Assembly (NCBI GenBank): GCA_019358945.1
Contig: JAHHIE010000003.1
Location: forward strand, 124,001-188,000
Length of the DNA: 64,000 bases
Reading direction: 5' to 3'
Source of the DNA: Stenomitos rutilans HA7619-LM2
GTDB lineage: Bacteria > Cyanobacteriota > Cyanobacteriia > Leptolyngbyales > Leptolyngbyaceae
Under the pieces are notes generated by a model. The model did not search any database and was not told where the DNA came from. It worked only from the letters and a program-made list of their open reading frames with translations. Below, piece by piece: positions 1-64,000 of this stretch (its first letter is position 1; each line of letters opens with the position of its first letter). The position numbers and the translations under genes were made by a program.

Positions 1-2418
1 TGCACGTCTCTCATGCAGATCGTTCGGGTTGCCCTGCCACCGGGACTGTTGGCACGATCGCAACGACGTGTGCGGCTCTTAGACAGAACTGAGCACGACA
101 AAGAGGCCAAGAAGCTAGACGACCTCCGGCTCCTCACTCCCGACTCCCCACTCCCAATTCCTCACTCTTCCGCCGCCCACCAGATCCTCACGCTCCTTCG
201 CGCTAGCAAAACAGGAGCTTATAGCTGGCAATTCCTACAACGCCAGGTTCAAGGAGCGCGTCAAGGTTTACAAGCATTGCTGCAACAGGGCCTGGTTGAA
301 CAATACCTGGAACCACCTACTCCCGTCCGCCCTAAACAAAAGTTAGCTGTCACCTTCGTAGCCTCACCCACGGCATCTGACCTGACCCCTCGACAGCAAG
401 AAATTTTGTCGGTGCTGCGGCGGCAAGGAGGCGAACTCTGGCTCACAGAACTGCTGCAACTGTGCCAGACCAGTTCTACCACCTTAAAAAGCTTGGCGCA
501 GAAAGGGCAGGTTGTGATTCAACCGAGAGAGGTGCTCCGACGCGAAGGTGGCTCAGCCATATCAGCCGATGACGCAAAAACGCTGACGCCAGATCAAACA
601 GCTGCTCTAGAAACGATTCAAGCGCTTTCTGGTTTTGCTCAAGTTTTGCTACATGGCGTCACTGGCTCTGGTAAAACCGAAGTTTACTTGCAGGCGATCG
701 CACCCATTCTTCAGCAAGGGCGATCGGCGTTGGTGCTGGTACCCGAAATTGGCTTGACTCCACAGTTAACCGATCGCTTCCGTGCCCGCTTCGGTAGTCG
801 CGTCTGTGTATATCACAGCGCCTTATCTGATGGCGAGCGGTATGATACTTGGCGGCAAATGCTTAACGGCGACGCTCAGGTGGTGATTGGTACTCGTTCT
901 GCCGTCTTTGCACCACTACCGCGACTGGGACTGATCGTACTGGATGAAGAACACGATGGTAGCTTTAAGCAAGACCAACCAGCCCCCTGCTACCATTCCC
1001 GCACGGTTGCAAGTTGGCGGGCAGAGTTGGAGTGCTGCCCGTTGCTACTGGGGTCGGCAACGCCCTCATTGGAAAGTTGGGTAGCGTGTATGGGCGGGGA
1101 GGTAGAAGGCAGGAAGCAGGAAGCAGAAGGGGGGAGTCGCGAGTCGGGAGTCGCGAGTCGGGAGTCAGCGGTTAACAGTCAAAACTCAAAACTGTCTAGC
1201 GTTCGCGTAGCGTGTTCAACGGACTCAGCGGCGCAAAGCGCTACTCAAAACGCAGAAGGGAGTGGGGAGTCAACAGCCAGAACTCAAAACTCAAAACTCA
1301 AAATTCAAAACTCAAAACTCACTTCCTCCCTCACCCTTACCCTTCCCACCCGCGTCTACGATCGCCCGTTGCCTCCGATCGAGGTGGTTGATATGCGGCA
1401 GGAACTGCATCATGGAAATCATTCCATCTTTAGTCAATCGCTGCGATTGGCCTTGCTGGACTTGAAAGAACGGCAGCAGCAGGGCATTCTGTTTATTCAT
1501 CGTCGGGGCCACAGTACCTTTGTCTCTTGCCGAAGCTGTGGCTATGTGGTCACCTGTCCTAATTGCGATGTGTCGCTGGCGTATCACCATGTCCATAGCG
1601 AGGCAACGCCGCTGTTGCGGTGTCACTACTGCAACCATACCTGCTTGTTGCCCAACGATTGCCCAACCTGCCGTTCTACCTACTTCAAGTATTTTGGCAG
1701 TGGCACTCAGCGGATTGCTCAGGCGATCGCGCAAGAGTTTCCAGACTTGCGGCTGATTCGCTTTGACAGTGACACGACGCGTACAAAGGGTGCCCATCGG
1801 GCACTCCTCACTCAATTTGCGGACGGCGACGCAGATTTGCTAGTGGGCACTCAAATGCTGACAAAAGGCATTGATCTGCCCCAGGTGACGCTTGTGGGCA
1901 TTGTCTCGGCGGACGGCCTGCTGCACATGGCAGACTACCGCGCCAATGAACGGGCCTTTCAAACCCTGACGCAAGTAGCGGGCCGCTGTGGTCGTGGGGA
2001 AGCACCGGGTCGAGTGATTTTGCAAACCTATTCACCAGAGCATCCGGTGATCCAAGCCGTACAGCACCATGCTTATGAACGGTTTGTTACGGACGAGTTA
2101 CAGCATCGATCGCAGCTTCACTATCCCCCTTACAGCCGACTGATCTTACTTCGATTTAGCAGCACCAGCCCGATCGCTGTACAACAAGCCGCCGAACGGG
2201 TAGCGCTTGCCCTGGCTCATCTAGAAGAGCCAGGCGTTGAGCGCTTAGGGCCAGCTCCTGCGACGATTTTGCGCGTTGCCCGTCGTTATCACTGGCAACT
2301 CCTGTTCAAATTACCGCTGACGGGGTCTGTGTCGCTGCCAGACTTCACAACGCTGCGATCGTGGTGCACCAGCAACGTCAGCCTAACAATTGATGTTGAT
2401 CCGCTCACGATGCTTTAG
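1..2418 (+). CDS. priA: Primosomal replication-restart helicase PriA, 5' end cut by window edge
   Basis: PriA is the superfamily 2 DNA helicase that reloads the replisome at stalled forks. The frame is already open at base 1. The first visible residues (VRVALPPG) match a point about 100 residues into the family, so the true start lies outside the window. Seen: Walker A GVTGSGKT near 655-680, the DEEH box near 940-955, the GSATPSLESW motif near 1050-1080, and the zinc-binding cysteines (CxxC...CxxC, CxxC...CxxC) between about 1527 and 1680. Two low-complexity stretches made of heptamer repeats interrupt the protein at 121-171 and 1090-1345; the second adds about 80 residues between the GSATP motif and the conserved VYDRPLPPIEVVDMR segment. 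All motifs on both sides remain in one frame, so the gene looks functional. Confidence 0.97.
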   Translation, partial: CTSLMQIVRVALPPGLLARSQRRVRLLDRTEHDKEAKKLDDLRLLTPDSPLPIPHSSAAHQILTLLRASKTGAYSWQFLQRQVQGARQGLQALLQQGLVEQYLEPPTPVRPKQKLAVTFVASPTASDLTPRQQEILSVLRRQGGELWLTELLQLCQTSSTTLKSLAQKGQVVIQPREVLRREGGSAISADDAKTLTPDQTAALETIQALSGFAQVLLHGVTGSGKTEVYLQAIAPILQQGRSALVLVPEIGLTPQLTDRFRARFGSRVCVYHSALSDGERYDTWRQMLNGDAQVVIGTRSAVFAPLPRLGLIVLDEEHDGSFKQDQPAPCYHSRTVASWRAELECCPLLLGSATPSLESWVACMGGEVEGRKQEAEGGSRESGVASRESAVNSQNSKLSSVRVACSTDSAAQSATQNAEGSGESTARTQNSKLKIQNSKLTSSLTLTLPTRVYDRPLPPIEVVDMRQELHHGNHSIFSQSLRLALLDLKERQQQGILFIHRRGHSTFVSCRSCGYVVTCPNCDVSLAYHHVHSEATPLLRCHYCNHTCLLPNDCPTCRSTYFKYFGSGTQRIAQAIAQEFPDLRLIRFDSDTTRTKGAHRALLTQFADGDADLLVGTQMLTKGIDLPQVTLVGIVSADGLLHMADYRANERAFQTLTQVAGRCGRGEAPGRVILQTYSPEHPVIQAVQHHAYERFVTDELQHRSQLHYPPYSRLILLRFSSTSPIAVQQAAERVALALAHLEEPGVERLGPAPATILRVARRYHWQLLFKLPLTGSVSLPDFTTLRSWCTSNVSLTIDVDPLTML
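121..171. repeat. Heptamer-repeat tract inside priA
   Basis: The stretch is built of variants of CTCCCGA and CTCCCCA (complement GGGAGTC), the repeat type seen between genes elsewhere in this window. It is translated as a Pro/Ser/Leu-rich segment (TPDSPLPIPHSS) in a region that is normally a short linker in PriA. Confidence 0.7.
1090..1345. repeat. Composite heptamer-repeat insert inside priA
   Basis: The tract runs through GGAAGCA units, a 14-bp alternation of GAGTCGC and GAGTCGG (about 1135-1170), a GC-rich core (about 1194-1245) with AGCGTTCGCGTAGCG, and heptamers ACTCAAA (1281-1320). It encodes a low-complexity Ser/Gln/Lys/Glu-rich insert including two QNSKL units. The same composite order, heptamers around a GCGGCGCAA..GCGCTA core, occurs in anmK near 12300-12465. 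Confidence 0.85.
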
Positions 2419-2590
2419 CAAAGAGAGAAAATGGGAAGCATAAACAGGGGACTGGCTCCTACCGCCACCCATGCGTTGAGTCAACGCGATCGTCAAAAAG
2501 ATGTAGGGTGCCCATCGTTACAGCCTACAGGCGGTTTACAACGCCTCTACGTCGTAACGTCAGAACTATTGCTAAACCATTACTCATCCA

Positions 2591-3556
2591 ATGCACTCAT
2601 TGAGAAACCTTTCTATGCCGCTTCAGCCCACTAAACTATCTGCGTTGATTGCACTGTTGGTAGGTGTGGCTCTTCCCGCCAACATGCCAACCGCCCAAGC
2701 ATTGAGTGTGCAATCGGCTTTGCTGAGCAGCCGTTTGGTGGCATTAACGTCTACACAGGCACAAAGTGGCAACGTTGATTCCCTAGTCAAACAGGGTAAT
2801 GCGTTGCTGGATGCCAACAAGCTAGAAGAGGCTCTGGATGTATTCAGGCAAGCGTTAGCCATCGATGCCAACAATGTCGAAGCGCTGGTTGGTCAAGGGA
2901 CGGCCTTCTACTACCTCAGTCAGTATGAAGCGGCGATCGCGGCGTACAAGCGAGCCACAACCTTAGACGCGCGATCGGTTGCTGCCTGGGTCGGGTTGGG
3001 CAATGCACTGGATGATTCTAAGCAACCAGAACCCGCTCTGAAGGCCTACGATAAAGCGCTGGCGATCGATGCGAACGATGCGAATGTTTGGTACAACCGG
3101 GGAGTCACATTAGGTCGGCTACGGCGCTATCAAGAAGAGGTGGCGGCTTATGACAAAGCCGTGCGCTTACGACCGACTTACAGCAGCGCCTGGTACAACC
3201 GTGGCATCGTGCTGAGCAAGCTAGAGCGGCACACCGAAGCGCTGGCATCTTATGAGCAAGTCGTGAAGCTCGAACCCAGTCGTACCAATGCCTGGATCAA
3301 TCGCGGCAATGTGCTGTTTGACTTGAAGCGATACCCAGAGGCCATCAAGTCCTACGATCGCGCCATTACGATTGAACCCAACAGCGAGGATGCCTGGTTT
3401 AATCGTGGGGTAGCCCTGGCAAACCTGAAGCGCTATCAGGAAGCGATCGCCGCCTTTAATACCACGCTCAAAATCAATCCCAACAATGCTGACGCACGCA
3501 AAAATCGGGATAGCCTACTGAAGCGCGTCGAGCAACTCAATCAGGAAGCGGTGTAG
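2591..3556 (+). CDS. Exported protein with seven tetratricopeptide repeats
   Basis: The first ~40 residues form a hydrophobic signal-like segment ending near TAQA, so the protein is probably periplasmic or lumenal. Residues from about 62 to 310 are seven consecutive 34-residue TPR units with the usual W/Y-N-R-G and A-Y-D-K-A pattern, which serve as a protein-protein interaction scaffold. No catalytic domain is present. An alternative ATG at 2615 (MPLQPTKL) gives a more compact signal peptide and may be the real start. The gene follows priA on the same strand after about 170 bp. No partner is evident from context. Confidence 0.9.
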   Translation: MHSLRNLSMPLQPTKLSALIALLVGVALPANMPTAQALSVQSALLSSRLVALTSTQAQSGNVDSLVKQGNALLDANKLEEALDVFRQALAIDANNVEALVGQGTAFYYLSQYEAAIAAYKRATTLDARSVAAWVGLGNALDDSKQPEPALKAYDKALAIDANDANVWYNRGVTLGRLRRYQEEVAAYDKAVRLRPTYSSAWYNRGIVLSKLERHTEALASYEQVVKLEPSRTNAWINRGNVLFDLKRYPEAIKSYDRAITIEPNSEDAWFNRGVALANLKRYQEAIAAFNTTLKINPNNADARKNRDSLLKRVEQLNQEAV

Positions 3557-3571
3557 GGGATTGGCAGGGGA

Positions 3572-3625
3572 GATGGGGGATGAGGGATGAGGGATGAAGG
3601 CTAAAGGCTAAAAGCTGACTGCTCA
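3572..3625. repeat. Intergenic heptamer repeats
   Basis: GGGATGA occurs three times in tandem, followed by two GGCTAAA units, between the TPR gene and the convergent ACT-domain gene. This is the same short tandem repeat class as the tracts found inside priA, anmK and a kinase. Confidence 0.7.
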
Positions 3626-3674
3626 ACAAACTCAAAACTTCCACATTGACCGCTCCATCGACATTGACGCTCTT

Positions 3675-4070
3675 CTATACCATCTGATGTCCGGCTTGCA
3701 GGAGGGTCTGAATGGCGCGATCGAGATCCTGCTGTTTCACCAACACGTAGTCTGTGTCATAGGTGGAGATGGCAAAAATACTGATGCCAGCCTCTGCTAG
3801 AGGTGCGGCGATCGCCGCCAAAATGCCCGTAAGCGCAAAGTCTAACGGGCCTTCCACCTTCAAACAGCGCCAGTTTCCCTCAAAGTTGCTTGCCTGCGCT
3901 TCGAGTGGAACATTTACCTGCGGACAGACGATTGATAACTCATTCTCTGTCCTTGTGATCGAGAAAAGCCTCTGCAAGCTCCATACGGGTATCGGTTCCT
4001 CTGGCTCTAACCGACAGACCGCAAACACCTCTTGCAGGATGGAGAACGTGAGGCTACTAGCTGTAACCAT
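3675..4070 (-). CDS. ACT-domain small-molecule-binding protein
   Basis: A protein of about 131 residues resembling the two-lobed ACT_7 family found in many bacteria; such domains usually bind amino acids and regulate partners. The conserved features are an N-terminal lobe with a PVWSL segment and a C-terminal lobe with GILAAIAAPLAEAGISIFAISTYDTDYVLV. The ATG at 4070 (MVTASSL) is preferred over the upstream ATG at 4130 because the latter would overlap the end of the preceding MoaD-like gene, whose stop is at 4087. The gene lies 16 bp after that stop, on the same strand, in a row that also contains threonine synthase, which suggests a role in sensing an amino acid. Confidence 0.85.
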   Translation of the reverse strand: MVTASSLTFSILQEVFAVCRLEPEEPIPVWSLQRLFSITRTENELSIVCPQVNVPLEAQASNFEGNWRCLKVEGPLDFALTGILAAIAAPLAEAGISIFAISTYDTDYVLVKQQDLDRAIQTLLQAGHQMV

Positions 4071-4086
4071 AAGCGTGCTCGATGGG

Positions 4087-4362
4087 TTAGCCGCCCGCGA
4101 TCGCCGGAATGATACTGACCTCATCACCATCTTTCAGCGGGGTTTTGGCTCCATCCAGGAAGCGGATATCCTCGCTGTTGACGTAGAAGTTGACGAAACG
4201 ACGCAGTTCGCCCTGGTCATCGCACAGACGCGCTTTGATGCCGGGACAACTGGTTTCAAGCGACTCCAACAGACCAGCCACCGTATCAGCGGTACATTCA
4301 ACCGTTGCCTGATTATTGGTGAGCTTTTGTAGCGGGGTCGGAATGAGAACTTTAATGGACAT
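4087..4362 (-). CDS. MoaD/ThiS-family ubiquitin-like sulfur carrier
   Basis: A 91-residue beta-grasp protein ending in the diagnostic Gly-Gly, which in this family is adenylated and converted to a thiocarboxylate to donate sulfur. The start at 4362 ([11 protein letters not shown]) is typical for the family; upstream codons to 4428 lack homologous character. In many cyanobacteria a carrier of this kind lies beside threonine synthase; here thrC is upstream on the same strand but separated by a toxin-antitoxin pair and one unknown gene. A CysO-like role in cysteine or thio-cofactor synthesis is possible, but no cognate synthase or E1-like gene is in the window. Confidence 0.92.
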
Positions 4363-4442
4363 GATTGTGAGTGTTGTGAGTGATAGATTGTGTCTAGCCT
4401 TAGGCAACCCAGAAACGCGAAGCATCACTGTTGCCGCGATTG

Positions 4443-4929
<487 letters not shown>

Positions 4930-4962
4930 TCAAGCAGTCTGAATATTGACAAGAAGCCATCG

Positions 4963-5328
4963 CTAAACGTGTGTACTGGAACCACCATTGGAATGAAGCG
5001 AAAAAGATTCGTACTGTTCCGAGTCATCACTAATAGTCAGTGCAAATTCATTCTCAAAGTAGAGACTGAATGATGTCGGTACATTAATGGAAAAACTACA
5101 AACCTTATATTCAAGAAGCTTGTGGACACAATATCTCTCTCGCTGGGCATGGAGTATGAACTGATCCACCAACACATGATCTCGGTTCCACAATTCCCAT
5201 TTGCTCTCAACATCAATGCTGCTGCCATCAGAAAAATAGAACTGAATTTGGAACTCACTCAACCTGATTTGGCTGTATGCTTGCCCTACAAATTCAGCCA
5301 GCGGAAGACTTTCAAGAATGCCGTACAT
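4963..5328 (-). CDS. Conserved small protein of unknown function
   Basis: A 121-residue protein, predicted mostly beta-strand, with no signal peptide or membrane segment. Residues such as FYFSDGSSIDVESKWELW resemble small single-domain families of the DUF6188 type, but this is a weak recognition. It lies between thrC and the BrnT toxin on the same strand, with 48 bp to the toxin. Its base composition is AT-richer than thrC, like the toxin-antitoxin genes, so it may have arrived with that module. No function can be assigned. Confidence 0.7.
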   Translation of the reverse strand: MYGILESLPLAEFVGQAYSQIRLSEFQIQFYFSDGSSIDVESKWELWNRDHVLVDQFILHAQRERYCVHKLLEYKVCSFSINVPTSFSLYFENEFALTISDDSEQYESFSLHSNGGSSTHV

Positions 5329-5426
5329 CGTTGTCTATCTGACGCTGACTGAATTTTAAGTACTCTTAGATAGACACTGCAAACTGTTTCGCAAATCAAT
5401 CATTCACATAGCCCCTTCACAGCAAT

Positions 5427-6728
5427 TTACACTGAAACTTGCTGCCATTCCAGGCGCTCTAGGGTGCGAGAGCGCTCCAGTGCCCGCTCAAAGCTGTCGA
5501 GTTTTGGTTCGATCGTGAGTGGTTCGCCCACATAGCCCTGCACAGCTTCTTGGGTCTTCAACCCGTTACCTGTGACGTAGACGACGGTGGTTTCGTCGGG
5601 ATCAATCTTGCCCGCTTCGGCCAGCTTTTGTAGCACCGCGATCGTGGTACCACCTGCTGTTTCGGTAAAGATACCTTCGGTTTCTGCCAACAGCTTGATC
5701 CCAGCAATAATTTCCGCATCGTTGACGGATTCGATATTGCCGTTGGTTTTACGAGCGATGTCGATCGCGTATACCCCATCCGCAGGGTTACCGATCGCCA
5801 GCGACTTCGCGATCGTGCTGGGCTTCACAGGCGTGACAAAATCGCGTCCTTCACGGTACGCCTGAGCGATGGGAGAGCAACCGTCTGCTTGCGCCCCACT
5901 AAAACGCACATGCTTATCAGCCACCAAACCGACATCCACAAATTCTCGGAACCCCTTGTAAATCTTGGTAAAGAGTGAGCCAGATGCCAGCGGTGCCACG
6001 ATATGGTCAGGCAATTCCCAACCCAACTGCTCTGCCACTTCATAGCCCAGCGTTTTAGAGCCTTCAGAGTAGTAAGGGCGCAAGTTAATGTTGACAAAGC
6101 CCCAGCCGTGCGTGTTAGCTACTTCGGAACAGAGGCGGTTGACCTGGTCATAATTGCCCTGTACAGCCATAACGGTTGGGCTGTAGATCAACGTGCCCAT
6201 CACTTTACCCGCTTCCAGATCGGCAGGAATGAAGACACAACAGTCTAAGCCTGCATGAGCGGCGATCGCCGCCGTCGAGTTTGCCAGATTGCCCGTGCTG
6301 GCACAGGATACCGTTGAGAACCCTAATTCTCTAGCCCGCGTCAGCGCAACCGATACGACCCGGTCTTTGAAGCTGAGGGTCGGCATATTCACCGCGTCAT
6401 TCTTGATGTACAGCTTCTTTAAGCCAAGGCGACGCGCCAGCCGATTAGCTCTTACAAGTGGGGTCAGCCCTGTACCGACATCGATCGGCTGATTCGTTTC
6501 AACGGGCAAAAACGGGCGATAGCGCCAGATGGAATGGGGGCCAGCCTGAATACTTTCACGGGTGACTGCGCGCCGGAGTGCATCGTAGTCATAGGCAACC
6601 TCCAGAGGCCCAAAGCAAAACTCACAAACATGGATAGCCTTCAGCTCGTACTCCTCACCGCATTCTTTGCATTTGAGGGCACGAAAGGTCGCTGCCGACT
6701 TAGTTTGTAGCTGAGTTGCCTGAGTCAT
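5427..6728 (-). CDS. thrC: Threonine synthase
   Basis: A PLP enzyme that converts O-phosphohomoserine to threonine in the cytoplasm. The 433-residue length is normal for the long bacterial/plant-like class. Seen: an N-terminal zinc-ribbon-like CxxCGEEY...CEFC (residues ~20-40), the PLP lysine in LSFKDR, the STGNLANS phosphate loop and the C-terminal VVYVTGNGLKT. The ATG at 6728 is the first in frame. The gene heads a minus-strand row containing a sulfur carrier and an ACT protein. A perfect 11-bp inverted repeat lies about 105-135 bp upstream and may be an operator. Confidence 0.97.
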   Translation of the reverse strand: MTQATQLQTKSAATFRALKCKECGEEYELKAIHVCEFCFGPLEVAYDYDALRRAVTRESIQAGPHSIWRYRPFLPVETNQPIDVGTGLTPLVRANRLARRLGLKKLYIKNDAVNMPTLSFKDRVVSVALTRARELGFSTVSCASTGNLANSTAAIAAHAGLDCCVFIPADLEAGKVMGTLIYSPTVMAVQGNYDQVNRLCSEVANTHGWGFVNINLRPYYSEGSKTLGYEVAEQLGWELPDHIVAPLASGSLFTKIYKGFREFVDVGLVADKHVRFSGAQADGCSPIAQAYREGRDFVTPVKPSTIAKSLAIGNPADGVYAIDIARKTNGNIESVNDAEIIAGIKLLAETEGIFTETAGGTTIAVLQKLAEAGKIDPDETTVVYVTGNGLKTQEAVQGYVGEPLTIEPKLDSFERALERSRTLERLEWQQVSV

Positions 6729-6833
6729 GGGTCAAAAGCTCTTGGTAGAAGAGGACAAATTAAAAGCAGAGGGCAGATTCAAGATTCAATACCAGACTCG
6801 AATGATGGTAACATGCGTCACAAATACCGTCAA

Positions 6834-6862
6834 ACATACCCGATATTTTTAATCGGGTATGT
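6834..6862. promoter_or_regulatory. Perfect 11-bp inverted repeat upstream of thrC
   Basis: The arms ACATACCCGAT and ATCGGGTATGT are exact complements separated by 7 bases, about 105-135 bp before the thrC start. It lacks a following T-run, so a protein-binding dyad is more likely than a terminator. The regulator is unknown. Confidence 0.55.
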
Positions 6863-7191
6863 CTAAAGCCCTTTCCAGAAAGCATTCTGCGCTTTAACTT
6901 GTACTGTTAGCTGATAAAGTCGCTTTTATTACAGATCATCTTTGCTCGATCGATAAGTCTGTAGGCATCGTTTTGCTCCACATGCATCTGCATGATGTCT
7001 ACAAAGAGTGTCTTATTGGTGAACTGTGCGCTTCAGGCTGTTGGCGCGCCTTAAGCATGTGAAGGAGAGCTGAATCTGGGGGTATTCGCTTCTTTTGCCT
7101 ATGTTGCAGCACTGCAACGACGCGACCCATTCACGCTGGAACGCCTTGAATCCAGCATCATGCTTTCGGTTGAGCCGTGGGGATCACAGAT

Positions 7192-7207
7192 TACCCCAAG
7201 AGGGGTA
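7192..7207. promoter_or_regulatory. Short dyad in the nblA leader
   Basis: TACCCC-AAGA-GGGGTA forms a perfect 6-bp dyad about 165-180 bp before the nblA start. It could be an operator or an RNA hairpin in the leader. Evidence is limited to symmetry and position. Confidence 0.35.
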
Positions 7208-7372
7208 TGGGCATTTTGTCAAACGGTTGTTATATTCTGTAATACGAGCCAAGCGGTAATTTCTTTATTTAGGGAACTATGGAAGAAATCACTGTTGTCG
7301 TTAATAGCTACTGACTCGAGTAACCTTGCCAGTAGTTGGTCCGAATACACTCTCTCAAAACTGGAGTCGAAT

Positions 7373-7570
7373 ATGAACCAACCTGTTGAGCTGTCTTTAG
7401 AGCAGCAATTCAGTATCCGTTCCTTTGAATCTCAAGTGCAGAATATGAGCCGTGAACAGGCTCAGGATTTCCTCGTCAAGCTCTATGAGCAGATGGTGAT
7501 GCGAGAAAACATGTACAAGCATTTTCTCAAGCATCAGTGGGGATTGGAATCGGGTCCTCAGTTCCAGTAA
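7373..7570 (+). CDS. nblA: Phycobilisome degradation protein NblA
   Basis: A 65-residue helical protein matching NblA over its length: LSLEQQFSIRSFE at the N-terminus, the QAQDFLVKLYEQMVMRENMYK core and a C-terminal HQWG. NblA binds phycobiliproteins and recruits Clp protease so that phycobilisomes are dismantled during nutrient starvation. The ATG at 7373 gives the usual length. It is a single-gene unit with long flanking spacers, as expected for a gene controlled by nutrient status. Its presence shows that this organism has phycobilisomes. Confidence 0.97.
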   Translation: MNQPVELSLEQQFSIRSFESQVQNMSREQAQDFLVKLYEQMVMRENMYKHFLKHQWGLESGPQFQ

Positions 7571-8151
7571 CGTCTTTCTGCGCTATAGACGACCTCTGTC
7601 TCTTGCTTTTTTCCAAGCAGAATGAAAGGAAGCTGGTGATGTCGGGGCGTTAAGTGCGGTTCGCTGCCGCTTTATCTCTGTCACCCTATGTATCTATTGC
7701 GTTGTTGAGTATTGCTCTAACGTTATCTCTTAGTTTTCCTCAGCCTTATTTTTTTGTTCGTCCTTGATTACTAATATCCTTAGATTATTGGTTAAAAGCT
7801 GAGTTGAGGTTACTGGCATCGTTCCACTGTTTTGGCATGCTGAATGCGGTTAACGAGGCGCGTGGACTGACCCATAACTCTTCTCTCTGACTCAAACTGC
7901 ACGATCGGCCAACGCTTCATCTCTGAGTGGTCAAGGTAGCTAAGGGTTTAAGATATTGCTTCCCACCGTTGGATTGGTGAGATCTATTGATACTCGTTTG
8001 ATTAGGGTTCTGCGCTCTGTGATCGATTGGTTAAGCATTAGGGTTTGAAATCTCTAAGCCTTTAGGGTTGTCTAAGATTTCTACCCAATCAACGCACTAC
8101 ACCAACCTGTGATGATAGTCTAGATACCCTGTGCTTGCCGCCGTTACCGCT
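7571..8151. other. Long spacer between nblA and usp
   Basis: About 580 bp without a convincing coding frame. A weak 5-bp stem (CGTCT...AGACG) and a T-run follow nblA within 50 bp and could end its transcript. No tRNA, riboswitch or repeat was recognised; an unannotated small RNA cannot be excluded. Confidence 0.5.
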
Positions 8152-9033
8152 ATGTTTCGACGTTTACTAATCTGTACAGATTTTTCGGATGGGCTGCATC
8201 GCCTGGTCGATTTTGTGCCGAGTTTGGCTGCAAGCGGTATCGAGCGTCTGGTGTTTCTGCATAGCGTTCCTTTTGCAGAGTCTGAAGGTGTACCGCGAGT
8301 TGATACTGCGAAGATAGAACAGGCACGTAACCGATTGGGCGCGGCCTTAGAGCCTGTGCTGCCAGGTATCGATGTGCATTTGGAGGTTGCATCCGGTCGT
8401 CCGGTTGACATGATTTTGAAAGCGGTAGAAGCGCATGCAGTGGACTTGATTCTGGTGGGCACACCGACTCGTAGTTTGCTAGCCGAAAAGCTGTTTGGTA
8501 GCACTACGGTTGAGCTGTCGCAGCGTCTTACGGTACCGCTGATGATTTTGCGTCCACAGCTAATCGCTACTTACACAGCCGAAGAGCTTGATCTGCGCTG
8601 TCGCCACCTGTTCCGCTGTTTGCTGGTGCCGTATCACGGAAGTGATGCCTCAAACCTCCTGATTCAACGGCTTCAACAAAAACTGCAACAGACGTCGATC
8701 GCCCCAGAGCGGCTGCATCTTTGTTGGGTTGTGGAGGGCATTAGACGTCGCGATGTGCCCCTAGATTATCAACTTAAAAACGCACAGCAGGCGCTAGAGG
8801 CTGTTGCTGCTGTGCTACGCACTACAGGCGTCACTGTTGATCCGGTTGAGGTGCGCGAAGGCGATCCGATCGTAGAGGTACTGGCATCCGCTCAAATGGC
8901 AGATGTAAGCGCGATCGTGACAACATCCAGTCGTGTAAACAAACTACTGCAATGGTCTGTGCCACAGTTTGTAGATGAGTTACTCCGTCGCAGTTGGCAT
9001 CCGCTAATTTATTTTCCGCCACAGCAGCAGTGA
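8152..9033 (+). CDS. Tandem universal stress protein (two Usp domains)
   Basis: A 293-residue protein with two UspA folds, the first from the start (MFRRLLICTDFSDG) to about residue 135 and the second from about 155 to the end. The first has the typical LILVGTPTRS...GSTTVELSQ ATP-binding region with TVPLMILRP after it; the second is more divergent. Such proteins bind nucleotides and help cells endure stress, often in growth arrest. The ATG at 8152 begins the domain directly; an upstream start at 8131 would add seven non-homologous residues. It is a single gene, convergent with the kinase downstream. Confidence 0.9.
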   Translation: MFRRLLICTDFSDGLHRLVDFVPSLAASGIERLVFLHSVPFAESEGVPRVDTAKIEQARNRLGAALEPVLPGIDVHLEVASGRPVDMILKAVEAHAVDLILVGTPTRSLLAEKLFGSTTVELSQRLTVPLMILRPQLIATYTAEELDLRCRHLFRCLLVPYHGSDASNLLIQRLQQKLQQTSIAPERLHLCWVVEGIRRRDVPLDYQLKNAQQALEAVAAVLRTTGVTVDPVEVREGDPIVEVLASAQMADVSAIVTTSSRVNKLLQWSVPQFVDELLRRSWHPLIYFPPQQQ

Positions 9034-9111
9034 ATCAGCATGACCTGGACTAGTGGACTTTTGGCGCTCTCATGCGCTAAATCCAGAGGCATCTTAGCAC
9101 CGGAAAATCTG

Positions 9112-10704
9112 TTAGTGCCCAAAGGAAGAACCGCCAGGGTCTTTTTCTAGTTCGGTGGCAATGCGCGGCTTTAACTTATCGAACTCGGCTTTCAGCAAGT
9201 TTTTACTCAAGGTCGGCTGCCCTATCGATCGATATGACTGGCTGGTAATCACCCATTCCTGTAACTGTAGGCGTTGCGATTGATTAATAGTGATTGTCAT
9301 GGCATGCGAACAGGTTTCTGGCTGCTCTAGCGCAAACAGCAAGACCTGATATTCACCTTTTTCGACTAATAGGCGGCTCATTTCTTGACCATGAGCTGTC
9401 TTGAGATCTAGATAGCAGGGAAGCCAGCGTGAACCGGGTTCTTGCCCAGGCTGAAGACGCTCTTGGCCTTGAATGCGCTTACGATTATAAATGCCTGTAA
9501 TCCACAGCAAGATTGGATGCGGTGACATAGCATAGAGGAAATTTTTGTAGATGACATTGTAGAGGCGGTAGATTTGCAAGGTTTGGATTTCTTGCTGAGG
9601 CAGCATAACCCAAATCGCGGGCAAGGTGCTTTTGCTTGTCGTAATGCTTTGAGCAAAGACGATCCGCGCAACGGGTTTGTCTTTGGGCCACAGTGCCAGG
9701 TTGCAAAGATCGTCAACAACCGCCGGACGATCGACTTGAGGTTTCAGTTGGTTCTCTAAGGGCTTTCGTTTCAGAATTTTGTCGAGGTCCTTAGCGGCCC
9801 GAACACTGTCGCTATACCGTTGCTCCAATGGCTCCAGCGCCTTCAGCACATCCACGATCGACTGTGGGCGATCGCTCGGTGACTTCGCCAGACAGCTCAT
9901 GACTAAATTTTCCAGTGCTTTCGGCAGCTTCAGATTGGGGTCAACGGCTTCAAACGAACGAGGTGGTTGAGAGTGATGCGCTTTGTACCAGGCACCAAAG
10001 GCGTGAGTATCAACGTGAAGCGGCATTTTGCCCGTCAACATCTCGTACATCATGACGCCCAAACTGTAAATGTCAGAGCGTGAGTCGAGTTCTCGCCCTT
10101 CCATTTGCTCTGGCGAAGAGTAAGCCAACGTGCCCATGTAAGAACTGGTTTGCTCACTATCTGCTTGCAACAGCTTAGAAATGCCAAAATCGAGAATTTT
10201 GACCAGTTCGCCCAAGCTGGCGTCTCGACTGACAAGAATGTTGCTGGGCTTAATATCGCGGTGAATGATGGGGTAAACGGTGCCATCAATGACAATGCCC
10301 TGGTGGGCGCACTGCAACCCTAGCGAAATCTGTCGGGAGAGGGTAAGAAAGCGCGGTAACGGGAGCGGCTGATTGTTGATGACCTCGCTCAGGCTTTGCC
10401 CCTGCAAATATTCCATGACGTAGAAGGGCACGTCTTCTTCTTTATAGTCAGTGACTCCATAATCAATGACGTTCACAATATGAATGCTTTTGCGTCCAAG
10501 CTGAGCGCATGTGCGGGCTTCACTTTTGAAGCGATCGCGCATTTTGGGATTTAGCAGCGTTTGAGACAGAAACTTAACTGCAATGACGCCTCCAAGCAAT
10601 GTGTCTTCGGCTCGATAAACCCGCCCCATTGCACCTCTGCCAATGAGTTCGGCAAGTCGATAACGGTTAGCCAGTAAGCGTCCAGCGTTAGAATCTATCG
10701 TCAT
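9112..10704 (-). CDS. Eukaryotic-type serine/threonine protein kinase
   Basis: The N-terminal ~270 residues are a complete Hanks kinase: glycine loop GRGAMGRV, the VAIK-type lysine in IAVKF, catalytic loop HRDIKPSN, DFGIS, and the SPEQ motif of the activation segment. The remaining ~260 residues have no PASTA, WD40 or transmembrane segment. They form a cytoplasmic, unrecognised domain (CxxPW-free, rich in aromatic and basic residues) found in some cyanobacterial kinases. The start is taken at the ATG at 10704 (MTIDSNAG); a GTG at 10749 is also possible. Neither has a strong ribosome site. No substrate gene is adjacent. Confidence 0.93.
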   Translation of the reverse strand: MTIDSNAGRLLANRYRLAELIGRGAMGRVYRAEDTLLGGVIAVKFLSQTLLNPKMRDRFKSEARTCAQLGRKSIHIVNVIDYGVTDYKEEDVPFYVMEYLQGQSLSEVINNQPLPLPRFLTLSRQISLGLQCAHQGIVIDGTVYPIIHRDIKPSNILVSRDASLGELVKILDFGISKLLQADSEQTSSYMGTLAYSSPEQMEGRELDSRSDIYSLGVMMYEMLTGKMPLHVDTHAFGAWYKAHHSQPPRSFEAVDPNLKLPKALENLVMSCLAKSPSDRPQSIVDVLKALEPLEQRYSDSVRAAKDLDKILKRKPLENQLKPQVDRPAVVDDLCNLALWPKDKPVARIVFAQSITTSKSTLPAIWVMLPQQEIQTLQIYRLYNVIYKNFLYAMSPHPILLWITGIYNRKRIQGQERLQPGQEPGSRWLPCYLDLKTAHGQEMSRLLVEKGEYQVLLFALEQPETCSHAMTITINQSQRLQLQEWVITSQSYRSIGQPTLSKNLLKAEFDKLKPRIATELEKDPGGSSFGH

Positions 10705-11203
10705 AGTTTGCGGAGGGAGCAATGACCGAGCGTAAGTTGCCAGGTACACCTACAGTTCAGCAGCACAGGGTATGTTCAATCAGTCGTTTAGCAGAGGCAG
10801 GGATGCAGAGGCGAGCACGTCATAAATACCAGTAGGTGAAGGTGTGCCAGAACTGGAACATTCCCATTCATGGGTGCAGGGCCTATAAACCGGAAGTAAC
10901 TCAAGTAACTAATCCTTCAAGTGAGTTCCTTAAAGGCGATCGTTGCAGCAGTTAAGCGTAACAGGATGCGCCAGGTTTAAGTTTGCACCCTGAAAACTGA
11001 CAAGCAGCATTTTTGCGAAGGTGACTACCGTTAAGACAGCACATACCAGCACGATAACGTTACCAGTAGGGGTGTTCTAGCTCGTATCTCTTCTTAGTAA
11101 TCCCGTAAAGTCATTTTAGCGATCTAAATTGCTTCAGATTACTGATTTGCTTGCAGCCGATCGCCTTCTGTTCTATAAGCGCAGCCTTGATATCAAAGCC
11201 ATG
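10705..11203. other. Spacer upstream of the Ser/Thr kinase
   Basis: About 500 bp between two minus-strand genes. I see no credible coding frame, tandem repeat or strong hairpin. It should contain the kinase promoter. A small RNA cannot be ruled out. Confidence 0.45.
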
Positions 11204-11683
11204 CTATCCAACATGGCGCTCTAATGTTGCTTCCATCGTGCTAGTAAGATAGTGCCCTGCCATAATACCGCTGGATAAATAATATTTATTGTCATCCATG
11301 CGATACAGAGTTTCAAAGCCGCTGCGACGTTGGCGATCGCCCAGGACCCAGTAGCGTTGCACGATCGACTCCTGGGCCACCCAACCTTCGCCCTCAACCC
11401 GACCAAGCAGGCTATGCTGAAGCACAAACGTATACTGGCGTTCGCCCGCATCTAATCGCCCTCGGTACTGAAAGGAAATTTCTTCCCGATCAGCTCCTGG
11501 AAACACAAGCTTTGTCACCATTGTAAACCAGTCATCTCGACTCCAACCGACGAGCGTTTTGCCCATCACAGTAATCGGCATGCCGTTGCGTTCGAGCCAG
11601 TTCCCCTGAAGTGACCAGCGTCCTGCCTCCATTAAAAAGGTGTGAGCCACAGCGCCATCCCTTACGTTAGTTGCTTCTTGCAA
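11204..11683 (-). CDS. Conserved cyanobacterial protein, possibly a beta-barrel of lipocalin type
   Basis: A protein of up to 159 residues, rich in Trp/Tyr and alternating hydrophobic strands (EEISFQYRGRLDAGERQYTFVLQHS), without signal peptide or membrane segment. It has the look of a conserved cyanobacterial family of lipocalin-like barrels, but I cannot name it. The start is uncertain: a TTG at 11683 or an ATG at 11632 (MEAGRWSLQG); the latter begins just after conserved-looking residues. It follows anmK on the same strand with only about 25 bp between, so the two are probably co-transcribed. Confidence 0.78.
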   Translation of the reverse strand: MQEATNVRDGAVAHTFLMEAGRWSLQGNWLERNGMPITVMGKTLVGWSRDDWFTMVTKLVFPGADREEISFQYRGRLDAGERQYTFVLQHSLLGRVEGEGWVAQESIVQRYWVLGDRQRRSGFETLYRMDDNKYYLSSGIMAGHYLTSTMEATLERHVG

Positions 11684-11707
11684 TGCTGGTATTTGTGGTA
11701 ATTCATG

Positions 11708-13099
<1,392 letters not shown>

Positions 13100-13164
13100 T
13101 GCGTGATGAATCATTGGTTGCTAAACAATCATCGTCTAACAACCCATAACTCACAACTAAAAAC

Positions 13165-14301
13165 TCAAGTGGATGGTTTCTCAGTCGCAATAATGTGGAT
13201 GTCAATATTTTTAAGCGATCGCAGCAGTTTTTGCGTGAGAGAGGTGCGTAGCAGGTTCTTCCAGCGCGATCGCCGGCTTTCACCGATGAAAATCTGGCTG
13301 ATGTGATAGTTTTGAGCCGCCGTGGCAATTGCCCGCGCCACATCGTGATCGTTCACCCGCAAGAACTGACCACCAAACTCTTTACACAGGTTCTCGCAGG
13401 TTTCGATATGCAGGCTTTCTTCTTTGGTCAGGAAGCGATCGGGATTATCGACAAACAAACAGTACAAAGGGCCGTGCATGTAGCTGGCAAGTCGTGCCCC
13501 ACGCCGAATCAACTGTACGGCGTTGGGATAGGTAGAGATGCAAACCAGTACGCGCTCTAAAATGTTGCAGTGAGGGGCTAATGAGGTGGGTGTGCTTTCG
13601 GCTTCAAAGGCATCTTCCTCAATGTTGTCGGCGACTTCGCGCAGAGCCAGTTCACGCAGAGCGATTAAGTGGCGGCGCTTAAAGAAATTTTGGAGGGACT
13701 GATCGATCTTTTCAGGCGCGTAAATTTTGCCATCTTTAAGTCGTTCTTCCAACGTTTCGGGCGTGACATCAACAACAACGACCTCATCGGCCTCGTCTAG
13801 GAGGCGATCGGGAATGCGTTCCCGCACGACGACCCCAGTGATGCGAGCAACCGTATCGTTCAGGCTTTCGATGTGCTGAATGTTGACGGTGGAGTAGACA
13901 TCTAGCCCTGCTGACAGCAGTATTTCCACATCGTGATAGCGCTTTTCGCGTTTGGAACCGGGTACGTTAGTATGCGCCAATTCATCTACCAGAACAAGCT
14001 GCGGTTGCCGTGCCAGAATCGCATCCGTGTCCATCTCGGTCAGGGTAATGCCAGAGCAGGTAATGTCTTGGCGAGGTACTTGTTCTAGCCCGATCGCCTT
14101 TTGAGCCGTTTCAGCCCGCTTGTGTGTTTCTAAGAGACCAATGACAACATCAGTACCTTCGTGCCGCAAGCAGTGGGCTTCTTCCAACATGCGGTAGGTT
14201 TTACCCACACCGGGCGACATGCCAATAAAGATTTTGTGCTTACCGCGACGTGCCGGACGAATTAACGTACTTTCGGTTGCAGAAACAGAGGATTCGTACA
14301 T
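13165..14301 (-). CDS. KdpD N-terminal sensor protein without kinase domain (KdpD-Usp)
   Basis: The protein contains the KdpD sensory domain with Walker A GMSPGVGKT, the DELAHTNVPGS box and STVNIQHIESLN, followed by a Usp-like domain to the end. It stops where full-length KdpD would begin its membrane segments and histidine kinase. Such short KdpD proteins are known in cyanobacteria, where they act in potassium or osmotic sensing. No kdpFABC genes are in the window. The ATG at 14301 (MYESSVSA) is preferred to the TTG at 14334. It is divergent from a membrane kinase and LuxR-type regulator. Confidence 0.92.
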   Translation of the reverse strand: MYESSVSATESTLIRPARRGKHKIFIGMSPGVGKTYRMLEEAHCLRHEGTDVVIGLLETHKRAETAQKAIGLEQVPRQDITCSGITLTEMDTDAILARQPQLVLVDELAHTNVPGSKREKRYHDVEILLSAGLDVYSTVNIQHIESLNDTVARITGVVVRERIPDRLLDEADEVVVVDVTPETLEERLKDGKIYAPEKIDQSLQNFFKRRHLIALRELALREVADNIEEDAFEAESTPTSLAPHCNILERVLVCISTYPNAVQLIRRGARLASYMHGPLYCLFVDNPDRFLTKEESLHIETCENLCKEFGGQFLRVNDHDVARAIATAAQNYHISQIFIGESRRSRWKNLLRTSLTQKLLRSLKNIDIHIIATEKPST

Positions 14302-14496
14302 TTGCCAGAAGGCTCTCACCGCTACAATATCCAACTGTTTACTAGCGTAAATGATGCCTTGAAGAACTCCATCTAAACGTTGTATATCTGCCAGTATAAA
14401 TCGGCTCTAAACATTGCTTTGTACTGTCTTTTTAAGTGGTGTTTTGCCATTATTCATTAGCATCAGAGTAATCATACGCTAGAGGTTTGCTGCACG

Positions 14497-15621
14497 TTGA
14501 AAAGCCTCCAAACGACGCTTTTGGGTCAAGAACCGTCCGCGCGCATTCGCTGGTTGATTGCCGGATCAGTGACGATCGTACTGCTGCTGGAATACACCAC
14601 TCCACCCGATTATGTGTTTGGGTATTTGTATATTGGGCCAATTCTATTAGCCAATGCGCGGCTGAAGCGATCGGGAACGGTGCAGGTAACGCTCTTAGCG
14701 GCTCTACTAACCTTGTCGAACTTATGGCTTCCGGGCGATAAAGGTGTTGATGCCTCAACCCTTGCCAACCGCCTGATTGTCGTGATGGCGTTGGTCGTGA
14801 CAGGTATTTTGAGCGATCGCATTCGGCGCAGTGAAGACGCGATCGCCCGCCAAAAGGCACAGCTTGAATCGCAAGAGCAGCTTGCGGGAATGCGCGAAGA
14901 CTTTGTTTCCACGCTGACCCATGATTTAAAGACACCGTTGTTGGGGGCGATCGAAACTATCAAAGCCTTTCAGCGCGGGGAGTTTGGTACGGTCGAGACG
15001 GCTCAATCTGCCGTTCTAGCCGCCATGATACGCAGCCATCAAACCACGCTACAGATGGTAGAAACCATGCTGGATGTGTATCGCAACGACTCCGAGGGGT
15101 TAACGCTGCACCTTCAGCCGATCGATCTGGCAAGTCTGGCAGAAGATGCCCTTACCCACCTGCGGGAACTCGCGTCTACCCGTCGAGTCCATCTGAGCTT
15201 GAGTTATGGCGCATCAGACTTTCGCAGGACGCTGTGGGTTGAAGGCGATGCACTTCAGCTCCAGCGCGTTTTTGCCAATCTGCTGACCAATGGCATCAAT
15301 CATTCTCCACGCGGCGGCAAGGTCGAAATTGTGCTGGAATCGCAGTCGAGCTATCAGGTCGTCAAAGTGCTGGATGAAGGGCAAGGCATTACGGCGGATG
15401 AGTTACCGCGTCTGTTTGAGCGGTTTTACCAGGGGCACGGCGATCGACAGGCAAAAGGCTCTGGGCTAGGGTTATACCTAACTCGCCAAATTATTGAAGC
15501 GCATCATGGTACGCTCTGGGCAGCGAACCGATCGCCGCAGGGTGCCCTGTTTGGCTTTCGTCTGCCGATCGCCGCGATGCCCAATACATCCCACCCATCC
15601 GTTAAAAGTGCTGAGATTTAG
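14497..15621 (+). CDS. Membrane sensor histidine kinase
   Basis: A 374-residue kinase with about four hydrophobic segments in residues 15-125, a short coiled linker, HisKA with H-box FVSTLTHDLKTPL, and a HATPase domain with N box NLLTNGINHSP, G1 DEGQGI, F box RLFERFYQG and G2 GSGLGLYL. There is no PAS, HAMP or large external loop, so it probably senses within the membrane. The start is a TTG at 14497; no in-frame ATG lies near, and an AGAGG ribosome site stands 11 bases upstream. A response regulator follows after 48 bp and is its likely partner. Confidence 0.94.
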   Translation: MKSLQTTLLGQEPSARIRWLIAGSVTIVLLLEYTTPPDYVFGYLYIGPILLANARLKRSGTVQVTLLAALLTLSNLWLPGDKGVDASTLANRLIVVMALVVTGILSDRIRRSEDAIARQKAQLESQEQLAGMREDFVSTLTHDLKTPLLGAIETIKAFQRGEFGTVETAQSAVLAAMIRSHQTTLQMVETMLDVYRNDSEGLTLHLQPIDLASLAEDALTHLRELASTRRVHLSLSYGASDFRRTLWVEGDALQLQRVFANLLTNGINHSPRGGKVEIVLESQSSYQVVKVLDEGQGITADELPRLFERFYQGHGDRQAKGSGLGLYLTRQIIEAHHGTLWAANRSPQGALFGFRLPIAAMPNTSHPSVKSAEI

Positions 15622-15669
15622 GGTATGAGTTAAGAGAGGCCATGCAGTACTGAGAATCGATCCCTTTTC

Positions 15670-16344
15670 ATGAAACCTCCCATAAAAATTCTCATTGCTG
15701 AGGATGATGAACTCTTTCGACTGGGACTGCGGATGCGCTTGCAGCAAGAAGCCGATCTGGAGGTGGTTGCTGAAGCCGAGGATGGCGAGACTGCCGTTGA
15801 CCAGACAAAATGTCAATCGCTGGACTTAGTGCTGCTAGATGTGGGTTTACCAGGCATTGGGGGGATCGAAGCATGCCGCCAAATTAAGCAGCAGCAACCA
15901 ACGTTACCCGTTCTAGTGCTCACATCGCGGTCTGAAAAAAACTTGATTTCTCGCTTAATTGCGGCTGGTGCTCAGGGCTACTGCTTAAAGGGGATTGCGG
16001 CTGAGGCGTTGATTTTGGCGCTGCGATCGGTTGCCGCTGGTGCATCCTGGTGGGACTCAACCGCTACGGCTGAAATTCAGGCTGCCTTTCAAGAGACTGC
16101 ATCTCTTCCCGCGTCTGAACCAATGCCGCCTCGATCGATCGAAAATCCCCTCACCCCACGTGAGCAAGAAATCTTAGCCCTTGTCGCTGCTGGCAAATCC
16201 AATCAAGAGATTGCCGATCTTCTCTACATCACGTCCGGTACTGTACGGGTTCATGTCCACGCAATCCTACACAAGCTGGATGTCCGCGATCGTACTCAAG
16301 CCGCGATCGTCGCTTTGCAAAACCGTTTAATTTCAAGGGAGTAG
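15670..16344 (+). CDS. NarL/LuxR-type response regulator
   Basis: A 224-residue regulator. The receiver (residues 1-125) has the acidic pair in AEDDE, phospho-acceptor Asp in LVLLDVGLPG and the T/S-K switch residues (LTSRS...CLKG). A GerE/LuxR helix-turn-helix (LTPREQEILALVAAGKSNQE) occupies residues ~158-215. It follows the sensor kinase in the same direction, forming a two-component operon. Its targets are unknown. Confidence 0.95.
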   Translation: MKPPIKILIAEDDELFRLGLRMRLQQEADLEVVAEAEDGETAVDQTKCQSLDLVLLDVGLPGIGGIEACRQIKQQQPTLPVLVLTSRSEKNLISRLIAAGAQGYCLKGIAAEALILALRSVAAGASWWDSTATAEIQAAFQETASLPASEPMPPRSIENPLTPREQEILALVAAGKSNQEIADLLYITSGTVRVHVHAILHKLDVRDRTQAAIVALQNRLISRE

Positions 16345-16440
16345 GGAGTAGGGAATCGGGCAGAGAGCAAGGGGGCAGAGGGGGTAGGGGAGTAGAGGGG
16401 GCGGGGGGACAGGGGAGCAGAGGGGGCAATTCAAAACTTA
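16345..16440. repeat. Purine-rich tandem repeats
   Basis: A G-rich run of short units (GGGGCAGAGG, GGGAGTAG and variants) directly after the response-regulator stop. It is strand-asymmetric and degenerate, like the other heptamer tracts. Confidence 0.65.
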
Positions 16441-16556
16441 TAGGATTTGCGAATTTGCCTCCCAATCCACAATGCTGGGGGCTTTAATTGGCTCGGTTCC
16501 CCCAGAATTGGGGGCTAGGGGGCGAAAGATGACCGCTCTTGCGTAAGTCCTATTTA
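16441..16556. repeat. MITE-like element between convergent genes
   Basis: The segment begins TAGGATTTGCG and ends TTGCGTAAGTCCTA, imperfect inverted termini. Inside is the hairpin CCCCCAGAATTGGGGG (about 16500-16514). A second element with similar ends lies at 32881-32985. No open frame is present, so any movement would need a transposase in trans. Confidence 0.5.
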
Positions 16557-16603
16557 TTTGTGTTCCTTAGGGAAGCAAACTACATCCTTTAGTCTTTCAC
16601 CCC

Positions 16604-18043
16604 TCACCCCTCATCTTTTCCCTTCCAGGTGCCATGAAAACCAGGTGGCACTACGTGAGGGAGAGCGAGTTTGCAGACAGGTTCCTCATCCAGACGATCG
16701 TGATCAAATATCCAGGCTTCGCTGCGATCGGTGTTGCCGTCATAGACAACGGTTAAAACCCAGCCACGATCGACCGTTTCAGCATCAGGGGCATAAATCG
16801 GTTCGCTGGCATAGCGGTTAGTGCCGCAATCGGCTTCGGTAAGCGTGGCGGTTTGGTAGTCGAAACGGGCGATCGTGCTAAACAGTTCGCGCTGCAGATC
16901 CGCACCTGGACGATGCAGTGACAGGTAGGTGTAGCGGGATGGTTCACCAACTTGTTGAGGCTGCACGGTGGGAAATTCACAACTGCGATCGACCACCTGA
17001 CTCGACTCCAACACCTTGCCCGTTTGAGGATCTAAGCGCAGTTGCCAGAGGGTGCCTTTTGCCAGCGTTTCCGTATGCCCGGTTGCCACTTCTTTGAGAA
17101 ATTGGTTGGTCTGGAAGTCTGGGTAGCGCACAAGGTCAAAGACGATCGAGCCATCCGCCAGTTCGCCCCCATTACCAAAGTGCCACTGATACCAGGGTTC
17201 CGCTCCGCTGCGGCTGACGACTTCAAGCGTGGTGCGATCAACCACAACGATTTCCGTCCCCTTCTCTGGTTGCCACGAAAGAGCCTCGCTGTAACTCTTG
17301 AGCATTGCCAACACCGGCAGGGCATTCAACCGCACAGGCGACACGCAAAAGATGAGGTACTGACCTGCCATCACGCAGTCATGAATGATAGGTAAGCCTT
17401 GCAGCGGGATTTTGTTGTGCTGCCGTACTTTGCCACTGGCATCGCTACGGTAGAGATTCAGCGTGCCATGTTGCCCAAAGCTAAGCCCAAAGTTGAAAAT
17501 ATCGCCCGTCTTTGGGTCGCGTTTGGGATGCGCTGAATAGGTGGCACCATCCAGGCCACCGAGATCATCCAGCCCTAATGTGTCGAGCGTGTCCAGTGTC
17601 AACGCATGGGGTAAACCACCTTCCCACAGCGCCAACAACTTATTGGGCAGCGCGATCACAGACGTATTGGCAACGTTTTTCAGTCCTTTATTAAATCGCT
17701 CCCACCAGTAACCGGGCGGCAGCATTGCATAGCCACTGTACAAAAACTTGTTTGCTCGCGTTTCTGCTTGATAACCGTCTGTTTGCACATAGCGATAGAC
17801 CCCTGTTGCGCCTGCATCGGTAAAATGAAGCCCCAGAATGCCACCATCGCCATCAAACCAGTGCCCCACTCGTTGTCCGCCCCGCTCTAGTAGCGCAGGC
17901 CCATTGCGATAAAGAGAACCGCGCAAGCCTAAAGGCACGGCACCCGCTAAAACAGTGAGCGGCACGGGACCAAATTCTATTGCAGGTTGCAGCACTGCCT
18001 TTGACCAAGCAGCAGTTTGAGTTGGTTTAGCGATCGTTATCAT
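16604..18043 (-). CDS. Carotenoid cleavage oxygenase (apocarotenoid 15,15'-oxygenase type)
   Basis: A 479-residue protein of the RPE65/carotenoid oxygenase family, close in length to the Synechocystis retinal-forming enzyme. The four iron-binding histidines are visible in SAHPKRDP, PIIHDCVM, QWHFGNGGE and PPGFHGTW. The family splits carotenoids or apocarotenoids with O2; retinal formation is the best-known outcome in cyanobacteria, but cleavage position cannot be read from sequence. The ATG at 18043 begins MITIAKPTQ. An array of six 21-bp repeats lies 100-225 bp upstream and could control it. Confidence 0.94.
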   Translation of the reverse strand: MITIAKPTQTAAWSKAVLQPAIEFGPVPLTVLAGAVPLGLRGSLYRNGPALLERGGQRVGHWFDGDGGILGLHFTDAGATGVYRYVQTDGYQAETRANKFLYSGYAMLPPGYWWERFNKGLKNVANTSVIALPNKLLALWEGGLPHALTLDTLDTLGLDDLGGLDGATYSAHPKRDPKTGDIFNFGLSFGQHGTLNLYRSDASGKVRQHNKIPLQGLPIIHDCVMAGQYLIFCVSPVRLNALPVLAMLKSYSEALSWQPEKGTEIVVVDRTTLEVVSRSGAEPWYQWHFGNGGELADGSIVFDLVRYPDFQTNQFLKEVATGHTETLAKGTLWQLRLDPQTGKVLESSQVVDRSCEFPTVQPQQVGEPSRYTYLSLHRPGADLQRELFSTIARFDYQTATLTEADCGTNRYASEPIYAPDAETVDRGWVLTVVYDGNTDRSEAWIFDHDRLDEEPVCKLALPHVVPPGFHGTWKGKDEG

Positions 18044-18142
18044 TGCTAAGCTCCGTATATCTAATGTTGGTAGATCTTGTCTTACTTGACAGTTTCTGTT
18101 GATTATTTGGCGATCGCAGGTAAGTCGATCACCCTGGTAATC

Positions 18143-18268
18143 CTTCTGTCATTCATCGCAATGCTTTTGTATCAACTCACACTCCTTTTGTATCGAGTTA
18201 CATTGCTTTTGCATTGAGTCACAATCCTTTTGCATCGAGTCACAATCCTTCTGCATCGTCTGACATTG
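18143..18268. repeat. Six 21-bp tandem repeats upstream of the carotenoid oxygenase gene
   Basis: Units start at 18143, 18164, 18185, 18206, 18227 and 18248, each exactly 21 bp, with a consensus close to CTTTTGCATCGAGTCACAATC. The central units differ by few bases while the outer two are more diverged. The 21-bp period equals two DNA turns, so equivalent bases fall on one helical face. There are no variable spacers, so it is not CRISPR. Confidence 0.88.
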
Positions 18269-18326
18269 CCATCGCGATTGCCCACAGTCCTTCAACCGTA
18301 AGCTAACGTGAGTTCGGGTTAGCTGT

Positions 18327-18386
18327 CAGACACTCAACTCCTGACTCCTGTCTTCTACCTCCTGACTCCTGATTCCTGACTCCCCT
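18327..18386. repeat. CTGACTC heptamer repeats after devA
   Basis: Tandem and near-tandem CTCCTGA/CTGACTC units lie between the oxygenase promoter region and the end of devA. Similar units recur at 19119-19140 just upstream of devA. Confidence 0.65.
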
Positions 18387-19109
18387 TCACGCCACTACAT
18401 TTCTTTGCGCCAATTGAGCATTCGTCGTGAGATAACCATCCTCCATCTGCACAATGCGATCAGCAATGTCGAGAATGCGATTGTCGTGCGTCACCAGCAA
18501 AATTGTGCAGCCCTGCTCTCTGGCAAGCCGCTGCATCAATTCCACCACATCGCGCCCCGATTGTTTATCCAGTGCAGCGGTTGGTTCATCTGCCAGCACC
18601 AGCTTGGGATGACTGACCAACGCACGCGCGATCGCCACTCGCTGCTTTTGCCCACCGGAGAGATATTCGGGGTAATAGGTCGATCGTTCCTCTAGCCCCA
18701 CCGCTGCCAGCATTGCCTCAGTTCTCGCATTCGCATTCGCCGTTGATAAGTCGTGCAGTTCCAACGACATCAGCACATTTTGTTTGGCGGTCAGAGACTT
18801 CAGTAAGTTATGCGCCTGAAAGATATAGCCAATGTTGCTCCGTAGCGCCACCATTTGCGCCTTCTTCGCGCCGCAAAGCTCCTGCCCCAACACCTGCAAA
18901 CTGCCGCTTTGAGTCGATCGCAAACTGCCAATCAACGATAGCAACGTCGTCTTACCCGACCCCGACGGCCCCGTCATAATGACAATTTCGCCCGCCTGAA
19001 TCTCTAAATTGATGTCGAACAACACCTGCTTTTGCAGTCGTCCCTGACCGTAATAGTGATTCAGAGCTTGAATTGAAACAACCGACTCAGCCTTATTGAG
19101 AGATTGCAT
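18387..19109 (-). CDS. devA: DevA-type ABC transporter ATPase
   Basis: A 240-residue ATPase with Walker A GPSGSGKTT, signature LSGGQKQRVAIARAL, Walker B LVLADEPTAALD and the switch His in LLVTHDNR. It belongs to the MacB/LolD/DevA group that powers export across the cell envelope with a DevC permease and DevB fusion protein, here the two preceding genes. The ATG at 19109 (MQSLNKAE) has a clear ribosome site GGAGAAG; the open frame extends upstream to 19181 only through repeat sequence. Confidence 0.94.
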   Translation of the reverse strand: MQSLNKAESVVSIQALNHYYGQGRLQKQVLFDINLEIQAGEIVIMTGPSGSGKTTLLSLIGSLRSTQSGSLQVLGQELCGAKKAQMVALRSNIGYIFQAHNLLKSLTAKQNVLMSLELHDLSTANANARTEAMLAAVGLEERSTYYPEYLSGGQKQRVAIARALVSHPKLVLADEPTAALDKQSGRDVVELMQRLAREQGCTILLVTHDNRILDIADRIVQMEDGYLTTNAQLAQRNVVA

Positions 19110-19171
19110 GGAACACTTCTCCTGACTCCTGACTCCTGATACCAATTTGAATTGAAAATGCGACACATCCT

Positions 19172-19200
19172 GTAGGGGCAAGGCATTGCCTTGCCCCTAC
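19172..19200. repeat. GTAGGGGC palindromic repeat between devC and devA
   Basis: A perfect 13-bp stem, GTAGGGGCAAGGC with GCCTTGCCCCTAC, and a 3-base loop. It belongs to a dispersed palindromic repeat type common in cyanobacterial genomes. A related copy lies at 54323-54348, also next to a devA gene. Confidence 0.8.
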
Positions 19201-19252
19201 CCAGCGATTGATCTGTAGCCGTCATTCTTTTAATCGGTATGACTCCTCGTCT

Positions 19253-20407
19253 CTAAAAAATATCCGCTGGATCAGCCGATCGCAGCTTCCGCGTCGCGAT
19301 CGCCCCCGACAGCAAACACATGCCGATCGTCAGCAGGAAAACGGTAGTGATGCGAGAGACCGTCATAAACAAAGGCAGGTTCGTCGCGCCTCTGGTCATG
19401 GCATACAGCCCGGTAGAAATCGCGGCTCCAGGCATAAAGCCCAGTACCGCTAGAATTAGCGCCTCTTGAAACACCACTATGAGCAAGTAGCGATCGCCAT
19501 ACCCGATCGCCTTGAGCGTGGCGTATTCTGCCAGATGCTCTGCTACATCGCTCGACAGAATTTGATAGACAATCACCGCGCCGACAATAAAGCCAATCAC
19601 TGTGCCCAGGCTGAAGATAAAGCCGATCGGCGTATTGTTTTGCCAATAGGCTTTTTCCAGTTCGGCAAACTCCGCCAGCGTCATCACTCGCACATCATTC
19701 GGCAAACTTGCCTGGAGGACTTGCTGCATCTGCGCTGGATCAACGCCCGGTGCTAGTGTAATCAACCCCGCGCTGACTTCTGACTGCTTGCGATCGGGAA
19801 ACAGACGCAGAAAGTTTTGATCGCTGGTAATCACATTGCCATCGGCTGCAAACGATGCTCCTACTAGAAACAAGCCTGCCACCTTGATTTTGCGGCTTCG
19901 CACTTCAGTGGGCACGACTTTGCCTGACTCCAGCGCCGCGATCATGCTGGTATAATTTCCCCGCGAACCCTGGTCAAACAACGCCATTTCGGGCATTTTG
20001 AGCTTGTCCAGGTTGCGATCGACCCCTGGCAGATTAAACACCGACTTTTCAGGATTGAAGCCCAAGAACAAAATGCCTTCATTGTGGCGTGTATCCGGGT
20101 TCTTCCATTCCCGCGAATCGGCGTACAGCGCCTCAACCGACTGCACCCCAGCAAAACTTCTTGCTTGATAGAGCCGTCGTCGCGGAAAGTTCGTCATGCT
20201 CACAATGTTGCGTGCCAGCGGACTGACCAACACCAGATCGGCTCGCAAACTGCGGTGCACCTGTGTATTGCTGTCATAGAGAGCTGTCCGAAAGCCCAAC
20301 TGCATAAACATCAGCATGTCAGCAAACGCAATGCCAGCCATTGCGACGAGGAGACGGTTGCGATCGCGGCTTACTTGCAGCCATGCGAGGGGAATTTTGC
20401 GTTTCAT
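19253..20407 (-). CDS. devC: DevC-type ABC transporter permease
   Basis: A 384-residue protein with an N-terminal membrane segment, a large external domain (residues ~45-260) and three C-terminal membrane helices, the FtsX/MacB-like topology of DevC. The start at 20407 (MKRKIPLAWLQ) matches the family. With DevB and DevA it forms an efflux complex that, in heterocyst-forming species, exports glycolipids together with TolC. The cargo here is unknown. It lies between devB (119 bp upstream) and devA. Confidence 0.93.
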   Translation of the reverse strand: MKRKIPLAWLQVSRDRNRLLVAMAGIAFADMLMFMQLGFRTALYDSNTQVHRSLRADLVLVSPLARNIVSMTNFPRRRLYQARSFAGVQSVEALYADSREWKNPDTRHNEGILFLGFNPEKSVFNLPGVDRNLDKLKMPEMALFDQGSRGNYTSMIAALESGKVVPTEVRSRKIKVAGLFLVGASFAADGNVITSDQNFLRLFPDRKQSEVSAGLITLAPGVDPAQMQQVLQASLPNDVRVMTLAEFAELEKAYWQNNTPIGFIFSLGTVIGFIVGAVIVYQILSSDVAEHLAEYATLKAIGYGDRYLLIVVFQEALILAVLGFMPGAAISTGLYAMTRGATNLPLFMTVSRITTVFLLTIGMCLLSGAIATRKLRSADPADIF

Positions 20408-20526
20408 TACATGTGTAGGATGGGGAGGCAATGAGGGCAAGGGGGAGTAAGGGGAGCAGAGGCGGCAGCAGGAGAGGCGTTTTCATTGATTCTGGCCCCT
20501 CTCACTTCTCACCTCACCTTTCACTT

Positions 20527-21621
20527 TCAGCCTTTAGCGATCTGCACCGTGACTTCGAGGTTAGTGAGACCAGCGACTTTACGGCTTCCGAGTTTGTCCA
20601 ACCGAATTTTGACTTCCACAATGCGCGCATCGGCATCAGCGGTTGGGTTCGTGTCCAGCACGCCTTTCTTCTGGATTTGCAGCCCAATTTCATCGACCGT
20701 ACCGCGCACTTCACCGCTAAACGCGCTGCTAGTGATGGTGGCAGATTGACCCCTGCGAACGGCTTGAATGTCGCTTTCGTAGATTTCAGCCACGACATAC
20801 ATCTGGTCAGTTTGCCCCAGTTCTGCAATGCCCTGGTCGCCCACAATTTCGCCTGACCAGGTATGAATTTTGAGCATTTGCCCATCACGGGGCGATCGCA
20901 CCAATGCCAGAGCCAGATCTGCCTGTGCCTGCTTGACGGCGGTTTGTGCGCTTACCACCTCCGCTTCTGCGGCAGAAACATCGACCGGACGCACCTCCGC
21001 CACGCTGTTCAAGGTATTTTTGGCCTGTTGCAGTTGCGCTCTAGTCGTATCTGCTACCAATTGCTTGCTGTCTCGTGACGAAGCAGAAATTGCGCCCTGC
21101 TCGTAAAGTCTCTGGTAGCGCTGGGCTTCAAGCTGGGCGTTGTTTAACTCTGCTTGCAGCCGTGCGATCGCGGCGGCCTGTGCGCCAATTTCACCCGTTT
21201 TTGCCCCTGCTTTTACCTGGGCCACCTTCGTGAGCGCAATCTGCACATCCTGTTTGGCTTTTTCCAACGCGGCTTGCAGACGATCGTGGGAATCCAGCAC
21301 CGCAATGACCTGTCCCGCTTGCACCCGATCGCCTCGCCTCACCAGCAGTTGCTCCACCCGGCTACCCTGACTCGATGCTGCTAGGCGAATGACTTCGCCC
21401 TGGGGTTCCAATCGACCCAAAGCCGTTACGCTGGTGGCCCCTGCATTGACTGGCAAAGCCTGAGCCACTCTTGGAGGAGCCACTGCCAGCCGCGAAAAAC
21501 CGTAGAACAGACAGGCGGCCGCGATCGTCCCTCCAATTGCCGCTACGATGAGCATTCGTCGATTCGTTACTTTAGAAAGTGGCTGACCAACCCCGCTCGT
21601 TTTAGGTGTCGCTGTTTGCAT
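20527..21621 (-). CDS. devB: DevB-type periplasmic membrane-fusion protein
   Basis: A 364-residue HlyD/DevB-family adaptor: one N-terminal membrane anchor (residues ~23-43), the biotinyl-lipoyl half-motif around GRLEPQGEVIRL, a long coiled-coil hairpin (residues ~110-215) and the beta-barrel part with DVSAAEAEV... and GDQGIAELG. It connects DevC to the outer-membrane TolC channel. It is the first gene of devBCA and faces the PadR-family regulator; a 19-bp inverted repeat lies between them. Confidence 0.95.
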   Translation of the reverse strand: MQTATPKTSGVGQPLSKVTNRRMLIVAAIGGTIAAACLFYGFSRLAVAPPRVAQALPVNAGATSVTALGRLEPQGEVIRLAASSQGSRVEQLLVRRGDRVQAGQVIAVLDSHDRLQAALEKAKQDVQIALTKVAQVKAGAKTGEIGAQAAAIARLQAELNNAQLEAQRYQRLYEQGAISASSRDSKQLVADTTRAQLQQAKNTLNSVAEVRPVDVSAAEAEVVSAQTAVKQAQADLALALVRSPRDGQMLKIHTWSGEIVGDQGIAELGQTDQMYVVAEIYESDIQAVRRGQSATITSSAFSGEVRGTVDEIGLQIQKKGVLDTNPTADADARIVEVKIRLDKLGSRKVAGLTNLEVTVQIAKG

Positions 21622-21712
21622 AGGAGAATACCTCTAGATTTCGAGCAACCCGCAAAGCCGCATTCAAGGCGATGAGTGCTTATGCAATAAATTGCATTAA
21701 ATGATAGTCTAT

Positions 21713-21760
21713 ATTCAACTATTTGCATATGTCAATCAGTGCATATGCAAATAGTTGAAT
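21713..21760. promoter_or_regulatory. 19-bp perfect inverted repeat, likely PadR operator
   Basis: Arms 21713-21731 and 21742-21760 are exact complements with a 10-base spacer; the core contains TTTGCATATG and CATATGCAAA. PadR regulators usually bind ATGT/ACAT-like dyads in their own promoters. This one lies in the devB-padR intergenic region and could control both directions. Confidence 0.8.
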
Positions 21761-21811
21761 TAATTTATGTCTGAGCCGATTAAGTATTTGAGCCAATTAA
21801 GGAACGAACCG

Positions 21812-22366
21812 ATGGCACTTACCCACGCAATTTTGGCACTTCTCGTCAACTGCCCTCAAAGCGGGTACGACCTCACCAAAAACTTTGAGGAGTCTGTAGG
21901 CTGCTTCTGGAAAGCCACTCACCAGCAGATCTACCGTGAACTTGCCAAACTTGAAGCGCAGGGATGGGTACAGCCCACCACCGTCTTACAGGAAGGTCGT
22001 CCTGATAAGAAGGTCTACGGCATCACAGAGCTTGGGCAGCAAAAGCTTGCCACCTGGGTTGCGGCTCCCTGCGACACAATGGCGATTAAAGAAGAACTGC
22101 TAGTCAAAGTGTTTGTCGGTGCTCTAGTGTCAACGCCTGTCATTCAGCAGCAGCTTCTCCAGCATCGTCAAATTCATACCCATCAGCTTGCTCACTATCG
22201 TCAAATCGAAGCTGTGGAGTTTCAGAACTTCCATGCCCTCACGCTGGAAAGTAAACTGCAATATCTGGTGCTGCGTCGGGGCATTCGTTACGAAACCGAT
22301 TGGATCGGTTGGTGTGATGAAGCGCTGGCCTTGCTGCATGAGGAGACAGAAGGAAAGGAGAAATGA
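21812..22366 (+). CDS. PadR-family transcriptional regulator
   Basis: The N-terminal winged helix (MALTHAILALLVNCPQSGYDL, ...VYGITELGQQKL) and the C-terminal helical dimerisation domain (Vir_act_alpha_C type) make a normal 184-residue PadR protein. Two starts are possible: 21767, with no ribosome site and only 6 bases from the inverted repeat, and 21812, with AAGGA eight bases upstream and the usual family beginning. The second is preferred. It is divergent from devBCA and likely represses it until a ligand binds. Confidence 0.92.
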   Translation: MALTHAILALLVNCPQSGYDLTKNFEESVGCFWKATHQQIYRELAKLEAQGWVQPTTVLQEGRPDKKVYGITELGQQKLATWVAAPCDTMAIKEELLVKVFVGALVSTPVIQQQLLQHRQIHTHQLAHYRQIEAVEFQNFHALTLESKLQYLVLRRGIRYETDWIGWCDEALALLHEETEGKEK

Positions 22367-22533
22367 TGCCGCAAGTGCCGCGATCGCAGAAGAGCAGTAA
22401 TGGCATCCACTACTCTGTCCACTGACCCATGCACCCTTCGATGGCGCTTTTTGTTGCAATCACAAAATAATCATAACAAGCAATCATAGCCCGGTCTGCT
22501 AATATATTTAGGTTGTTCAGGTTAATAGCATCG

Positions 22534-23037
22534 TTGAGTCAGTCCATAGACCTACCCAAGGTAGACGATTTTTTACAAGAACTGGCAACCATTCAGCAAA
22601 CAGGCTCCAAGCGCATCGCGTTGCTGGGCTCACGCCACGTTCCCATCACCCATCAGAACTTGATCGAAATGATGAGCTATGCCCTGGTCTTAGAGGGTAA
22701 TCGCTTGATCACGTCTGGTGCCACAGGAACCAACCAGGCAGCCATTCGCGGTGCAATGCGGGCAGATCCGACACTGCTAACCGTGATTCTGCCTCAAAGT
22801 ATGGAGCGACAGCCGCGAGAATCGCGCGATCAGCTAGAGCAGGTTATGCATTTGGTTGAAAACCCTAGCAACGACACGTTATCCCTAGCTGAAGCTAGCG
22901 CGCTCTGTAATGCTGAGATCATTTCGCGCTGTCAGCAGTTAATTTGCTTTGCCTTTCATGACAGCCAAACGTTGCTCACAACCTGCCGCGAAGCTGAAGA
23001 TCAACGCAAAATCGTAACACTATTCTACTTTGACTAA
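22534..23037 (+). CDS. DprA/LOG-like Rossmann-fold protein, conserved in cyanobacteria
   Basis: A protein of about 167 residues with the GSRHVPITHQNL and RLITSGATGTN motifs of the SLOG/DprA-like nucleotide-binding fold. It is often annotated as a DNA recombination mediator by similarity to DprA, but it is shorter and the true role is unknown. Start codons are TTG: 22534 (MSQSIDLPKVD) fits the family better than 22513. The last 14 codons are repeated at 23241-23285 in diverged form. Confidence 0.88.
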   Translation: MSQSIDLPKVDDFLQELATIQQTGSKRIALLGSRHVPITHQNLIEMMSYALVLEGNRLITSGATGTNQAAIRGAMRADPTLLTVILPQSMERQPRESRDQLEQVMHLVENPSNDTLSLAEASALCNAEIISRCQQLICFAFHDSQTLLTTCREAEDQRKIVTLFYFD

Positions 23038-23240
23038 GAGGATGTCTGAGAAGTGTCAGAGACGCTGCCTTCGCCCCCTCAATCCCCCAGAATTGGGGGA
23101 TTTCCACCTCAGAACCCCTCAAATTTGGGGGGTAAGGGGGGCGGTTCGGGTAGGCATTCATACCTTTTAAGACATCCAATTTAATCACTCCGTAGGCTCG
23201 GGTAGGATGTGTTAGCGCAGCATAACGCATCACTTTTAGG
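23038..23240. repeat. Repeat-filled segment between two copies of a gene tail
   Basis: Contains the palindromes CCCCCAGAATTGGGGG (about 23083-23098) and CCCCTCAAATTTGGGG (about 23116-23131) and the dispersed cyanobacterial repeat GTAGGATGTGTTAGCGCAG..AACGCATCAC (about 23202-23232). No protein frame is present. Confidence 0.7.
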
Positions 23241-23285
23241 GATGAAGATCAACGCAAAATCGTAACACTCTTTTATTTTGATTAG
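23241..23285 (+). pseudogene. Orphan duplicate of the 3' end of the DprA/LOG-like gene
   Basis: The segment encodes DEDQRKIVTLFYFD-stop, the same as the end of the gene at 22534-23037 except for the first residue. All other differences (CTA/CTC, TTC/TTT, TAC/TAT, GAC/GAT, TAA/TAG) are synonymous, so this copy evolved as the tail of a functional homologue and was then cut off. Confidence 0.85.
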
Positions 23286-23380
23286 TTAAGTCAACTTTGA
23301 TTAGTTGAGCCAAATGGTTGTTCAACTAATCACGTTTCAGCGCAAACTTCACATCAGACAGCACTTCTGATGCGTGTGTA

Positions 23381-23420
23381 AAAAAGCGCATCCAGATCGA
23401 ACGGCCCAGATGCGCTTTTT
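23381..23420. terminator. Bidirectional intrinsic terminator
   Basis: Stem AAAAAGCGCATC and GATGCGCTTTTT are perfect 12-bp complements with a 16-base loop; the A-run and T-run make it usable from both sides. It lies between two convergent genes. Confidence 0.8.
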
Positions 23421-23479
23421 CACTGCAACAAACGCAAAGTTCAATCAGTCATTCGATCGGATTGCCACCTGAAGCCAAC

Positions 23480-23872
23480 TTAACGAGTCAGTAGGTTAAT
23501 TGCAGCCCCAGCAGCGGCACCTGTCAGCGCATTGTTCACGGCATGATGCCGACCTGTAACGGTGCCAGTCAGAACAGACGCACCGGCACCAACAGCCGCG
23601 TCGCGCGGTAAATCACGATGCCCAGGGTGCTTACCAAACGCGCTATTAGCACCACTGACAGCCGCACCAGCCGCCGCGCCATTAATCGCGCCGCGCGCCG
23701 CCGATCTATGAGTGATGGCACCCGTAACAACGCCAGCAGCGGCACCAATGCCTACATCTCTCAACAGACGGTCATCGGCGGCAGCAGGACTAGCCGGAAG
23801 AAGCGCCGTACCGGCCAACGTTGTAGCGAGCAGACCTGGCAAGAATGCACGGTTCAAAGCGTGATTGATCAT
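23480..23872 (-). CDS. Exported glycine-zipper protein
   Basis: A 130-residue protein with a signal peptide (cleavage likely near SPAAA-DD), then Ala/Gly-rich segments GIGAAAGVVTGAITH, GAINGAAAGAAVSGA and GAGASVLTGTVTG that follow the small-xxx-small pattern of glycine-zipper membrane-associated proteins. Three similar modules repeat across it. A strong ribosome site AAGGAGG precedes the ATG. Function is unknown; outer-membrane or envelope stress roles are typical for such proteins. It is a single gene ending at a strong terminator. Confidence 0.82.
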   Translation of the reverse strand: MINHALNRAFLPGLLATTLAGTALLPASPAAADDRLLRDVGIGAAAGVVTGAITHRSAARGAINGAAAGAAVSGANSAFGKHPGHRDLPRDAAVGAGASVLTGTVTGRHHAVNNALTGAAAGAAINLLTR

Positions 23873-24298
23873 AGTACCTCCTTAACGATGGGGTAGAGAA
23901 CGATGGTTTAACGCCTGAACGTTTCAATACATTCAGTGTAAAGAGCGTGGGCGAGTTTGCCCTATCTCTTAAGAATGATTAGCACGCTAAGGATTTTGTT
24001 GAGATCTGCGATCGCCATCACAGCGACATTCATCGATCATCGGCGCAACAAAATTTCCAGCGATCGCACGGTTGTCGTTGCCTGATTAACCATAAGCAGA
24101 CGTAGATGAAATGGGTCTGCTTTCACTGGCAGCTTGTCGTTGTGGCATGCTAAAGCTGGGACAAAACCTTGTGGAAATGTCTTGTAGCGTTTCTCGATCC
24201 ATCAGCCACAGTTGCATCTAAGACGGGTATCAGGTTTAGGATATGGAGTGTGGTAAAGGCAAAGAAAACTGGTTATAACTGTTGCTGAACTTGAACTG
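23873..24298. other. Divergent spacer with a 17-bp tandem duplication
   Basis: About 425 bp between divergent genes. The only clear structure is a 17-bp direct duplication (24278-24294 and 24295-24311, ACTGTTGCTGAACTTG plus one base) that ends in the start region of the next gene. HIP1-like GCGATCGC sites are present. Confidence 0.55.
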
Positions 24299-27166
24299 TT
24301 GCTGAACTTGTTGATCAATCGTCGCCAAAAAGCTGCTGTGAAAGGATTATCTGAAAAAGTTGTTGCTGGTGGGTTCACTTTGGCACTGCTGTTACTAGGC
24401 GGTGTTGGCGTTGAGTCCTATCTCAGTGTCAACAAACTGACCGAGAGTCAGCGATTGATTAACCACACGCACCATGTTTTAAACACCCTCAACCAAATTT
24501 CCAACAGCTTAGAAAATGCCGATCGCGGGCGACGGGCCTACTTTGCCGCAAAGGGTGAAGACGAATTGACCACCTGGCGTGCAGGCGTACAAACAACGAA
24601 ACAAGCGATCGCCGATACCAGGCAACTCACAGCCGATAACCCAAAGCAGCAGCAGCGCTTAAACGAAGTCGAGCCACTCATCACCGAACGGTTAGCGTTG
24701 TTTCAGCGCTTCATCACACTGGTGCGCCAAAACAAGCTGGGACTGGTCGAACAGAATGCCATCCTTAAACAGAACCTCTTCTTGCAGCAGCAAATCCAAC
24801 TAAAGCTGCAAGTGATGAAACAAACTGAACAAACGCTGTTTCAACAACGATCAGATGACATCGATCGCGTCGTGGCGCAGGCGATCATTGTGGCTGGCAT
24901 CGGCTACGGCGCAAGCTTTTGCTTGCTAACCAGCATCTTTTTTCTACTTCAAAGAGAAATCCGCTCCCGTAAAGCGGCCGAAGTTGCGCTGCAGAAGCAT
25001 GCCGAAGACGTTTACGACCTGTATAATCATGCACCCTGCGGCTATCACTCACTGGATGACACAGGCACCATTATTCGCATCAACGATACAGAGCTAGCGT
25101 GGCTAGGATATACCCGCGATGAGATCATTGGCAAGAAGGCGTTTAGCGAACTGACGACCGCTCAAAGTGCTTTAGTGTCTCAGGAAAAGTTTCCTCTTTT
25201 CAAAGAGCAGGGCTGGATCAATGATGTCGAATTTGAACTCGTTTGCAAAGATGGCACCATTTTGCCTGTCAGTCTGAGCGCAACAGCCATTAAAGATGCG
25301 GCGGGCAATTTTGTGATGAGCCGCTCGACGCTGTTTAATATCAGCGACCGGAAACGCAGCGAAGCCGAACGCAAGCAAACCCAAATCGCGCTGCAACAGG
25401 CAAACGAACAATTAGAAGCCAGAGTGCAGGCACGCACAGTCGAACTGTCCCAGGTAAATGCATTACTTCGTAGTGAACTGATCGAGCGCAAACAGGCGGA
25501 GCAGGCCTTATTAGAAAGCGAAAAGCAACTTCGCCTGATTACCGATGCCTTACCCGTACTCATCTCCTACGTTGATGCAGAACAGCGCTACCGCTTCAAC
25601 AATCAAGCGTATGAGCAATGGTTTGGCTACGAGTGGGCAATGCTTCAGGGCCAGTACCTCAAGGATGTTTTAGGGGAAACGGCTTACCAGGCAATTAAAC
25701 CCCACGTTGAGGCCGCGCTATCAGGGCAGCAAGTCAACTACGAAAGCTATGTGCCTTACAAAGAGGGTGGCAAGCGTTGGGTGAGTGCTGTTTACATTCC
25801 CGATTTTGGCGAAGGAACTGTAAAGGGTTATTTTGCGCTTATCAGTGACATTACTGATCGCAAACAAGCCGAAGCCGCACTACGTGATAGTGAGCAGCGC
25901 TTGAGCTTGGCCGTCGAAGGTTCAGGCATGGCGACGTGGGATATTGATTTAGCAACAGGGAAGGCGCTCTGGTCAACCCAACACTTCAAGCTGCTGGGGT
26001 ATGAACCCGTGCCCAGTGGCGAGGCCACATTAGATATGTGGCGCAGTTGCGCGCATCCCGATGATCTAGAGTGGGTGTCGCTGGCAGCAGAACGAGCAAT
26101 CCAAGACCGATCGCTCTATCGTTCCGAGCATCGCATTATTCGCGCTGATAACGGGCAGATCGTCTGGCTAGCAGCGTTTGGTCGGGCACTCTACAACGAG
26201 GCAGGACAGGCAGTTCGCTTTCTAGGCATCATTCTTAATATTACCGATCGCAAGCAGACAGAATTAGCTCTCCAGCAGGCTAAGGAAGGGCTAGAACTAC
26301 AGGTGCAGGAGCGCACAACCGCGCTCAGACAAACGAATGACGACTTGCGACGATCAAATCAAGAGCTAGAACAGTTTGCCTATGTTGCTTCTCACGATTT
26401 ACAAGAACCGTTGCGTGCCGTTATGGGCTACACCCAACTGCTAACTCAAGACTACCGCGATCGCTTAGACGAAACAGCCCTAAGCTACGGAACCTACATC
26501 GTTGAAGGCGCAGCGCGGATGCAGCAATTGATTCAGGATCTATTGCACTACTCGCGGGCAGGCACTCGTGACCTTGTTTTTGAACCCACAGATGGCAATG
26601 CAGTCTTAGAGCAAGTGCTCAACACCTTACACATTGCGATCGCTGAAAGCAACGCTACCATCACTTATGATCCTCTACCAACCGTACTTGCCGATAGAAG
26701 CCAATTAGCGCAACTCTTTCAAAACCTCATTGGCAACGCCATTAAATTCTGCCGCGAAGGGTCGCCTCAGGTACACATCAGCGCGAGGAGAGAGGAGAGA
26801 GGAGAGAGGAGAGAGGAGTCTGAGGAAGCAGGGGAAGAAATGCAAGATCTAGAACTCAAAACTCAAAACTCAAAACTCAAAACTCTCCTTGACATCCCAT
26901 CCCTATTACCCGATACTCTCAACCCCGCATGGCTTTTCTCCGTCCGCGATCAGGGCATTGGCATCAAGCCGCGCTATCTAGAGCGTATTTTTGAAATCTT
27001 CAAACGGCTCCACACGCGTACTGAGTTCCCAGGGACAGGGATTGGGTTAGCCATCTGTAAAAAGATTGTCGATCGACATGGTGGGCAGATCTGGGCAATA
27101 TCAGAATTGGGGAACGGCACCACTTTTTACTTTACAATTCCTTCTGCTGACGATTCAGACCCATGA
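24299..27166 (+). CDS. Multi-PAS sensor histidine kinase with repeat insertion
   Basis: A 955-residue membrane kinase: a helix at ~20-45, a CHASE3-like extracytoplasmic domain (residues ~50-190), a second helix (~195-220), three PAS/PAC units (about 240-355, 410-520, 530-660), a HisKA domain with the Cph1-type H-box [14 protein letters not shown], and a HATPase with [15 protein letters not shown] and [10 protein letters not shown]. Between the N and G1 boxes a stretch encoded by GAGGAGA and ACTCAAA heptamers (26784-26890) adds some 40 residues. The start is a TTG at 24299 without a clear ribosome site, so the true N-terminus is uncertain. It overlaps the next receiver gene by ATGA. Confidence 0.94.
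26784..26890. repeat. Heptamer-repeat insert inside the PAS kinase gene
   Basis: Five tandem GAGGAGA units (26784-26818) are followed by a short unique link and ACTCAAA heptamers (about 26853-26884). It is translated as [11 protein letters not shown]...LKTQNSKLK within the ATP-binding domain. Confidence 0.87.
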
Positions 27167-27606
27167 CCTTACAAACCTTAGACTCGATCGAGATTTTGCT
27201 GGTGGAAGATTCTCCCAGTGATGCTCATCTCACGATTAAAAGCTTTGAGCAAGCAAAAATTGCCAATACCCTGCATTGGGTTGAAGATGGCGAAACGGCA
27301 ATGAATTATTTACGGCAGCAGGGCGATTATGCCCATGCGCTGCGTCCTGACCTGATTGTGCTGGATCTAAATTTGCCAGGGATGGATGGTCGTGAAGTGT
27401 TGGCAGAACTCAAAGCCGATGATGACCTCAAACGCATTCCGGTTGTGGTTCTCACCACTTCAAGCAGTGAGGAAGACATCCTGCGATCGTATAACCTGAA
27501 CGCCAACTGCTACGTCACAAAACCGTTTGATGTACGGCAATTTATGCAAGTAGTGCAGCTAATCGGAGATTTTTGGCTGGCAGCCGTCAAATTACCGCGA
27601 GACTAG
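27163..27606 (+). CDS. Rcp1-type single-domain response regulator
   Basis: A 147-residue CheY-like receiver with EDSPSD acidic residues, phospho-acceptor Asp in [13 protein letters not shown], switch Thr in LTTSSSEED and Lys in VTKPFD. There is no output domain. Proteins of this group act as phospho-relay partners of Cph1-type kinases. It overlaps the preceding kinase by four bases, so it is surely its partner. Confidence 0.95.
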
Positions 27607-27755
27607 CCCGAAAGACGCTCTGAAGCAGAACTAAGATGGCCGTGAATTTACGGATGTCGCGTTAGCGTTATCAGGGCATCTTGAGGAAGCATGTCTAATG
27701 TCACACTGAGTAGGTCTCCGTCAATTTCTTGGTCTCTGCGGTAAGGCGGGGTGTT

Positions 27756-28919
27756 ATGAATGAAATACCAAAGCATGTGTTGTTGGTAGAGGATAGTCCT
27801 ACCGACGCTGCTTTATTACGCCGATCTTTTCTACACTTAGAACAAACGAATCATCAATCAAAGTGGCAGTTGACGCACGTTGAGCGGCTAAGCAGCGCGA
27901 TCGAAGCGTGCTCTACTCAACCCATTGATATCGTCTTGCTGGATCTCCGCCTACCTGATTCAGACGAGGAGGAGACGCTACTAGAATTTCGTGTCAGCGT
28001 GCCCGATATCCCAGTTGTCGTGCTAACCATGATGGACGATGAAGCGCTGGCAATGCAGGCAATGGCAGGTGGAGCGCAAGATTATCTCGTGAAGGGTCAA
28101 ATTACGCTGTCTCTCTTGGGGCGATCGCTGCGCTATGCCATTGAACGAGGAAATATTCTCAAGCGGCTTAAAACCAGCGAACAGAGCATGCTAAGAGCGC
28201 TAGAACAAGAGCAGGAACTGAATCTGCTGAAGTCAAGCTTCATTTCAATGGCATCGCATGAGTTTCGTACACCCATGACGATGATTCGCACGGCGGTAGA
28301 GCTGCTGCAAAACTTTCACCATGAATTAACCGAGACAAAACGGCAGGAGTATTTCGATCGCATCAAAACCGCCATTAAGCAAGTTATGCAATTGCTTGAT
28401 GAAGTCTTATTACTGGGCAGCACCGAGACTGGATTGCATTACAAGCCAGAGTCAGTTGACTTAGTTGAGTTCTGCACTGAACTTACCGAAGAATTGCAGT
28501 TTAGCAATAGCGACAGTCATACAATCAAGTTTGACTGCCAGGGAAGCTGTTCACCCGCTGTAATGGATGCTGCATTACTAAGGCATATTTTTACTAATTT
28601 GCTTTCCAACGCCTTGAAGTACTCACCCCAAGGTGGTGAAGTCCAGTTCACACTCTGCTATCAGAATGCGAAAGCAAGGTTTTATATTCAAGATCAGGGC
28701 ATTGGGATTCCTACCAAAGATCAACCTCACCTTTTTGAGACGTTTTATCGCTGTGCCAACGTCGGCAAAATTCAAGGCACTGGCTTGGGATTGGCGATCG
28801 TCAAAAAATGCGTCGAGCTACATCAGGGGCAAATTCAAGTTTGCAGCGAAGATGGTAAAGGCACAACCTTTACCGTCACGCTGCCCTTACAACCCGGATC
28901 GCGCGTTCTGCTTAAATAG
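27756..28919 (+). CDS. Receiver-histidine kinase hybrid
   Basis: A 387-residue protein with an N-terminal receiver (LVEDSPTDAALL; Asp in IVLLDLRLPDSDEEE; Lys in LVKGQ), a coiled linker, HisKA with H-box FISMASHEFRTPM and HATPase with NLLSNALKYSP, DQGIGI and GTGLGLAIVKK. The receiver probably accepts phosphate from an upstream kinase, and this protein passes or modulates the signal. It follows the PAS kinase/receiver pair by 150 bp on the same strand. The ATG at 27756 begins the receiver; a TTG at 27729 is less likely. Confidence 0.95.
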   Translation: MNEIPKHVLLVEDSPTDAALLRRSFLHLEQTNHQSKWQLTHVERLSSAIEACSTQPIDIVLLDLRLPDSDEEETLLEFRVSVPDIPVVVLTMMDDEALAMQAMAGGAQDYLVKGQITLSLLGRSLRYAIERGNILKRLKTSEQSMLRALEQEQELNLLKSSFISMASHEFRTPMTMIRTAVELLQNFHHELTETKRQEYFDRIKTAIKQVMQLLDEVLLLGSTETGLHYKPESVDLVEFCTELTEELQFSNSDSHTIKFDCQGSCSPAVMDAALLRHIFTNLLSNALKYSPQGGEVQFTLCYQNAKARFYIQDQGIGIPTKDQPHLFETFYRCANVGKIQGTGLGLAIVKKCVELHQGQIQVCSEDGKGTTFTVTLPLQPGSRVLLK

Positions 28920-28975
28920 ACGGTTGGCGTTGAGAAGGAAGCAGGCGCGATCGAAACAACAGTTAATATGTCCTG

Positions 28976-29533
28976 CTAAAATCGCAACCCTACACCTGCT
29001 TGAAGTGATGCAGCTGTATTGCCCCCTTTGCGATAAGCGTCAAAGGCAATAACGGCATTTCCAAAAATCACCGCCTGACTGTTTGGTAAAACATAATCAA
29101 TGCCTGGTTGAATCGCAAAGCCAGTTTTATTCCCCAATGGTGTCGTGCGATCGTCGTCCAGAGGCACGGCTGCGCCCACACCGAGATACACATCAGTGCG
29201 CCAGTTGATTGGGAGGTCATAAGAAATGGTAGGAACCAGCGTGGTGCGTTTACCAATCAATGCCTGTGCTCTAACCGAGACAGGCAGCTTGAGAAACTTA
29301 TAGCGAGCCGCAATCACCCCTGACGTCCGCTCAGGCTCTCCTGGCTCACCGTGAGTCAAGCCAACAGCTACCCCAGCACCCACATAGCTTCCGTAGGCAG
29401 CCTGTGCCGTCGCAGACGATTGGACAGTCAATAGCATACCAACGGCAAGGGCAGCGCCACCCAAAAACATAGAGCCGCTCTGCCAGAGTTGTGTTGTCTG
29501 CCGACTGGAAACGGCGCGCTTGAGATGGTTCAT
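28976..29533 (-). CDS. Outer-membrane beta-barrel-like protein
   Basis: A 185-residue exported protein with a signal peptide (hydrophobic core ~25-45, cleavage near ATAQA) followed by amphipathic beta-strands and a C-terminal Phe (AGVGLRF), the usual outer-membrane insertion signal. The strand pattern suggests a small 8-stranded barrel. The ATG at 29533 has AAGGAG upstream and is preferred to 29551. The gene is convergent with the hybrid kinase. Its substrate or role is unknown. Confidence 0.85.
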   Translation of the reverse strand: MNHLKRAVSSRQTTQLWQSGSMFLGGAALAVGMLLTVQSSATAQAAYGSYVGAGVAVGLTHGEPGEPERTSGVIAARYKFLKLPVSVRAQALIGKRTTLVPTISYDLPINWRTDVYLGVGAAVPLDDDRTTPLGNKTGFAIQPGIDYVLPNSQAVIFGNAVIAFDAYRKGGNTAASLQAGVGLRF

Positions 29534-29823
29534 GTAGTTACTCCTTAACACCCACTCAGCAAGGGCTTAGTTCAATGCTTAAATTTAGCCCAATTCTTGA
29601 AGATTGAAACACTTATTTAGGCAGTCACGGGATCAAGATTGCGTTTAGGATCAAGGACAATCACTCATGTTTTTAACGTTGGCTACTCTCGGTCAGCACA
29701 GCACAGCAAAAGAGGTGCTTGAATCTTCGCGATCGCCTATACTCAGCGTCACTGATGCCTGCGAGTAGAGCTGCAAAAGCTTTTCCTGATTACCCAACTT
29801 ACTTTATTTGTTAGCGTGTCTGT

Positions 29824-31701
29824 ATGTCAGAGCTTCTTCCTTCCGCCGATCGCTACAACCAATTGCTAGACCAGATTGTGCAAATGACCCTGAAGGGCAA
29901 TATTCGCTCGAAGGAACAGGTCTATCAGTTGCTCGTTGAAGGGGTTATCCCTGGCACGGGTGAATTGTTTGAGCGCAGTCTGCAAACGCAGGTTGAAAGC
30001 GTTCAAGTGCAGGTTGCGACAGAAACCGATGAGCTGAAACAGGCAAAAGCATCCCGTCGCCGTCGAGCACTTCAAACGATTCAAGGCGAGTGGGAACGCT
30101 GGCAACAGCAGAACCAGGCAACCGAAGCGATCGCCAGTGTGATCCAATCCGTGATTGCAGCGGATGCAGCACAACGACTGACGGAGTTTTTGCGCGCGAT
30201 CGATCCCAACCAGCCCCAGTGCTTAAGCAGCACGCAACTCAAACAACTTGCCACTGCACTTCAACAGCAGGGCGACGTGAGCGATACCGACACCCAGCAA
30301 GAGCTGTACCAGTTAGCCGCAGGCATTCGTCAAGGACTTGAGTCATGGGACAGAGTGCAAAGCCACCTTGTCAGTTGGATCTACGATCAGGGTCAGGCCC
30401 TTGGGTTTGCAGGTACGCCTGGACAGAGCAGTCCCTGGGCCGTGTGGTCAAAGCAGCTAACCAATCCTTTACTCATTCAGTTGTTTCGGGCACTGTCGCT
30501 GAATGAGTCTGTCAGTGAGTTTGCCGCTCGTCTTGCTAACTTAGACACGCGTACCTGGATTGAATTAGTCATTCTCTTACAGTACCTACAGCAAGGACTT
30601 ATCGCCTGGTTCGATCGGCTGGTGTACGATGCGAAAGTCGGTGCAAAGCTATCGATTTCTACGTTTCTAGCTTTCTCAATCATCTGGTCTCAACTGGCGC
30701 GAGGGTTTGCTCAGGCAACGGCATTGAACTCACTCCATCGCACCCAACTTTCAGAGGGGGCATTTCAAGTGACTCTGCAAATTTTGCGATCGTTTGCTCA
30801 GCGCCCATATTTTCCCCTTTATGGCGGCGTTTTTGCTTCGTTTCCAGGGAGCCAACTGCGGAGCATCGTGAACTACCTGAATGAACCACTGAAGCGTGTT
30901 GAAGGTACCCAGGAAAAAGCACGCATCTTAACGTTGATTGGCTCCTCAGAACGGGCACAAGGATTGCTCGATCGAGCCAAAGAATTTCACGATATTGCCA
31001 GAGAGATTGCAGCCGAAGCAGGCGATCGTCCCTGTGAGATTGCCAACCTCAACCATCTCAGCCGGACTTGTGTGGCTCAGAAACGCTACAGCGAAGCCAT
31101 TAATTACAGCCAAAGAGCGCTGATTTTGAGCCGTCAGTCGGGCGATCGCTTGGGGGAGGCCAATGCTCTGGTAAACCTGGGCTACAGCGAAGTGCTGCAA
31201 GCGCAACAGGTGGAGCAAGCCGAACCAGAAGTCTACGAAACGGCCATTAACTACTTACAGCAAGGCTTGAAGCTGGCGGAACAGTTGGGCGATCGTCAAA
31301 GCCAAGCATTCGCCTTTAACAGCCTGGGCATTGCGCATGTCGTGTTAGAGCAACCCAAAGCCGCGGTCGAGCATTTATTAGAGGGACTCAAAGCCGCTCA
31401 GGTTTCGGGGGATTTATACTTGCAAGGGCAGAACCTCGCGTACTTAGCAGAAGCCTACTACCGCTTACAAGATAGTAACAGAGCCATCTACACAGGTTGC
31501 CTGGGTATGTACTTCCTCGAAAGCATCGCCTCGCGTGAGTGGCGGCAACCCGCAGGACTGTTGACCATTCTCAAAGGACAGCTTGGTGAGACATTCGCGA
31601 CGATCTTAGCCCAGCTTCGCCCTGAACTGATTCCGACGATTGGCGTTGACGGCTATGATCATCTGCCCGTTTTGCTTGAGCAGTATCGGCAGCTTGAATA
31701 G
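29824..31701 (+). CDS. Large cytoplasmic TPR protein
   Basis: A 625-residue protein. The N-terminal half (1-~350) is helical, with a coiled-coil near residues 55-100 (QTQVESVQVQVATETDELKQAKA), and has no named domain. Residues ~360-580 hold five or six TPR units with Ala/Gly/Tyr spacing (AKEFHDIAREIAAEAGD, YSEAINYSQRALILSRQSGD, INYLQQGLKLAEQLGD, VEHLLEGLKAAQVSGD). No signal peptide is present. This arrangement recurs in cyanobacteria as a conserved hypothetical. It is a single gene without informative neighbours. Confidence 0.85.
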   Translation: MSELLPSADRYNQLLDQIVQMTLKGNIRSKEQVYQLLVEGVIPGTGELFERSLQTQVESVQVQVATETDELKQAKASRRRRALQTIQGEWERWQQQNQATEAIASVIQSVIAADAAQRLTEFLRAIDPNQPQCLSSTQLKQLATALQQQGDVSDTDTQQELYQLAAGIRQGLESWDRVQSHLVSWIYDQGQALGFAGTPGQSSPWAVWSKQLTNPLLIQLFRALSLNESVSEFAARLANLDTRTWIELVILLQYLQQGLIAWFDRLVYDAKVGAKLSISTFLAFSIIWSQLARGFAQATALNSLHRTQLSEGAFQVTLQILRSFAQRPYFPLYGGVFASFPGSQLRSIVNYLNEPLKRVEGTQEKARILTLIGSSERAQGLLDRAKEFHDIAREIAAEAGDRPCEIANLNHLSRTCVAQKRYSEAINYSQRALILSRQSGDRLGEANALVNLGYSEVLQAQQVEQAEPEVYETAINYLQQGLKLAEQLGDRQSQAFAFNSLGIAHVVLEQPKAAVEHLLEGLKAAQVSGDLYLQGQNLAYLAEAYYRLQDSNRAIYTGCLGMYFLESIASREWRQPAGLLTILKGQLGETFATILAQLRPELIPTIGVDGYDHLPVLLEQYRQLE

Positions 31702-31809
31702 GGAGTGCCATCTCACACGTGCCACTCCACAAACAGGTACATTTGCTGATTGATTACTTTTGTCACTTGTAATACTGAATATATTCATGTGTTTCAGGTG
31801 TTGGTGGAG

Positions 31810-32241
31810 ATGAGTCAAATGAACGCCTTTCAACGCTGGTTAGTGATTCCAATGGCAACTGCGATCGCCTGGGGAACCGCTTCAACCGCTCTCAGTCAGT
31901 CCGTTGCGATCACGCCCAACTCACAAACGATTCAACTGAGTGGAACATCCGGTGGCAGCAAGCGCGATGCCAAAGGGTGCGCTGGCTCCATTGCTGCGAC
32001 TCCCAACCACGTCATTCAGATTACGGACGATGCCAACTTGCAATTTACAGTGCAATCCTCTGGTGAGCCCACTCTGCTGATCCGCAGCGGTTCTGGGCAA
32101 GATTTTTGTGTGCCAGCCGATGAGTACTCGAATGGCAAAATTACAATTCCCGGACGGTGGAGCAAAGGTACCTACTCGGTGTACGTGGGCGATCGGGCCA
32201 AAGGTCAACATCCCTATACACTTTCTGTTTCTCGCAGCTAG
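31810..32241 (+). CDS. Small exported protein of unknown function
   Basis: About 143 residues with a signal peptide (LVIPMATAIAWGTASTALS) and a mature domain of beta type with a disulfide-capable Cys pair (KGCAGS and DFCVP). Its GTYSVYVGD near the end is typical of pre-peptidase-like or beta-sandwich domains. The start may be 31810 or 31819. The last codons and the stop lie in a 19-bp inverted repeat, and a strong terminator follows. Confidence 0.8.
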   Translation: MSQMNAFQRWLVIPMATAIAWGTASTALSQSVAITPNSQTIQLSGTSGGSKRDAKGCAGSIAATPNHVIQITDDANLQFTVQSSGEPTLLIRSGSGQDFCVPADEYSNGKITIPGRWSKGTYSVYVGDRAKGQHPYTLSVSRS

Positions 32242-32262
32242 AGTGCGAGAAACAGAAAGTGT
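32218..32262. other. 19-bp perfect hairpin spanning the stop codon
   Basis: Arms 32218-32236 and 32244-32262 are exact complements with a 7-base loop that contains the TAG stop. No T-run follows. It may shield the mRNA 3' end or affect termination. Confidence 0.75.
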
Positions 32263-32295
32263 TGGCATGCTATTAGTGGTTTAAAGACAATCAGC

Positions 32296-32336
32296 AAAGA
32301 GGGGGACGCTGCATGCAGCGTCCCCCTCTTTAATTT
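32296..32336 (+). terminator. Strong intrinsic terminator
   Basis: A fully palindromic 36-base element (32296-32331, GAGGGGGACGCTGC and complement) followed by TAATTTT. The long GC-rich stem makes it a strong terminator for the upstream gene; A's on the left may let it work in both directions. Confidence 0.88.
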
Positions 32337-32393
32337 TATGCAGAATACTTCTTAAATACGATCTTCACCCCTGACATAAGCGCCCTTGGTAGG

Positions 32394-32789
32394 CTAGTCA
32401 TCAAACGTCTGGGCGGACACCTCGACGGCACTGACATCGATCGTTCCAGGCGGAGTAAAACGGCTAAAGTGTCCGTTCTCAACCTTCAACGGCTCACTAC
32501 AGCTAGGGCAGACAAACTCTGTCTGGTTCAGGCTGAAAAATTCATGGTGACATACAGGACAATCTGACTGAATGAGATTACGTTTTAACCACCAACGAAA
32601 CCCAAAAAAGGCGATCACAGGTGTAATGATAATCAAACCAACCAGAATCAAAAATGATTTGACCAACCAGCCAAGGCCGATCGCGCCTAATAGCCAGATG
32701 ATGGCAAACGGCAACAGCCAGCGACTGACCTCAGCGAAGCCGCTTTGAAAATGCTTAAAACTATCCTGGTTCACGGCAGTCTCCTGCAC
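32394..32789 (-). CDS. Membrane protein with C-terminal zinc ribbon
   Basis: A 131-residue protein with two adjacent membrane segments (residues ~22-65) and a CPVC...CPSC zinc-ribbon-like motif at ~77-98. The Pro-rich tail after it is acidic. It resembles a conserved cyanobacterial family without known function. It is transcribed toward the strong terminator, next to petD on the same strand but separated by a repeat-containing spacer. Confidence 0.82.
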   Translation of the reverse strand: MQETAVNQDSFKHFQSGFAEVSRWLLPFAIIWLLGAIGLGWLVKSFLILVGLIIITPVIAFFGFRWWLKRNLIQSDCPVCHHEFFSLNQTEFVCPSCSEPLKVENGHFSRFTPPGTIDVSAVEVSAQTFDD

Positions 32790-32880
32790 AACGTCGTCTC
32801 GAATACTCCTATCCTACTGAGAAATTGCCCCGGTGCCTAAGAGAAATTCCCTACCTGTTTGGGTAGAGATCCCTACTATT

Positions 32881-32985
32881 TAGGACTTATGCAAACCTCG
32901 GAGGTTTCAACCAAGCATCAGATATTGTAACTAAACATAGTCGCTTAAACCTCCGAGGCTTTGGTCAGAATGCGTAAGTTCCGCG
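32881..32985. repeat. MITE-like element upstream of petD terminator region
   Basis: Imperfect inverted ends, TAGGACTTATGCA and TGCGTAAGTTCC, enclose two copies of the palindromic AAACCTCSGAGG motif, at about 32893-32907 and 32947-32960. The ends resemble those at 16441-16556. No coding frame lies inside. Confidence 0.55.
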
Positions 32986-33088
32986 CTACAAAATAACACC
33001 CATCGAACTCTCCCATAGCAAGCTGCCATTAAGAGAACCCAACAGGTGTTGATACAAACGAGTCTCTATTAGTCCAGAAACGGATGAT

Positions 33089-33571
33089 CTAGAACAAACC
33101 AAGCGTCAGAGACTTGTCAATAGGGAAGGCCGCGCCAATACCAAGCCAGAGCGTCACCAGTGTTCCAACCAAAAACACGGTTGTTGCAACGGGACGGCGG
33201 AACGGATTCTGAAACTTGTTTACGCTCTCGATGAAAGGAATGACAATCAAGCCCAATGGTACCGAAGCCATTGCTACTACACCCAACAGCTTGTTAGGGA
33301 CAGTCCGCAAGATTTGGAACACCGGGTAAAGATACCATTCCGGCAAAATTTCTAGCGGGGTTGCAAAGGGATCAGCAGGTTCGCCAATCGTTGCCGGATC
33401 GAGCACTGCGAGACCCACGTTAAGCGCGATCGTTCCCAGAATCACCACTGGAAAGATATAGAGCAAATCGTTAGGCCATGCAGGCTCACCATAATAATTG
33501 TGACCCATACCCTTGGCAAGCTTGGCACGCAACTGAGGATCGGATAGATCCGGTTTTTTAACCGTTGCCAT
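33089..33571 (-). CDS. petD: Cytochrome b6f complex subunit IV
   Basis: The 160-residue product has the full subunit IV pattern: [38 protein letters not shown] at the start (given here in part), the PEWYLYP quinol-site motif (PEWY) and three membrane helices. It completes the cytochrome b fold in the thylakoid complex that links the two photosystems. It follows petB by about 130 bp, the usual petBD order. Confidence 0.98.
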
Positions 33572-33702
33572 AGTAAAATCGCTCTCCTATTTGTTCTGAA
33601 GTCGGCAGGGGGTGCAAGCAGTGAAGTCTGAGCAAAGTAGTTTCCACTATATAAGGTCTGATCCGAAATAAGCACCTATCCCGGATCGTCGTCAGAAAAC
33701 CC

Positions 33703-34371
33703 TTACAACGGGCCAGAAATACCTTGCTTGCGAATCATCAAAAAGTGCAGCAGCATGAAGACTGCAATCAACCAGGGCAGGACGAACGTGTGAGCGCTGT
33801 AATAACGGGTTAGAGTTGCCTGACCAACGCTAGAACCGCCCCGTAGCAAATCAGAAATGAGTACGCCAACCACTGGAATGGCTTCGGGTACGCCAGACAC
33901 AATCTTGACTGCCCAATAACCAATCTGATCCCAGGGCAGTGAGTAACCTGTCACCCCAAAAGAGACCGTGATGACGGCAAGGATAACGCCTGTAACCCAG
34001 GTCAATTCACGGGGCTTTTTAAAGCCACCCGTCAAATAAACCCGGAACACATGCAGAATCATCATGAGCACCATCATGCTGGCAGACCAGCGGTGAATAG
34101 AGCGAATGAGCCAGCCAAAGCTAACTTCGTTCATGATGTACTGAACGGATTCAAACGCTTCTGCCACAGTGGGCCTGTAGTAAAAGGTCATCGCAAACCC
34201 AGTAGCGAACTGGATGAGGAAGCAAACTAACGTAATGCCGCCTAGACAGTAAAAAATGTTTACGTGGGGAGGGACGTACTTGCTAGAAATATCGTCGGCG
34301 AGTGCCTGAACCTCTAACCGCTCCTCGAACCATTGGTATGCTTTCGAGTCGGTTACCTGCTTAGTGAACAT
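33703..34371 (-). CDS. petB: Cytochrome b6
   Basis: A 222-residue protein with four membrane helices, the paired heme-binding histidines ([18 protein letters not shown] and [18 protein letters not shown]) and the Cys of the c-type heme in FYCLGG. It carries electrons across the thylakoid membrane. Length and start match cyanobacterial PetB. It heads petBD and is divergent from ctpA. Confidence 0.98.
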
Positions 34372-34635
34372 GAAGCAAGAATTCCTAAAAGATGTATTGC
34401 TGTTCCTAAAGAATGTAACACAGACACAGGCTGCTTTTCATGCGAAAAACGAATCATTATGATGGCTCGATCGTCTAGTAGCACAGGGGTCTTCTCGCGT
34501 TTGCCATCCGGCGCGACTGAGGCTGGCAATCCTTAAGGTCAGATAAAGTTTTCTAAAGCCGATGGTCTGCCTAATGGTGCGATCGCACGGTAGCTAGTAG
34601 CAGACTTTCTCTGACTGACGTTAAGATTAGTCACT

Positions 34636-35895
34636 ATGAGCAAAAATCACTCCTGGGCTAGACGGCTTATCGCTGTTCTGTTAACGGTTTTGATCACGTT
34701 GGGTTGGGCCGTGCCGCAAGCGCAGGCACTAACGGATGAGCAAAAGCTGCTGGCAGAAGTTTGGCGATTGGTTGATCGTGCTTATGTAGACGACACGTTT
34801 AACCATCAAAACTGGTGGCTGGTGCGCCAGAAAGCGTTTAAGCAGCCGTTGGGCGATCGTGAGCAGACCTATGCAGCCATTCAACAAATGCTGACAAGTT
34901 TGGATGACCCGTTTACGCGGTTACTCAAACCTGTGCAATACCGAAGTTTACAGACCAACACCTCTGGCGAACTAACTGGCGTTGGATTGCAAATTGCGTC
35001 GGATGCCGAGACAGGCAAGTTACGCGTGATTGCACCCATTGCAGGCTCACCTGCCGATCGCGCAGGAGTCAAGCCAGCCGACACTATTGTGAAAATTGAC
35101 GGAGTGCCCACAGCGACTCTGACACTTGATGAAGCAGCCGCAAGGATGCGGGGCATCATTGGTAGCCAGGTGACGCTGACGATTCAACGCGAAAGCGAGG
35201 CACCGATTGAACTGAACGTGGTGCGCGCTCGCATTGAATTGAATCCAGTCTATGCCGAATTGCGATCGCAGCCTCCTTCGGCAAACAAGGATACTCCTGC
35301 CAACGTTGGCTATATTCGCTTGAGCCAATTTAATGCGAATGCCACGGTTGAACTTGCTCACGCCATCGAACGTCTGGAAAAGCAAGGGGCAGATTCATAC
35401 ATTTTGGACTTGCGGAATAATCCGGGTGGGTTGCTGCAAGCAGGCATTGAGATCGCTCGTCTCTGGCTCAACAAAGGCACGATCGTCTACACCGTGAATC
35501 GACAAGGCATTCAAGGCAGTTTTGAGGCCACAGAGCAAGCTTTGACAAGCGATCCCCTGGTGGTGCTGGTCAACCAGGGCACAGCCAGCGCCAGTGAAAT
35601 CCTCGCCGGAGCTTTGAAGGATAATGGTCGCGCTACGATTTTGGGCGAAAAGACCTTTGGCAAAGGCTTGATTCAATCCCTCTTCGATTTATCCGATGGG
35701 TCGGGATTGGCTGTGACAGTCGCAAAGTATGAAACGCCTGCTCACATTGATATCAATAAACTTGGCATTAAGCCAGATGTGACCGTGCCACTTGATCCCA
35801 TTACAGGTGCACAAGTAGCAACACCCGACGATCGCCAGTATCAAACCGCTGTAGAGCTGTTGACTACCCATTCCATGATTGCTGGGGCTGCCTGA
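34636..35895 (+). CDS. ctpA: Carboxyl-terminal processing protease CtpA
   Basis: A 419-residue exported serine protease that in cyanobacteria trims the C-terminus of the photosystem II D1 protein in the lumen. It has a signal peptide (residues ~8-32, ending QAQA), a PDZ domain (residues ~95-185) and the tail-specific protease domain with the catalytic Ser in NQGTASASEILAGAL and Lys in LGEKTFGKG. The TGA stop overlaps the ATG of the next gene by one base, so the two are translationally coupled. Confidence 0.97.
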   Translation: MSKNHSWARRLIAVLLTVLITLGWAVPQAQALTDEQKLLAEVWRLVDRAYVDDTFNHQNWWLVRQKAFKQPLGDREQTYAAIQQMLTSLDDPFTRLLKPVQYRSLQTNTSGELTGVGLQIASDAETGKLRVIAPIAGSPADRAGVKPADTIVKIDGVPTATLTLDEAAARMRGIIGSQVTLTIQRESEAPIELNVVRARIELNPVYAELRSQPPSANKDTPANVGYIRLSQFNANATVELAHAIERLEKQGADSYILDLRNNPGGLLQAGIEIARLWLNKGTIVYTVNRQGIQGSFEATEQALTSDPLVVLVNQGTASASEILAGALKDNGRATILGEKTFGKGLIQSLFDLSDGSGLAVTVAKYETPAHIDINKLGIKPDVTVPLDPITGAQVATPDDRQYQTAVELLTTHSMIAGAA

Positions 35896-37151
35896 TGCCA
35901 GGGCTGCCTGCCGAGCGCACCTATCACGACCCGCTGCATGGCGCGATCGCGCTGGATGGCAGCGATCCCACTGAAGCGTTACTCATTCGGTTAATTGATA
36001 CACCTGCCTTTCAGCGGCTGCGGCGGGTACGGCAGTTGGGGCCAGCCAGCCTTACCTTTCATGGTGCTGAGAGTTCACGGTTCACGCATTCAATTGGGGT
36101 ACTGGCGATCGCACGTCGAGCCTTCGATCGTTTAGCCAAATCCTATCCCCAGCTTCAGCCCTACCGTGCGGTTGTGCTTTGCGCGGCTTTACTGCATGAC
36201 ATTGGGCACGGGCCGTTTAGCCACACTGGAGAAGACGTTTTTGGCAGCAACCATGAGCACTGGACGGGTCGCATTTTGCAGGAGTCGCAACCCATTCGAG
36301 ACGCGTTGGATGCCCTTGATCCCACGCTGCTAGGGCAAATACTTCAGGTCTACGTGAAAAAGCATCCCATCCCGCTGGTCTGGCAACTGGTATCAAGCCA
36401 ATTGGACTGCGATCGCCTCGATTACCTGATGCGCGATAGCTACTTTACCGGAGCCTCCTACGGCAGAATCGATTTAGATCGGATTCTCATGGCGATGCGC
36501 TACGACCCAGTGACGCAGCAGCTTGTGGTCGCACGGAAAGGCATGACTGCTGTTGAGCATTACTTAATCGTGCGCTACTTCATGTATGCCCAGGTATACA
36601 ACCATCCCAAAAACATTGCTGCCTGTTGGGTGTTGCAGCAAGCGTTTGTGCGTGCTCGTGAGTTGTTGCAGCAAGGCTGGCTAGAGGTCGATGATACCGT
36701 CAAGGCATGGCTCTCTGGAGACTGTCCACGCCTGCCCTTGCAGCAGTATCTCGCGGCGGACGATGGTGTTTTTACCTATCACCTGCAACGCTGGCAAACC
36801 AGTGACGATCCGCTTTTGGCTGATCTGTGCCGACGGTTTATCGATCGTGATTTACCCAAGGCACTGGATGTCACGCATCTCGCTCAGGAGGAGCGTCAAG
36901 CCCTGTTACAGTCTGTCTATCAACGGCTCACACCGAGCAACGCGACCTATTATGTCGGTTTGCAAGTATCTCTGAGCCGTGGCTATACCCTTTATCAGCG
37001 TGGAATCAGGTGTCAAACTACCCAGGGATTGCAGGAATTAAGCGAATTGTCTCCCCTGGTGCAAACGTTAACCACTCCTTATGAGCGAGCATGGCTGATC
37101 TACCCACGCGCGATCGAGCCTGCCCTGTCTGCGCTATTGAAAGCACCCTGA
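35895..37151 (+). CDS. HD-domain phosphohydrolase (dGTPase-like)
   Basis: A 418-residue metal-dependent phosphohydrolase. The HD motif appears in ALLHDIGHGPFSHTGED, with the first metal His in SRFTHSIGV and the last Asp in LDCDRLDYLMRDS. The family acts on nucleotides such as dNTPs or related phosphates; specificity cannot be read. ATG overlaps the ctpA stop (TGATG). The coupling with ctpA may be merely genomic. Confidence 0.93.
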   Translation: MPGLPAERTYHDPLHGAIALDGSDPTEALLIRLIDTPAFQRLRRVRQLGPASLTFHGAESSRFTHSIGVLAIARRAFDRLAKSYPQLQPYRAVVLCAALLHDIGHGPFSHTGEDVFGSNHEHWTGRILQESQPIRDALDALDPTLLGQILQVYVKKHPIPLVWQLVSSQLDCDRLDYLMRDSYFTGASYGRIDLDRILMAMRYDPVTQQLVVARKGMTAVEHYLIVRYFMYAQVYNHPKNIAACWVLQQAFVRARELLQQGWLEVDDTVKAWLSGDCPRLPLQQYLAADDGVFTYHLQRWQTSDDPLLADLCRRFIDRDLPKALDVTHLAQEERQALLQSVYQRLTPSNATYYVGLQVSLSRGYTLYQRGIRCQTTQGLQELSELSPLVQTLTTPYERAWLIYPRAIEPALSALLKAP

Positions 37152-37721
37152 GGCGACAGAAGCGATCGCAAACGTGTGCCGTTCAGCTAACTGTCGGATG
37201 ACTTCTTGAGTGTTACTCGTTACGCTTAAGCAAATATACGTCATCATTCGAGGTGTTTTAGTACGCAAAGGTTACGATGCAAAAGTTCCTGACACGTAGC
37301 AGTAAGTGTTTGCCCTTTAGAACGCGAACGTATGAGCTATAGCAGTCCTAAATCATTTGTGAGATTGAGAGGCTTTGTGAGAAAGGATTCCAGTGGAATC
37401 CTTTCTCACAATCCAAACAGGATCGCTATAGATGCCAAACCGATGTTTGATTCAAGCCTTGCTTTTTTACATTTAGAGTCCAGTGATCTGTCGTATTGTT
37501 TGCTGTAGCTGTATTGTTTGTTGTAATTGATATGACATCTATCGCATTCTTGAAGCAACTGTAAAACGAAGAGGCTTTGAAGAAGGATTCGTTCAGAAGC
37601 TTTTTCACCAGCCAAATAGGATTGCTACATTGCTGGAACCTTGGACTGAAGCAAGTTGTTGAGGATCTGGCTTGATGTAAACAAGCCCGTTTGCAGATGT
37701 TTGCTCTCTACTTCTGGTGAC
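37152..37721. other. Spacer with repeats before the CBS kinase
   Basis: About 570 bp with no convincing gene. It holds the 93-bp element at 37338-37430 and a more decayed relative at roughly 37555-37632 (AGAGGCTTTG..AAGGATTC...AAATAGGATTGCTA). The minus-strand frame at 37406-37615 merely reads through these repeats. Confidence 0.6.
37338..37430. repeat. 93-bp MITE-like element with central 17-bp palindrome
   Basis: Inverted termini TATAGCAGTCCT and AGGATCGCTATA flank a perfect hairpin, arms 37376-37392 and 37394-37410 (TGTGAGAAAGGATTCCA and complement). Terminal motifs of the type ATAGGATTGCTAT recur near 37617, 47738, 48343 and 50383. Confidence 0.65.
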
Positions 37722-40022
37722 ATGCAAATTCCGCCAGCCCACGCGATGCAGCAACAGCCTTTTACTCTAGCGTCTGATGCAACGGTGTTAGAGGCGATTC
37801 AAGGCATGAGTCAACGTCAGACTGACTGCGTGCTAGTGCTGGAGCAACAGCAATTAGTTGGTCTTTGCACCGCGCGTGACTGCCTGAAAGCGATCGCGGT
37901 AGGCATGAACCCAACGCTGACACCTGTTGCAGCCGTGATGACGCGATCGCCCATCACCCTCAACCCTTCTGACGCATCGGATATCGCCTGGCAGATGATG
38001 CAACAGCATAACGTGCAGCACCTGCCAGTTGTGCATCAGGAACGACACGTTTTAGGCGTGGTGACAGAGCATAGTTTGCTTCAAGCACTTGATCCATCTG
38101 TTTGGCGCAAGCAGTCTACCGAACTGTTACGGGGTAGGCATGTGATTGAGGCTCAACATGAGATGGATTCCTACTTCTATGACCAGCTTCGAGTCCAGGC
38201 ACAACGGGAGCAAGCTTTGAATCGCGTGATTCAAGTGATTCGGAACTCACTGGACTTGAACACGATCTTTGCCACAGCTACGACAGAAATTGCTCAACTG
38301 CTTCAGGCCGATCGAGCCGACATCATTCAATATTTGGCAGAGCGCCCTGTTTGGAAGGTGGTATCAGACAGCCATTACAACCAGCAGCTTCACAATATTG
38401 CAGGAATGGAGTTTGCGGATGACCCTAATGAGCCGATCGCCCAGCTAAAGCGCCTGGAAGTGGTGCAGTTAGAAGATGTGGCCCAACATCCCGACGCTAC
38501 TGTGAGCCAATATGCCCAACTCTTACCAGGTACCTGGCTACTGGTGCCACTTCATTTTGATGCTCGGCTTTGGGGGTGTCTGGCACTCATTCGAGATCAA
38601 TACCGACGCTGGCAAGACTCGGAAGTGGAGCTTGCCTGTGCAGTAGTGGATCAATTAGCGATTGCTATTCAGCAATCGCAACTGTATCAGCAAGTGCGTC
38701 AACTAAATGAGACTCTGGAGATTCAGGTTCAGGAACGCACCATTCAACTTCGCAAGGCGCTCGACTACGAAGCCCTGCTGAAACGGATCACCGATCGCAT
38801 GCGCGATAGTCTGGATGAGCGTCACATTCTGCAAACAACCGTGCAGGAATTAGCCGCTGAGTTGAATGTTTTGTGTTGCGATACAGGACTTTACGATCCG
38901 GTACACAACGCCATCACGATTTGCTACGAGGCGATTCGATCGGATACGTTTGAAACGGCCAAAGGGGCTGTGATTCCTATACCAGACCTAGCAGATGTGG
39001 GTCAGGAAATACTAGAGGGGCGATGGGTACAGTTTTGTGTGCTTCGTACCCCTTTAGAAGCCTTTCGCAAAGTCAGCCACCAATATGCCATTCTGAGTTG
39101 CCCTCTTATCGACGGCCAGGGCATTTTGGGGGACATGTGGCTTTTTCGACCGCGTGAGCAGTTTTTTAGCGAATCAGAAGTGCGTTTGGTGCAGCAAGTT
39201 GCAAACCAGTGCGCGATCGCCCTCCGCCAGTCACGTCTGTACCGAGAAATTCAAGCCCAGGTGAGCGGCCTGGAGCAATTGAACTACCTTAAAGATGATT
39301 TCCTCAGTTCGGTATCTCATGAACTAAGAACACCGATGGCAAATATCAAAATGGCGACTCAAATGCTGGAGATCATCTTCAAGCAGACAGGACTCTTTAA
39401 CCACGAGTCAAGCCGCATTCCCCAGTACTTTAAAGTCTTGCAGGATGAGTGTCAGCGCGAAATCAATCTGATTAACGACTTGTTAGATCTTTCTCTCGTC
39501 GAATCTGGTGCGGATACCTTAACGCTAACGACTCAACCGTTACAGCACTGGATTCCGCGTGTGGTGGCTCCGTTGGTCGATCGTGCCAAAAGTCAGCAGC
39601 AACACCTTCTGATTGATGTACCGGCTGATCTGCCATTCTTGACCACTGATTTTGCCTGCTTGGAGCGCATTGTGACTGAACTTTTGCAAAATGCGCTCAA
39701 ATACACACCTTCTGGTGAAACCATCCATGTGTTAGCTAAGACCACAGCGGATACAATCCAGCTTCACGTCAGCAATACGGGCACTGAGATTGCCGAGAGC
39801 GAACTCGATCGTATCTTTGACAAGTTTTACCGCATTCCCAACAGCGACCCCTGGAAGCATGGCGGTACTGGCTTAGGCTTGGCCTTAGTTAACCGATTGA
39901 TCGAACACTTGGGAGCTAGCATCCACGTTGAAAGTGCCAATCAGCAAACAACCTTTATCATCACGTTTGCGACATCAGCACCAGCAGCGCCTCAACGCCC
40001 CTCGCCACAGAAGCACAGCTAA
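37722..40022 (+). CDS. CBS-GAF-GAF sensor histidine kinase
   Basis: A 766-residue soluble kinase: a CBS pair (residues ~8-125), two GAF domains (~165-330 and ~385-520), a short coiled linker, HisKA with H-box FLSSVSHELRTPM and HATPase with LLQNALKYTP, and GTGLGLALV. CBS pairs bind adenine nucleotides and GAF domains bind small molecules or bilins; no bilin-binding Cys is evident. The ATG at 37722 (MQIPPAHAMQQQP) is preferred; an in-frame TTG at 37656 adds 22 residues. No response regulator is adjacent. Confidence 0.94.
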   Translation: MQIPPAHAMQQQPFTLASDATVLEAIQGMSQRQTDCVLVLEQQQLVGLCTARDCLKAIAVGMNPTLTPVAAVMTRSPITLNPSDASDIAWQMMQQHNVQHLPVVHQERHVLGVVTEHSLLQALDPSVWRKQSTELLRGRHVIEAQHEMDSYFYDQLRVQAQREQALNRVIQVIRNSLDLNTIFATATTEIAQLLQADRADIIQYLAERPVWKVVSDSHYNQQLHNIAGMEFADDPNEPIAQLKRLEVVQLEDVAQHPDATVSQYAQLLPGTWLLVPLHFDARLWGCLALIRDQYRRWQDSEVELACAVVDQLAIAIQQSQLYQQVRQLNETLEIQVQERTIQLRKALDYEALLKRITDRMRDSLDERHILQTTVQELAAELNVLCCDTGLYDPVHNAITICYEAIRSDTFETAKGAVIPIPDLADVGQEILEGRWVQFCVLRTPLEAFRKVSHQYAILSCPLIDGQGILGDMWLFRPREQFFSESEVRLVQQVANQCAIALRQSRLYREIQAQVSGLEQLNYLKDDFLSSVSHELRTPMANIKMATQMLEIIFKQTGLFNHESSRIPQYFKVLQDECQREINLINDLLDLSLVESGADTLTLTTQPLQHWIPRVVAPLVDRAKSQQQHLLIDVPADLPFLTTDFACLERIVTELLQNALKYTPSGETIHVLAKTTADTIQLHVSNTGTEIAESELDRIFDKFYRIPNSDPWKHGGTGLGLALVNRLIEHLGASIHVESANQQTTFIITFATSAPAAPQRPSPQKHS

Positions 40023-40031
40023 CTCTCAGCA

Positions 40032-40970
40032 CTAAAAATTAACCACAGCCTCTGCAACCTGCCGCGAGATGAACGGTAGAATGGCCTCATTCTGGCTGTG
40101 GGCCGTGCCTTCTGTAAAGATGACGAGCAGATAAGGTGCCGCATTGGGCAGCTCAATATACGCGGCATCGTGACGCACACGGCTCATCAATCCGGCCTTT
40201 GACCAAAGATGAGCTTTCAATGGCAGTCCTGCACCCAAAAAGCCTGTCACTTGATTTTCGGGGTCAGCCGCCAGATCCGCCGGATTCAGCGATCGCTTTA
40301 ACAACTGCATCATGGACTGCGATCGGGTCGCTGAGATCGCAACACCCCCCACAATGCTGTGCAGCAAGCGTGCGGTAGCGGTTGTTGTTAACCTATTGCG
40401 GTTATCCATCAGCTCGCCCAAAAACGCTCGTTCCCGCCCATAGGCACCGTCGCACCACGTTTTCTGGTTCACGTTAATGGTTTCCAGTTCTGTCCAGGCG
40501 AGCGATTGAAAGTAGCGATTGACCAGATTACGCTGCTGTTTCCAGGTTTCAAAGGGAGCGGCAGGCAACTCAGGACCACTGGTGGTTCCGGTTAGAACGT
40601 CTACAACCAGGCTCGTGGCGTCGTTGCTGGAGTCCACAATCATATCTTTGACCGCCCGTTCCACTTCTGCTGAAGGCTGCGTCATCCCTTGCTCTAACCA
40701 TTCGTGGATTGCCACCAGGTAAAACAATTTGACCACGCTAGCAGGATAGATACTCTCAACGCCGCGATAGCTAAAACCATGGGGAGCATATTGCCAGAAT
40801 GCCTCAGCGCTTAAAGCCCCACCCGTATTCATGGGCGAAGGCGGATCGTAGACCAACCAGGTCATCGCTAACTGGTTACGGGCTAACCCTGGAAACGCCG
40901 CCCACGTAGCTTCCAGGATGCGATCGCCCACCGCTTCCAGTGGCTCATCTTTGTGGAAAAACATACTCAT
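40032..40970 (-). CDS. Class A beta-lactamase-related serine hydrolase
   Basis: A 312-residue protein with SxxK in PASVVKLF, an S-x-N-type box in DSSNDATS and a K-(A/T)-G box in SKAGLMS. This is the penicillin-recognising fold, but without an obvious signal peptide, so beta-lactam resistance is not implied; the group also includes cytoplasmic esterase- or glutaminase-like enzymes. It is followed on the same strand, 6 bp upstream of its start, by a GNAT gene and an alpha/beta-fold gene, making a compact three-gene operon. Confidence 0.88.
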   Translation of the reverse strand: MSMFFHKDEPLEAVGDRILEATWAAFPGLARNQLAMTWLVYDPPSPMNTGGALSAEAFWQYAPHGFSYRGVESIYPASVVKLFYLVAIHEWLEQGMTQPSAEVERAVKDMIVDSSNDATSLVVDVLTGTTSGPELPAAPFETWKQQRNLVNRYFQSLAWTELETINVNQKTWCDGAYGRERAFLGELMDNRNRLTTTATARLLHSIVGGVAISATRSQSMMQLLKRSLNPADLAADPENQVTGFLGAGLPLKAHLWSKAGLMSRVRHDAAYIELPNAAPYLLVIFTEGTAHSQNEAILPFISRQVAEAVVNF

Positions 40971-40976
40971 CTCACT

Positions 40977-41408
40977 TCACGCTCTCATAAAGTAGCGGTA
41001 CTCATCTTCACCTGTCACCACAAAACCAAGACGTTCATACAGTGCTTTCGCGGGATTAATTTTCAACACATGCAGTGTGACAGGTACGCCTTTTTCAAAG
41101 GCTTGAGCCTGTAATTGACGCACAAGTTGAGTGCCCAACCCCTGCCGCTGATGGGTTGGCAGAATGGCGATGTATTGGAGAAGAAGCGCCTCTCCCTCGT
41201 CAACAACCGAGATAACACCGATCGCGACTCCTCCATCGCACACCACGTCATAGGGAAAGGCGTGAAAGTCTTCGTGCAATTCTTGCCTCTGGCGGACTTC
41301 ATCCCAACTCCAGTTCTGCTCAACGTAGCTCCGAAAGGTTTGCCGATGGAGATCCACTAAAAAATTAAAGTCGGCTTCTGATGCAGATCGAGTTTCGATC
41401 GCCTTCAT
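40977..41408 (-). CDS. GNAT-family N-acetyltransferase
   Basis: The 143-residue product shows the acetyl-CoA binding motif QRQGLGTQLVRQL, the preceding IAILPTHQ strand and the ALYERLGFV end typical of GNAT enzymes. Substrate cannot be predicted. Its start overlaps the stop of the upstream alpha/beta-fold gene by four bases, indicating translational coupling. Confidence 0.94.
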   Translation of the reverse strand: MKAIETRSASEADFNFLVDLHRQTFRSYVEQNWSWDEVRQRQELHEDFHAFPYDVVCDGGVAIGVISVVDEGEALLLQYIAILPTHQRQGLGTQLVRQLQAQAFEKGVPVTLHVLKINPAKALYERLGFVVTGEDEYRYFMRA

Positions 41409-42343
41409 TCCTTGACTCCAGCCGCTTGTAATCGTTGGATGAAAGGCACGATCGCCTCGACAAATGCGGCAGTTGATTCATAGGGCAACACGTTGCGTCC
41501 CGGCAGCTTCACGCCTTCGCTGTGAGGTAAGTGAGCGAGATAATCTTGCAGCCGTTCGTCTGGCGTTTCTGACTTGCCTTTGCGGCTGATGCTAGACGCT
41601 TGCTCACCCATTGCGATCAAGGTTGGCTGGGCGATTGCCTTCAGTTTGCTCGTATAGTCCTGCCGCCAGAAACCTGCCAAGAACGAGAATACAGCATGAC
41701 GGCTATCCAGATCAGCCGACCCTTGCCTGAGCATGGCTAGCCACTCTGCATCCACACCAGCAGCCGTGGCAAAAAGTTGCCGGGTGGAGAAAGAGTGTAG
41801 GAATTGCGATCGTCGCGCGTAGCGGTAGAAGCCATTGCCCAAAGGCGAATCGAATAGATTCCAGCTAACCCGCTGTTGCCAGGTCGGCGTTGTGTTAGCA
41901 ATCAAGGTGCGGGCAGGTGGGCCACTCATCACCAGTCCTCGAATGAGATCCGGCTGTAGATGCACAAGCTCGATCGCCACAGGTAGCAATGCTCCTTGCA
42001 CCACCACGACAACGGGTGTTTGAATCACCGTTTGCAAGAAATACTGAAGCTGCTTTGCCCAATCTGAGGGGTAGTAGGCGATCGACGGCATGGCGCTTTC
42101 ACCACACCCCAGCAGATCAGGGTTGTAGATCGGATTTTGCTGCCCGGTGCGAGACCACTCATCGCAGAACCGTTGCCAAAAGGTACGTGATAACCCCACC
42201 CCGATCGGGTGGATGAGCAAAAGCGGTAAACCATGAGCAGAACCATTTGGGGCAAGGCGATCGTAGGCGCAGCGGTAGTTCTGCCACGTATAAAACGGCG
42301 TCGTTTCGCCCATTGGATGTGTGGTTGAAGGTTGAGCTTGCAT
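41405..42343 (-). CDS. Alpha/beta-hydrolase-fold protein lacking catalytic Ser and His
   Basis: The 312-residue protein has the overall alpha/beta-hydrolase layout, with the oxyanion HPIGVG segment near residue 46 and the PDLLGCGES segment near 76-83. The nucleophile elbow, usually GHSxGG, reads VQGALL (Q116, G117), so the Ser is replaced by Gly in an ungapped alignment. The end segment, usually GHxPHxE, reads GRNVLPYE without His. The fold is conserved but the triad is lost, so it is probably a binding or regulatory protein. An alternative start is 42313. First gene of a three-gene operon. Confidence 0.88.
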   Translation of the reverse strand: MQAQPSTTHPMGETTPFYTWQNYRCAYDRLAPNGSAHGLPLLLIHPIGVGLSRTFWQRFCDEWSRTGQQNPIYNPDLLGCGESAMPSIAYYPSDWAKQLQYFLQTVIQTPVVVVVQGALLPVAIELVHLQPDLIRGLVMSGPPARTLIANTTPTWQQRVSWNLFDSPLGNGFYRYARRSQFLHSFSTRQLFATAAGVDAEWLAMLRQGSADLDSRHAVFSFLAGFWRQDYTSKLKAIAQPTLIAMGEQASSISRKGKSETPDERLQDYLAHLPHSEGVKLPGRNVLPYESTAAFVEAIVPFIQRLQAAGVKE

Positions 42344-42625
42344 GCCTACTAGGATGCAACATTTTGGTGCGCTTTACCGCTGCACGATAAGAACAACCGT
42401 GATCTACTGCTCTGTTTCTCCGTAAGTACTGAATTCGGAGCGAGGACAGATTAGCCAAAACTTCACATCAGCACCTTATCTTATCAAGCAGGCATCAAAT
42501 CTTGCCATCAAGCGCCCTGACGCATTTGGCTCTTTCAGTAGAAAAGTTAACATCTGTCTAATACCCTTCCTTAAATCTACTGTTCATTCACATCTCCGCG
42601 AAGTACCCATCTTCCTTTAAACAGC

Positions 42626-44158
42626 ATGATTTCGCTTAGAAACAGAGCTAGCAAAGCGGCCTTTGGGCGTGTGCGATCGCTCAAATCGTCCTTTGCCCGT
42701 AAGCTACCGTTGTCTAGCATTCCCGTTGAGACGCTAGCGGGCATTACGGTCGCACTGGCATTGATTCCAGAGTCGCTGGCGTTTGCGGCGATCGCCAAAG
42801 TCAATCCTATGGTGGCGCTGTATACCTCCTTCAGCATGGCGGTTGTGATTGCTCTGGCAGGTGGTCGCCCAGCGATGATTTCAGCGGCTACCGGGTCAAT
42901 GGCACTGCTCATGACCACTTTGGTGGCACAGCATGGGGTCGAGTACCTTTTTGCCGCCACCATTCTAACGGGAATCATTCAGTTTCTCATCGGCATTTTT
43001 AAGCTGGGGCGCTTCTTCAGCTTCATTCCACAAACGGTCATTTCAGGGTTTGTGAATGCGCTTGGCCTTTTGATCTTTCTGGCACAGGTGCAGCAATTAC
43101 CAGGAGAACCCTGGCACGCGTATGTCATGGTTGCTGCCACGCTTGCGATCGTCTACCTGTTCCCTCGCCTTACAAACCGCGTGCCATCGCCTCTGGTCGC
43201 GATCGTGACGATGACCGCTGTGACGATCGCAGCACACCTTCCTATTCGTCGCGTGGGCGATATTGGCGAGATTACGCGTAATCTGCCTGTGTTCCACCTG
43301 CCCCACGTCACTTTCTCGCTGGAAACACTAGCGATTATTTTGCCGTACTCGCTGACGCTGGCGATCGTGGGCTTACTGGAATCGTTGCTGACTGCGGCGC
43401 TGCTAGATGATCTCACCGAGACGCGCAGTTCTAAAGATAAGGAAGTGCGCGGTCAGGGCATTGCCAACATGGTAACGGGCTTTCTGGGCGGCATGGCGGG
43501 ATGCGGGATGGTAGGACAGTCCTTAATTAATGTGCGATCAGGTGGTCGTCGTCGCTTATCAACCGCTGTGGCAGGTGCATTCTTGTTGTTTTCTATCTTC
43601 GTGCTGCGAGATATAGTGCAGCAGATTCCGATGGCAGCGCTGGTGGGCGTGATGATTATGGTGTCCTTTGAAACGTTTGACTTTAGCTCACTCAAAACGC
43701 TGCGAACGATGCCTCTGGGTGAAGCGATCGTCATGCCCTTTACCGCTGCGATCGCGCTCCTCACTCATGACCTGGCAAAAGGCGTGCTTGCCGGAGTGAT
43801 CTTGAGTACGCTGATGTTTGGCTGGCAATTGGCTCAAGTACGGGCAACGCTATCGGTCGATCGTGATGGTGCCAGACTTTATGCGCTATCAGGACAACTG
43901 TTTTTTGGCTCTGCTACCAACTTTGTCAATCTCTTCGGCTATAGTGCCGATTCTCCTCGTGTCGTGATCGATTTTAGCCAGTCCCATGTCTGGGATTATG
44001 CAGCAGCAGCGGCGATCGCCAAAATCGTCGCAAAATACCACCGATTCGATACACAGGTAACGCTGATGGGTCTGAATGCCGATAGCTATCAATTGATCCG
44101 ACGCGCTGGGGTACCAGAGCAGGCGATTCATGCGAGTAGCGTGGGACTGTCAGTTTGA
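42626..44158 (+). CDS. SulP-family anion transporter with STAS domain
   Basis: A 510-residue membrane protein with about ten to twelve helices and the SLC26/SulP features (GITVALALIPESLAFA, GRPAMISAATGSMA) followed by a C-terminal STAS domain (residues ~400-505). Relatives carry bicarbonate, sulfate or other anions. The cyanobacterial bicarbonate carrier BicA belongs to this family, but the sequence here does not settle the ion. It is divergent from the alpha/beta-fold operon. Confidence 0.93.
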   Translation: MISLRNRASKAAFGRVRSLKSSFARKLPLSSIPVETLAGITVALALIPESLAFAAIAKVNPMVALYTSFSMAVVIALAGGRPAMISAATGSMALLMTTLVAQHGVEYLFAATILTGIIQFLIGIFKLGRFFSFIPQTVISGFVNALGLLIFLAQVQQLPGEPWHAYVMVAATLAIVYLFPRLTNRVPSPLVAIVTMTAVTIAAHLPIRRVGDIGEITRNLPVFHLPHVTFSLETLAIILPYSLTLAIVGLLESLLTAALLDDLTETRSSKDKEVRGQGIANMVTGFLGGMAGCGMVGQSLINVRSGGRRRLSTAVAGAFLLFSIFVLRDIVQQIPMAALVGVMIMVSFETFDFSSLKTLRTMPLGEAIVMPFTAAIALLTHDLAKGVLAGVILSTLMFGWQLAQVRATLSVDRDGARLYALSGQLFFGSATNFVNLFGYSADSPRVVIDFSQSHVWDYAAAAAIAKIVAKYHRFDTQVTLMGLNADSYQLIRRAGVPEQAIHASSVGLSV

Positions 44159-44164
44159 CTACAT

Positions 44165-44245
44165 TGGGGCGTGATGGGGCGGAAGCGGAGGGAGCAGGGG
44201 AAGCGGAGGGAGCAGGGGAAGAAGAAGGTAGAAGGTCGGAGGAAA
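44165..44245. repeat. Tandem purine repeats after the SulP gene
   Basis: GAGGGAGCAGGGGAAGCG occurs twice in tandem with degenerate G/A-rich units around it, a further example of the heptamer-like tracts. Confidence 0.65.
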
Positions 44246-44340
44246 GGTTTCTAGCTGTACAGGCAAAGCCGATGTATTCTCAGTAAAGACAGGGGTTTTG
44301 CCTCAATGCCACCAGAAACCCGCACTGCTCTTAAACGGTT

Positions 44341-45033
44341 ATGTCAGTAGATTTTAGCCTCATTCAAAGTCTCAAATATGGGTTGATTGTGTCCTGTCAG
44401 GCTCCGATCGACTCGCCCATGCACGCACCAGCAGTCATTACGGCAATGGCGCAGGCTGCCATTAACCAGGGAGCTATCGGTGTGAGATTGGATACCCCTG
44501 CTCATGTTGCAGCCGTCCGTGCCCAAATTGTGGCTCCGATCGTTGGGCTTTGGAAACAGCAAATCCCTGGGTTCGAGGTCTACATTACACCGCAGTTTCA
44601 CCATGCAGAGGCGATCGCGCAGGCAGGTGCAGATGTGATTGCGATCGATGCGACCAATCGCGATCGTCCGGGTGGTGAGACGGTTACCTCTCTCATTACC
44701 CGCATTCATGAGGAACTAGGTAAACCCGTAATGGCAGATGTGGATACATTGGAAGCGGCGATCGCGGCGGCTAAGGCTGGCGCGGATTTGGTTGGCACTA
44801 CGCTTTATGGCTATACCGCCGCTACACAACAGCAGACGCCCCCTGGATTTGATTTGCTAGCGGCGATGGTAACGGCGATCAAGGTGCCCATCATCTGTGA
44901 AGGTGGCGTTGCGTCGCCGCAAATGGCTCGGAAGGCGCTAGAACTGGGCGCCTATGCGGTGGTAGTTGGCACGGCGATTACGGGCATCGATCTCCAGGTA
45001 AAGGCTTACAATGCCGCCATCCAACAGCAGTAG
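44341..45033 (+). CDS. nanE: Putative N-acetylmannosamine-6-phosphate 2-epimerase
   Basis: A 230-residue TIM-barrel protein with the NanE features GLIVSCQAP at the start, a catalytic Lys/Glu region around ITPQFHHAEAIAQAGADVIAIDAT, and the phosphate loop GGVASPQMARKALELGAYAVVVGTAI. The enzyme interconverts ManNAc-6-P and GlcNAc-6-P, feeding amino sugars from sialic acid or cell-wall sources into general metabolism. AnmK, which also recycles amino sugars, is in the same window but far away. Confidence 0.93.
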   Translation: MSVDFSLIQSLKYGLIVSCQAPIDSPMHAPAVITAMAQAAINQGAIGVRLDTPAHVAAVRAQIVAPIVGLWKQQIPGFEVYITPQFHHAEAIAQAGADVIAIDATNRDRPGGETVTSLITRIHEELGKPVMADVDTLEAAIAAAKAGADLVGTTLYGYTAATQQQTPPGFDLLAAMVTAIKVPIICEGGVASPQMARKALELGAYAVVVGTAITGIDLQVKAYNAAIQQQ

Positions 45034-45066
45034 GCTCTGGGGTTGAGATGCCTGTTTGCATCCAGT

Positions 45067-46257
45067 TTAGGCGGCCTCTACTGCTTCGGTTGTCCGTTTT
45101 AAGATAATCATTTCGGTGCCAACAACCGGGCTACGTGCGAGCAGTTTTCCGGCATCATCCACCAGTTCCAGCTTGAGAAAATCCAAATTCTGCGATCGAC
45201 TCAACAGTTCGCGCGCCAGTTTGTCTTGCTGCGATCGACTCAAGCCGTACCATCCATTGCTGACATGGACAATCAAGCGACTGCTGCGAAAGTTTGCTTG
45301 TACGGATTGCACTAACCCGTTGGCATACTGATTGCTGATTGCAGCAACCTGATTTTGAATCCGAGCAATGAGGGTTTGCTCTGGCGTGAGTTTGAGTGGA
45401 GGTGGTGAAGGCGATGGCACCACTGGAGGTGGACTGCTTTCGATCGGTTTAGGGGCTTCCGGTGCTTTCACAATAGGAGGAATCGGGATCGGTGTGGATA
45501 CAGGGGATGGTGAAGGAACAACTGTCTCAGCAGGCGGGGCTTTGGCGACAGTTGTCGGCTGTGTTCGATCGGGTAAAAGAATAGAGGTTGACCACAGCAA
45601 CAGCACAACACCACCGACGATCGCGCCTGTGAGAGCCTGATCTGACCACTTACGATTGATCGAGGCAGGCAAGCGATCGCGCACTTGCCGCAGCACTCCC
45701 CGCCACGATCGCCAAAGCCGTCGACCGATCGTTTGAAGTTGCCCTTGTAGGGGTTCCGCCTCAAGCGGCTGTGTCCGTTTACCAGGTCGCGATCGAGTGG
45801 ATGCTGCTGGTGCGGTGCTCTTTGGTGCTTGCTTCAGTGCAGGCTCTGCTTCCAAACGCTCAACCGCTTGTTCAAGAAGACGAATGGTACCCTTTAATGC
45901 TTTGATGCCCTGCTGCTTGACCAGCGGTTGGGCCGCTACCACCGCTTCACCCGCAAGTCGTAACAACGTTTGCGGTAAGACTTCGTCATTCGTTGGACGG
46001 GGTCTTCGTATAGAGGTCGATTGCGCATCACCCGAAACTGGAGAAGGTGCCACAGCCCCAGATGGCGTTGCCGACTCCAAATCTGCTTCTGTTTGCCCTG
46101 ATGAAGTGTTCACAGTAGCGTCTACTGATTCAGGCGATTTCGCTAACTCCAGATCTGCCTCCGTCTGGCCTAACGAAGTAGCCGCTACGTTCTCTGAGGC
46201 TAGTTCCGACGGTTCAGGAGCCATCGGTTCTGATGATGAAGGCTGTTCTGCTGACAT
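45067..46257 (-). CDS. Proline-rich single-pass membrane protein of unknown function
   Basis: The 396-residue protein has an acidic N-terminus with a 24-residue tandem duplication (GQTEADLE units), a basic middle, one membrane helix (LTGAIVGGVVLLLWSTSILL, residues ~220-240), a Pro/Ser-rich linker and a C-terminal domain of about 100 residues (starting LTPEQTLIARIQNQ) with a possible periplasmic fold. The ATG at 46257 has GGGAGAG upstream. Its layout is like TonB or envelope-spanning linkers, but no named domain is recognised. Confidence 0.82.
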   Translation of the reverse strand: MSAEQPSSSEPMAPEPSELASENVAATSLGQTEADLELAKSPESVDATVNTSSGQTEADLESATPSGAVAPSPVSGDAQSTSIRRPRPTNDEVLPQTLLRLAGEAVVAAQPLVKQQGIKALKGTIRLLEQAVERLEAEPALKQAPKSTAPAASTRSRPGKRTQPLEAEPLQGQLQTIGRRLWRSWRGVLRQVRDRLPASINRKWSDQALTGAIVGGVVLLLWSTSILLPDRTQPTTVAKAPPAETVVPSPSPVSTPIPIPPIVKAPEAPKPIESSPPPVVPSPSPPPLKLTPEQTLIARIQNQVAAISNQYANGLVQSVQANFRSSRLIVHVSNGWYGLSRSQQDKLARELLSRSQNLDFLKLELVDDAGKLLARSPVVGTEMIILKRTTEAVEAA

Positions 46258-46329
46258 AAATTTCTCTCCCAGGCAGCACAAACAGACTCAAACGCGCTAA
46301 ATTCTTACGGGTGCCACCTCAGCAGCATC

Positions 46330-46403
46330 AATCTTACCAGCTATTCACGCCTCAGCGTTTAGCGGTCAGCCTTCAGCGGTCAGCCTTCAGCCTTTCCCCC
46401 CTT
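46330..46403. repeat. Fourteen-base repeats between divergent genes
   Basis: AGCGGTCAGCCTTC is tandemly repeated about twice with partial flanks, i.e. two joined heptamers. The same GCTGACCGCTGA family appears at about 48285-48312 and within anmK. Confidence 0.65.
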
Positions 46404-46410
46404 CCCCCTT

Positions 46411-47592
46411 ATGAGTCTCAGTCGTCGTCAATTCTTAATTTTAGGTGGAATCGTTGGCGGAGTTGGTGCCGCGACGCTAGTACACAAAGCTTGGACGAGC
46501 GCTGTAAATCGTCCCTCGATCGCTCCTGCAACCAGCACCTCATCAACAGCAGCAACGACAACCGGACAGACAGTAACGGCGGCGAAAACCGCGATCGCGC
46601 CTAAAGGGCTGTTTGCGCCTGTGCGGGGTGATGTGCGCATTGCCGTCATTAGCGACCTGAATAGCGCCTATGGCTCTACAGATTATGAGGCGGAAGTGCT
46701 GAAGGCGATCGCCCTCATTCCCGGTTGGGAGCCGGACGTTGTGCTGGGTGGCGGTGATATGGTGGCAGGCCAATCACCCTCCCTCAGTCGTGACCAAATT
46801 CAGGCCATGTGGGATGGCTTTGAACGGCACATTGGCGCACCCCTCCGCAAAACGGGATTGCCTTTTGGGTTTACGATCGGCAACCACGATGCCTCTGGTG
46901 CGCTGTCGGTCGGCGGCAAGTTTTTGTTTGGCCGCGATCGTGAAGCCACAGCCGCCTACTGGAACGCACCAGGGCACAATCCCAACCTGGAATTTATCGA
47001 TCGGGCTGGGTTTCCCTTCTACTACACCTTTCAGCACAAAGACATTTTTTATCTCGTCTGGGATGCATCGACCTCGCAGATTCCACCGGAACAAATCGCC
47101 TGGGCAGAAAAAAGCTTGGCAAGCGCAACAGCACAGGCCGCTAAAATGCGCTTTGTCATCGGACATCTGCCCCTTTATGCCGTTGCCGTTGGACGAGATG
47201 AGCTTGGCGAAATTATTGCGGGTGCTGACAAGCTTCAGGCCATGCTCGAAAAGCACAACGTTCATACCTATGTCAGCGGGCATGATCATGCATACTATCC
47301 TGCCCACAGCGGCAAGCTAGAACTGCTCCATACCAGTGCGCTAGGGGCTGGCCCACGCCCCTTACTCAACAGTCAACTTGCGCCTTTCAAAACCCTGACG
47401 GTGATTGATGTCGATTGGAGCACTGCCGCAACCCGTTACACGACGTACAACATGACCACCCTTCAAGTGGTTGATCACAAGACCTTGCCCCGCTTGATTG
47501 TCGGGCCGACTGGCAGAGTGTTGCGTTTGGATGTGCAGGAAAGCGATTTGACGGCAGCAGAGCGATCGCTCACCTTTACGCCAAGCAGCTAA
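46411..47592 (+). CDS. Tat-exported calcineurin-like metallophosphoesterase
   Basis: The 393-residue protein starts with a twin-arginine signal (SRRQFLILGG then a hydrophobic run), so it is exported folded. The phosphoesterase metal motifs are in order: ISDLN (Asp), LGGGDMV (Asp), GNHDASG (Asn-His), GHLPLY (His) and SGHDHAYY (His). A Thr/Ala-rich linker separates signal and domain. Such enzymes cleave phosphate mono- or diesters outside the cytoplasm. Substrate is unknown; no phosphate-regulated partner is adjacent. Confidence 0.93.
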   Translation: MSLSRRQFLILGGIVGGVGAATLVHKAWTSAVNRPSIAPATSTSSTAATTTGQTVTAAKTAIAPKGLFAPVRGDVRIAVISDLNSAYGSTDYEAEVLKAIALIPGWEPDVVLGGGDMVAGQSPSLSRDQIQAMWDGFERHIGAPLRKTGLPFGFTIGNHDASGALSVGGKFLFGRDREATAAYWNAPGHNPNLEFIDRAGFPFYYTFQHKDIFYLVWDASTSQIPPEQIAWAEKSLASATAQAAKMRFVIGHLPLYAVAVGRDELGEIIAGADKLQAMLEKHNVHTYVSGHDHAYYPAHSGKLELLHTSALGAGPRPLLNSQLAPFKTLTVIDVDWSTAATRYTTYNMTTLQVVDHKTLPRLIVGPTGRVLRLDVQESDLTAAERSLTFTPSS

Positions 47593-47604
47593 GGGGAATA
47601 AATT

Positions 47605-47720
47605 TCCAGCGTTCAGCGAGCCGTCAGCGTTCAGCTTTTCTCTAAGTGCTAAATCACTCATCAAAAGCCTGTGATGGTTTAAGCTTTCAACTGCCGCAAA
47701 GCTGACGGCTGAAAGCTAGC
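47605..47720. repeat. Dispersed CAGCGTTCAGC/CTGACGGCTGAAAGC repeats
   Basis: Between convergent genes: short units of GTCAGCGTTCAGC and the complement-like GCTGACGGCTGAAAGC, then CAAATAGGATTGCTAT near 47732-47748 which matches the termini of the element at 37338-37430. Confidence 0.5.
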
Positions 47721-47753
47721 TCAGATCTCACAAAGCAAATAGGATTGCTATGC

Positions 47754-48077
47754 TCACGTCAAATATTTAGCGAGTGCACCACTAAACGCCTCGTAGGGCT
47801 TAGCGCCAACCACTGTTTCGGCTAGTTCACCGTCTTTAAAGAACATGACGGCAGGAATGCTGCGGATGCTAAAGCGCTTGGCGATCGACTTGTTCGCATC
47901 GAGGTCGAGCTTAAAGACTTTAACCCGATCGCTAAACTCATCAGCGAGTTGATCCATCAAGGGGGCAACAAGTTTGCAAGGGCCACACCAGGTCGCGGTG
48001 CAGTCCACAACAAACAGGGGTTCAGCGCTTAAAAGCGTGTCGAACTCGGCTTCGTCCTGAATATAAGCAGCAGCCAT
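47754..48077 (-). CDS. trxA: Thioredoxin
   Basis: A 107-residue cytosolic thioredoxin with the canonical WCGPC active site at residues 30-34 and the cis-Pro in IRSIPAVMFF. It reduces disulfides in target enzymes, using ferredoxin- or NADPH-thioredoxin reductase. Length and start are normal. It is convergent with the phosphoesterase gene. Confidence 0.96.
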   Translation of the reverse strand: MAAAYIQDEAEFDTLLSAEPLFVVDCTATWCGPCKLVAPLMDQLADEFSDRVKVFKLDLDANKSIAKRFSIRSIPAVMFFKDGELAETVVGAKPYEAFSGALAKYLT

Positions 48078-48364
48078 GCAATCTCCTACAAAGCTCGCAT
48101 TATCTCACAGGTTCACGGTGGAGAAGAACGATTCTAGTCATACGAATACACTTTTCCTCAACTCATATTCATTGCGAGTAACAACCAACCACTTTTCTGG
48201 TACGTCCTTTCTGGTATGACTGAAAGGCTTTAGGGCTTTACAACCAACCACTGTTTTAATGAGCAGCGGTCAGCTTGGAATTTACAAAGCTGAAAGCTGA
48301 CCGCTGATAGCTAAACCAAAATCATGATCACACATCAAATCGGATCGCTATATCAGTGCTTTTC

Positions 48365-48829
48365 TTACTGCTTATAGAGGTTTGCCCGACCACGATAGGT
48401 TTCAACCATTGTTTTTAGCTCAGCCTTCATGCTTTTCAGTTCAGTGAGCAACGCCTGTTGCTGTTGATACACATCCTGGACGGTCGCGGCTCGTTTTTTA
48501 GGCAAGACGGAATCGATCCGGGTCTGGCTCAGGTTTAACGCCTCTAGTTGCGAAATAATCACCTGCTGTTGCTTGTACAAATCAGCCATCGTAGGGTTCT
48601 GACCGGGCGGTACAGCCGTTAGCGCTTTGATTTCTGCCATCATCGCTTTTAATTCTGCCATCGTACTTTGTATCTCGTCAGACAGAACTCGCTGGGTTTC
48701 AAACATTTGCTCAATCGTCAAAGGTTTGGCTTGAGCGATGGTTGCCGCTGGTGGTGTTGTGGCTCCAACCGATACCGTAACAGACAGGATTAACAAGCTT
48801 GATAGAATGCCGTAGGTAAGTTTTTTCAC
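48365..48829 (-). CDS. Small exported coiled-coil protein
   Basis: The 154-residue protein has a signal peptide (LTYGILSSLLILSVTVSVGA) and a Gln/Leu/Glu-rich helical body in which three similar modules repeat (QMFETQRVLSDEIQSTMAEL, DLYKQQQVIISQLEAL, DVYQQQQALLTELKSM). It probably forms a periplasmic coiled coil. No function can be assigned. A ribosome site AAGGAG precedes the ATG. Confidence 0.82.
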   Translation of the reverse strand: MKKLTYGILSSLLILSVTVSVGATTPPAATIAQAKPLTIEQMFETQRVLSDEIQSTMAELKAMMAEIKALTAVPPGQNPTMADLYKQQQVIISQLEALNLSQTRIDSVLPKKRAATVQDVYQQQQALLTELKSMKAELKTMVETYRGRANLYKQ

Positions 48830-49313
48830 GAGACATCTCCTTAATTAGTGCTATTGATTGGGGTACGCTTCCTCGATTTGGAGATTAAGTTACTGGTTAA
48901 ATGAATCTTTAACTATCCTGCTGATCAAAGAACAGTAATTTTGAGATTCATCTTTAACTTAATGAAGCTTTTAGCCTCATTAAACCCATCTACTTAACCG
49001 AATCTATTGCAATAGAAGTTGTGAAAATTCTAAGCAGCTTATCTGAGAAGAAGGTTAGAACGGCATAAGGCTTAAATAAGAAAGCGGTGTATAGCCCTGT
49101 TGCCAACGCCTCCAAAAGTGATAATTTATAATTTCGCTTCGTTATCTTTGAAACAAAATGGCTTTGCTTAAAGAATTCTCATTTTCTTCTTAATCAATTC
49201 CCAGCCTTAAGTTGATCGGTTTCTTCACAATAGAGCGTGTAAGGGCGTTGCAAAAAATATAAGTGCAATGTCTACTTTTAGCTCTCACTAATGTCTTTGA
49301 AAAGGCTAAATCT
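48830..49313. other. Divergent spacer upstream of the thioredoxin-like/Crp operon
   Basis: About 480 bp, AT-rich. I see near-repeats of ATGAATCTTTAAC and GATTCATCTTTAAC at about 48901-48955 in direct orientation, possibly operator-like. No other gene, hairpin or RNA was found. Confidence 0.45.
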
Positions 49314-49685
49314 ATGTTAATGGACATGTCGTGCATCACGCTGACAAATGACAACTTTCAGGCTGAAGTGCTAAACGCTAAAATCCCTGTACTGGTTGAC
49401 TGCTGGGCAAGCTGGTGTGGTTCTTTGCAACCAGCAAACCCTGTCTTGATTGAGCTGGCGATCGAGTTTGCTGGGCAAATGAAGCTTGGTAGATTAGATC
49501 TTGCAACGGCTGAAAATCTGGCAACACGCTATAGCATTCGCGCCGTACCAACCCTCCTCTTGTTTCAAGATGGGCAGGTGCAAGAGCGATCGATCGGCAG
49601 CGTTTCTAAGCAAAAGCTGAAGAGCAAACTCAGCGTTCTATGCTCAGTGAGACATGAGAATAGGGGTTTGGTTGGCTGTCTATGA
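49314..49685 (+). CDS. Thioredoxin-like protein with mutated active site (WCGSL)
   Basis: A 123-residue thioredoxin-fold protein. The active-site motif WCGPC is here WCGSL (residues 34-38), so the resolving Cys is lost and it cannot perform ordinary disulfide reduction; other Cys (7, 30) remain. Strands and cis-Pro (IRAVPTLLLF) are conserved. The start at 49314 has AAAGG eight bases upstream; a GTG at 49263 is in frame. It overlaps the next gene by four bases, so the two are co-translated. A long Cys-containing tail (CSVRHENRGLVGC) is unusual. Confidence 0.9.
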   Translation: MLMDMSCITLTNDNFQAEVLNAKIPVLVDCWASWCGSLQPANPVLIELAIEFAGQMKLGRLDLATAENLATRYSIRAVPTLLLFQDGQVQERSIGSVSKQKLKSKLSVLCSVRHENRGLVGCL

Positions 49686-50347
49686 GCTTTTCACAATTCA
49701 ATCAGCTTCCAGCCGAACTTCAGGCAATGGCATCCCTGAAAATGCTTCCGGCTGGTCAAATTTTGTTTGCTCGACATGAGCCAGCAAAAGCTGTTTTTAT
49801 ACTCGAATCAGGTCAGATTCAGCTACTTAACTATACGGAAGATGGACAACAGATCAATCATTACAGTGTCAAAGCTGGAGAGAGTTTTGCAGAGGTGGCT
49901 CTCTTCAATGAACAGTACGTTTGCACTGCGATCGCCCATACGCCAGCCAAAGTTTGGCTGCTGCCGAAACAGTTGTTTCTGAACGCCCTCAAGCAGTACC
50001 CAGATCTTGCAGAAAGTTTCATGGAAGGGCTGGCACGACGATTGCATGAAAGCAAACTGCTGCTGGAGTTACGCAGCATTCGTTCGGCTCGAAAGCGGAT
50101 TTTGCATTATTTACAGTTGCACGTGCAAACGGATGGCATCACAGTCATTCTCGATCGTCCGCTCAAAGAGCTTGCCGATGACCTGGGCTTAACTCCCGAA
50201 GCGCTATCAAGAACTTTGAAACAGCTTCATAAGGAGGGAAAAATTAATCGAAACAAACGAAAAGTTACACTGCGTAAAGAATTTCCCGAACTTGATTCCA
50301 ATCATGGCGATTCCAGCACCAGCCGCTTAGACTTCGGAGCAATGTGA
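49682..50347 (+). CDS. Crp/Fnr-family transcription regulator with a non-canonical binding pocket
   Basis: The 221-residue protein has an N-terminal cNMP-binding barrel (residues ~15-120), a dimer helix and a C-terminal winged helix with LADDLGLTPEALSRTLKQLHKEGKI. The pocket has the Glu (E71) of the phosphate-binding cassette, but the Arg is replaced by Cys81 in an ungapped comparison with CRP (RSA becomes CTA). It therefore likely does not bind cAMP. No FNR-type Fe-S Cys cluster is visible. Start overlaps the thioredoxin-like gene (ATGA). Confidence 0.94.
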   Translation: MSFSQFNQLPAELQAMASLKMLPAGQILFARHEPAKAVFILESGQIQLLNYTEDGQQINHYSVKAGESFAEVALFNEQYVCTAIAHTPAKVWLLPKQLFLNALKQYPDLAESFMEGLARRLHESKLLLELRSIRSARKRILHYLQLHVQTDGITVILDRPLKELADDLGLTPEALSRTLKQLHKEGKINRNKRKVTLRKEFPELDSNHGDSSTSRLDFGAM

Positions 50348-50413
50348 TTTCAGGGCTTGTAGCGCTTTCCAACTCTGGCCTTATAGCAATCATTAGCTCC
50401 TAAAAAGCGACTT

Positions 50414-51694
50414 ATGGATTTGCAGAACCTTCACCCCTATGAGCACGACCATCGCGTTCTAGAGTTCTTGGCGGCGTTGAGCTATCGATCGGGGGATCTT
50501 GGTCGCTACCTTCATGAAATTGCCTCTGGGGTCAGCCGCTTACTCCAGTCGGATTGGTCGATTGTGACCGTTTGCCAGGGCGATGCAGGGCAGATCGTAG
50601 CCAATAGCTTGGGGCAAACCGATGGGGAGGAGGGGTTTTCGGTGCATGGCACGCTGGTGAGCGAAATCAGTGAGACGGGGCAACCACTCATTATTGAAGA
50701 CGTTCGGCAGGACTACAGGCAATGCAAACTACCAGAAGAGTACCTCTGCTATGTGGGAGTGCCGTTGCGTACCCTTCATGGGAAGGTGAGCGGCACGATC
50801 TGTTCCTTCTTTCGGCAGCCGCGTCAATTTACGGAGGCTGAAGTTCGCACGGTTGAGCTGTTTGCGGAACGTGCTGCCACCGCGATCGATAATTACCGCC
50901 TCTATCAGCAGCAGCAAAAGTTTAACGAGCTTTTGGAGCAAGAGGTGGCGACCCGAACGGAAGAGCTACGGATCGCTCAGACAAGGTTTGTGGAACGAGA
51001 ACGCTTGGCAGCGATCGGTGAGTTTGCGGCCATGATTGTGCATGAGGTGCGAAACCCGCTCACGACAATGGTGATGGGGTTAAGCTATGCGAAAAAGCAC
51101 CTTTCGACTGTCTCGGCTCACGATCGACTTGACCTCTCTCTCAGTGAAGCCGATCGCCTTCAGCAATTGCTCAATGAAATTTTGCTTTATGCCAAACCTC
51201 AAGTCTTGCAGCCTGAGAAAGTCAATATCAGTGAGTTTTTGCGTGAGCTGCTCGTCCATGTGCGGGAGTTACCCGAAGCGGTCGATCGTTCGATCGAATT
51301 TAGCAATCCTATCGGTAATGTAGAGATTTTGGGCGATTTGAATAAGTTGAAGCAGGTGTTTATTAACCTGTTTCGCAACGCCTGTGAAGCAGTTTCACCC
51401 GGTGATGTGGTCACTTGTGAACTCGTTCAGAACGCCCAAACAGAGAAAATCCTCGTTCGCATTCACAATGGGGGTGAGCCGATTCCAGCAGAGCTTTTGC
51501 CCAGGCTTACAGAACCCTTTTGTTCGACGAAAGCATCTGGTACAGGCTTGGGATTAGCGATCGTCAAACGGATTCTGACCGCTCACGGAGCCGAACTGTC
51601 CATTCAATCGGACGCACGTATGGGAACGACGGTCAGCGTCCAGTTACCGATCGCAGCCAAATCCGATCAATTCTCTCAATTTCCTTCACAGTAA
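50414..51694 (+). CDS. GAF-domain sensor histidine kinase
   Basis: A 426-residue soluble kinase: a GAF domain (residues ~25-165), a coiled linker, HisKA-like region with H-box MIVHEVRNPLT and HATPase with NLFRNACEAV, a G1-like region (HNGGEPIP, where Asp is replaced by Asn) and G2 GTGLGLAIV. The NtrB-like H-box HEVRNPL is typical of the HPK4-type group. It follows the Crp-family gene after 66 bp and may be co-transcribed with it. Confidence 0.93.
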   Translation: MDLQNLHPYEHDHRVLEFLAALSYRSGDLGRYLHEIASGVSRLLQSDWSIVTVCQGDAGQIVANSLGQTDGEEGFSVHGTLVSEISETGQPLIIEDVRQDYRQCKLPEEYLCYVGVPLRTLHGKVSGTICSFFRQPRQFTEAEVRTVELFAERAATAIDNYRLYQQQQKFNELLEQEVATRTEELRIAQTRFVERERLAAIGEFAAMIVHEVRNPLTTMVMGLSYAKKHLSTVSAHDRLDLSLSEADRLQQLLNEILLYAKPQVLQPEKVNISEFLRELLVHVRELPEAVDRSIEFSNPIGNVEILGDLNKLKQVFINLFRNACEAVSPGDVVTCELVQNAQTEKILVRIHNGGEPIPAELLPRLTEPFCSTKASGTGLGLAIVKRILTAHGAELSIQSDARMGTTVSVQLPIAAKSDQFSQFPSQ

Positions 51695-51868
51695 GAGCAC
51701 ACGGTTCCGCGCCTCTACAGCCAGCTATCTGTAATGCCGTTTTATGGCATCGGTTTAAGGTGCTAATAAACCATTACTGATCAACCTTCAGGATGTCCTT
51801 AGAAGATTCTCAGTTGCGACTCAGCTTCGTTCTGCAAGCTCGACTTAACCGTTCAAACTTCTTAAGCG

Positions 51869-54154
51869 ATGGCTCCTTCCCAGTTTAGTCAGCGTTCGCT
51901 CCTGCTTCTCTGGCAAAAACTCTCTCGCATCCAGCTTGCCACCCTGGTCATGGTAGGTGCTTTTATCTTGGCTGGAGGCATTGTCACTGCCTGGTTTGCT
52001 GGAGAGGGCACCATCAGCCAGATTTTTCAGCAGTTCAATCAATGGCAGCAGCATCCTCCCATGTGGCTTTCAGCGCCGATGATGATTGGGCAATACCTGC
52101 TGTTTTGGACGGTGGTACTGTTGCTGCTCGTGCTGGCGGTGATACGGGTGTCCCCGCATCCGCGTACCTGGTCAAGAAGGTTGGTGGTGAGCATTCTTGC
52201 GGTGCTGACGGTTCGCTACTTGCTGTGGCGATCGCTCTCTACGCTGAACCTCAGCACACCGCTAAATGGAGTATTTAGCCTGGGGCTGTTTTTTCTGGAG
52301 TTGCTGTTGTTGCTGGGCGGAATGATTCAGCTTGTGCTGCTGTTGCGAGTGCGCGATCGCAGACCCGAAGCCGATCGGTGGTCAGTGGATGTCATTAGTG
52401 GTGCGTTTACACCTACAGTCGATGTTTTAATCCCGACCTATAATGAGCCGCTGTTTATTCTGCGCCGTACTCTCATCGGGTGTCAGGCAATGGAATACGA
52501 ACCGAAAACGATTTATTTGCTGGATGACACTCGACGACCTGATGTCAAAGCGCTGGCGGAAACTCTGGGTTGTGAGTACCTGACGCGACCCGATAACCGC
52601 CATGCCAAAGCAGGGAATCTCAATCATGCGCTGACTCAGACGCAGGGAGAGTTGATTGTCGTCTTTGATGCAGACTTTGTGCCGACCAGAAACTTCCTCA
52701 CTCGCACGGTGGGCTTTTTTCAAGACGTGCAGGTGGCTTTAGTGCAAACGCCACAATCGTTTTACAACGCTGATCCGATCGCCCGCAACTTAGGGTTAGA
52801 GCAAGTGCTTACACCAGAAGAAGAGGTGTTCTACCGCCAAATTCAACCCATCCGTGATGGAGCAGGCGGCGTGGTTTGCTCAGGCACCTCCTTCGTGGTC
52901 AGACGGTCTGCCCTCGCTGACATTGGCGGTTTTGTGACCGAATCTCTCAGTGAAGATTTCTTTACTGGGATTCGGTTGGCGGCACAGGGCTACCGTCTGC
53001 TGTATCTCAACGAAAAGCTGAGTGCTGGTCTAGCGGCGGAGAGCATCGCTGATCAGGCATTACAGCGCATTCGCTGGGCGCAGGGAACGCTGCAAGCCTT
53101 TTTTGTCAAGGCGAATCCGCTGACCATTCCTGGGCTGCGTCCCATTCAACGGCTCGCGTATCTTGAGGGCTTACTACACTGGTTTACTAGCATTTCCCGT
53201 GTAGGGTTTCTGCTGATGCCCCTCGCCTATGCGTTTCTGGGTGTCATTCCGGTACGGGCAACCAGTGCGGAGATTTTCTATTTTTTTGTGCCGTACTATC
53301 TGGTGAATCTAAGTGTGTTTTCCTGGCTCAACCACCGATCGCGATCGGCCTTGCTAGCAGACATTTACTCGCTGGTGTTGTGTGTTCCGTTGGCACTCAC
53401 GGTGATTAAAACAATGTTAAACCCCTTTGGTAAAGGCTTTAACGTCACACCTAAAGGAACATCCCGCGATCGCTTTGCGTTCAATTGGCAATTAGCCTTA
53501 CCGCTGATCGTGGCGTTCGTGGCGAGTGCGTTCAGCCTGTGGACAAGTTTGGGCATTAGTTTGGCGATCGGGCTGTGGCAACCGGGAACGGCACCCGCAA
53601 TGGCTGAGAAAATGAAAGGCTTCGATCTGGGGCTAACCTGGAGCATCTATAACCTGTTGACGCTAGGAGCCTCTCTGCTTGTTTTGCTGGATGTCCCTCG
53701 CCCCAGTCTGCATGAATGGTTTGACCTGCGACGAACCGTAAAGTTGCAAGTGGGTGAGCAAGTCTTTTGGGGTTCAACAACAGCAATCTCAGAAATTGGT
53801 GCTGAGGTAATGCTCACTCAGAGGGGCTTTCCGAGCCTTGCCGCTTCGATGCACCGTTCGGCAATATCCGTCGAGGTAGAAATTTTAGAAGACGGTCTGG
53901 TGCTTCAAGGCAACGCAACTTGTACCAGCGTGAAGGATGAATTTTTCACGGTTCGAGTCTTATTTGAGTCGGTTGACCTCAGCCAGCAACGGCAACTAGT
54001 CGAGATGTTGTTTTGCCGTCCCGGTCAGTGGAAGAGCCGCTGTTCTCCAGGGGAGTTGCGATCACTCTGGTTGCTGTTTAGAATCTTGCTCAAACCACGC
54101 GTGCTATTTGATCGCCATGCAGATACCAGCATCACGGCTGTAGCCAGGGGGTAG
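51869..54154 (+). CDS. BcsA-like family 2 glycosyltransferase with C-terminal PilZ-like region
   Basis: A 761-residue membrane synthase. Helices fall at ~25-50, 65-90, 105-170 and after residue ~415. The GT2 motifs are DDTRRP, HAKAGNLNHAL, the DxD in FDADFVP, SGTSFVVRR, the general-base box SEDFF and QRIRW. The end holds a PilZ-like domain (LRRTVKLQVGEQ..SEIGAEV) that could bind c-di-GMP, although its RxxxR is only partly kept. It probably makes and exports a beta-glucan such as cellulose. There is no BcsB or cellulase neighbour. Confidence 0.93.
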   Translation: MAPSQFSQRSLLLLWQKLSRIQLATLVMVGAFILAGGIVTAWFAGEGTISQIFQQFNQWQQHPPMWLSAPMMIGQYLLFWTVVLLLLVLAVIRVSPHPRTWSRRLVVSILAVLTVRYLLWRSLSTLNLSTPLNGVFSLGLFFLELLLLLGGMIQLVLLLRVRDRRPEADRWSVDVISGAFTPTVDVLIPTYNEPLFILRRTLIGCQAMEYEPKTIYLLDDTRRPDVKALAETLGCEYLTRPDNRHAKAGNLNHALTQTQGELIVVFDADFVPTRNFLTRTVGFFQDVQVALVQTPQSFYNADPIARNLGLEQVLTPEEEVFYRQIQPIRDGAGGVVCSGTSFVVRRSALADIGGFVTESLSEDFFTGIRLAAQGYRLLYLNEKLSAGLAAESIADQALQRIRWAQGTLQAFFVKANPLTIPGLRPIQRLAYLEGLLHWFTSISRVGFLLMPLAYAFLGVIPVRATSAEIFYFFVPYYLVNLSVFSWLNHRSRSALLADIYSLVLCVPLALTVIKTMLNPFGKGFNVTPKGTSRDRFAFNWQLALPLIVAFVASAFSLWTSLGISLAIGLWQPGTAPAMAEKMKGFDLGLTWSIYNLLTLGASLLVLLDVPRPSLHEWFDLRRTVKLQVGEQVFWGSTTAISEIGAEVMLTQRGFPSLAASMHRSAISVEVEILEDGLVLQGNATCTSVKDEFFTVRVLFESVDLSQQRQLVEMLFCRPGQWKSRCSPGELRSLWLLFRILLKPRVLFDRHADTSITAVARG

Positions 54155-54322
54155 AACGCTCCCTCTAAGACTTCAAAAGCGACTATGCCCTTAATACAGC
54201 ACAATACATTTGGTTTGACGATTAACCTCACAGCAACCAAAGCCTTAGATACATCGTAAGATAGCTTACCTGTTGGCAAACATCTTTTAGGAAAAAGCAT
54301 TTAATAACTTCGGCATTTCTCA

Positions 54323-54348
54323 TAGGGGCGCACGGCGGTGCGCCCCTA
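54323..54348. repeat. GTAGGGGC-type palindromic repeat near devA
   Basis: An 11-bp stem, TAGGGGCGCAC with GTGCGCCCCTA, and a 4-base loop, 39 bp after the devA stop. It is a dispersed repeat of the same type as that at 19172-19200; it may also end transcription. Confidence 0.75.
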
Positions 54349-54386
54349 CCTGCAAAAAATTGTCGGTTTTATTTAATCCACGATCC

Positions 54387-55151
54387 TTAGCTGCTGGTCA
54401 AAAGGCCATCTTCCAATGAAGAAACTTGATCGGCAACATCCATCAAGCGCGGATCGTGGGTGACGATCAATACTGTGCGATCGCTCTCTTTTGCAAGCTG
54501 TCGAAGCAATTCAATCACTGCGTGTCCACTATGGGAGTCTAAAGCCGCTGTGGGCTCGTCTGCCATGATGATTTGAGGATCACCCGCCAGGGCGCGGGCA
54601 ATCGCCACTCGTTGCTTTTGACCACCAGACAAATCACGCGGCAGGTGGTTGATGCGATCGCTCAGCTTAACCTGAGCCAGCAGCTCATGCGCTAGCCGAC
54701 GGCGATTAGATGATCCGCGAATGCCCTTGACCTTGAGCGCAACTTCCACGTTCTCAGAAGCGGTCAGCGCGGGAAATAAGTTGAAGCCCTGAAAGATAAA
54801 GCCAATGTTTTGCAGTCGAAAATGAGCGAGTTGCTCTCGCGTCATCTGGGTAATCTCTCGCCCCAGTAGTTTTACACTTCCAGCCGTTGGCGTTAAGATA
54901 CCAGCCAGAATGGATAGCAGCGTTGTTTTGCCAGACCCAGATGGCCCCATGAGGAGGTGGATATCACCTTGTTGGATGGTCAAATCGACCCCGCGTAACA
55001 CGTGGTAATTTTGCGAACCAACGTGGTACATCATTTCGATCCCCTGAGCGACGATCGCATGCTCACTCAAGCGCTTCGCACTGGTAGGAATAGACACGGT
55101 GCGATCGTGAGTTTGAATAAAATCGGCAAAATGAACTTGAGAAGCAGTCAT
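54387..55151 (-). CDS. DevA-type ABC transporter ATPase (second copy)
   Basis: A 254-residue ATPase with Walker A GPSGSGKTT, signature DLSGGQKQRVAIARAL, Walker B IIMADEPTAALD and switch His in VIVTHDPR. It has an N-terminal extension of ~30 residues relative to the copy at 18387-19109. It is last in a minus-strand row with a DevC permease, an amidohydrolase, an Mpo1-like protein and a hydroxylase. No DevB adaptor is encoded nearby, so it must share one. Confidence 0.94.
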   Translation of the reverse strand: MTASQVHFADFIQTHDRTVSIPTSAKRLSEHAIVAQGIEMMYHVGSQNYHVLRGVDLTIQQGDIHLLMGPSGSGKTTLLSILAGILTPTAGSVKLLGREITQMTREQLAHFRLQNIGFIFQGFNLFPALTASENVEVALKVKGIRGSSNRRRLAHELLAQVKLSDRINHLPRDLSGGQKQRVAIARALAGDPQIIMADEPTAALDSHSGHAVIELLRQLAKESDRTVLIVTHDPRLMDVADQVSSLEDGLLTSS

Positions 55152-55468
55152 TCGTTAAACGTCTTTGACTAATAGGTTAGATTGCACAACGGTGAGGAGC
55201 AGGGGGAGCTAGAGCGAATGATAAACACGGAGGTAAGGCTAACTTCACACGGGCAATAGCGTTTTCCTAAACTTTCCTCTTAACGTGAATGAGTTTGTAC
55301 AGTGACATAGAATTGTTCATGCAGCGATTAAAGGGTTAAAAGCGTCAGCACCAGCGCAATGAAGGACATTGACATAGTGTAACGAGCCAGGGCTTTGTCC
55401 GCATCGTACTTTTAGGTAGCCTTTCGGGTGAAATTGACGACTGGAGCTAACCAACGGTTGAAACCAAC
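55152..55468. other. Spacer between devC and devA
   Basis: A 317-bp gap on the same strand; unusual between the parts of an ABC transporter. I see no gene or repeat. devA may have its own promoter here. Confidence 0.45.
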
Positions 55469-56716
55469 CTACGCCTTGAAGACGATCGCCGGGTCAACTC
55501 TGGTCACTTTTTGGATCGCGAACATGGCCGACCCAACACACATCACGACTGTAATACAAAACACACTGGTCGCCGTAACTGGGCTAATCAAAATCATGAT
55601 TCCCTTTGCTGCCATTGTCCATGTGCCCAAACCCACGCAGAGCGCCATGCTGGGTAAGTAGCCCAAGACGGCCATCCATAAAGCTTGCTCTGTAATCACG
55701 CGGTAAATAATCCAGTCTGAGGCTCCCATTGCCTTGAGCGTGCCGTACTCTTTAATGTGGTCTGACACAGATGAGTAGAGAATTTGGCTGACAACCACCA
55801 TGCCAACGACAAAGCCAACGGCTGCGCCCAGTCCTAAAATAAACCCAACGCCTGTCCGCTTTTCCCAGTAGTCACGGGTCTGCTGCGCCATCTCAGCTTT
55901 TGAGAGAGCACGAGTGCCAGGAAGCACGGATTCTAACCGTTTACGGAGGGTTTGCATATCCTGACCAGGTTTGGCCTGTACCAGAATGAAGTTGATGGAG
56001 TCTGAGAGAGAGAGCTTTTTGGGGGCTGGTGGCAGGCTGGTGGCCGAACGTGCTGGAGCCGCCTCAGCGTTATTCAGTACCTCTACCTCCCCATTTTGAA
56101 TGCGAATGGTTGCCGTTGAGCTAAGACCAGAGGTAGAGAACGCATTTGCCGTTTCAAGCGAGGCAAAGATAGCCGCACTTGATGCCATCGATTGGGTATC
56201 TTCCACTAACCCAACCAGTTTTGCGGGCAACGAGCCGATCGTGCCAGCGTCTCCCACCTGCTTGAGATTGATCGCAGACAGTTGAGCCTTATCGATCATC
56301 ATCGTATATGGAGTGTTCAAAGCATTCAGTTCGCCTTGAGCCAGTTTCCAATTTGCGAACAATTGGCCGTTGGGGTCAAACCCGTATAACCGCACTGGCG
56401 CAATGCGACGATCAGCAGAACGCCAGAGTGCTGCACGAATCATCAACGCTTCCGCACGCTGCACGCCCTCTACTTCCCGCGCCTTGACCAATTGCTCCAA
56501 CGGCAAGGGCGAGGTAACCTCCAGATGCACCATGTCTTGAGAGGCAAGCCAGAGATCGGCACTTGAGTGGTCAATGAGCAGCCCCGTCGATCGCGTGAAG
56601 CCATTGAGAATGCCAATCTGGATGGTAACCAGACTGACTGCAAACATAATGCCTGCCTGAGCTACTAAAAAACGGGGAATATCTTCAAATAAGTTCTTGC
56701 GGGCAATGGATGCCAT
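55469..56716 (-). CDS. DevC-type ABC transporter permease (second copy)
   Basis: A 415-residue permease with one N-terminal helix (residues ~18-38), a large extracytoplasmic domain and three helices in the C-terminal 130 residues, as in the FtsX/MacB/DevC group. The external domain has a longer Ala/Pro/Ser-rich loop (residues ~230-250) than the other copy. It pairs with the DevA ATPase downstream. The cargo may be the product of the enzymes upstream in the row. Confidence 0.93.
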   Translation of the reverse strand: MASIARKNLFEDIPRFLVAQAGIMFAVSLVTIQIGILNGFTRSTGLLIDHSSADLWLASQDMVHLEVTSPLPLEQLVKAREVEGVQRAEALMIRAALWRSADRRIAPVRLYGFDPNGQLFANWKLAQGELNALNTPYTMMIDKAQLSAINLKQVGDAGTIGSLPAKLVGLVEDTQSMASSAAIFASLETANAFSTSGLSSTATIRIQNGEVEVLNNAEAAPARSATSLPPAPKKLSLSDSINFILVQAKPGQDMQTLRKRLESVLPGTRALSKAEMAQQTRDYWEKRTGVGFILGLGAAVGFVVGMVVVSQILYSSVSDHIKEYGTLKAMGASDWIIYRVITEQALWMAVLGYLPSMALCVGLGTWTMAAKGIMILISPVTATSVFCITVVMCVGSAMFAIQKVTRVDPAIVFKA

Positions 56717-56897
56717 GATAAATGTGATTTAAAGGCAGCTTTTGAATCGTTGCTATTAAGTTTAAGAGTTTTTTAGAATTTCTTCTCATGTGTTTGAGCG
56801 CAGTAAGAGTTTTGAGCATTCAGTTTTAAGCTGCTATGGACAGCCTCAGGCTAAACACTCAAAACTCCATCCTTAAACCTCAGCTAGCCTTTAGCGC

Positions 56898-58304
56898 CTA
56901 ACGGGTCGAGCGACTCAAGCTAGGTTGGGCTTTTAGCTGGTCTGGAAGTGATTGACGGAGACGATCGCCGTAGAGTGCCAAGGCATTGCCGCCCAGTAGC
57001 AACTCAAGGTAGTCGCGATCGTAGTCTGAACTCGTGGCCGCATCTTTCACGCAGTCTTTGAGCACGCCATCCCAGTGACCATAGTCACCGGAGAAGCAGG
57101 TCAGGTGCTTACCCGCTTCACCCAGGCCGATCGGCAAGTAAGACGGGCCGGGATCATCCGACTCAAAGGATGTAAAGATCTGTCCACGCTTGAAGTAGTC
57201 CAGGGGATCACGATGGCGCAGATCGTAGTGCTCGTAAAGGCTGGAGTCTTCGATCTTGGTGGGATCGTTTTCCTTCGTCCACATCAGGTCAAACAGGTTT
57301 TTCGCCTGACTGATGATGTTGGTGTTGTTGTGCGTACCGCGCTCCTGGATCATCAGCTTAGTGAAATCCATCAGCGATGGGCGGTAGGGATGCTTGGGAT
57401 CAAAATCACGAATCCGCTTCTCCCAATGTTCGTGCATGGCATGTGCCAGATCGGGCACCCAACCGCAACCGCCTTCGAGAAAGCCAACGCGCAGGGTGGA
57501 AAATGCTTCAAACGCACCGTCGAACACCATGCGGGTCATGGCATGTTGCTGCTGGTTGCGCTGCACAAAAATGTGATTCAGCACAAACGTTTCCATATGG
57601 TCAGAAATGCCGCCCATCATGTAAGAGCCAGGCCCACCGTGAATGCCCAGGGCAATGTCTAGATCAACAGCGGCTTGCAGAATGGGGCGGAAATCGGGAT
57701 GGCTGATAGCTTTGCAGGTACGGATTTCGGGGAAGGCATCGGGCGCTTTGGGGTGAGGAACAGGCATGTTGGGTGCAACAGCCACGCCGATCAGTCCCAG
57801 TTCGTTGACGCAGCGATGCATCTCAGCCACAGCGGCCGACACATCCTGGAGGGGAACCACGCCGATCGCCTTGAGGCGGTTATCATACCCCCGACAGTCG
57901 TCAGCAATATAGCTGTTGTACGCACGGCAGAGCGCGATCGCCAGATCTTTATCCAGCAGGCTGGAGAAAATCAGGTTTAAGGTACCGTAAATGACCTGTA
58001 CATCGACCCCCTCCTGATCCATATGCTGAATGCGCACTTTGTTAAACATAGCGCCCAAAGTAGTGTCAGGATGCAGGTTACGGAAGCCACCTTTGCCCAG
58101 CCCCTGCGGCTGCGGAAACATGCGGAGGTAGTCGGCTTTTCCTGTCGCTGGATCCGCATCAATCACTTTTGCGCGTTGGTCGCCCAGGCTGTCTACAACC
58201 AGGCCGATGCGATCGCGGTATTCTGGTTCAATATAGTCTCGTAAAACGAGAGGATTCTCCAGCTTATGAGCATCGGCATCTACAACCAGTAGACCTTCGT
58301 ACAT
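56898..58304 (-). CDS. Amidohydrolase-superfamily metalloenzyme (ACMSD-like)
   Basis: A 468-residue TIM-barrel hydrolase or decarboxylase of the amidohydrolase_2 group. The first metal motif is seen as VDADAH (D9, D11, H13), with conserved His in GIHGGPG and the Asp in the SGDYGHWDG end segment. Relatives decarboxylate aminocarboxymuconate semialdehyde or resorcylates, or hydrolyse C-C/C-N bonds; the substrate cannot be read here. It is longer than ACMSD (about 330). A 9-bp hairpin lies in its leader. It is in a row with DevCA and lipid-type enzymes. Confidence 0.92.
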   Translation of the reverse strand: MYEGLLVVDADAHKLENPLVLRDYIEPEYRDRIGLVVDSLGDQRAKVIDADPATGKADYLRMFPQPQGLGKGGFRNLHPDTTLGAMFNKVRIQHMDQEGVDVQVIYGTLNLIFSSLLDKDLAIALCRAYNSYIADDCRGYDNRLKAIGVVPLQDVSAAVAEMHRCVNELGLIGVAVAPNMPVPHPKAPDAFPEIRTCKAISHPDFRPILQAAVDLDIALGIHGGPGSYMMGGISDHMETFVLNHIFVQRNQQQHAMTRMVFDGAFEAFSTLRVGFLEGGCGWVPDLAHAMHEHWEKRIRDFDPKHPYRPSLMDFTKLMIQERGTHNNTNIISQAKNLFDLMWTKENDPTKIEDSSLYEHYDLRHRDPLDYFKRGQIFTSFESDDPGPSYLPIGLGEAGKHLTCFSGDYGHWDGVLKDCVKDAATSSDYDRDYLELLLGGNALALYGDRLRQSLPDQLKAQPSLSRSTR

Positions 58305-58346
58305 GCATTTTCTCCTTTCGGTTTGAGGGTAAAAAACAATGAGAGG

Positions 58347-58373
58347 GGTGATGCATTTTAGGAGTGCATCACC
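58347..58373. promoter_or_regulatory. Leader hairpin upstream of the amidohydrolase gene
   Basis: GGTGATGCA and TGCATCACC form a perfect 9-bp stem with a 9-base loop, 43-69 bp before the start codon. It may be an operator or a leader RNA structure. Confidence 0.5.
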
Positions 58374-58600
58374 TGCACCAAAGCATTTAGCCTGCGATCG
58401 CGGCTAAATAACAGTGGAACCTAAACAGTTGAGTTAAACGGGTCAGTGTCGTTGCTCTATCAAAAAAGAGCGATGAGATGCAAAGCATCTTCTCTACATC
58501 AACGTTGGCGCAAAAACCATTAGGCAAAGAGCAGCGAGTCAGCAGCCAATAACTAGCTAAACAGGCGCTTTAGACACCGTTAAACTCAACTCACAGAAAC

Positions 58601-58924
58601 CTAATGACCTGCGTCGGCTGCACGGTTGAAATAGGCCAGCACTTGACGCAAACCAAACCAATGCTCAAACGACCACGACATTGCTGCCAGGATGGTAATG
58701 CCCGGATACTTGACAAACGCAGGTTCGTTTTTTTCAAATACCGCATGCCCACCCAGCGCAAAGACTTGGGTCAGCACCAGGCAAACGAGGGTTAGCCGCC
58801 AGTCAAAAAACAGAAACACGACGGCTGCGATCGCCAGAAGATTTGTGAGATGGTGCAATGCCTGGTTAATGGGATTTTGATGGCTGGCGATAAAGTGCGC
58901 CTTCGCGTCTTGGAAATAACTCAA
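58601..58924 (-). CDS. Mpo1-like (DUF962) membrane protein
   Basis: A 107-residue protein with the family signature HFIASHQNPINQALHHLTN, two or three membrane helices and a conserved GHAVFEKNEPA box. Yeast Mpo1, of this family, is an Fe(II) dioxygenase that removes one carbon from 2-hydroxy fatty acids made from phytosphingosine. The bacterial function is not known, but the His and Glu residues match. It lies between a fatty acid hydroxylase-family gene and an amidohydrolase on the same strand. Confidence 0.92.
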   Translation of the reverse strand: MSYFQDAKAHFIASHQNPINQALHHLTNLLAIAAVVFLFFDWRLTLVCLVLTQVFALGGHAVFEKNEPAFVKYPGITILAAMSWSFEHWFGLRQVLAYFNRAADAGH

Positions 58925-58956
58925 AGCGCGTCCTCCAGGGTAGTTATAGTCGGGTT

Positions 58957-59178
58957 ATGGAACGATACCATAGACAAATCCTGGGCATCTGTGAGCAATG
59001 GAAAGTCTTTGGAATTGACCCAGTCTTGCCCAGAGGCTGGCCTGTATACAGTGAGTCAGGCTACGGCTCGACGCAAGATAACAGCTTGTTAACCTTGACG
59101 ATCGAGGTGGTTTCTAAGCTTAACCACACCCGGCTTAGCTTACGCCTGCTGCTTTACCACCAGCGTAACTCAGCATAG
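58957..59178 (+). CDS. Possible small protein between Mpo1-like and hydroxylase genes
   Basis: An ORF of 73 residues that fills the gap between the two minus-strand genes and overlaps the end of the hydroxylase gene by 25 bases. Its composition is protein-like (VFGIDPVLPRGWPVYSE, then a basic helix), but no family is recognised, and a ribosome site is only weak (GTTATGG). It may be spurious. Confidence 0.35.
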   Translation: MERYHRQILGICEQWKVFGIDPVLPRGWPVYSESGYGSTQDNSLLTLTIEVVSKLNHTRLSLRLLLYHQRNSA

Positions 59179-59657
59179 CCGCGTGGTGGCTGGCTCAACT
59201 CTTCATCTGTAAGCCAATTGACCAGCTTGTAAGTGCCAAACGCGTGATCCCACCAATCCACCGCTAGCCCAAAGTTGTGGTGCCACATGCCGTATTTGTG
59301 GTGAACGTAGTGCACTGGCATCTTCATCCAAAAGCATCTGGTTGGATTTTCATGCTGTAGCTGGTGTGCGTAGGACGAAAAAGCGGCGAAGGCAAGTCCT
59401 CCTAAGCACCAACCCAGCCCCGCTTCTAGCGAAAAGAAGAACAACAGGGACATCACCACAAATGTGCCCTTGACGTAATCCAAGAATTCCCACACAACGC
59501 CCTGCCCTTCGTTCCGACGATGATGGTCGCGGTGCCGTTCACCCAACCGCTGCGATGCGTGCATCAAACGGTGTACCCAGTACTCCACCAAACTAGCTAG
59601 CACAAAGGCAATCACAAAACAAACCAGTCCTACAGCGAGTTTTGTTAGGTCAGGCAT
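59154..59657 (-). CDS. Fatty acid hydroxylase/sterol desaturase-family protein
   Basis: A 167-residue membrane protein with the histidine clusters of the di-iron hydroxylase superfamily: HRLMH, ERHRDHH, HQLQHE, HYVHH and HHNFG. Two or three helix pairs surround them. Relatives hydroxylate or desaturate fatty acids, sphingoid bases, sterols or carotenoids. At this size it is a short version like bacterial fatty acid 2-hydroxylases. It heads a minus-strand row and is divergent from a Rieske oxygenase. Confidence 0.93.
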   Translation of the reverse strand: MPDLTKLAVGLVCFVIAFVLASLVEYWVHRLMHASQRLGERHRDHHRRNEGQGVVWEFLDYVKGTFVVMSLLFFFSLEAGLGWCLGGLAFAAFSSYAHQLQHENPTRCFWMKMPVHYVHHKYGMWHHNFGLAVDWWDHAFGTYKLVNWLTDEELSQPPRGYAELRWW

Positions 59658-59980
59658 ATTACTTTCTCACTCCTACCTCAGCTTGAAGCGTACCGGATAT
59701 TCTAAGATTTTGCTAGTTAGCCAAGCTTCTGGCTGTCTCACGCACTGGCAGCCTTCTGTTAACAAAGATTAAGTGCTATTATGCACTCCAAGCTTGGCAT
59801 TGACAGCTTTCTAATAAGCTGTCGCACGCTTTGGTACGTAACCGTAATATATTGGCGAGAATTCCTATGTTGACGATATGGTTTCAGCGAACCTGCCTTT
59901 ATAGAGGCTTTGTCTTTTAGGCACGCACGGCTTGTGAGTGCAGAGCAAAGTGGTGCGGTGACTTAGCGCAAGGAGAGGCG
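59658..59980. promoter_or_regulatory. Shared bidirectional control region of the lipid-type cluster
   Basis: A 323-bp spacer from which both arms of the cluster are read. It contains the palindrome CCAAGCTTGG (59788-59797) and the 8-bp stem GACAGCTT/AAGCTGTC (59802-59809 and 59816-59823, 6-base loop). A strong ribosome site AAGGAG lies before the Rieske start. No open frame of note is present. Confidence 0.6.
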
Positions 59981-61147
59981 ATGGATCTGGCTACGACCCT
60001 GAAAAGCCATACGGTGCGTGCAGAAGTGCGGGAGGTTGGCATTAACCCCAACTACTGGTACGCGATCGGCTGGGCAAAGCACTTACAAGCTGGACAGGTG
60101 ATGCAGGCCATCGTCTGGCAGCAAGCGATCGCCGTGTATCGTGATGCTGAAGGTGCGCTCCATGCCCTTGAAGATGCTTGCCCGCACAAGGGCGTCGAAC
60201 TGCACCGAGGAAAGGTGATGGGTCAGCATCTAGCCTGTCGCTATCACGGCTGGGAGTTTAATGCTGAAGGCCAGTGTGTGAGTGTGCCGTACCTGCCAGA
60301 GGGTCAAAAGCTCCCTTGCGCTCAGGCGCGAAGCTATCCGGTGCAGGAACAGTATGGGTTGATCTGGGTGTTTCCGGGGGATGAGACGATCGCGCAAGAT
60401 CGACAGCCACCTGTCATGCCAGAGTACACAGAACCCGGTTGGCTCAAAGTTCTAGTCACTGGGCATTTCAACGCGCACTTCTCCATCTGCAACGAGAACT
60501 CAATGGATGTCTTTCACGGGTTCCTACACGAAAACTTACAGGGCTGGTTTGATCCACGTTTGCTGAGACTGCGCGAAACGGAGGATGCTGTGTGTGCCGA
60601 ATATCAGGTATCTTACAAGGGGCACATGGCGAAGTTTTTAGGGCTGAGTGAACGGGCTGATCAGGTAACGACCTTGCCAATCACCGTGGAGTATCGCTAC
60701 CCCCACTATCAAAGCAGTTTGCAAGGAGTATCGGCGCTCTATCTCATGCGGCTCCCCGTCAGCCCGGTTGAAAGTCGATCGTTTGCGCTCTTCTTCTTCA
60801 AAATTCGCTTGCCCCAATGGCTGCTGAAGCCACTTGAACCATTACTTCGACAGGTGCTAGAGCGTTTTGTGCTGATGCGATTTTTGGCTCAGGACATTGA
60901 AATGATGGAAAGTGAGCAGCACCAATATCTGGCGAACCCGAAGCGACGGTATGTTGAGATTAATCCCGCAATCATCGCCGTACAGCGTTTGATTGTGAGG
61001 CAGTATGAACGGTTTAGGCAAAGTGCCAGTCAAACAAGCATGAGCGGGCACAAAGCACTGAGTCCACCCGTCTATCGCTCCGTAGCAATGCAGTCACAAA
61101 GCTCTGAACCTGGCGGTTGGGTCTCCGATCGGACAGATTCGACCTAA
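59981..61147 (+). CDS. Rieske-type aromatic/ring oxygenase
   Basis: A 388-residue enzyme with a Rieske [2Fe-2S] motif C67-x-H69...C86-x2-H89 and a mononuclear-iron site in ENSMDVFHGFLHEN and QDIEMMES. The architecture is that of single-component oxygenases such as vanillate demethylase or the pheophorbide/chlorophyllide oxygenase group. A ferredoxin would supply electrons. Substrate is unknown. It has a good ribosome site and leads the plus-strand arm, 200 bp before an oxoamine synthase gene. Confidence 0.95.
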   Translation: MDLATTLKSHTVRAEVREVGINPNYWYAIGWAKHLQAGQVMQAIVWQQAIAVYRDAEGALHALEDACPHKGVELHRGKVMGQHLACRYHGWEFNAEGQCVSVPYLPEGQKLPCAQARSYPVQEQYGLIWVFPGDETIAQDRQPPVMPEYTEPGWLKVLVTGHFNAHFSICNENSMDVFHGFLHENLQGWFDPRLLRLRETEDAVCAEYQVSYKGHMAKFLGLSERADQVTTLPITVEYRYPHYQSSLQGVSALYLMRLPVSPVESRSFALFFFKIRLPQWLLKPLEPLLRQVLERFVLMRFLAQDIEMMESEQHQYLANPKRRYVEINPAIIAVQRLIVRQYERFRQSASQTSMSGHKALSPPVYRSVAMQSQSSEPGGWVSDRTDST

Positions 61148-61349
61148 CCATTTACAAGCATAAAGATGACCATTATCGTGTCCGTAACCGGATAAGTTGG
61201 CATAAGACCGTTCTAAACATTTCGTTGATCCATTCTGAGCCGACAGCAGTCAAAATTCTGTCGGGCTGGATAGCCAATCACTAGCTAGGCAAATATACTG
61301 TTGAGCGAGAGGCAATTCGGCTGTCTACAAAAGGTGAGAGGAGTTTACT

Positions 61350-62627
61350 GTGCAAGTTGTCAAGGAGTATATCCAGCGCTGGTACGAGAGTGGGCTAGAT
61401 CCCGACATTTATGTCTGCCATCAAAAGCAGGGCAATATCGTTGACATTGAGGAAGAGGCGACTGGCAAACGGCGGACGGTGCTCACCTTCTGCACAAATG
61501 ATGTGCTGGGTCTCACGCAGGAAGACGCTGTCAAGCAAGCTGCGATCGATGCTATTTTGCGCTACGGCACGTCCAACAGCTCTGTTTCTGCGTTAAGTGG
61601 TCGCATCGATCTGCATCGGCAGCTAGAGCAAGAAATTTCGGCCTTTAAAGAGTTACCTCATACCCAACTTTTCTTAAATGCGTGGATGGCTATGCAGGCA
61701 CTCGTTGATGCCTTTTGCCATCTCGCAATTCCGGTGCCCAACTTTCAGCACACCCGCGAAACGCTGATTTTGACCGATGTACTCAACCACGGCTGCATTG
61801 TTTCAGCATTAGCACATTCCGGCACTCGTTCTGGTAAGCTTTTTGGTCATAATCCACGCGTGCGGGTGCGTGCTTACCGCCACTGCGATACAGAGGATTT
61901 GGCTCGGCGGCTACAGCGCTATGCTCGTCCAGACGATCGCATCATGGTCATCTCGGATGCTGTGTTCTCAATGGATGGCGATATTGCTCCCCTACCAGAC
62001 ATGCTGGATGCCATGAGCCACTATGAGGGTAGTGTTCTGGTAATGGATGAAGCGCATGCTAGCGGTGCGATCGGCCCGACCGGACGTGGCATTTACGAAC
62101 ACTTTGGGATGAAGCCTCAGCAAACCCTGGAACGAGGCGTGGTGCCCCTTATCATGACGACCTTTTCTAAGTTTGCCGCGTCAGCAGGAGCCGCCATCAG
62201 CAGCCATGTGGCCGAACTGAAGCCCTTGCTGGATGTTTCGCCTACCTCGATCGGCACCATTTCCTTACCGCCACCTACAACGGCAGCCGCGTTGGAAAGT
62301 ATTCGCCTCGTGCAGCGAGAGCCAGAGCGCGTCAAGAAACTCCAGGAAAACAATCGCTATTTGCGATCGCGCCTTGAAGCCAATGATTTTCTGGTTCTTG
62401 GCGAAACGAACGTCGTCCCGGTCATTTTGCCGCCCGAAATTAACCCCAAGCTCTACGCCAGAGAGATGATGGAGTACGGCATTTGGGTTTCACCCATTTG
62501 GTTTATCGCCAAGCCCCGGATTCGTGTAACCGTAAACGCGCTGCACACCAAAGAGGAAATCGATCGCCTAGTAACCACTATGGTCAAAGTGCGCGACCTA
62601 CTCTACAAGCCAACGATTAGCGCTTGA
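61350..62627 (+). CDS. Alpha-oxoamine synthase (serine palmitoyltransferase/KBL/BioF type)
   Basis: A 425-residue PLP enzyme with the fold-type I features DVLNHGC (H147), VMDEAHASG (D233, H236) and the PLP Lys K274 in TTFSKFAAS. The family condenses an amino acid with an acyl thioester with loss of CO2; members make 3-ketosphinganine, aminoketobutyrate, 8-amino-7-oxononanoate or aminolevulinate. Cyanobacteria do not use the latter route, and the neighbours are lipid-type rather than biotin genes, so a serine-palmitoyltransferase-like reaction is favoured. ALAS- and BioF-specific residues were not verified. It ends at a hairpin. Confidence 0.94.
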   Translation: MQVVKEYIQRWYESGLDPDIYVCHQKQGNIVDIEEEATGKRRTVLTFCTNDVLGLTQEDAVKQAAIDAILRYGTSNSSVSALSGRIDLHRQLEQEISAFKELPHTQLFLNAWMAMQALVDAFCHLAIPVPNFQHTRETLILTDVLNHGCIVSALAHSGTRSGKLFGHNPRVRVRAYRHCDTEDLARRLQRYARPDDRIMVISDAVFSMDGDIAPLPDMLDAMSHYEGSVLVMDEAHASGAIGPTGRGIYEHFGMKPQQTLERGVVPLIMTTFSKFAASAGAAISSHVAELKPLLDVSPTSIGTISLPPPTTAAALESIRLVQREPERVKKLQENNRYLRSRLEANDFLVLGETNVVPVILPPEINPKLYAREMMEYGIWVSPIWFIAKPRIRVTVNALHTKEEIDRLVTTMVKVRDLLYKPTISA

Positions 62628-62639
62628 GTATAGTTTTTG

Positions 62640-62691
62640 GTTGTTAGTTTTTAGAACGCATTAAGCTGTCTAATATCTAAAAACTAACAAC
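62640..62691. terminator. AT-rich hairpin between convergent genes
   Basis: A perfect 16-bp stem (GTTGTTAGTTTTTAGA with its complement) and a 20-base loop; the arms have T- and A-runs within the stem. It may end transcription of both converging genes. Confidence 0.5.
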
Positions 62692-62704
62692 TAATAACTA
62701 ACAA

Positions 62705-63985
62705 CTATGCGAGGTTGATCCAGGAATAATCTGCCTGACCAAAGTGAATGCCAAAAGCAATCATCAAGTTTTCAAGGCATTCTATAAGCCATGCTGTTTC
62801 GCCCCTCACCTGTGTCTCATAGTGCTTAAGCACGATCGCAAAACGCTTCGCTAAATAGGACTTTACAGCCAGCAGGTTTGATTTTGCTTCGCGACAAAGC
62901 AGCATGAGCTTGAGCAAAAGTCCGATCGTGAACGTTGCACCCAGGTTTGTCGTCAAGTCAACAAAGACGCCGTGATGGTTAGGTTGGTGTTTGGGGTTTG
63001 CAATGAGGCGATCGATCAACTGCCCGCAGGTTTGCACCATCAAAAAACTGTTGGGGCGAAGCGTATCATTCTGCGGCAATGTGGTTTCTAATTGATGCTC
63101 CAGCCAGCGGTTAAAATGATGTTTTCCATAGCTTGGACAACTTGAGTGATCGATCGAAGCCGTCAGGTATCCGTACATCTGCTGCTTAACTGATCGATAC
63201 GAAGGCGCTTGACGACTAGAGCTAACAAACTGTTGAGCCAGTTCTCGATAGGTTTTTGAACCTTCTGCCTTACCAGCAAATTTGCGGATAGATAGCTCTA
63301 GCTGTTGATTTGTCAGCAATGTAGGATTGTGAAGTTCAAGGGCAGATCTCGATTCGACTGAGTGCGGACGACGCAACAAATGAGTTGTGTACCGATGTAA
63401 ATCTTGTTCAAATTGTTGCTCTTTCTTGGCTTGAAGTTGGCTCATGACTTGATGGCCCAAATCACTGCTATCCCAATTCATCAAACAATGCGGATATAGG
63501 TAGGGATAGCGAGGCACCAAGCTTTTAATGGGCTGATTTTGATCAGTTTCAGGCGGCAATACTGTCTCTGCTGCATCCACTCGATGTTTTAATTCTGCGT
63601 ATTGCTCACTGTGATGAAAGAGTTTGACCAGTTCACGAAGACGCTGAGTGGCGACAAAGCTAGCAGGCGTTGAAGGGGATGTGCGGAATAGTTCAACTAA
63701 CTCAAACGCAGTATCTGCATGCCCTAAATAAGACCACCAATAGTTCATCAAAATGTAGCAGCAGCGGTTAAGAATTAAACTAAATTCTTGGTCTGCCCAT
63801 TTTGAAAGCACAATGCGATTTAGAGCTACTAAAACATCGGGATCGGAATAGTCTTTACCTTCAATAAATAAGCGATGAAGACGATCGAGCAATTGCTCAG
63901 GATGTTCTATTTTTCTAAGGTTAAGTAAGTGTGTATAGAGAAGTTCTTTGTCACACTGAAAATTTTGGTAGGAGTAGCCTGACAT
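62705..63985 (-). CDS. Unrecognised conserved-looking helical protein
   Basis: A complete 426-residue protein with no signal peptide or clear membrane segment. It is helical, with many Leu/Gln/His, and has a C-terminal part rich in paired hydrophobics (GVFVDLTTNLGATFTIGLLLKLMLL). No catalytic motif is visible. It starts 15 bases before the window end, and its upstream context is outside. It converges on the oxoamine synthase. Confidence 0.85.
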   Translation of the reverse strand: MSGYSYQNFQCDKELLYTHLLNLRKIEHPEQLLDRLHRLFIEGKDYSDPDVLVALNRIVLSKWADQEFSLILNRCCYILMNYWWSYLGHADTAFELVELFRTSPSTPASFVATQRLRELVKLFHHSEQYAELKHRVDAAETVLPPETDQNQPIKSLVPRYPYLYPHCLMNWDSSDLGHQVMSQLQAKKEQQFEQDLHRYTTHLLRRPHSVESRSALELHNPTLLTNQQLELSIRKFAGKAEGSKTYRELAQQFVSSSRQAPSYRSVKQQMYGYLTASIDHSSCPSYGKHHFNRWLEHQLETTLPQNDTLRPNSFLMVQTCGQLIDRLIANPKHQPNHHGVFVDLTTNLGATFTIGLLLKLMLLCREAKSNLLAVKSYLAKRFAIVLKHYETQVRGETAWLIECLENLMIAFGIHFGQADYSWINLA

Positions 63986-64000
63986 TAGAGAAGCCTTCCT

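Follow-up and report, generated by a model that had tools for sequence, protein, structure and literature searches.

The array and its surroundings

The window analysed here is a stretch of 64,000 nucleotides from Stenomitos rutilans HA7619-LM2 (contig JAHHIE010000003.1, positions 124,001 to 188,000). A carotenoid oxygenase gene of the RPE65 family (PF03055, E 2e-130) occupies positions 16604-18043 on the minus strand. Upstream of its ATG lie a leader or promoter stretch (18044-18142) and an array of six 21-bp repeats (18143-18268, 100-225 bp from the ATG), both on the same strand. The next gene upstream, also on this strand, encodes a DevA-family ABC exporter ATPase (18387-19181, TIGR02982), whose translation may actually begin at an internal ATG. 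It is preceded by genes for a DevC permease (19253-20440, minus strand, TIGR01185) and a DevB-family membrane fusion protein (20527-21621, minus strand, TIGR02971). In same-strand order, a DevBCA exporter cluster comes before the array and the oxygenase gene after it, which agrees with the first-pass annotation, where the array was placed before a carotenoid oxygenase gene. A PadR-family regulator gene (PF03551, PF10400) lies on the plus strand at 21767-22366 and was considered as a weak candidate for the binder. No sigma-70-like promoter was found in a simple scan of 17950-18500.

The array was delimited by Tandem Repeats Finder (TRF), lag identity and a chained scan. Its six units of 21 bp abut head to tail with zero indels, and the minus-strand consensus is approximately R-C-A-W-W-N-S-S-A-W-T-G-Y-N8. 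TRF reported 18159-18258 with a period of 21, 0% indels and a score of 123, the highest among 53 rows for the window. The best lag-21 identity was 0.80 (in 84 bp), against a ceiling of 0.52 for any period of 15-30 when the intergenic stretch was dinucleotide-shuffled 1000 times. Units 4 and 5 are identical at 20/21 bases, whereas unit 1 has only 11-12/21 bases in common with any other unit. The first-pass annotation had described six units at an exact 21-bp spacing, phased by two helical turns and most alike in the interior, and all of this was confirmed. By chained scanning the array comprises seven units, the outermost degenerate, over about 18129-18275. A CRISPR array has unique spacers between its repeats; the units here are contiguous, without spacers, and the array is therefore not a CRISPR, as had been stated before.

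A dispersed repeat family

The array alone was used as a BLASTN query and gave matches in 8/39 genomes, the window's genome counted. Most of these matches sit elsewhere in the genomes, away from the oxygenase locus. A sequence-only profile of 63 positions (three units), termed R1, was then used; the window array was among its seeds, and its own match to the profile and to the CA..A.TG core is that of a seed. R1 matched 6/7 genomes of the genus and 39/291 genomes of the class, with several loci in many of them. A column-permuted control profile matched 0/7 genus genomes; in 8 genomes that bear arrays it gave two matches, both weak. The profile search found no R1 match in one genome of the genus (G003), and 3 to 21 matches in each of its genus mates. 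The window array belongs to a family of 21-bp tandem arrays scattered over cyanobacterial genomes.

Sixty regions were picked from the better BLASTN and R1 profile matches rather than from all matches, and 59 were classed, one region (L071) having given no array. By context, 24 arrays lay between codirectional genes, 14 between divergent and 8 between convergent ones; 8 fell within a coding gene and 5 at contig edges. Convergent gaps hold 8/46 of the classified intergenic arrays, and promoter-side placement is not clearly preferred. Among the neighbours elsewhere are valS, identified by eye from the start of its sequence, and, in the window's genome, two genes assigned by Pfam, one for a pentapeptide-repeat protein and one for the small subunit of acetolactate synthase. 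Among shared neighbour genes, the NACHT gene cluster alone spans all three families and holds coding copies; the other clusters are small.

Phage or plasmid origin was considered and set aside. BLASTN, which is weak for diverged units, found 0 matching records in the phage collection and 1/72,556 in the plasmid collection, the latter a cyanobacterial replicon. Iterons and operator arrays of plasmid Rep and partition proteins are direct repeats of about 20-22 bp, spaced about two turns apart and bound by protein dimers. R1 resembles them in being a direct repeat of about two turns. It differs in occupying several chromosomal loci per genome with no replication-gene link seen; in the subset of neighbours that were named, the genes are metabolic, transport or NACHT genes.

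The oxygenase locus across genomes

One chaining rule was applied to the region before the oxygenase gene in seven genomes of the genus, yielding 12, 7, 7, 5, 0, 0 and 0 units (G006 12, the window's genome G000 7, G002 7, G001 5). In these four array-bearing genomes the array-to-ATG distance was 85-104 bp by chained scan. The same scan found no array at the oxygenase locus of G003, G004 and G005, G005 having two partial units by eye. In G005 the array is lost, yet the roughly 90 bp nearest the ATG are similar by eye to the last 90 bp or so of the window leader. Beyond this set, an R1 array was found within 700 bp upstream at 4/80 public oxygenase loci, three of them in the same genus and one in Nostoc sp. 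LPT, where it stands about 100 bp before the gene. The scores of these upstreams were 88-302, against at most 13.3 in shuffled upstreams.

Per-unit identity was 0.63-0.68 between orthologous arrays, 0.66 within one array and 0.63 to other arrays of the same genome. As these values are about equal, the location of the array persists while its letters turn over. Identity to arrays of other genomes was lower (0.56-0.57 against 0.63 in the same genome). The unit counts mean that unit number changes freely between sister species, although repeats may be collapsed in draft assemblies.

The first-pass annotation had read the array as a dedicated operator array of the oxygenase gene, controlling retinal or apocarotenoid formation, and had proposed a search upstream of orthologues. 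That search gave a divided answer: the array is in the same place in 4/7 genus genomes and, at about the same distance, in Nostoc sp. LPT, but it is missing from 3/7 and is present at only 4/80 public loci. The annotation had also held that a unit number changing freely without effect would count against its reading, and as far as unit number is concerned, this is what was observed. An operator array of a carotenoid gene would be expected at most orthologues and at no unrelated genes, and R1 arrays occupy many unrelated loci. Control of retinal or apocarotenoid formation is not supported, since the family occurs at unrelated genes, in convergent gaps (8/59) and in coding sequence (8/59), and since three genus genomes lack the array before the gene. 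Being dispersed in front of, behind and inside unrelated genes, the family is not a dedicated carotenoid-gene switch.

A further point in favour of the operator was weighed. Upstream 21-bp arrays were found at 5/58 oxygenase genes (those of the 80 that passed a gene-start filter) against 6/400 other genes, 3 of these 6 sharing the array with an oxygenase gene. The comparison was made after the matches had been seen, and in a further Nostocaceae sample it gave 0/20 oxygenase upstreams against 2/177 other genes. Some loci of a further locus set are probably of the same species as loci among the 80. The apparent enrichment goes back to about three independent events and is not convincing, and for this reason no attraction of 21-bp arrays to oxygenase promoters is claimed. 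In a Nostoc/Komarekiella clade an unrelated 21-bp array of the GAACTCGGAACTTCGTGCTCA type, with a 7-bp sub-period, lies directly before the oxygenase gene (L197:3575-3834, L198:3454-3708, L202:3619-3834); its position speaks for the operator reading. Taken with the evidence above, that reading is improbable.

Constraint on the unit

Mismatch between units of one array was determined by position from 286 interior units of 48 intergenic arrays, first and last units dropped. It was 0.04-0.11 at positions 2, 3, 9, 11 and 12, and 0.28-0.54 elsewhere. These five positions had a mismatch of 0.069, against 0.403 for the others, and were the lower in 42/42 intergenic arrays with three or more interior units, smaller arrays being dropped. 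The fixed core of the unit is CA-N5-A-N1-TG, and the whole unit is a near-palindrome, RCAWW-N3-AWTGY, followed by 8 bp. The half-site AWTGY at positions 9-13 was present in 87% of 288 units. Substitutions at positions 5, 10 and 20 were mostly A/T swaps and those at positions 7, 8 and 16 mostly C/G swaps; such swaps prevailed over transitions, a bias unlike that of plain mutation. Of 377 single-unit steps, 359 were exactly 21 bp, 15 were 20 bp, 2 were 22 bp and 1 was 23 bp, and 9 further steps skipped one or two units. Because a motif model served both to find the arrays and to set their register, likeness between arrays is partly built in; the contrast between positions inside one array is less exposed to this bias. 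From these patterns, the letters of R1 arrays look to be under constraint at the DNA level. The per-position profile suits a protein-binding site, and protein binding is possible.

Alternatively, the array could be a neutral or selfish minisatellite. The 21-bp repeat would then spread and expand through slippage and recombination and serve no function in the cell, and the shared core would reflect common ancestry and homogenisation. Consistent with this are the copy numbers at the oxygenase locus (12 to 0 at one locus), the genome-specific flavours seen in per-unit identity, the arrays in convergent gaps and inside genes, and, in Nostoc sp. LPT, a young array whose units are nearly identical (L195, lag-21 identity 0.96). 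Against it stand the five positions fixed in every one of the 42 arrays with the others differing at 0.40, the swap bias and a register nearly without indels. We consider this explanation a serious contender, if a somewhat doubtful one.

The near-palindromic unit also recalls a structured RNA leader, a string of small hairpins. Positions 4 and 10 covary, with 159/288 Watson-Crick pairs against 123 in global and 148 in within-array shuffles (p 0.015). However, pair 1-13 had fewer pairs than shuffles, fold z-scores were -0.82 and -0.86 for the two strands, no Rfam match was found, and the array did not qualify as a structured leader. An RNA role is highly improbable. CsrA-like GGA hairpins were rejected as well; GGA is not kept, and position 8 is C or G. 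Intrinsic bending was not supported, because the 10.5-bp A/T rhythm in the unit was no greater than in permuted columns (p 0.52).

The motif AWTGY-N8-RCAWT resembles the PadR consensus, ATGT-N8-ACAT, and the units might then be operators of the neighbouring PadR-family regulator. Its gene is three genes away from the array; near-matches lie within the array (18188-18203) and ahead of the PadR gene (21729-21744), one in each place, and in G005 a PadR-like gene stands directly upstream of the oxygenase gene (by eye). G005 has no array, however, and the window holds 16 near-matches to the consensus, against 22.7 expected by chance. The array did not qualify as a set of PadR operators, and it would be surprising if it were one. 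The letters of the consensus were not found in the accessible parts of PMC4534193 and PMC6457526.

Copies inside genes

In-frame array copies were found in a NACHT-ATPase gene, making up 8/59 arrays (G000, G001, G002, G004, G006, G008, G010 and G074). Pfam, run on two copies (L086, L120), identifies the gene product as a NACHT-domain ATPase carrying HEAT repeats. The arrays lie between the GSGKTT motif (Walker A) and the next strand and encode heptapeptides such as DTKGLQA. The NACHT-HEAT genes with arrays (L086, L089, L094, L099, L115, L118, L119 and L120) have an NNH2 N-terminal domain, and the length of the array differs per species.

Codon positions were compared in the six coding copies with three or more interior units. 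Mismatch was lowest at third positions (0.26), followed by second (0.32) and first (0.44), and the position profile correlated with the intergenic one (r 0.79). Third positions that vary least, together with a profile like that of intergenic arrays, point to upkeep at the level of DNA, not protein.

These copies bear on the idea that the family codes for protein, each 21-bp unit supplying the seven codons of a heptapeptide repeat. Another coding example, found in two genomes of Nostocaceae (L323, L318), is a GGxNPFA heptapeptide-repeat protein whose gene lies upstream of that for the oxygenase; its repeat DNA is R1-like in L323 (R1 chain score 131) and not in L318. Both cases favour the idea, as does the frame QKxCDSM, in which third positions were least informative (first 85 units). 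On the other side, steps of 20, 22 and 23 bp break the frame in several arrays, stops occur in 5/6 frames across 85 units, and third positions are the most conserved in the one stop-free frame. In frame 1 the window stretch is interrupted by many stops, and no open reading frame of at least 80 aa covers the array. A coding origin is very unlikely.

The 21-bp period

A motif-free census was made by lag identity for all periods of 5-60 in 2.35 Mb in total. The samples were 685 kb from 80 oxygenase loci, 400 kb from each of three genomes (G202, G107 and G003) and 464 kb from the genome of the window, the last mostly contigs known to hold arrays, with known R1 array places left out save the window's own. 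Period-21 regions that were noncoding-like, in the sole sense that no long open frame traverses them, numbered 9, 4, 1, 2 and 6 in these samples, respectively (22 in total). Periods 19, 20, 22 and 23 together gave 1 such region. Period-7 regions numbered 27, 46, 0, 11 and 28 in the same order, and 7 bp was the commonest noncoding period in 4/5 samples. Block-shuffled control sequence (2.29 Mb) produced 4 regions over all periods. In census DNA, 21 bp is a sharp preferred period of noncoding arrays. The G107 stretches (L224-L243) hold few 7- or 21-bp arrays and many regions of period 15 to 18, both coding and noncoding.

The 21-bp arrays were of several unrelated sequences, some with a 7-bp sub-period (GAACTCG type) and others, R1 included, without one. 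At one Nostoc intergenic site, two species carry R1-type arrays (L187:3131-3244, L196:3105-3252), and the 21-bp array of a third species is of unrelated sequence (L201:2593-2876). Filamentous cyanobacteria may thus have a class of noncoding arrays defined by an exact 21-bp period, on which a phase-reading DNA-binding or packing system would dock and keep the spacing as the letters drift. The basis for this reading is the period shared by unrelated unit sequences, the single site with unrelated arrays and the near-empty neighbouring periods; we put it forward tentatively and think it rather unlikely.

Comparison with described repeats

Short tandemly repeated repetitive (STRR) sequences of cyanobacteria have 7-bp units. 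Like R1, they form dispersed noncoding tandem arrays in filamentous cyanobacteria. Unlike them, R1 has a unit of 21 bp, and its units diverge while five bases stay fixed. The window array is not an STRR sequence, its lag-7 identity being 0.25 against 0.75 at lag 21, and no 7-bp sub-period was found in R1 arrays L125, L126, L187, L195 and that of the window (lag-7 identity 0.20-0.27). The window also holds many 7-bp tandem arrays by TRF (1281-1321, 12395-12427, 26785-26818, 26853-26885 and others), which are of a heptamer type familiar from such genomes.

Long tandemly repeated repetitive (LTRR) sequences have a unit of about 37 bp and are set apart from the 21-bp R1 by description, not by letters. 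They are like R1 in being longer-unit intergenic tandem repeats, described from Nostoc PCC 7120 (PMC2408588, which cites Masepohl, 1996). Direct repeats of the heptamer TAACTGA, from Beggiatoaceae and cyanobacteria, share with R1 dispersed intergenic arrays and a patchy distribution; they differ in an invariant 7-bp unit, which in the Beggiatoa genome studied mostly stands directly ahead of a start codon (PMC4679880). No description of a 21-bp cyanobacterial array was found in searches of an open-access literature collection, and no 21-bp family is described in the accessible parts of PMC4679880, PMC2408588, PMC6344855, PMC4692102, PMC4534193 and PMC6457526.

Interpretation

The R1 family is dispersed, labile in copy number and constrained in sequence. 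Each unit would be a putative site for a dimeric DNA-binding protein, and the exact two-turn spacing would align the sites on one face of the DNA. With its sites so aligned, an array could act as a many-fold docking platform, serving nucleoid or chromosome organisation or broad regulation, and the number of units would rise and fall through slippage or unequal recombination. We give about even chances to this account, in which the window array is a docking platform of a dispersed family and not a carotenoid operator.

We know of no settled function for cyanobacterial tandem repeats. The fixed two-turn register, the five-base core and the in-frame coding copies offer a concrete handle on one such family, and the core predicts a binder. 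The natural losses between sister species at the oxygenase locus provide ready-made comparisons, and G003 is a natural comparison genome without R1 arrays.
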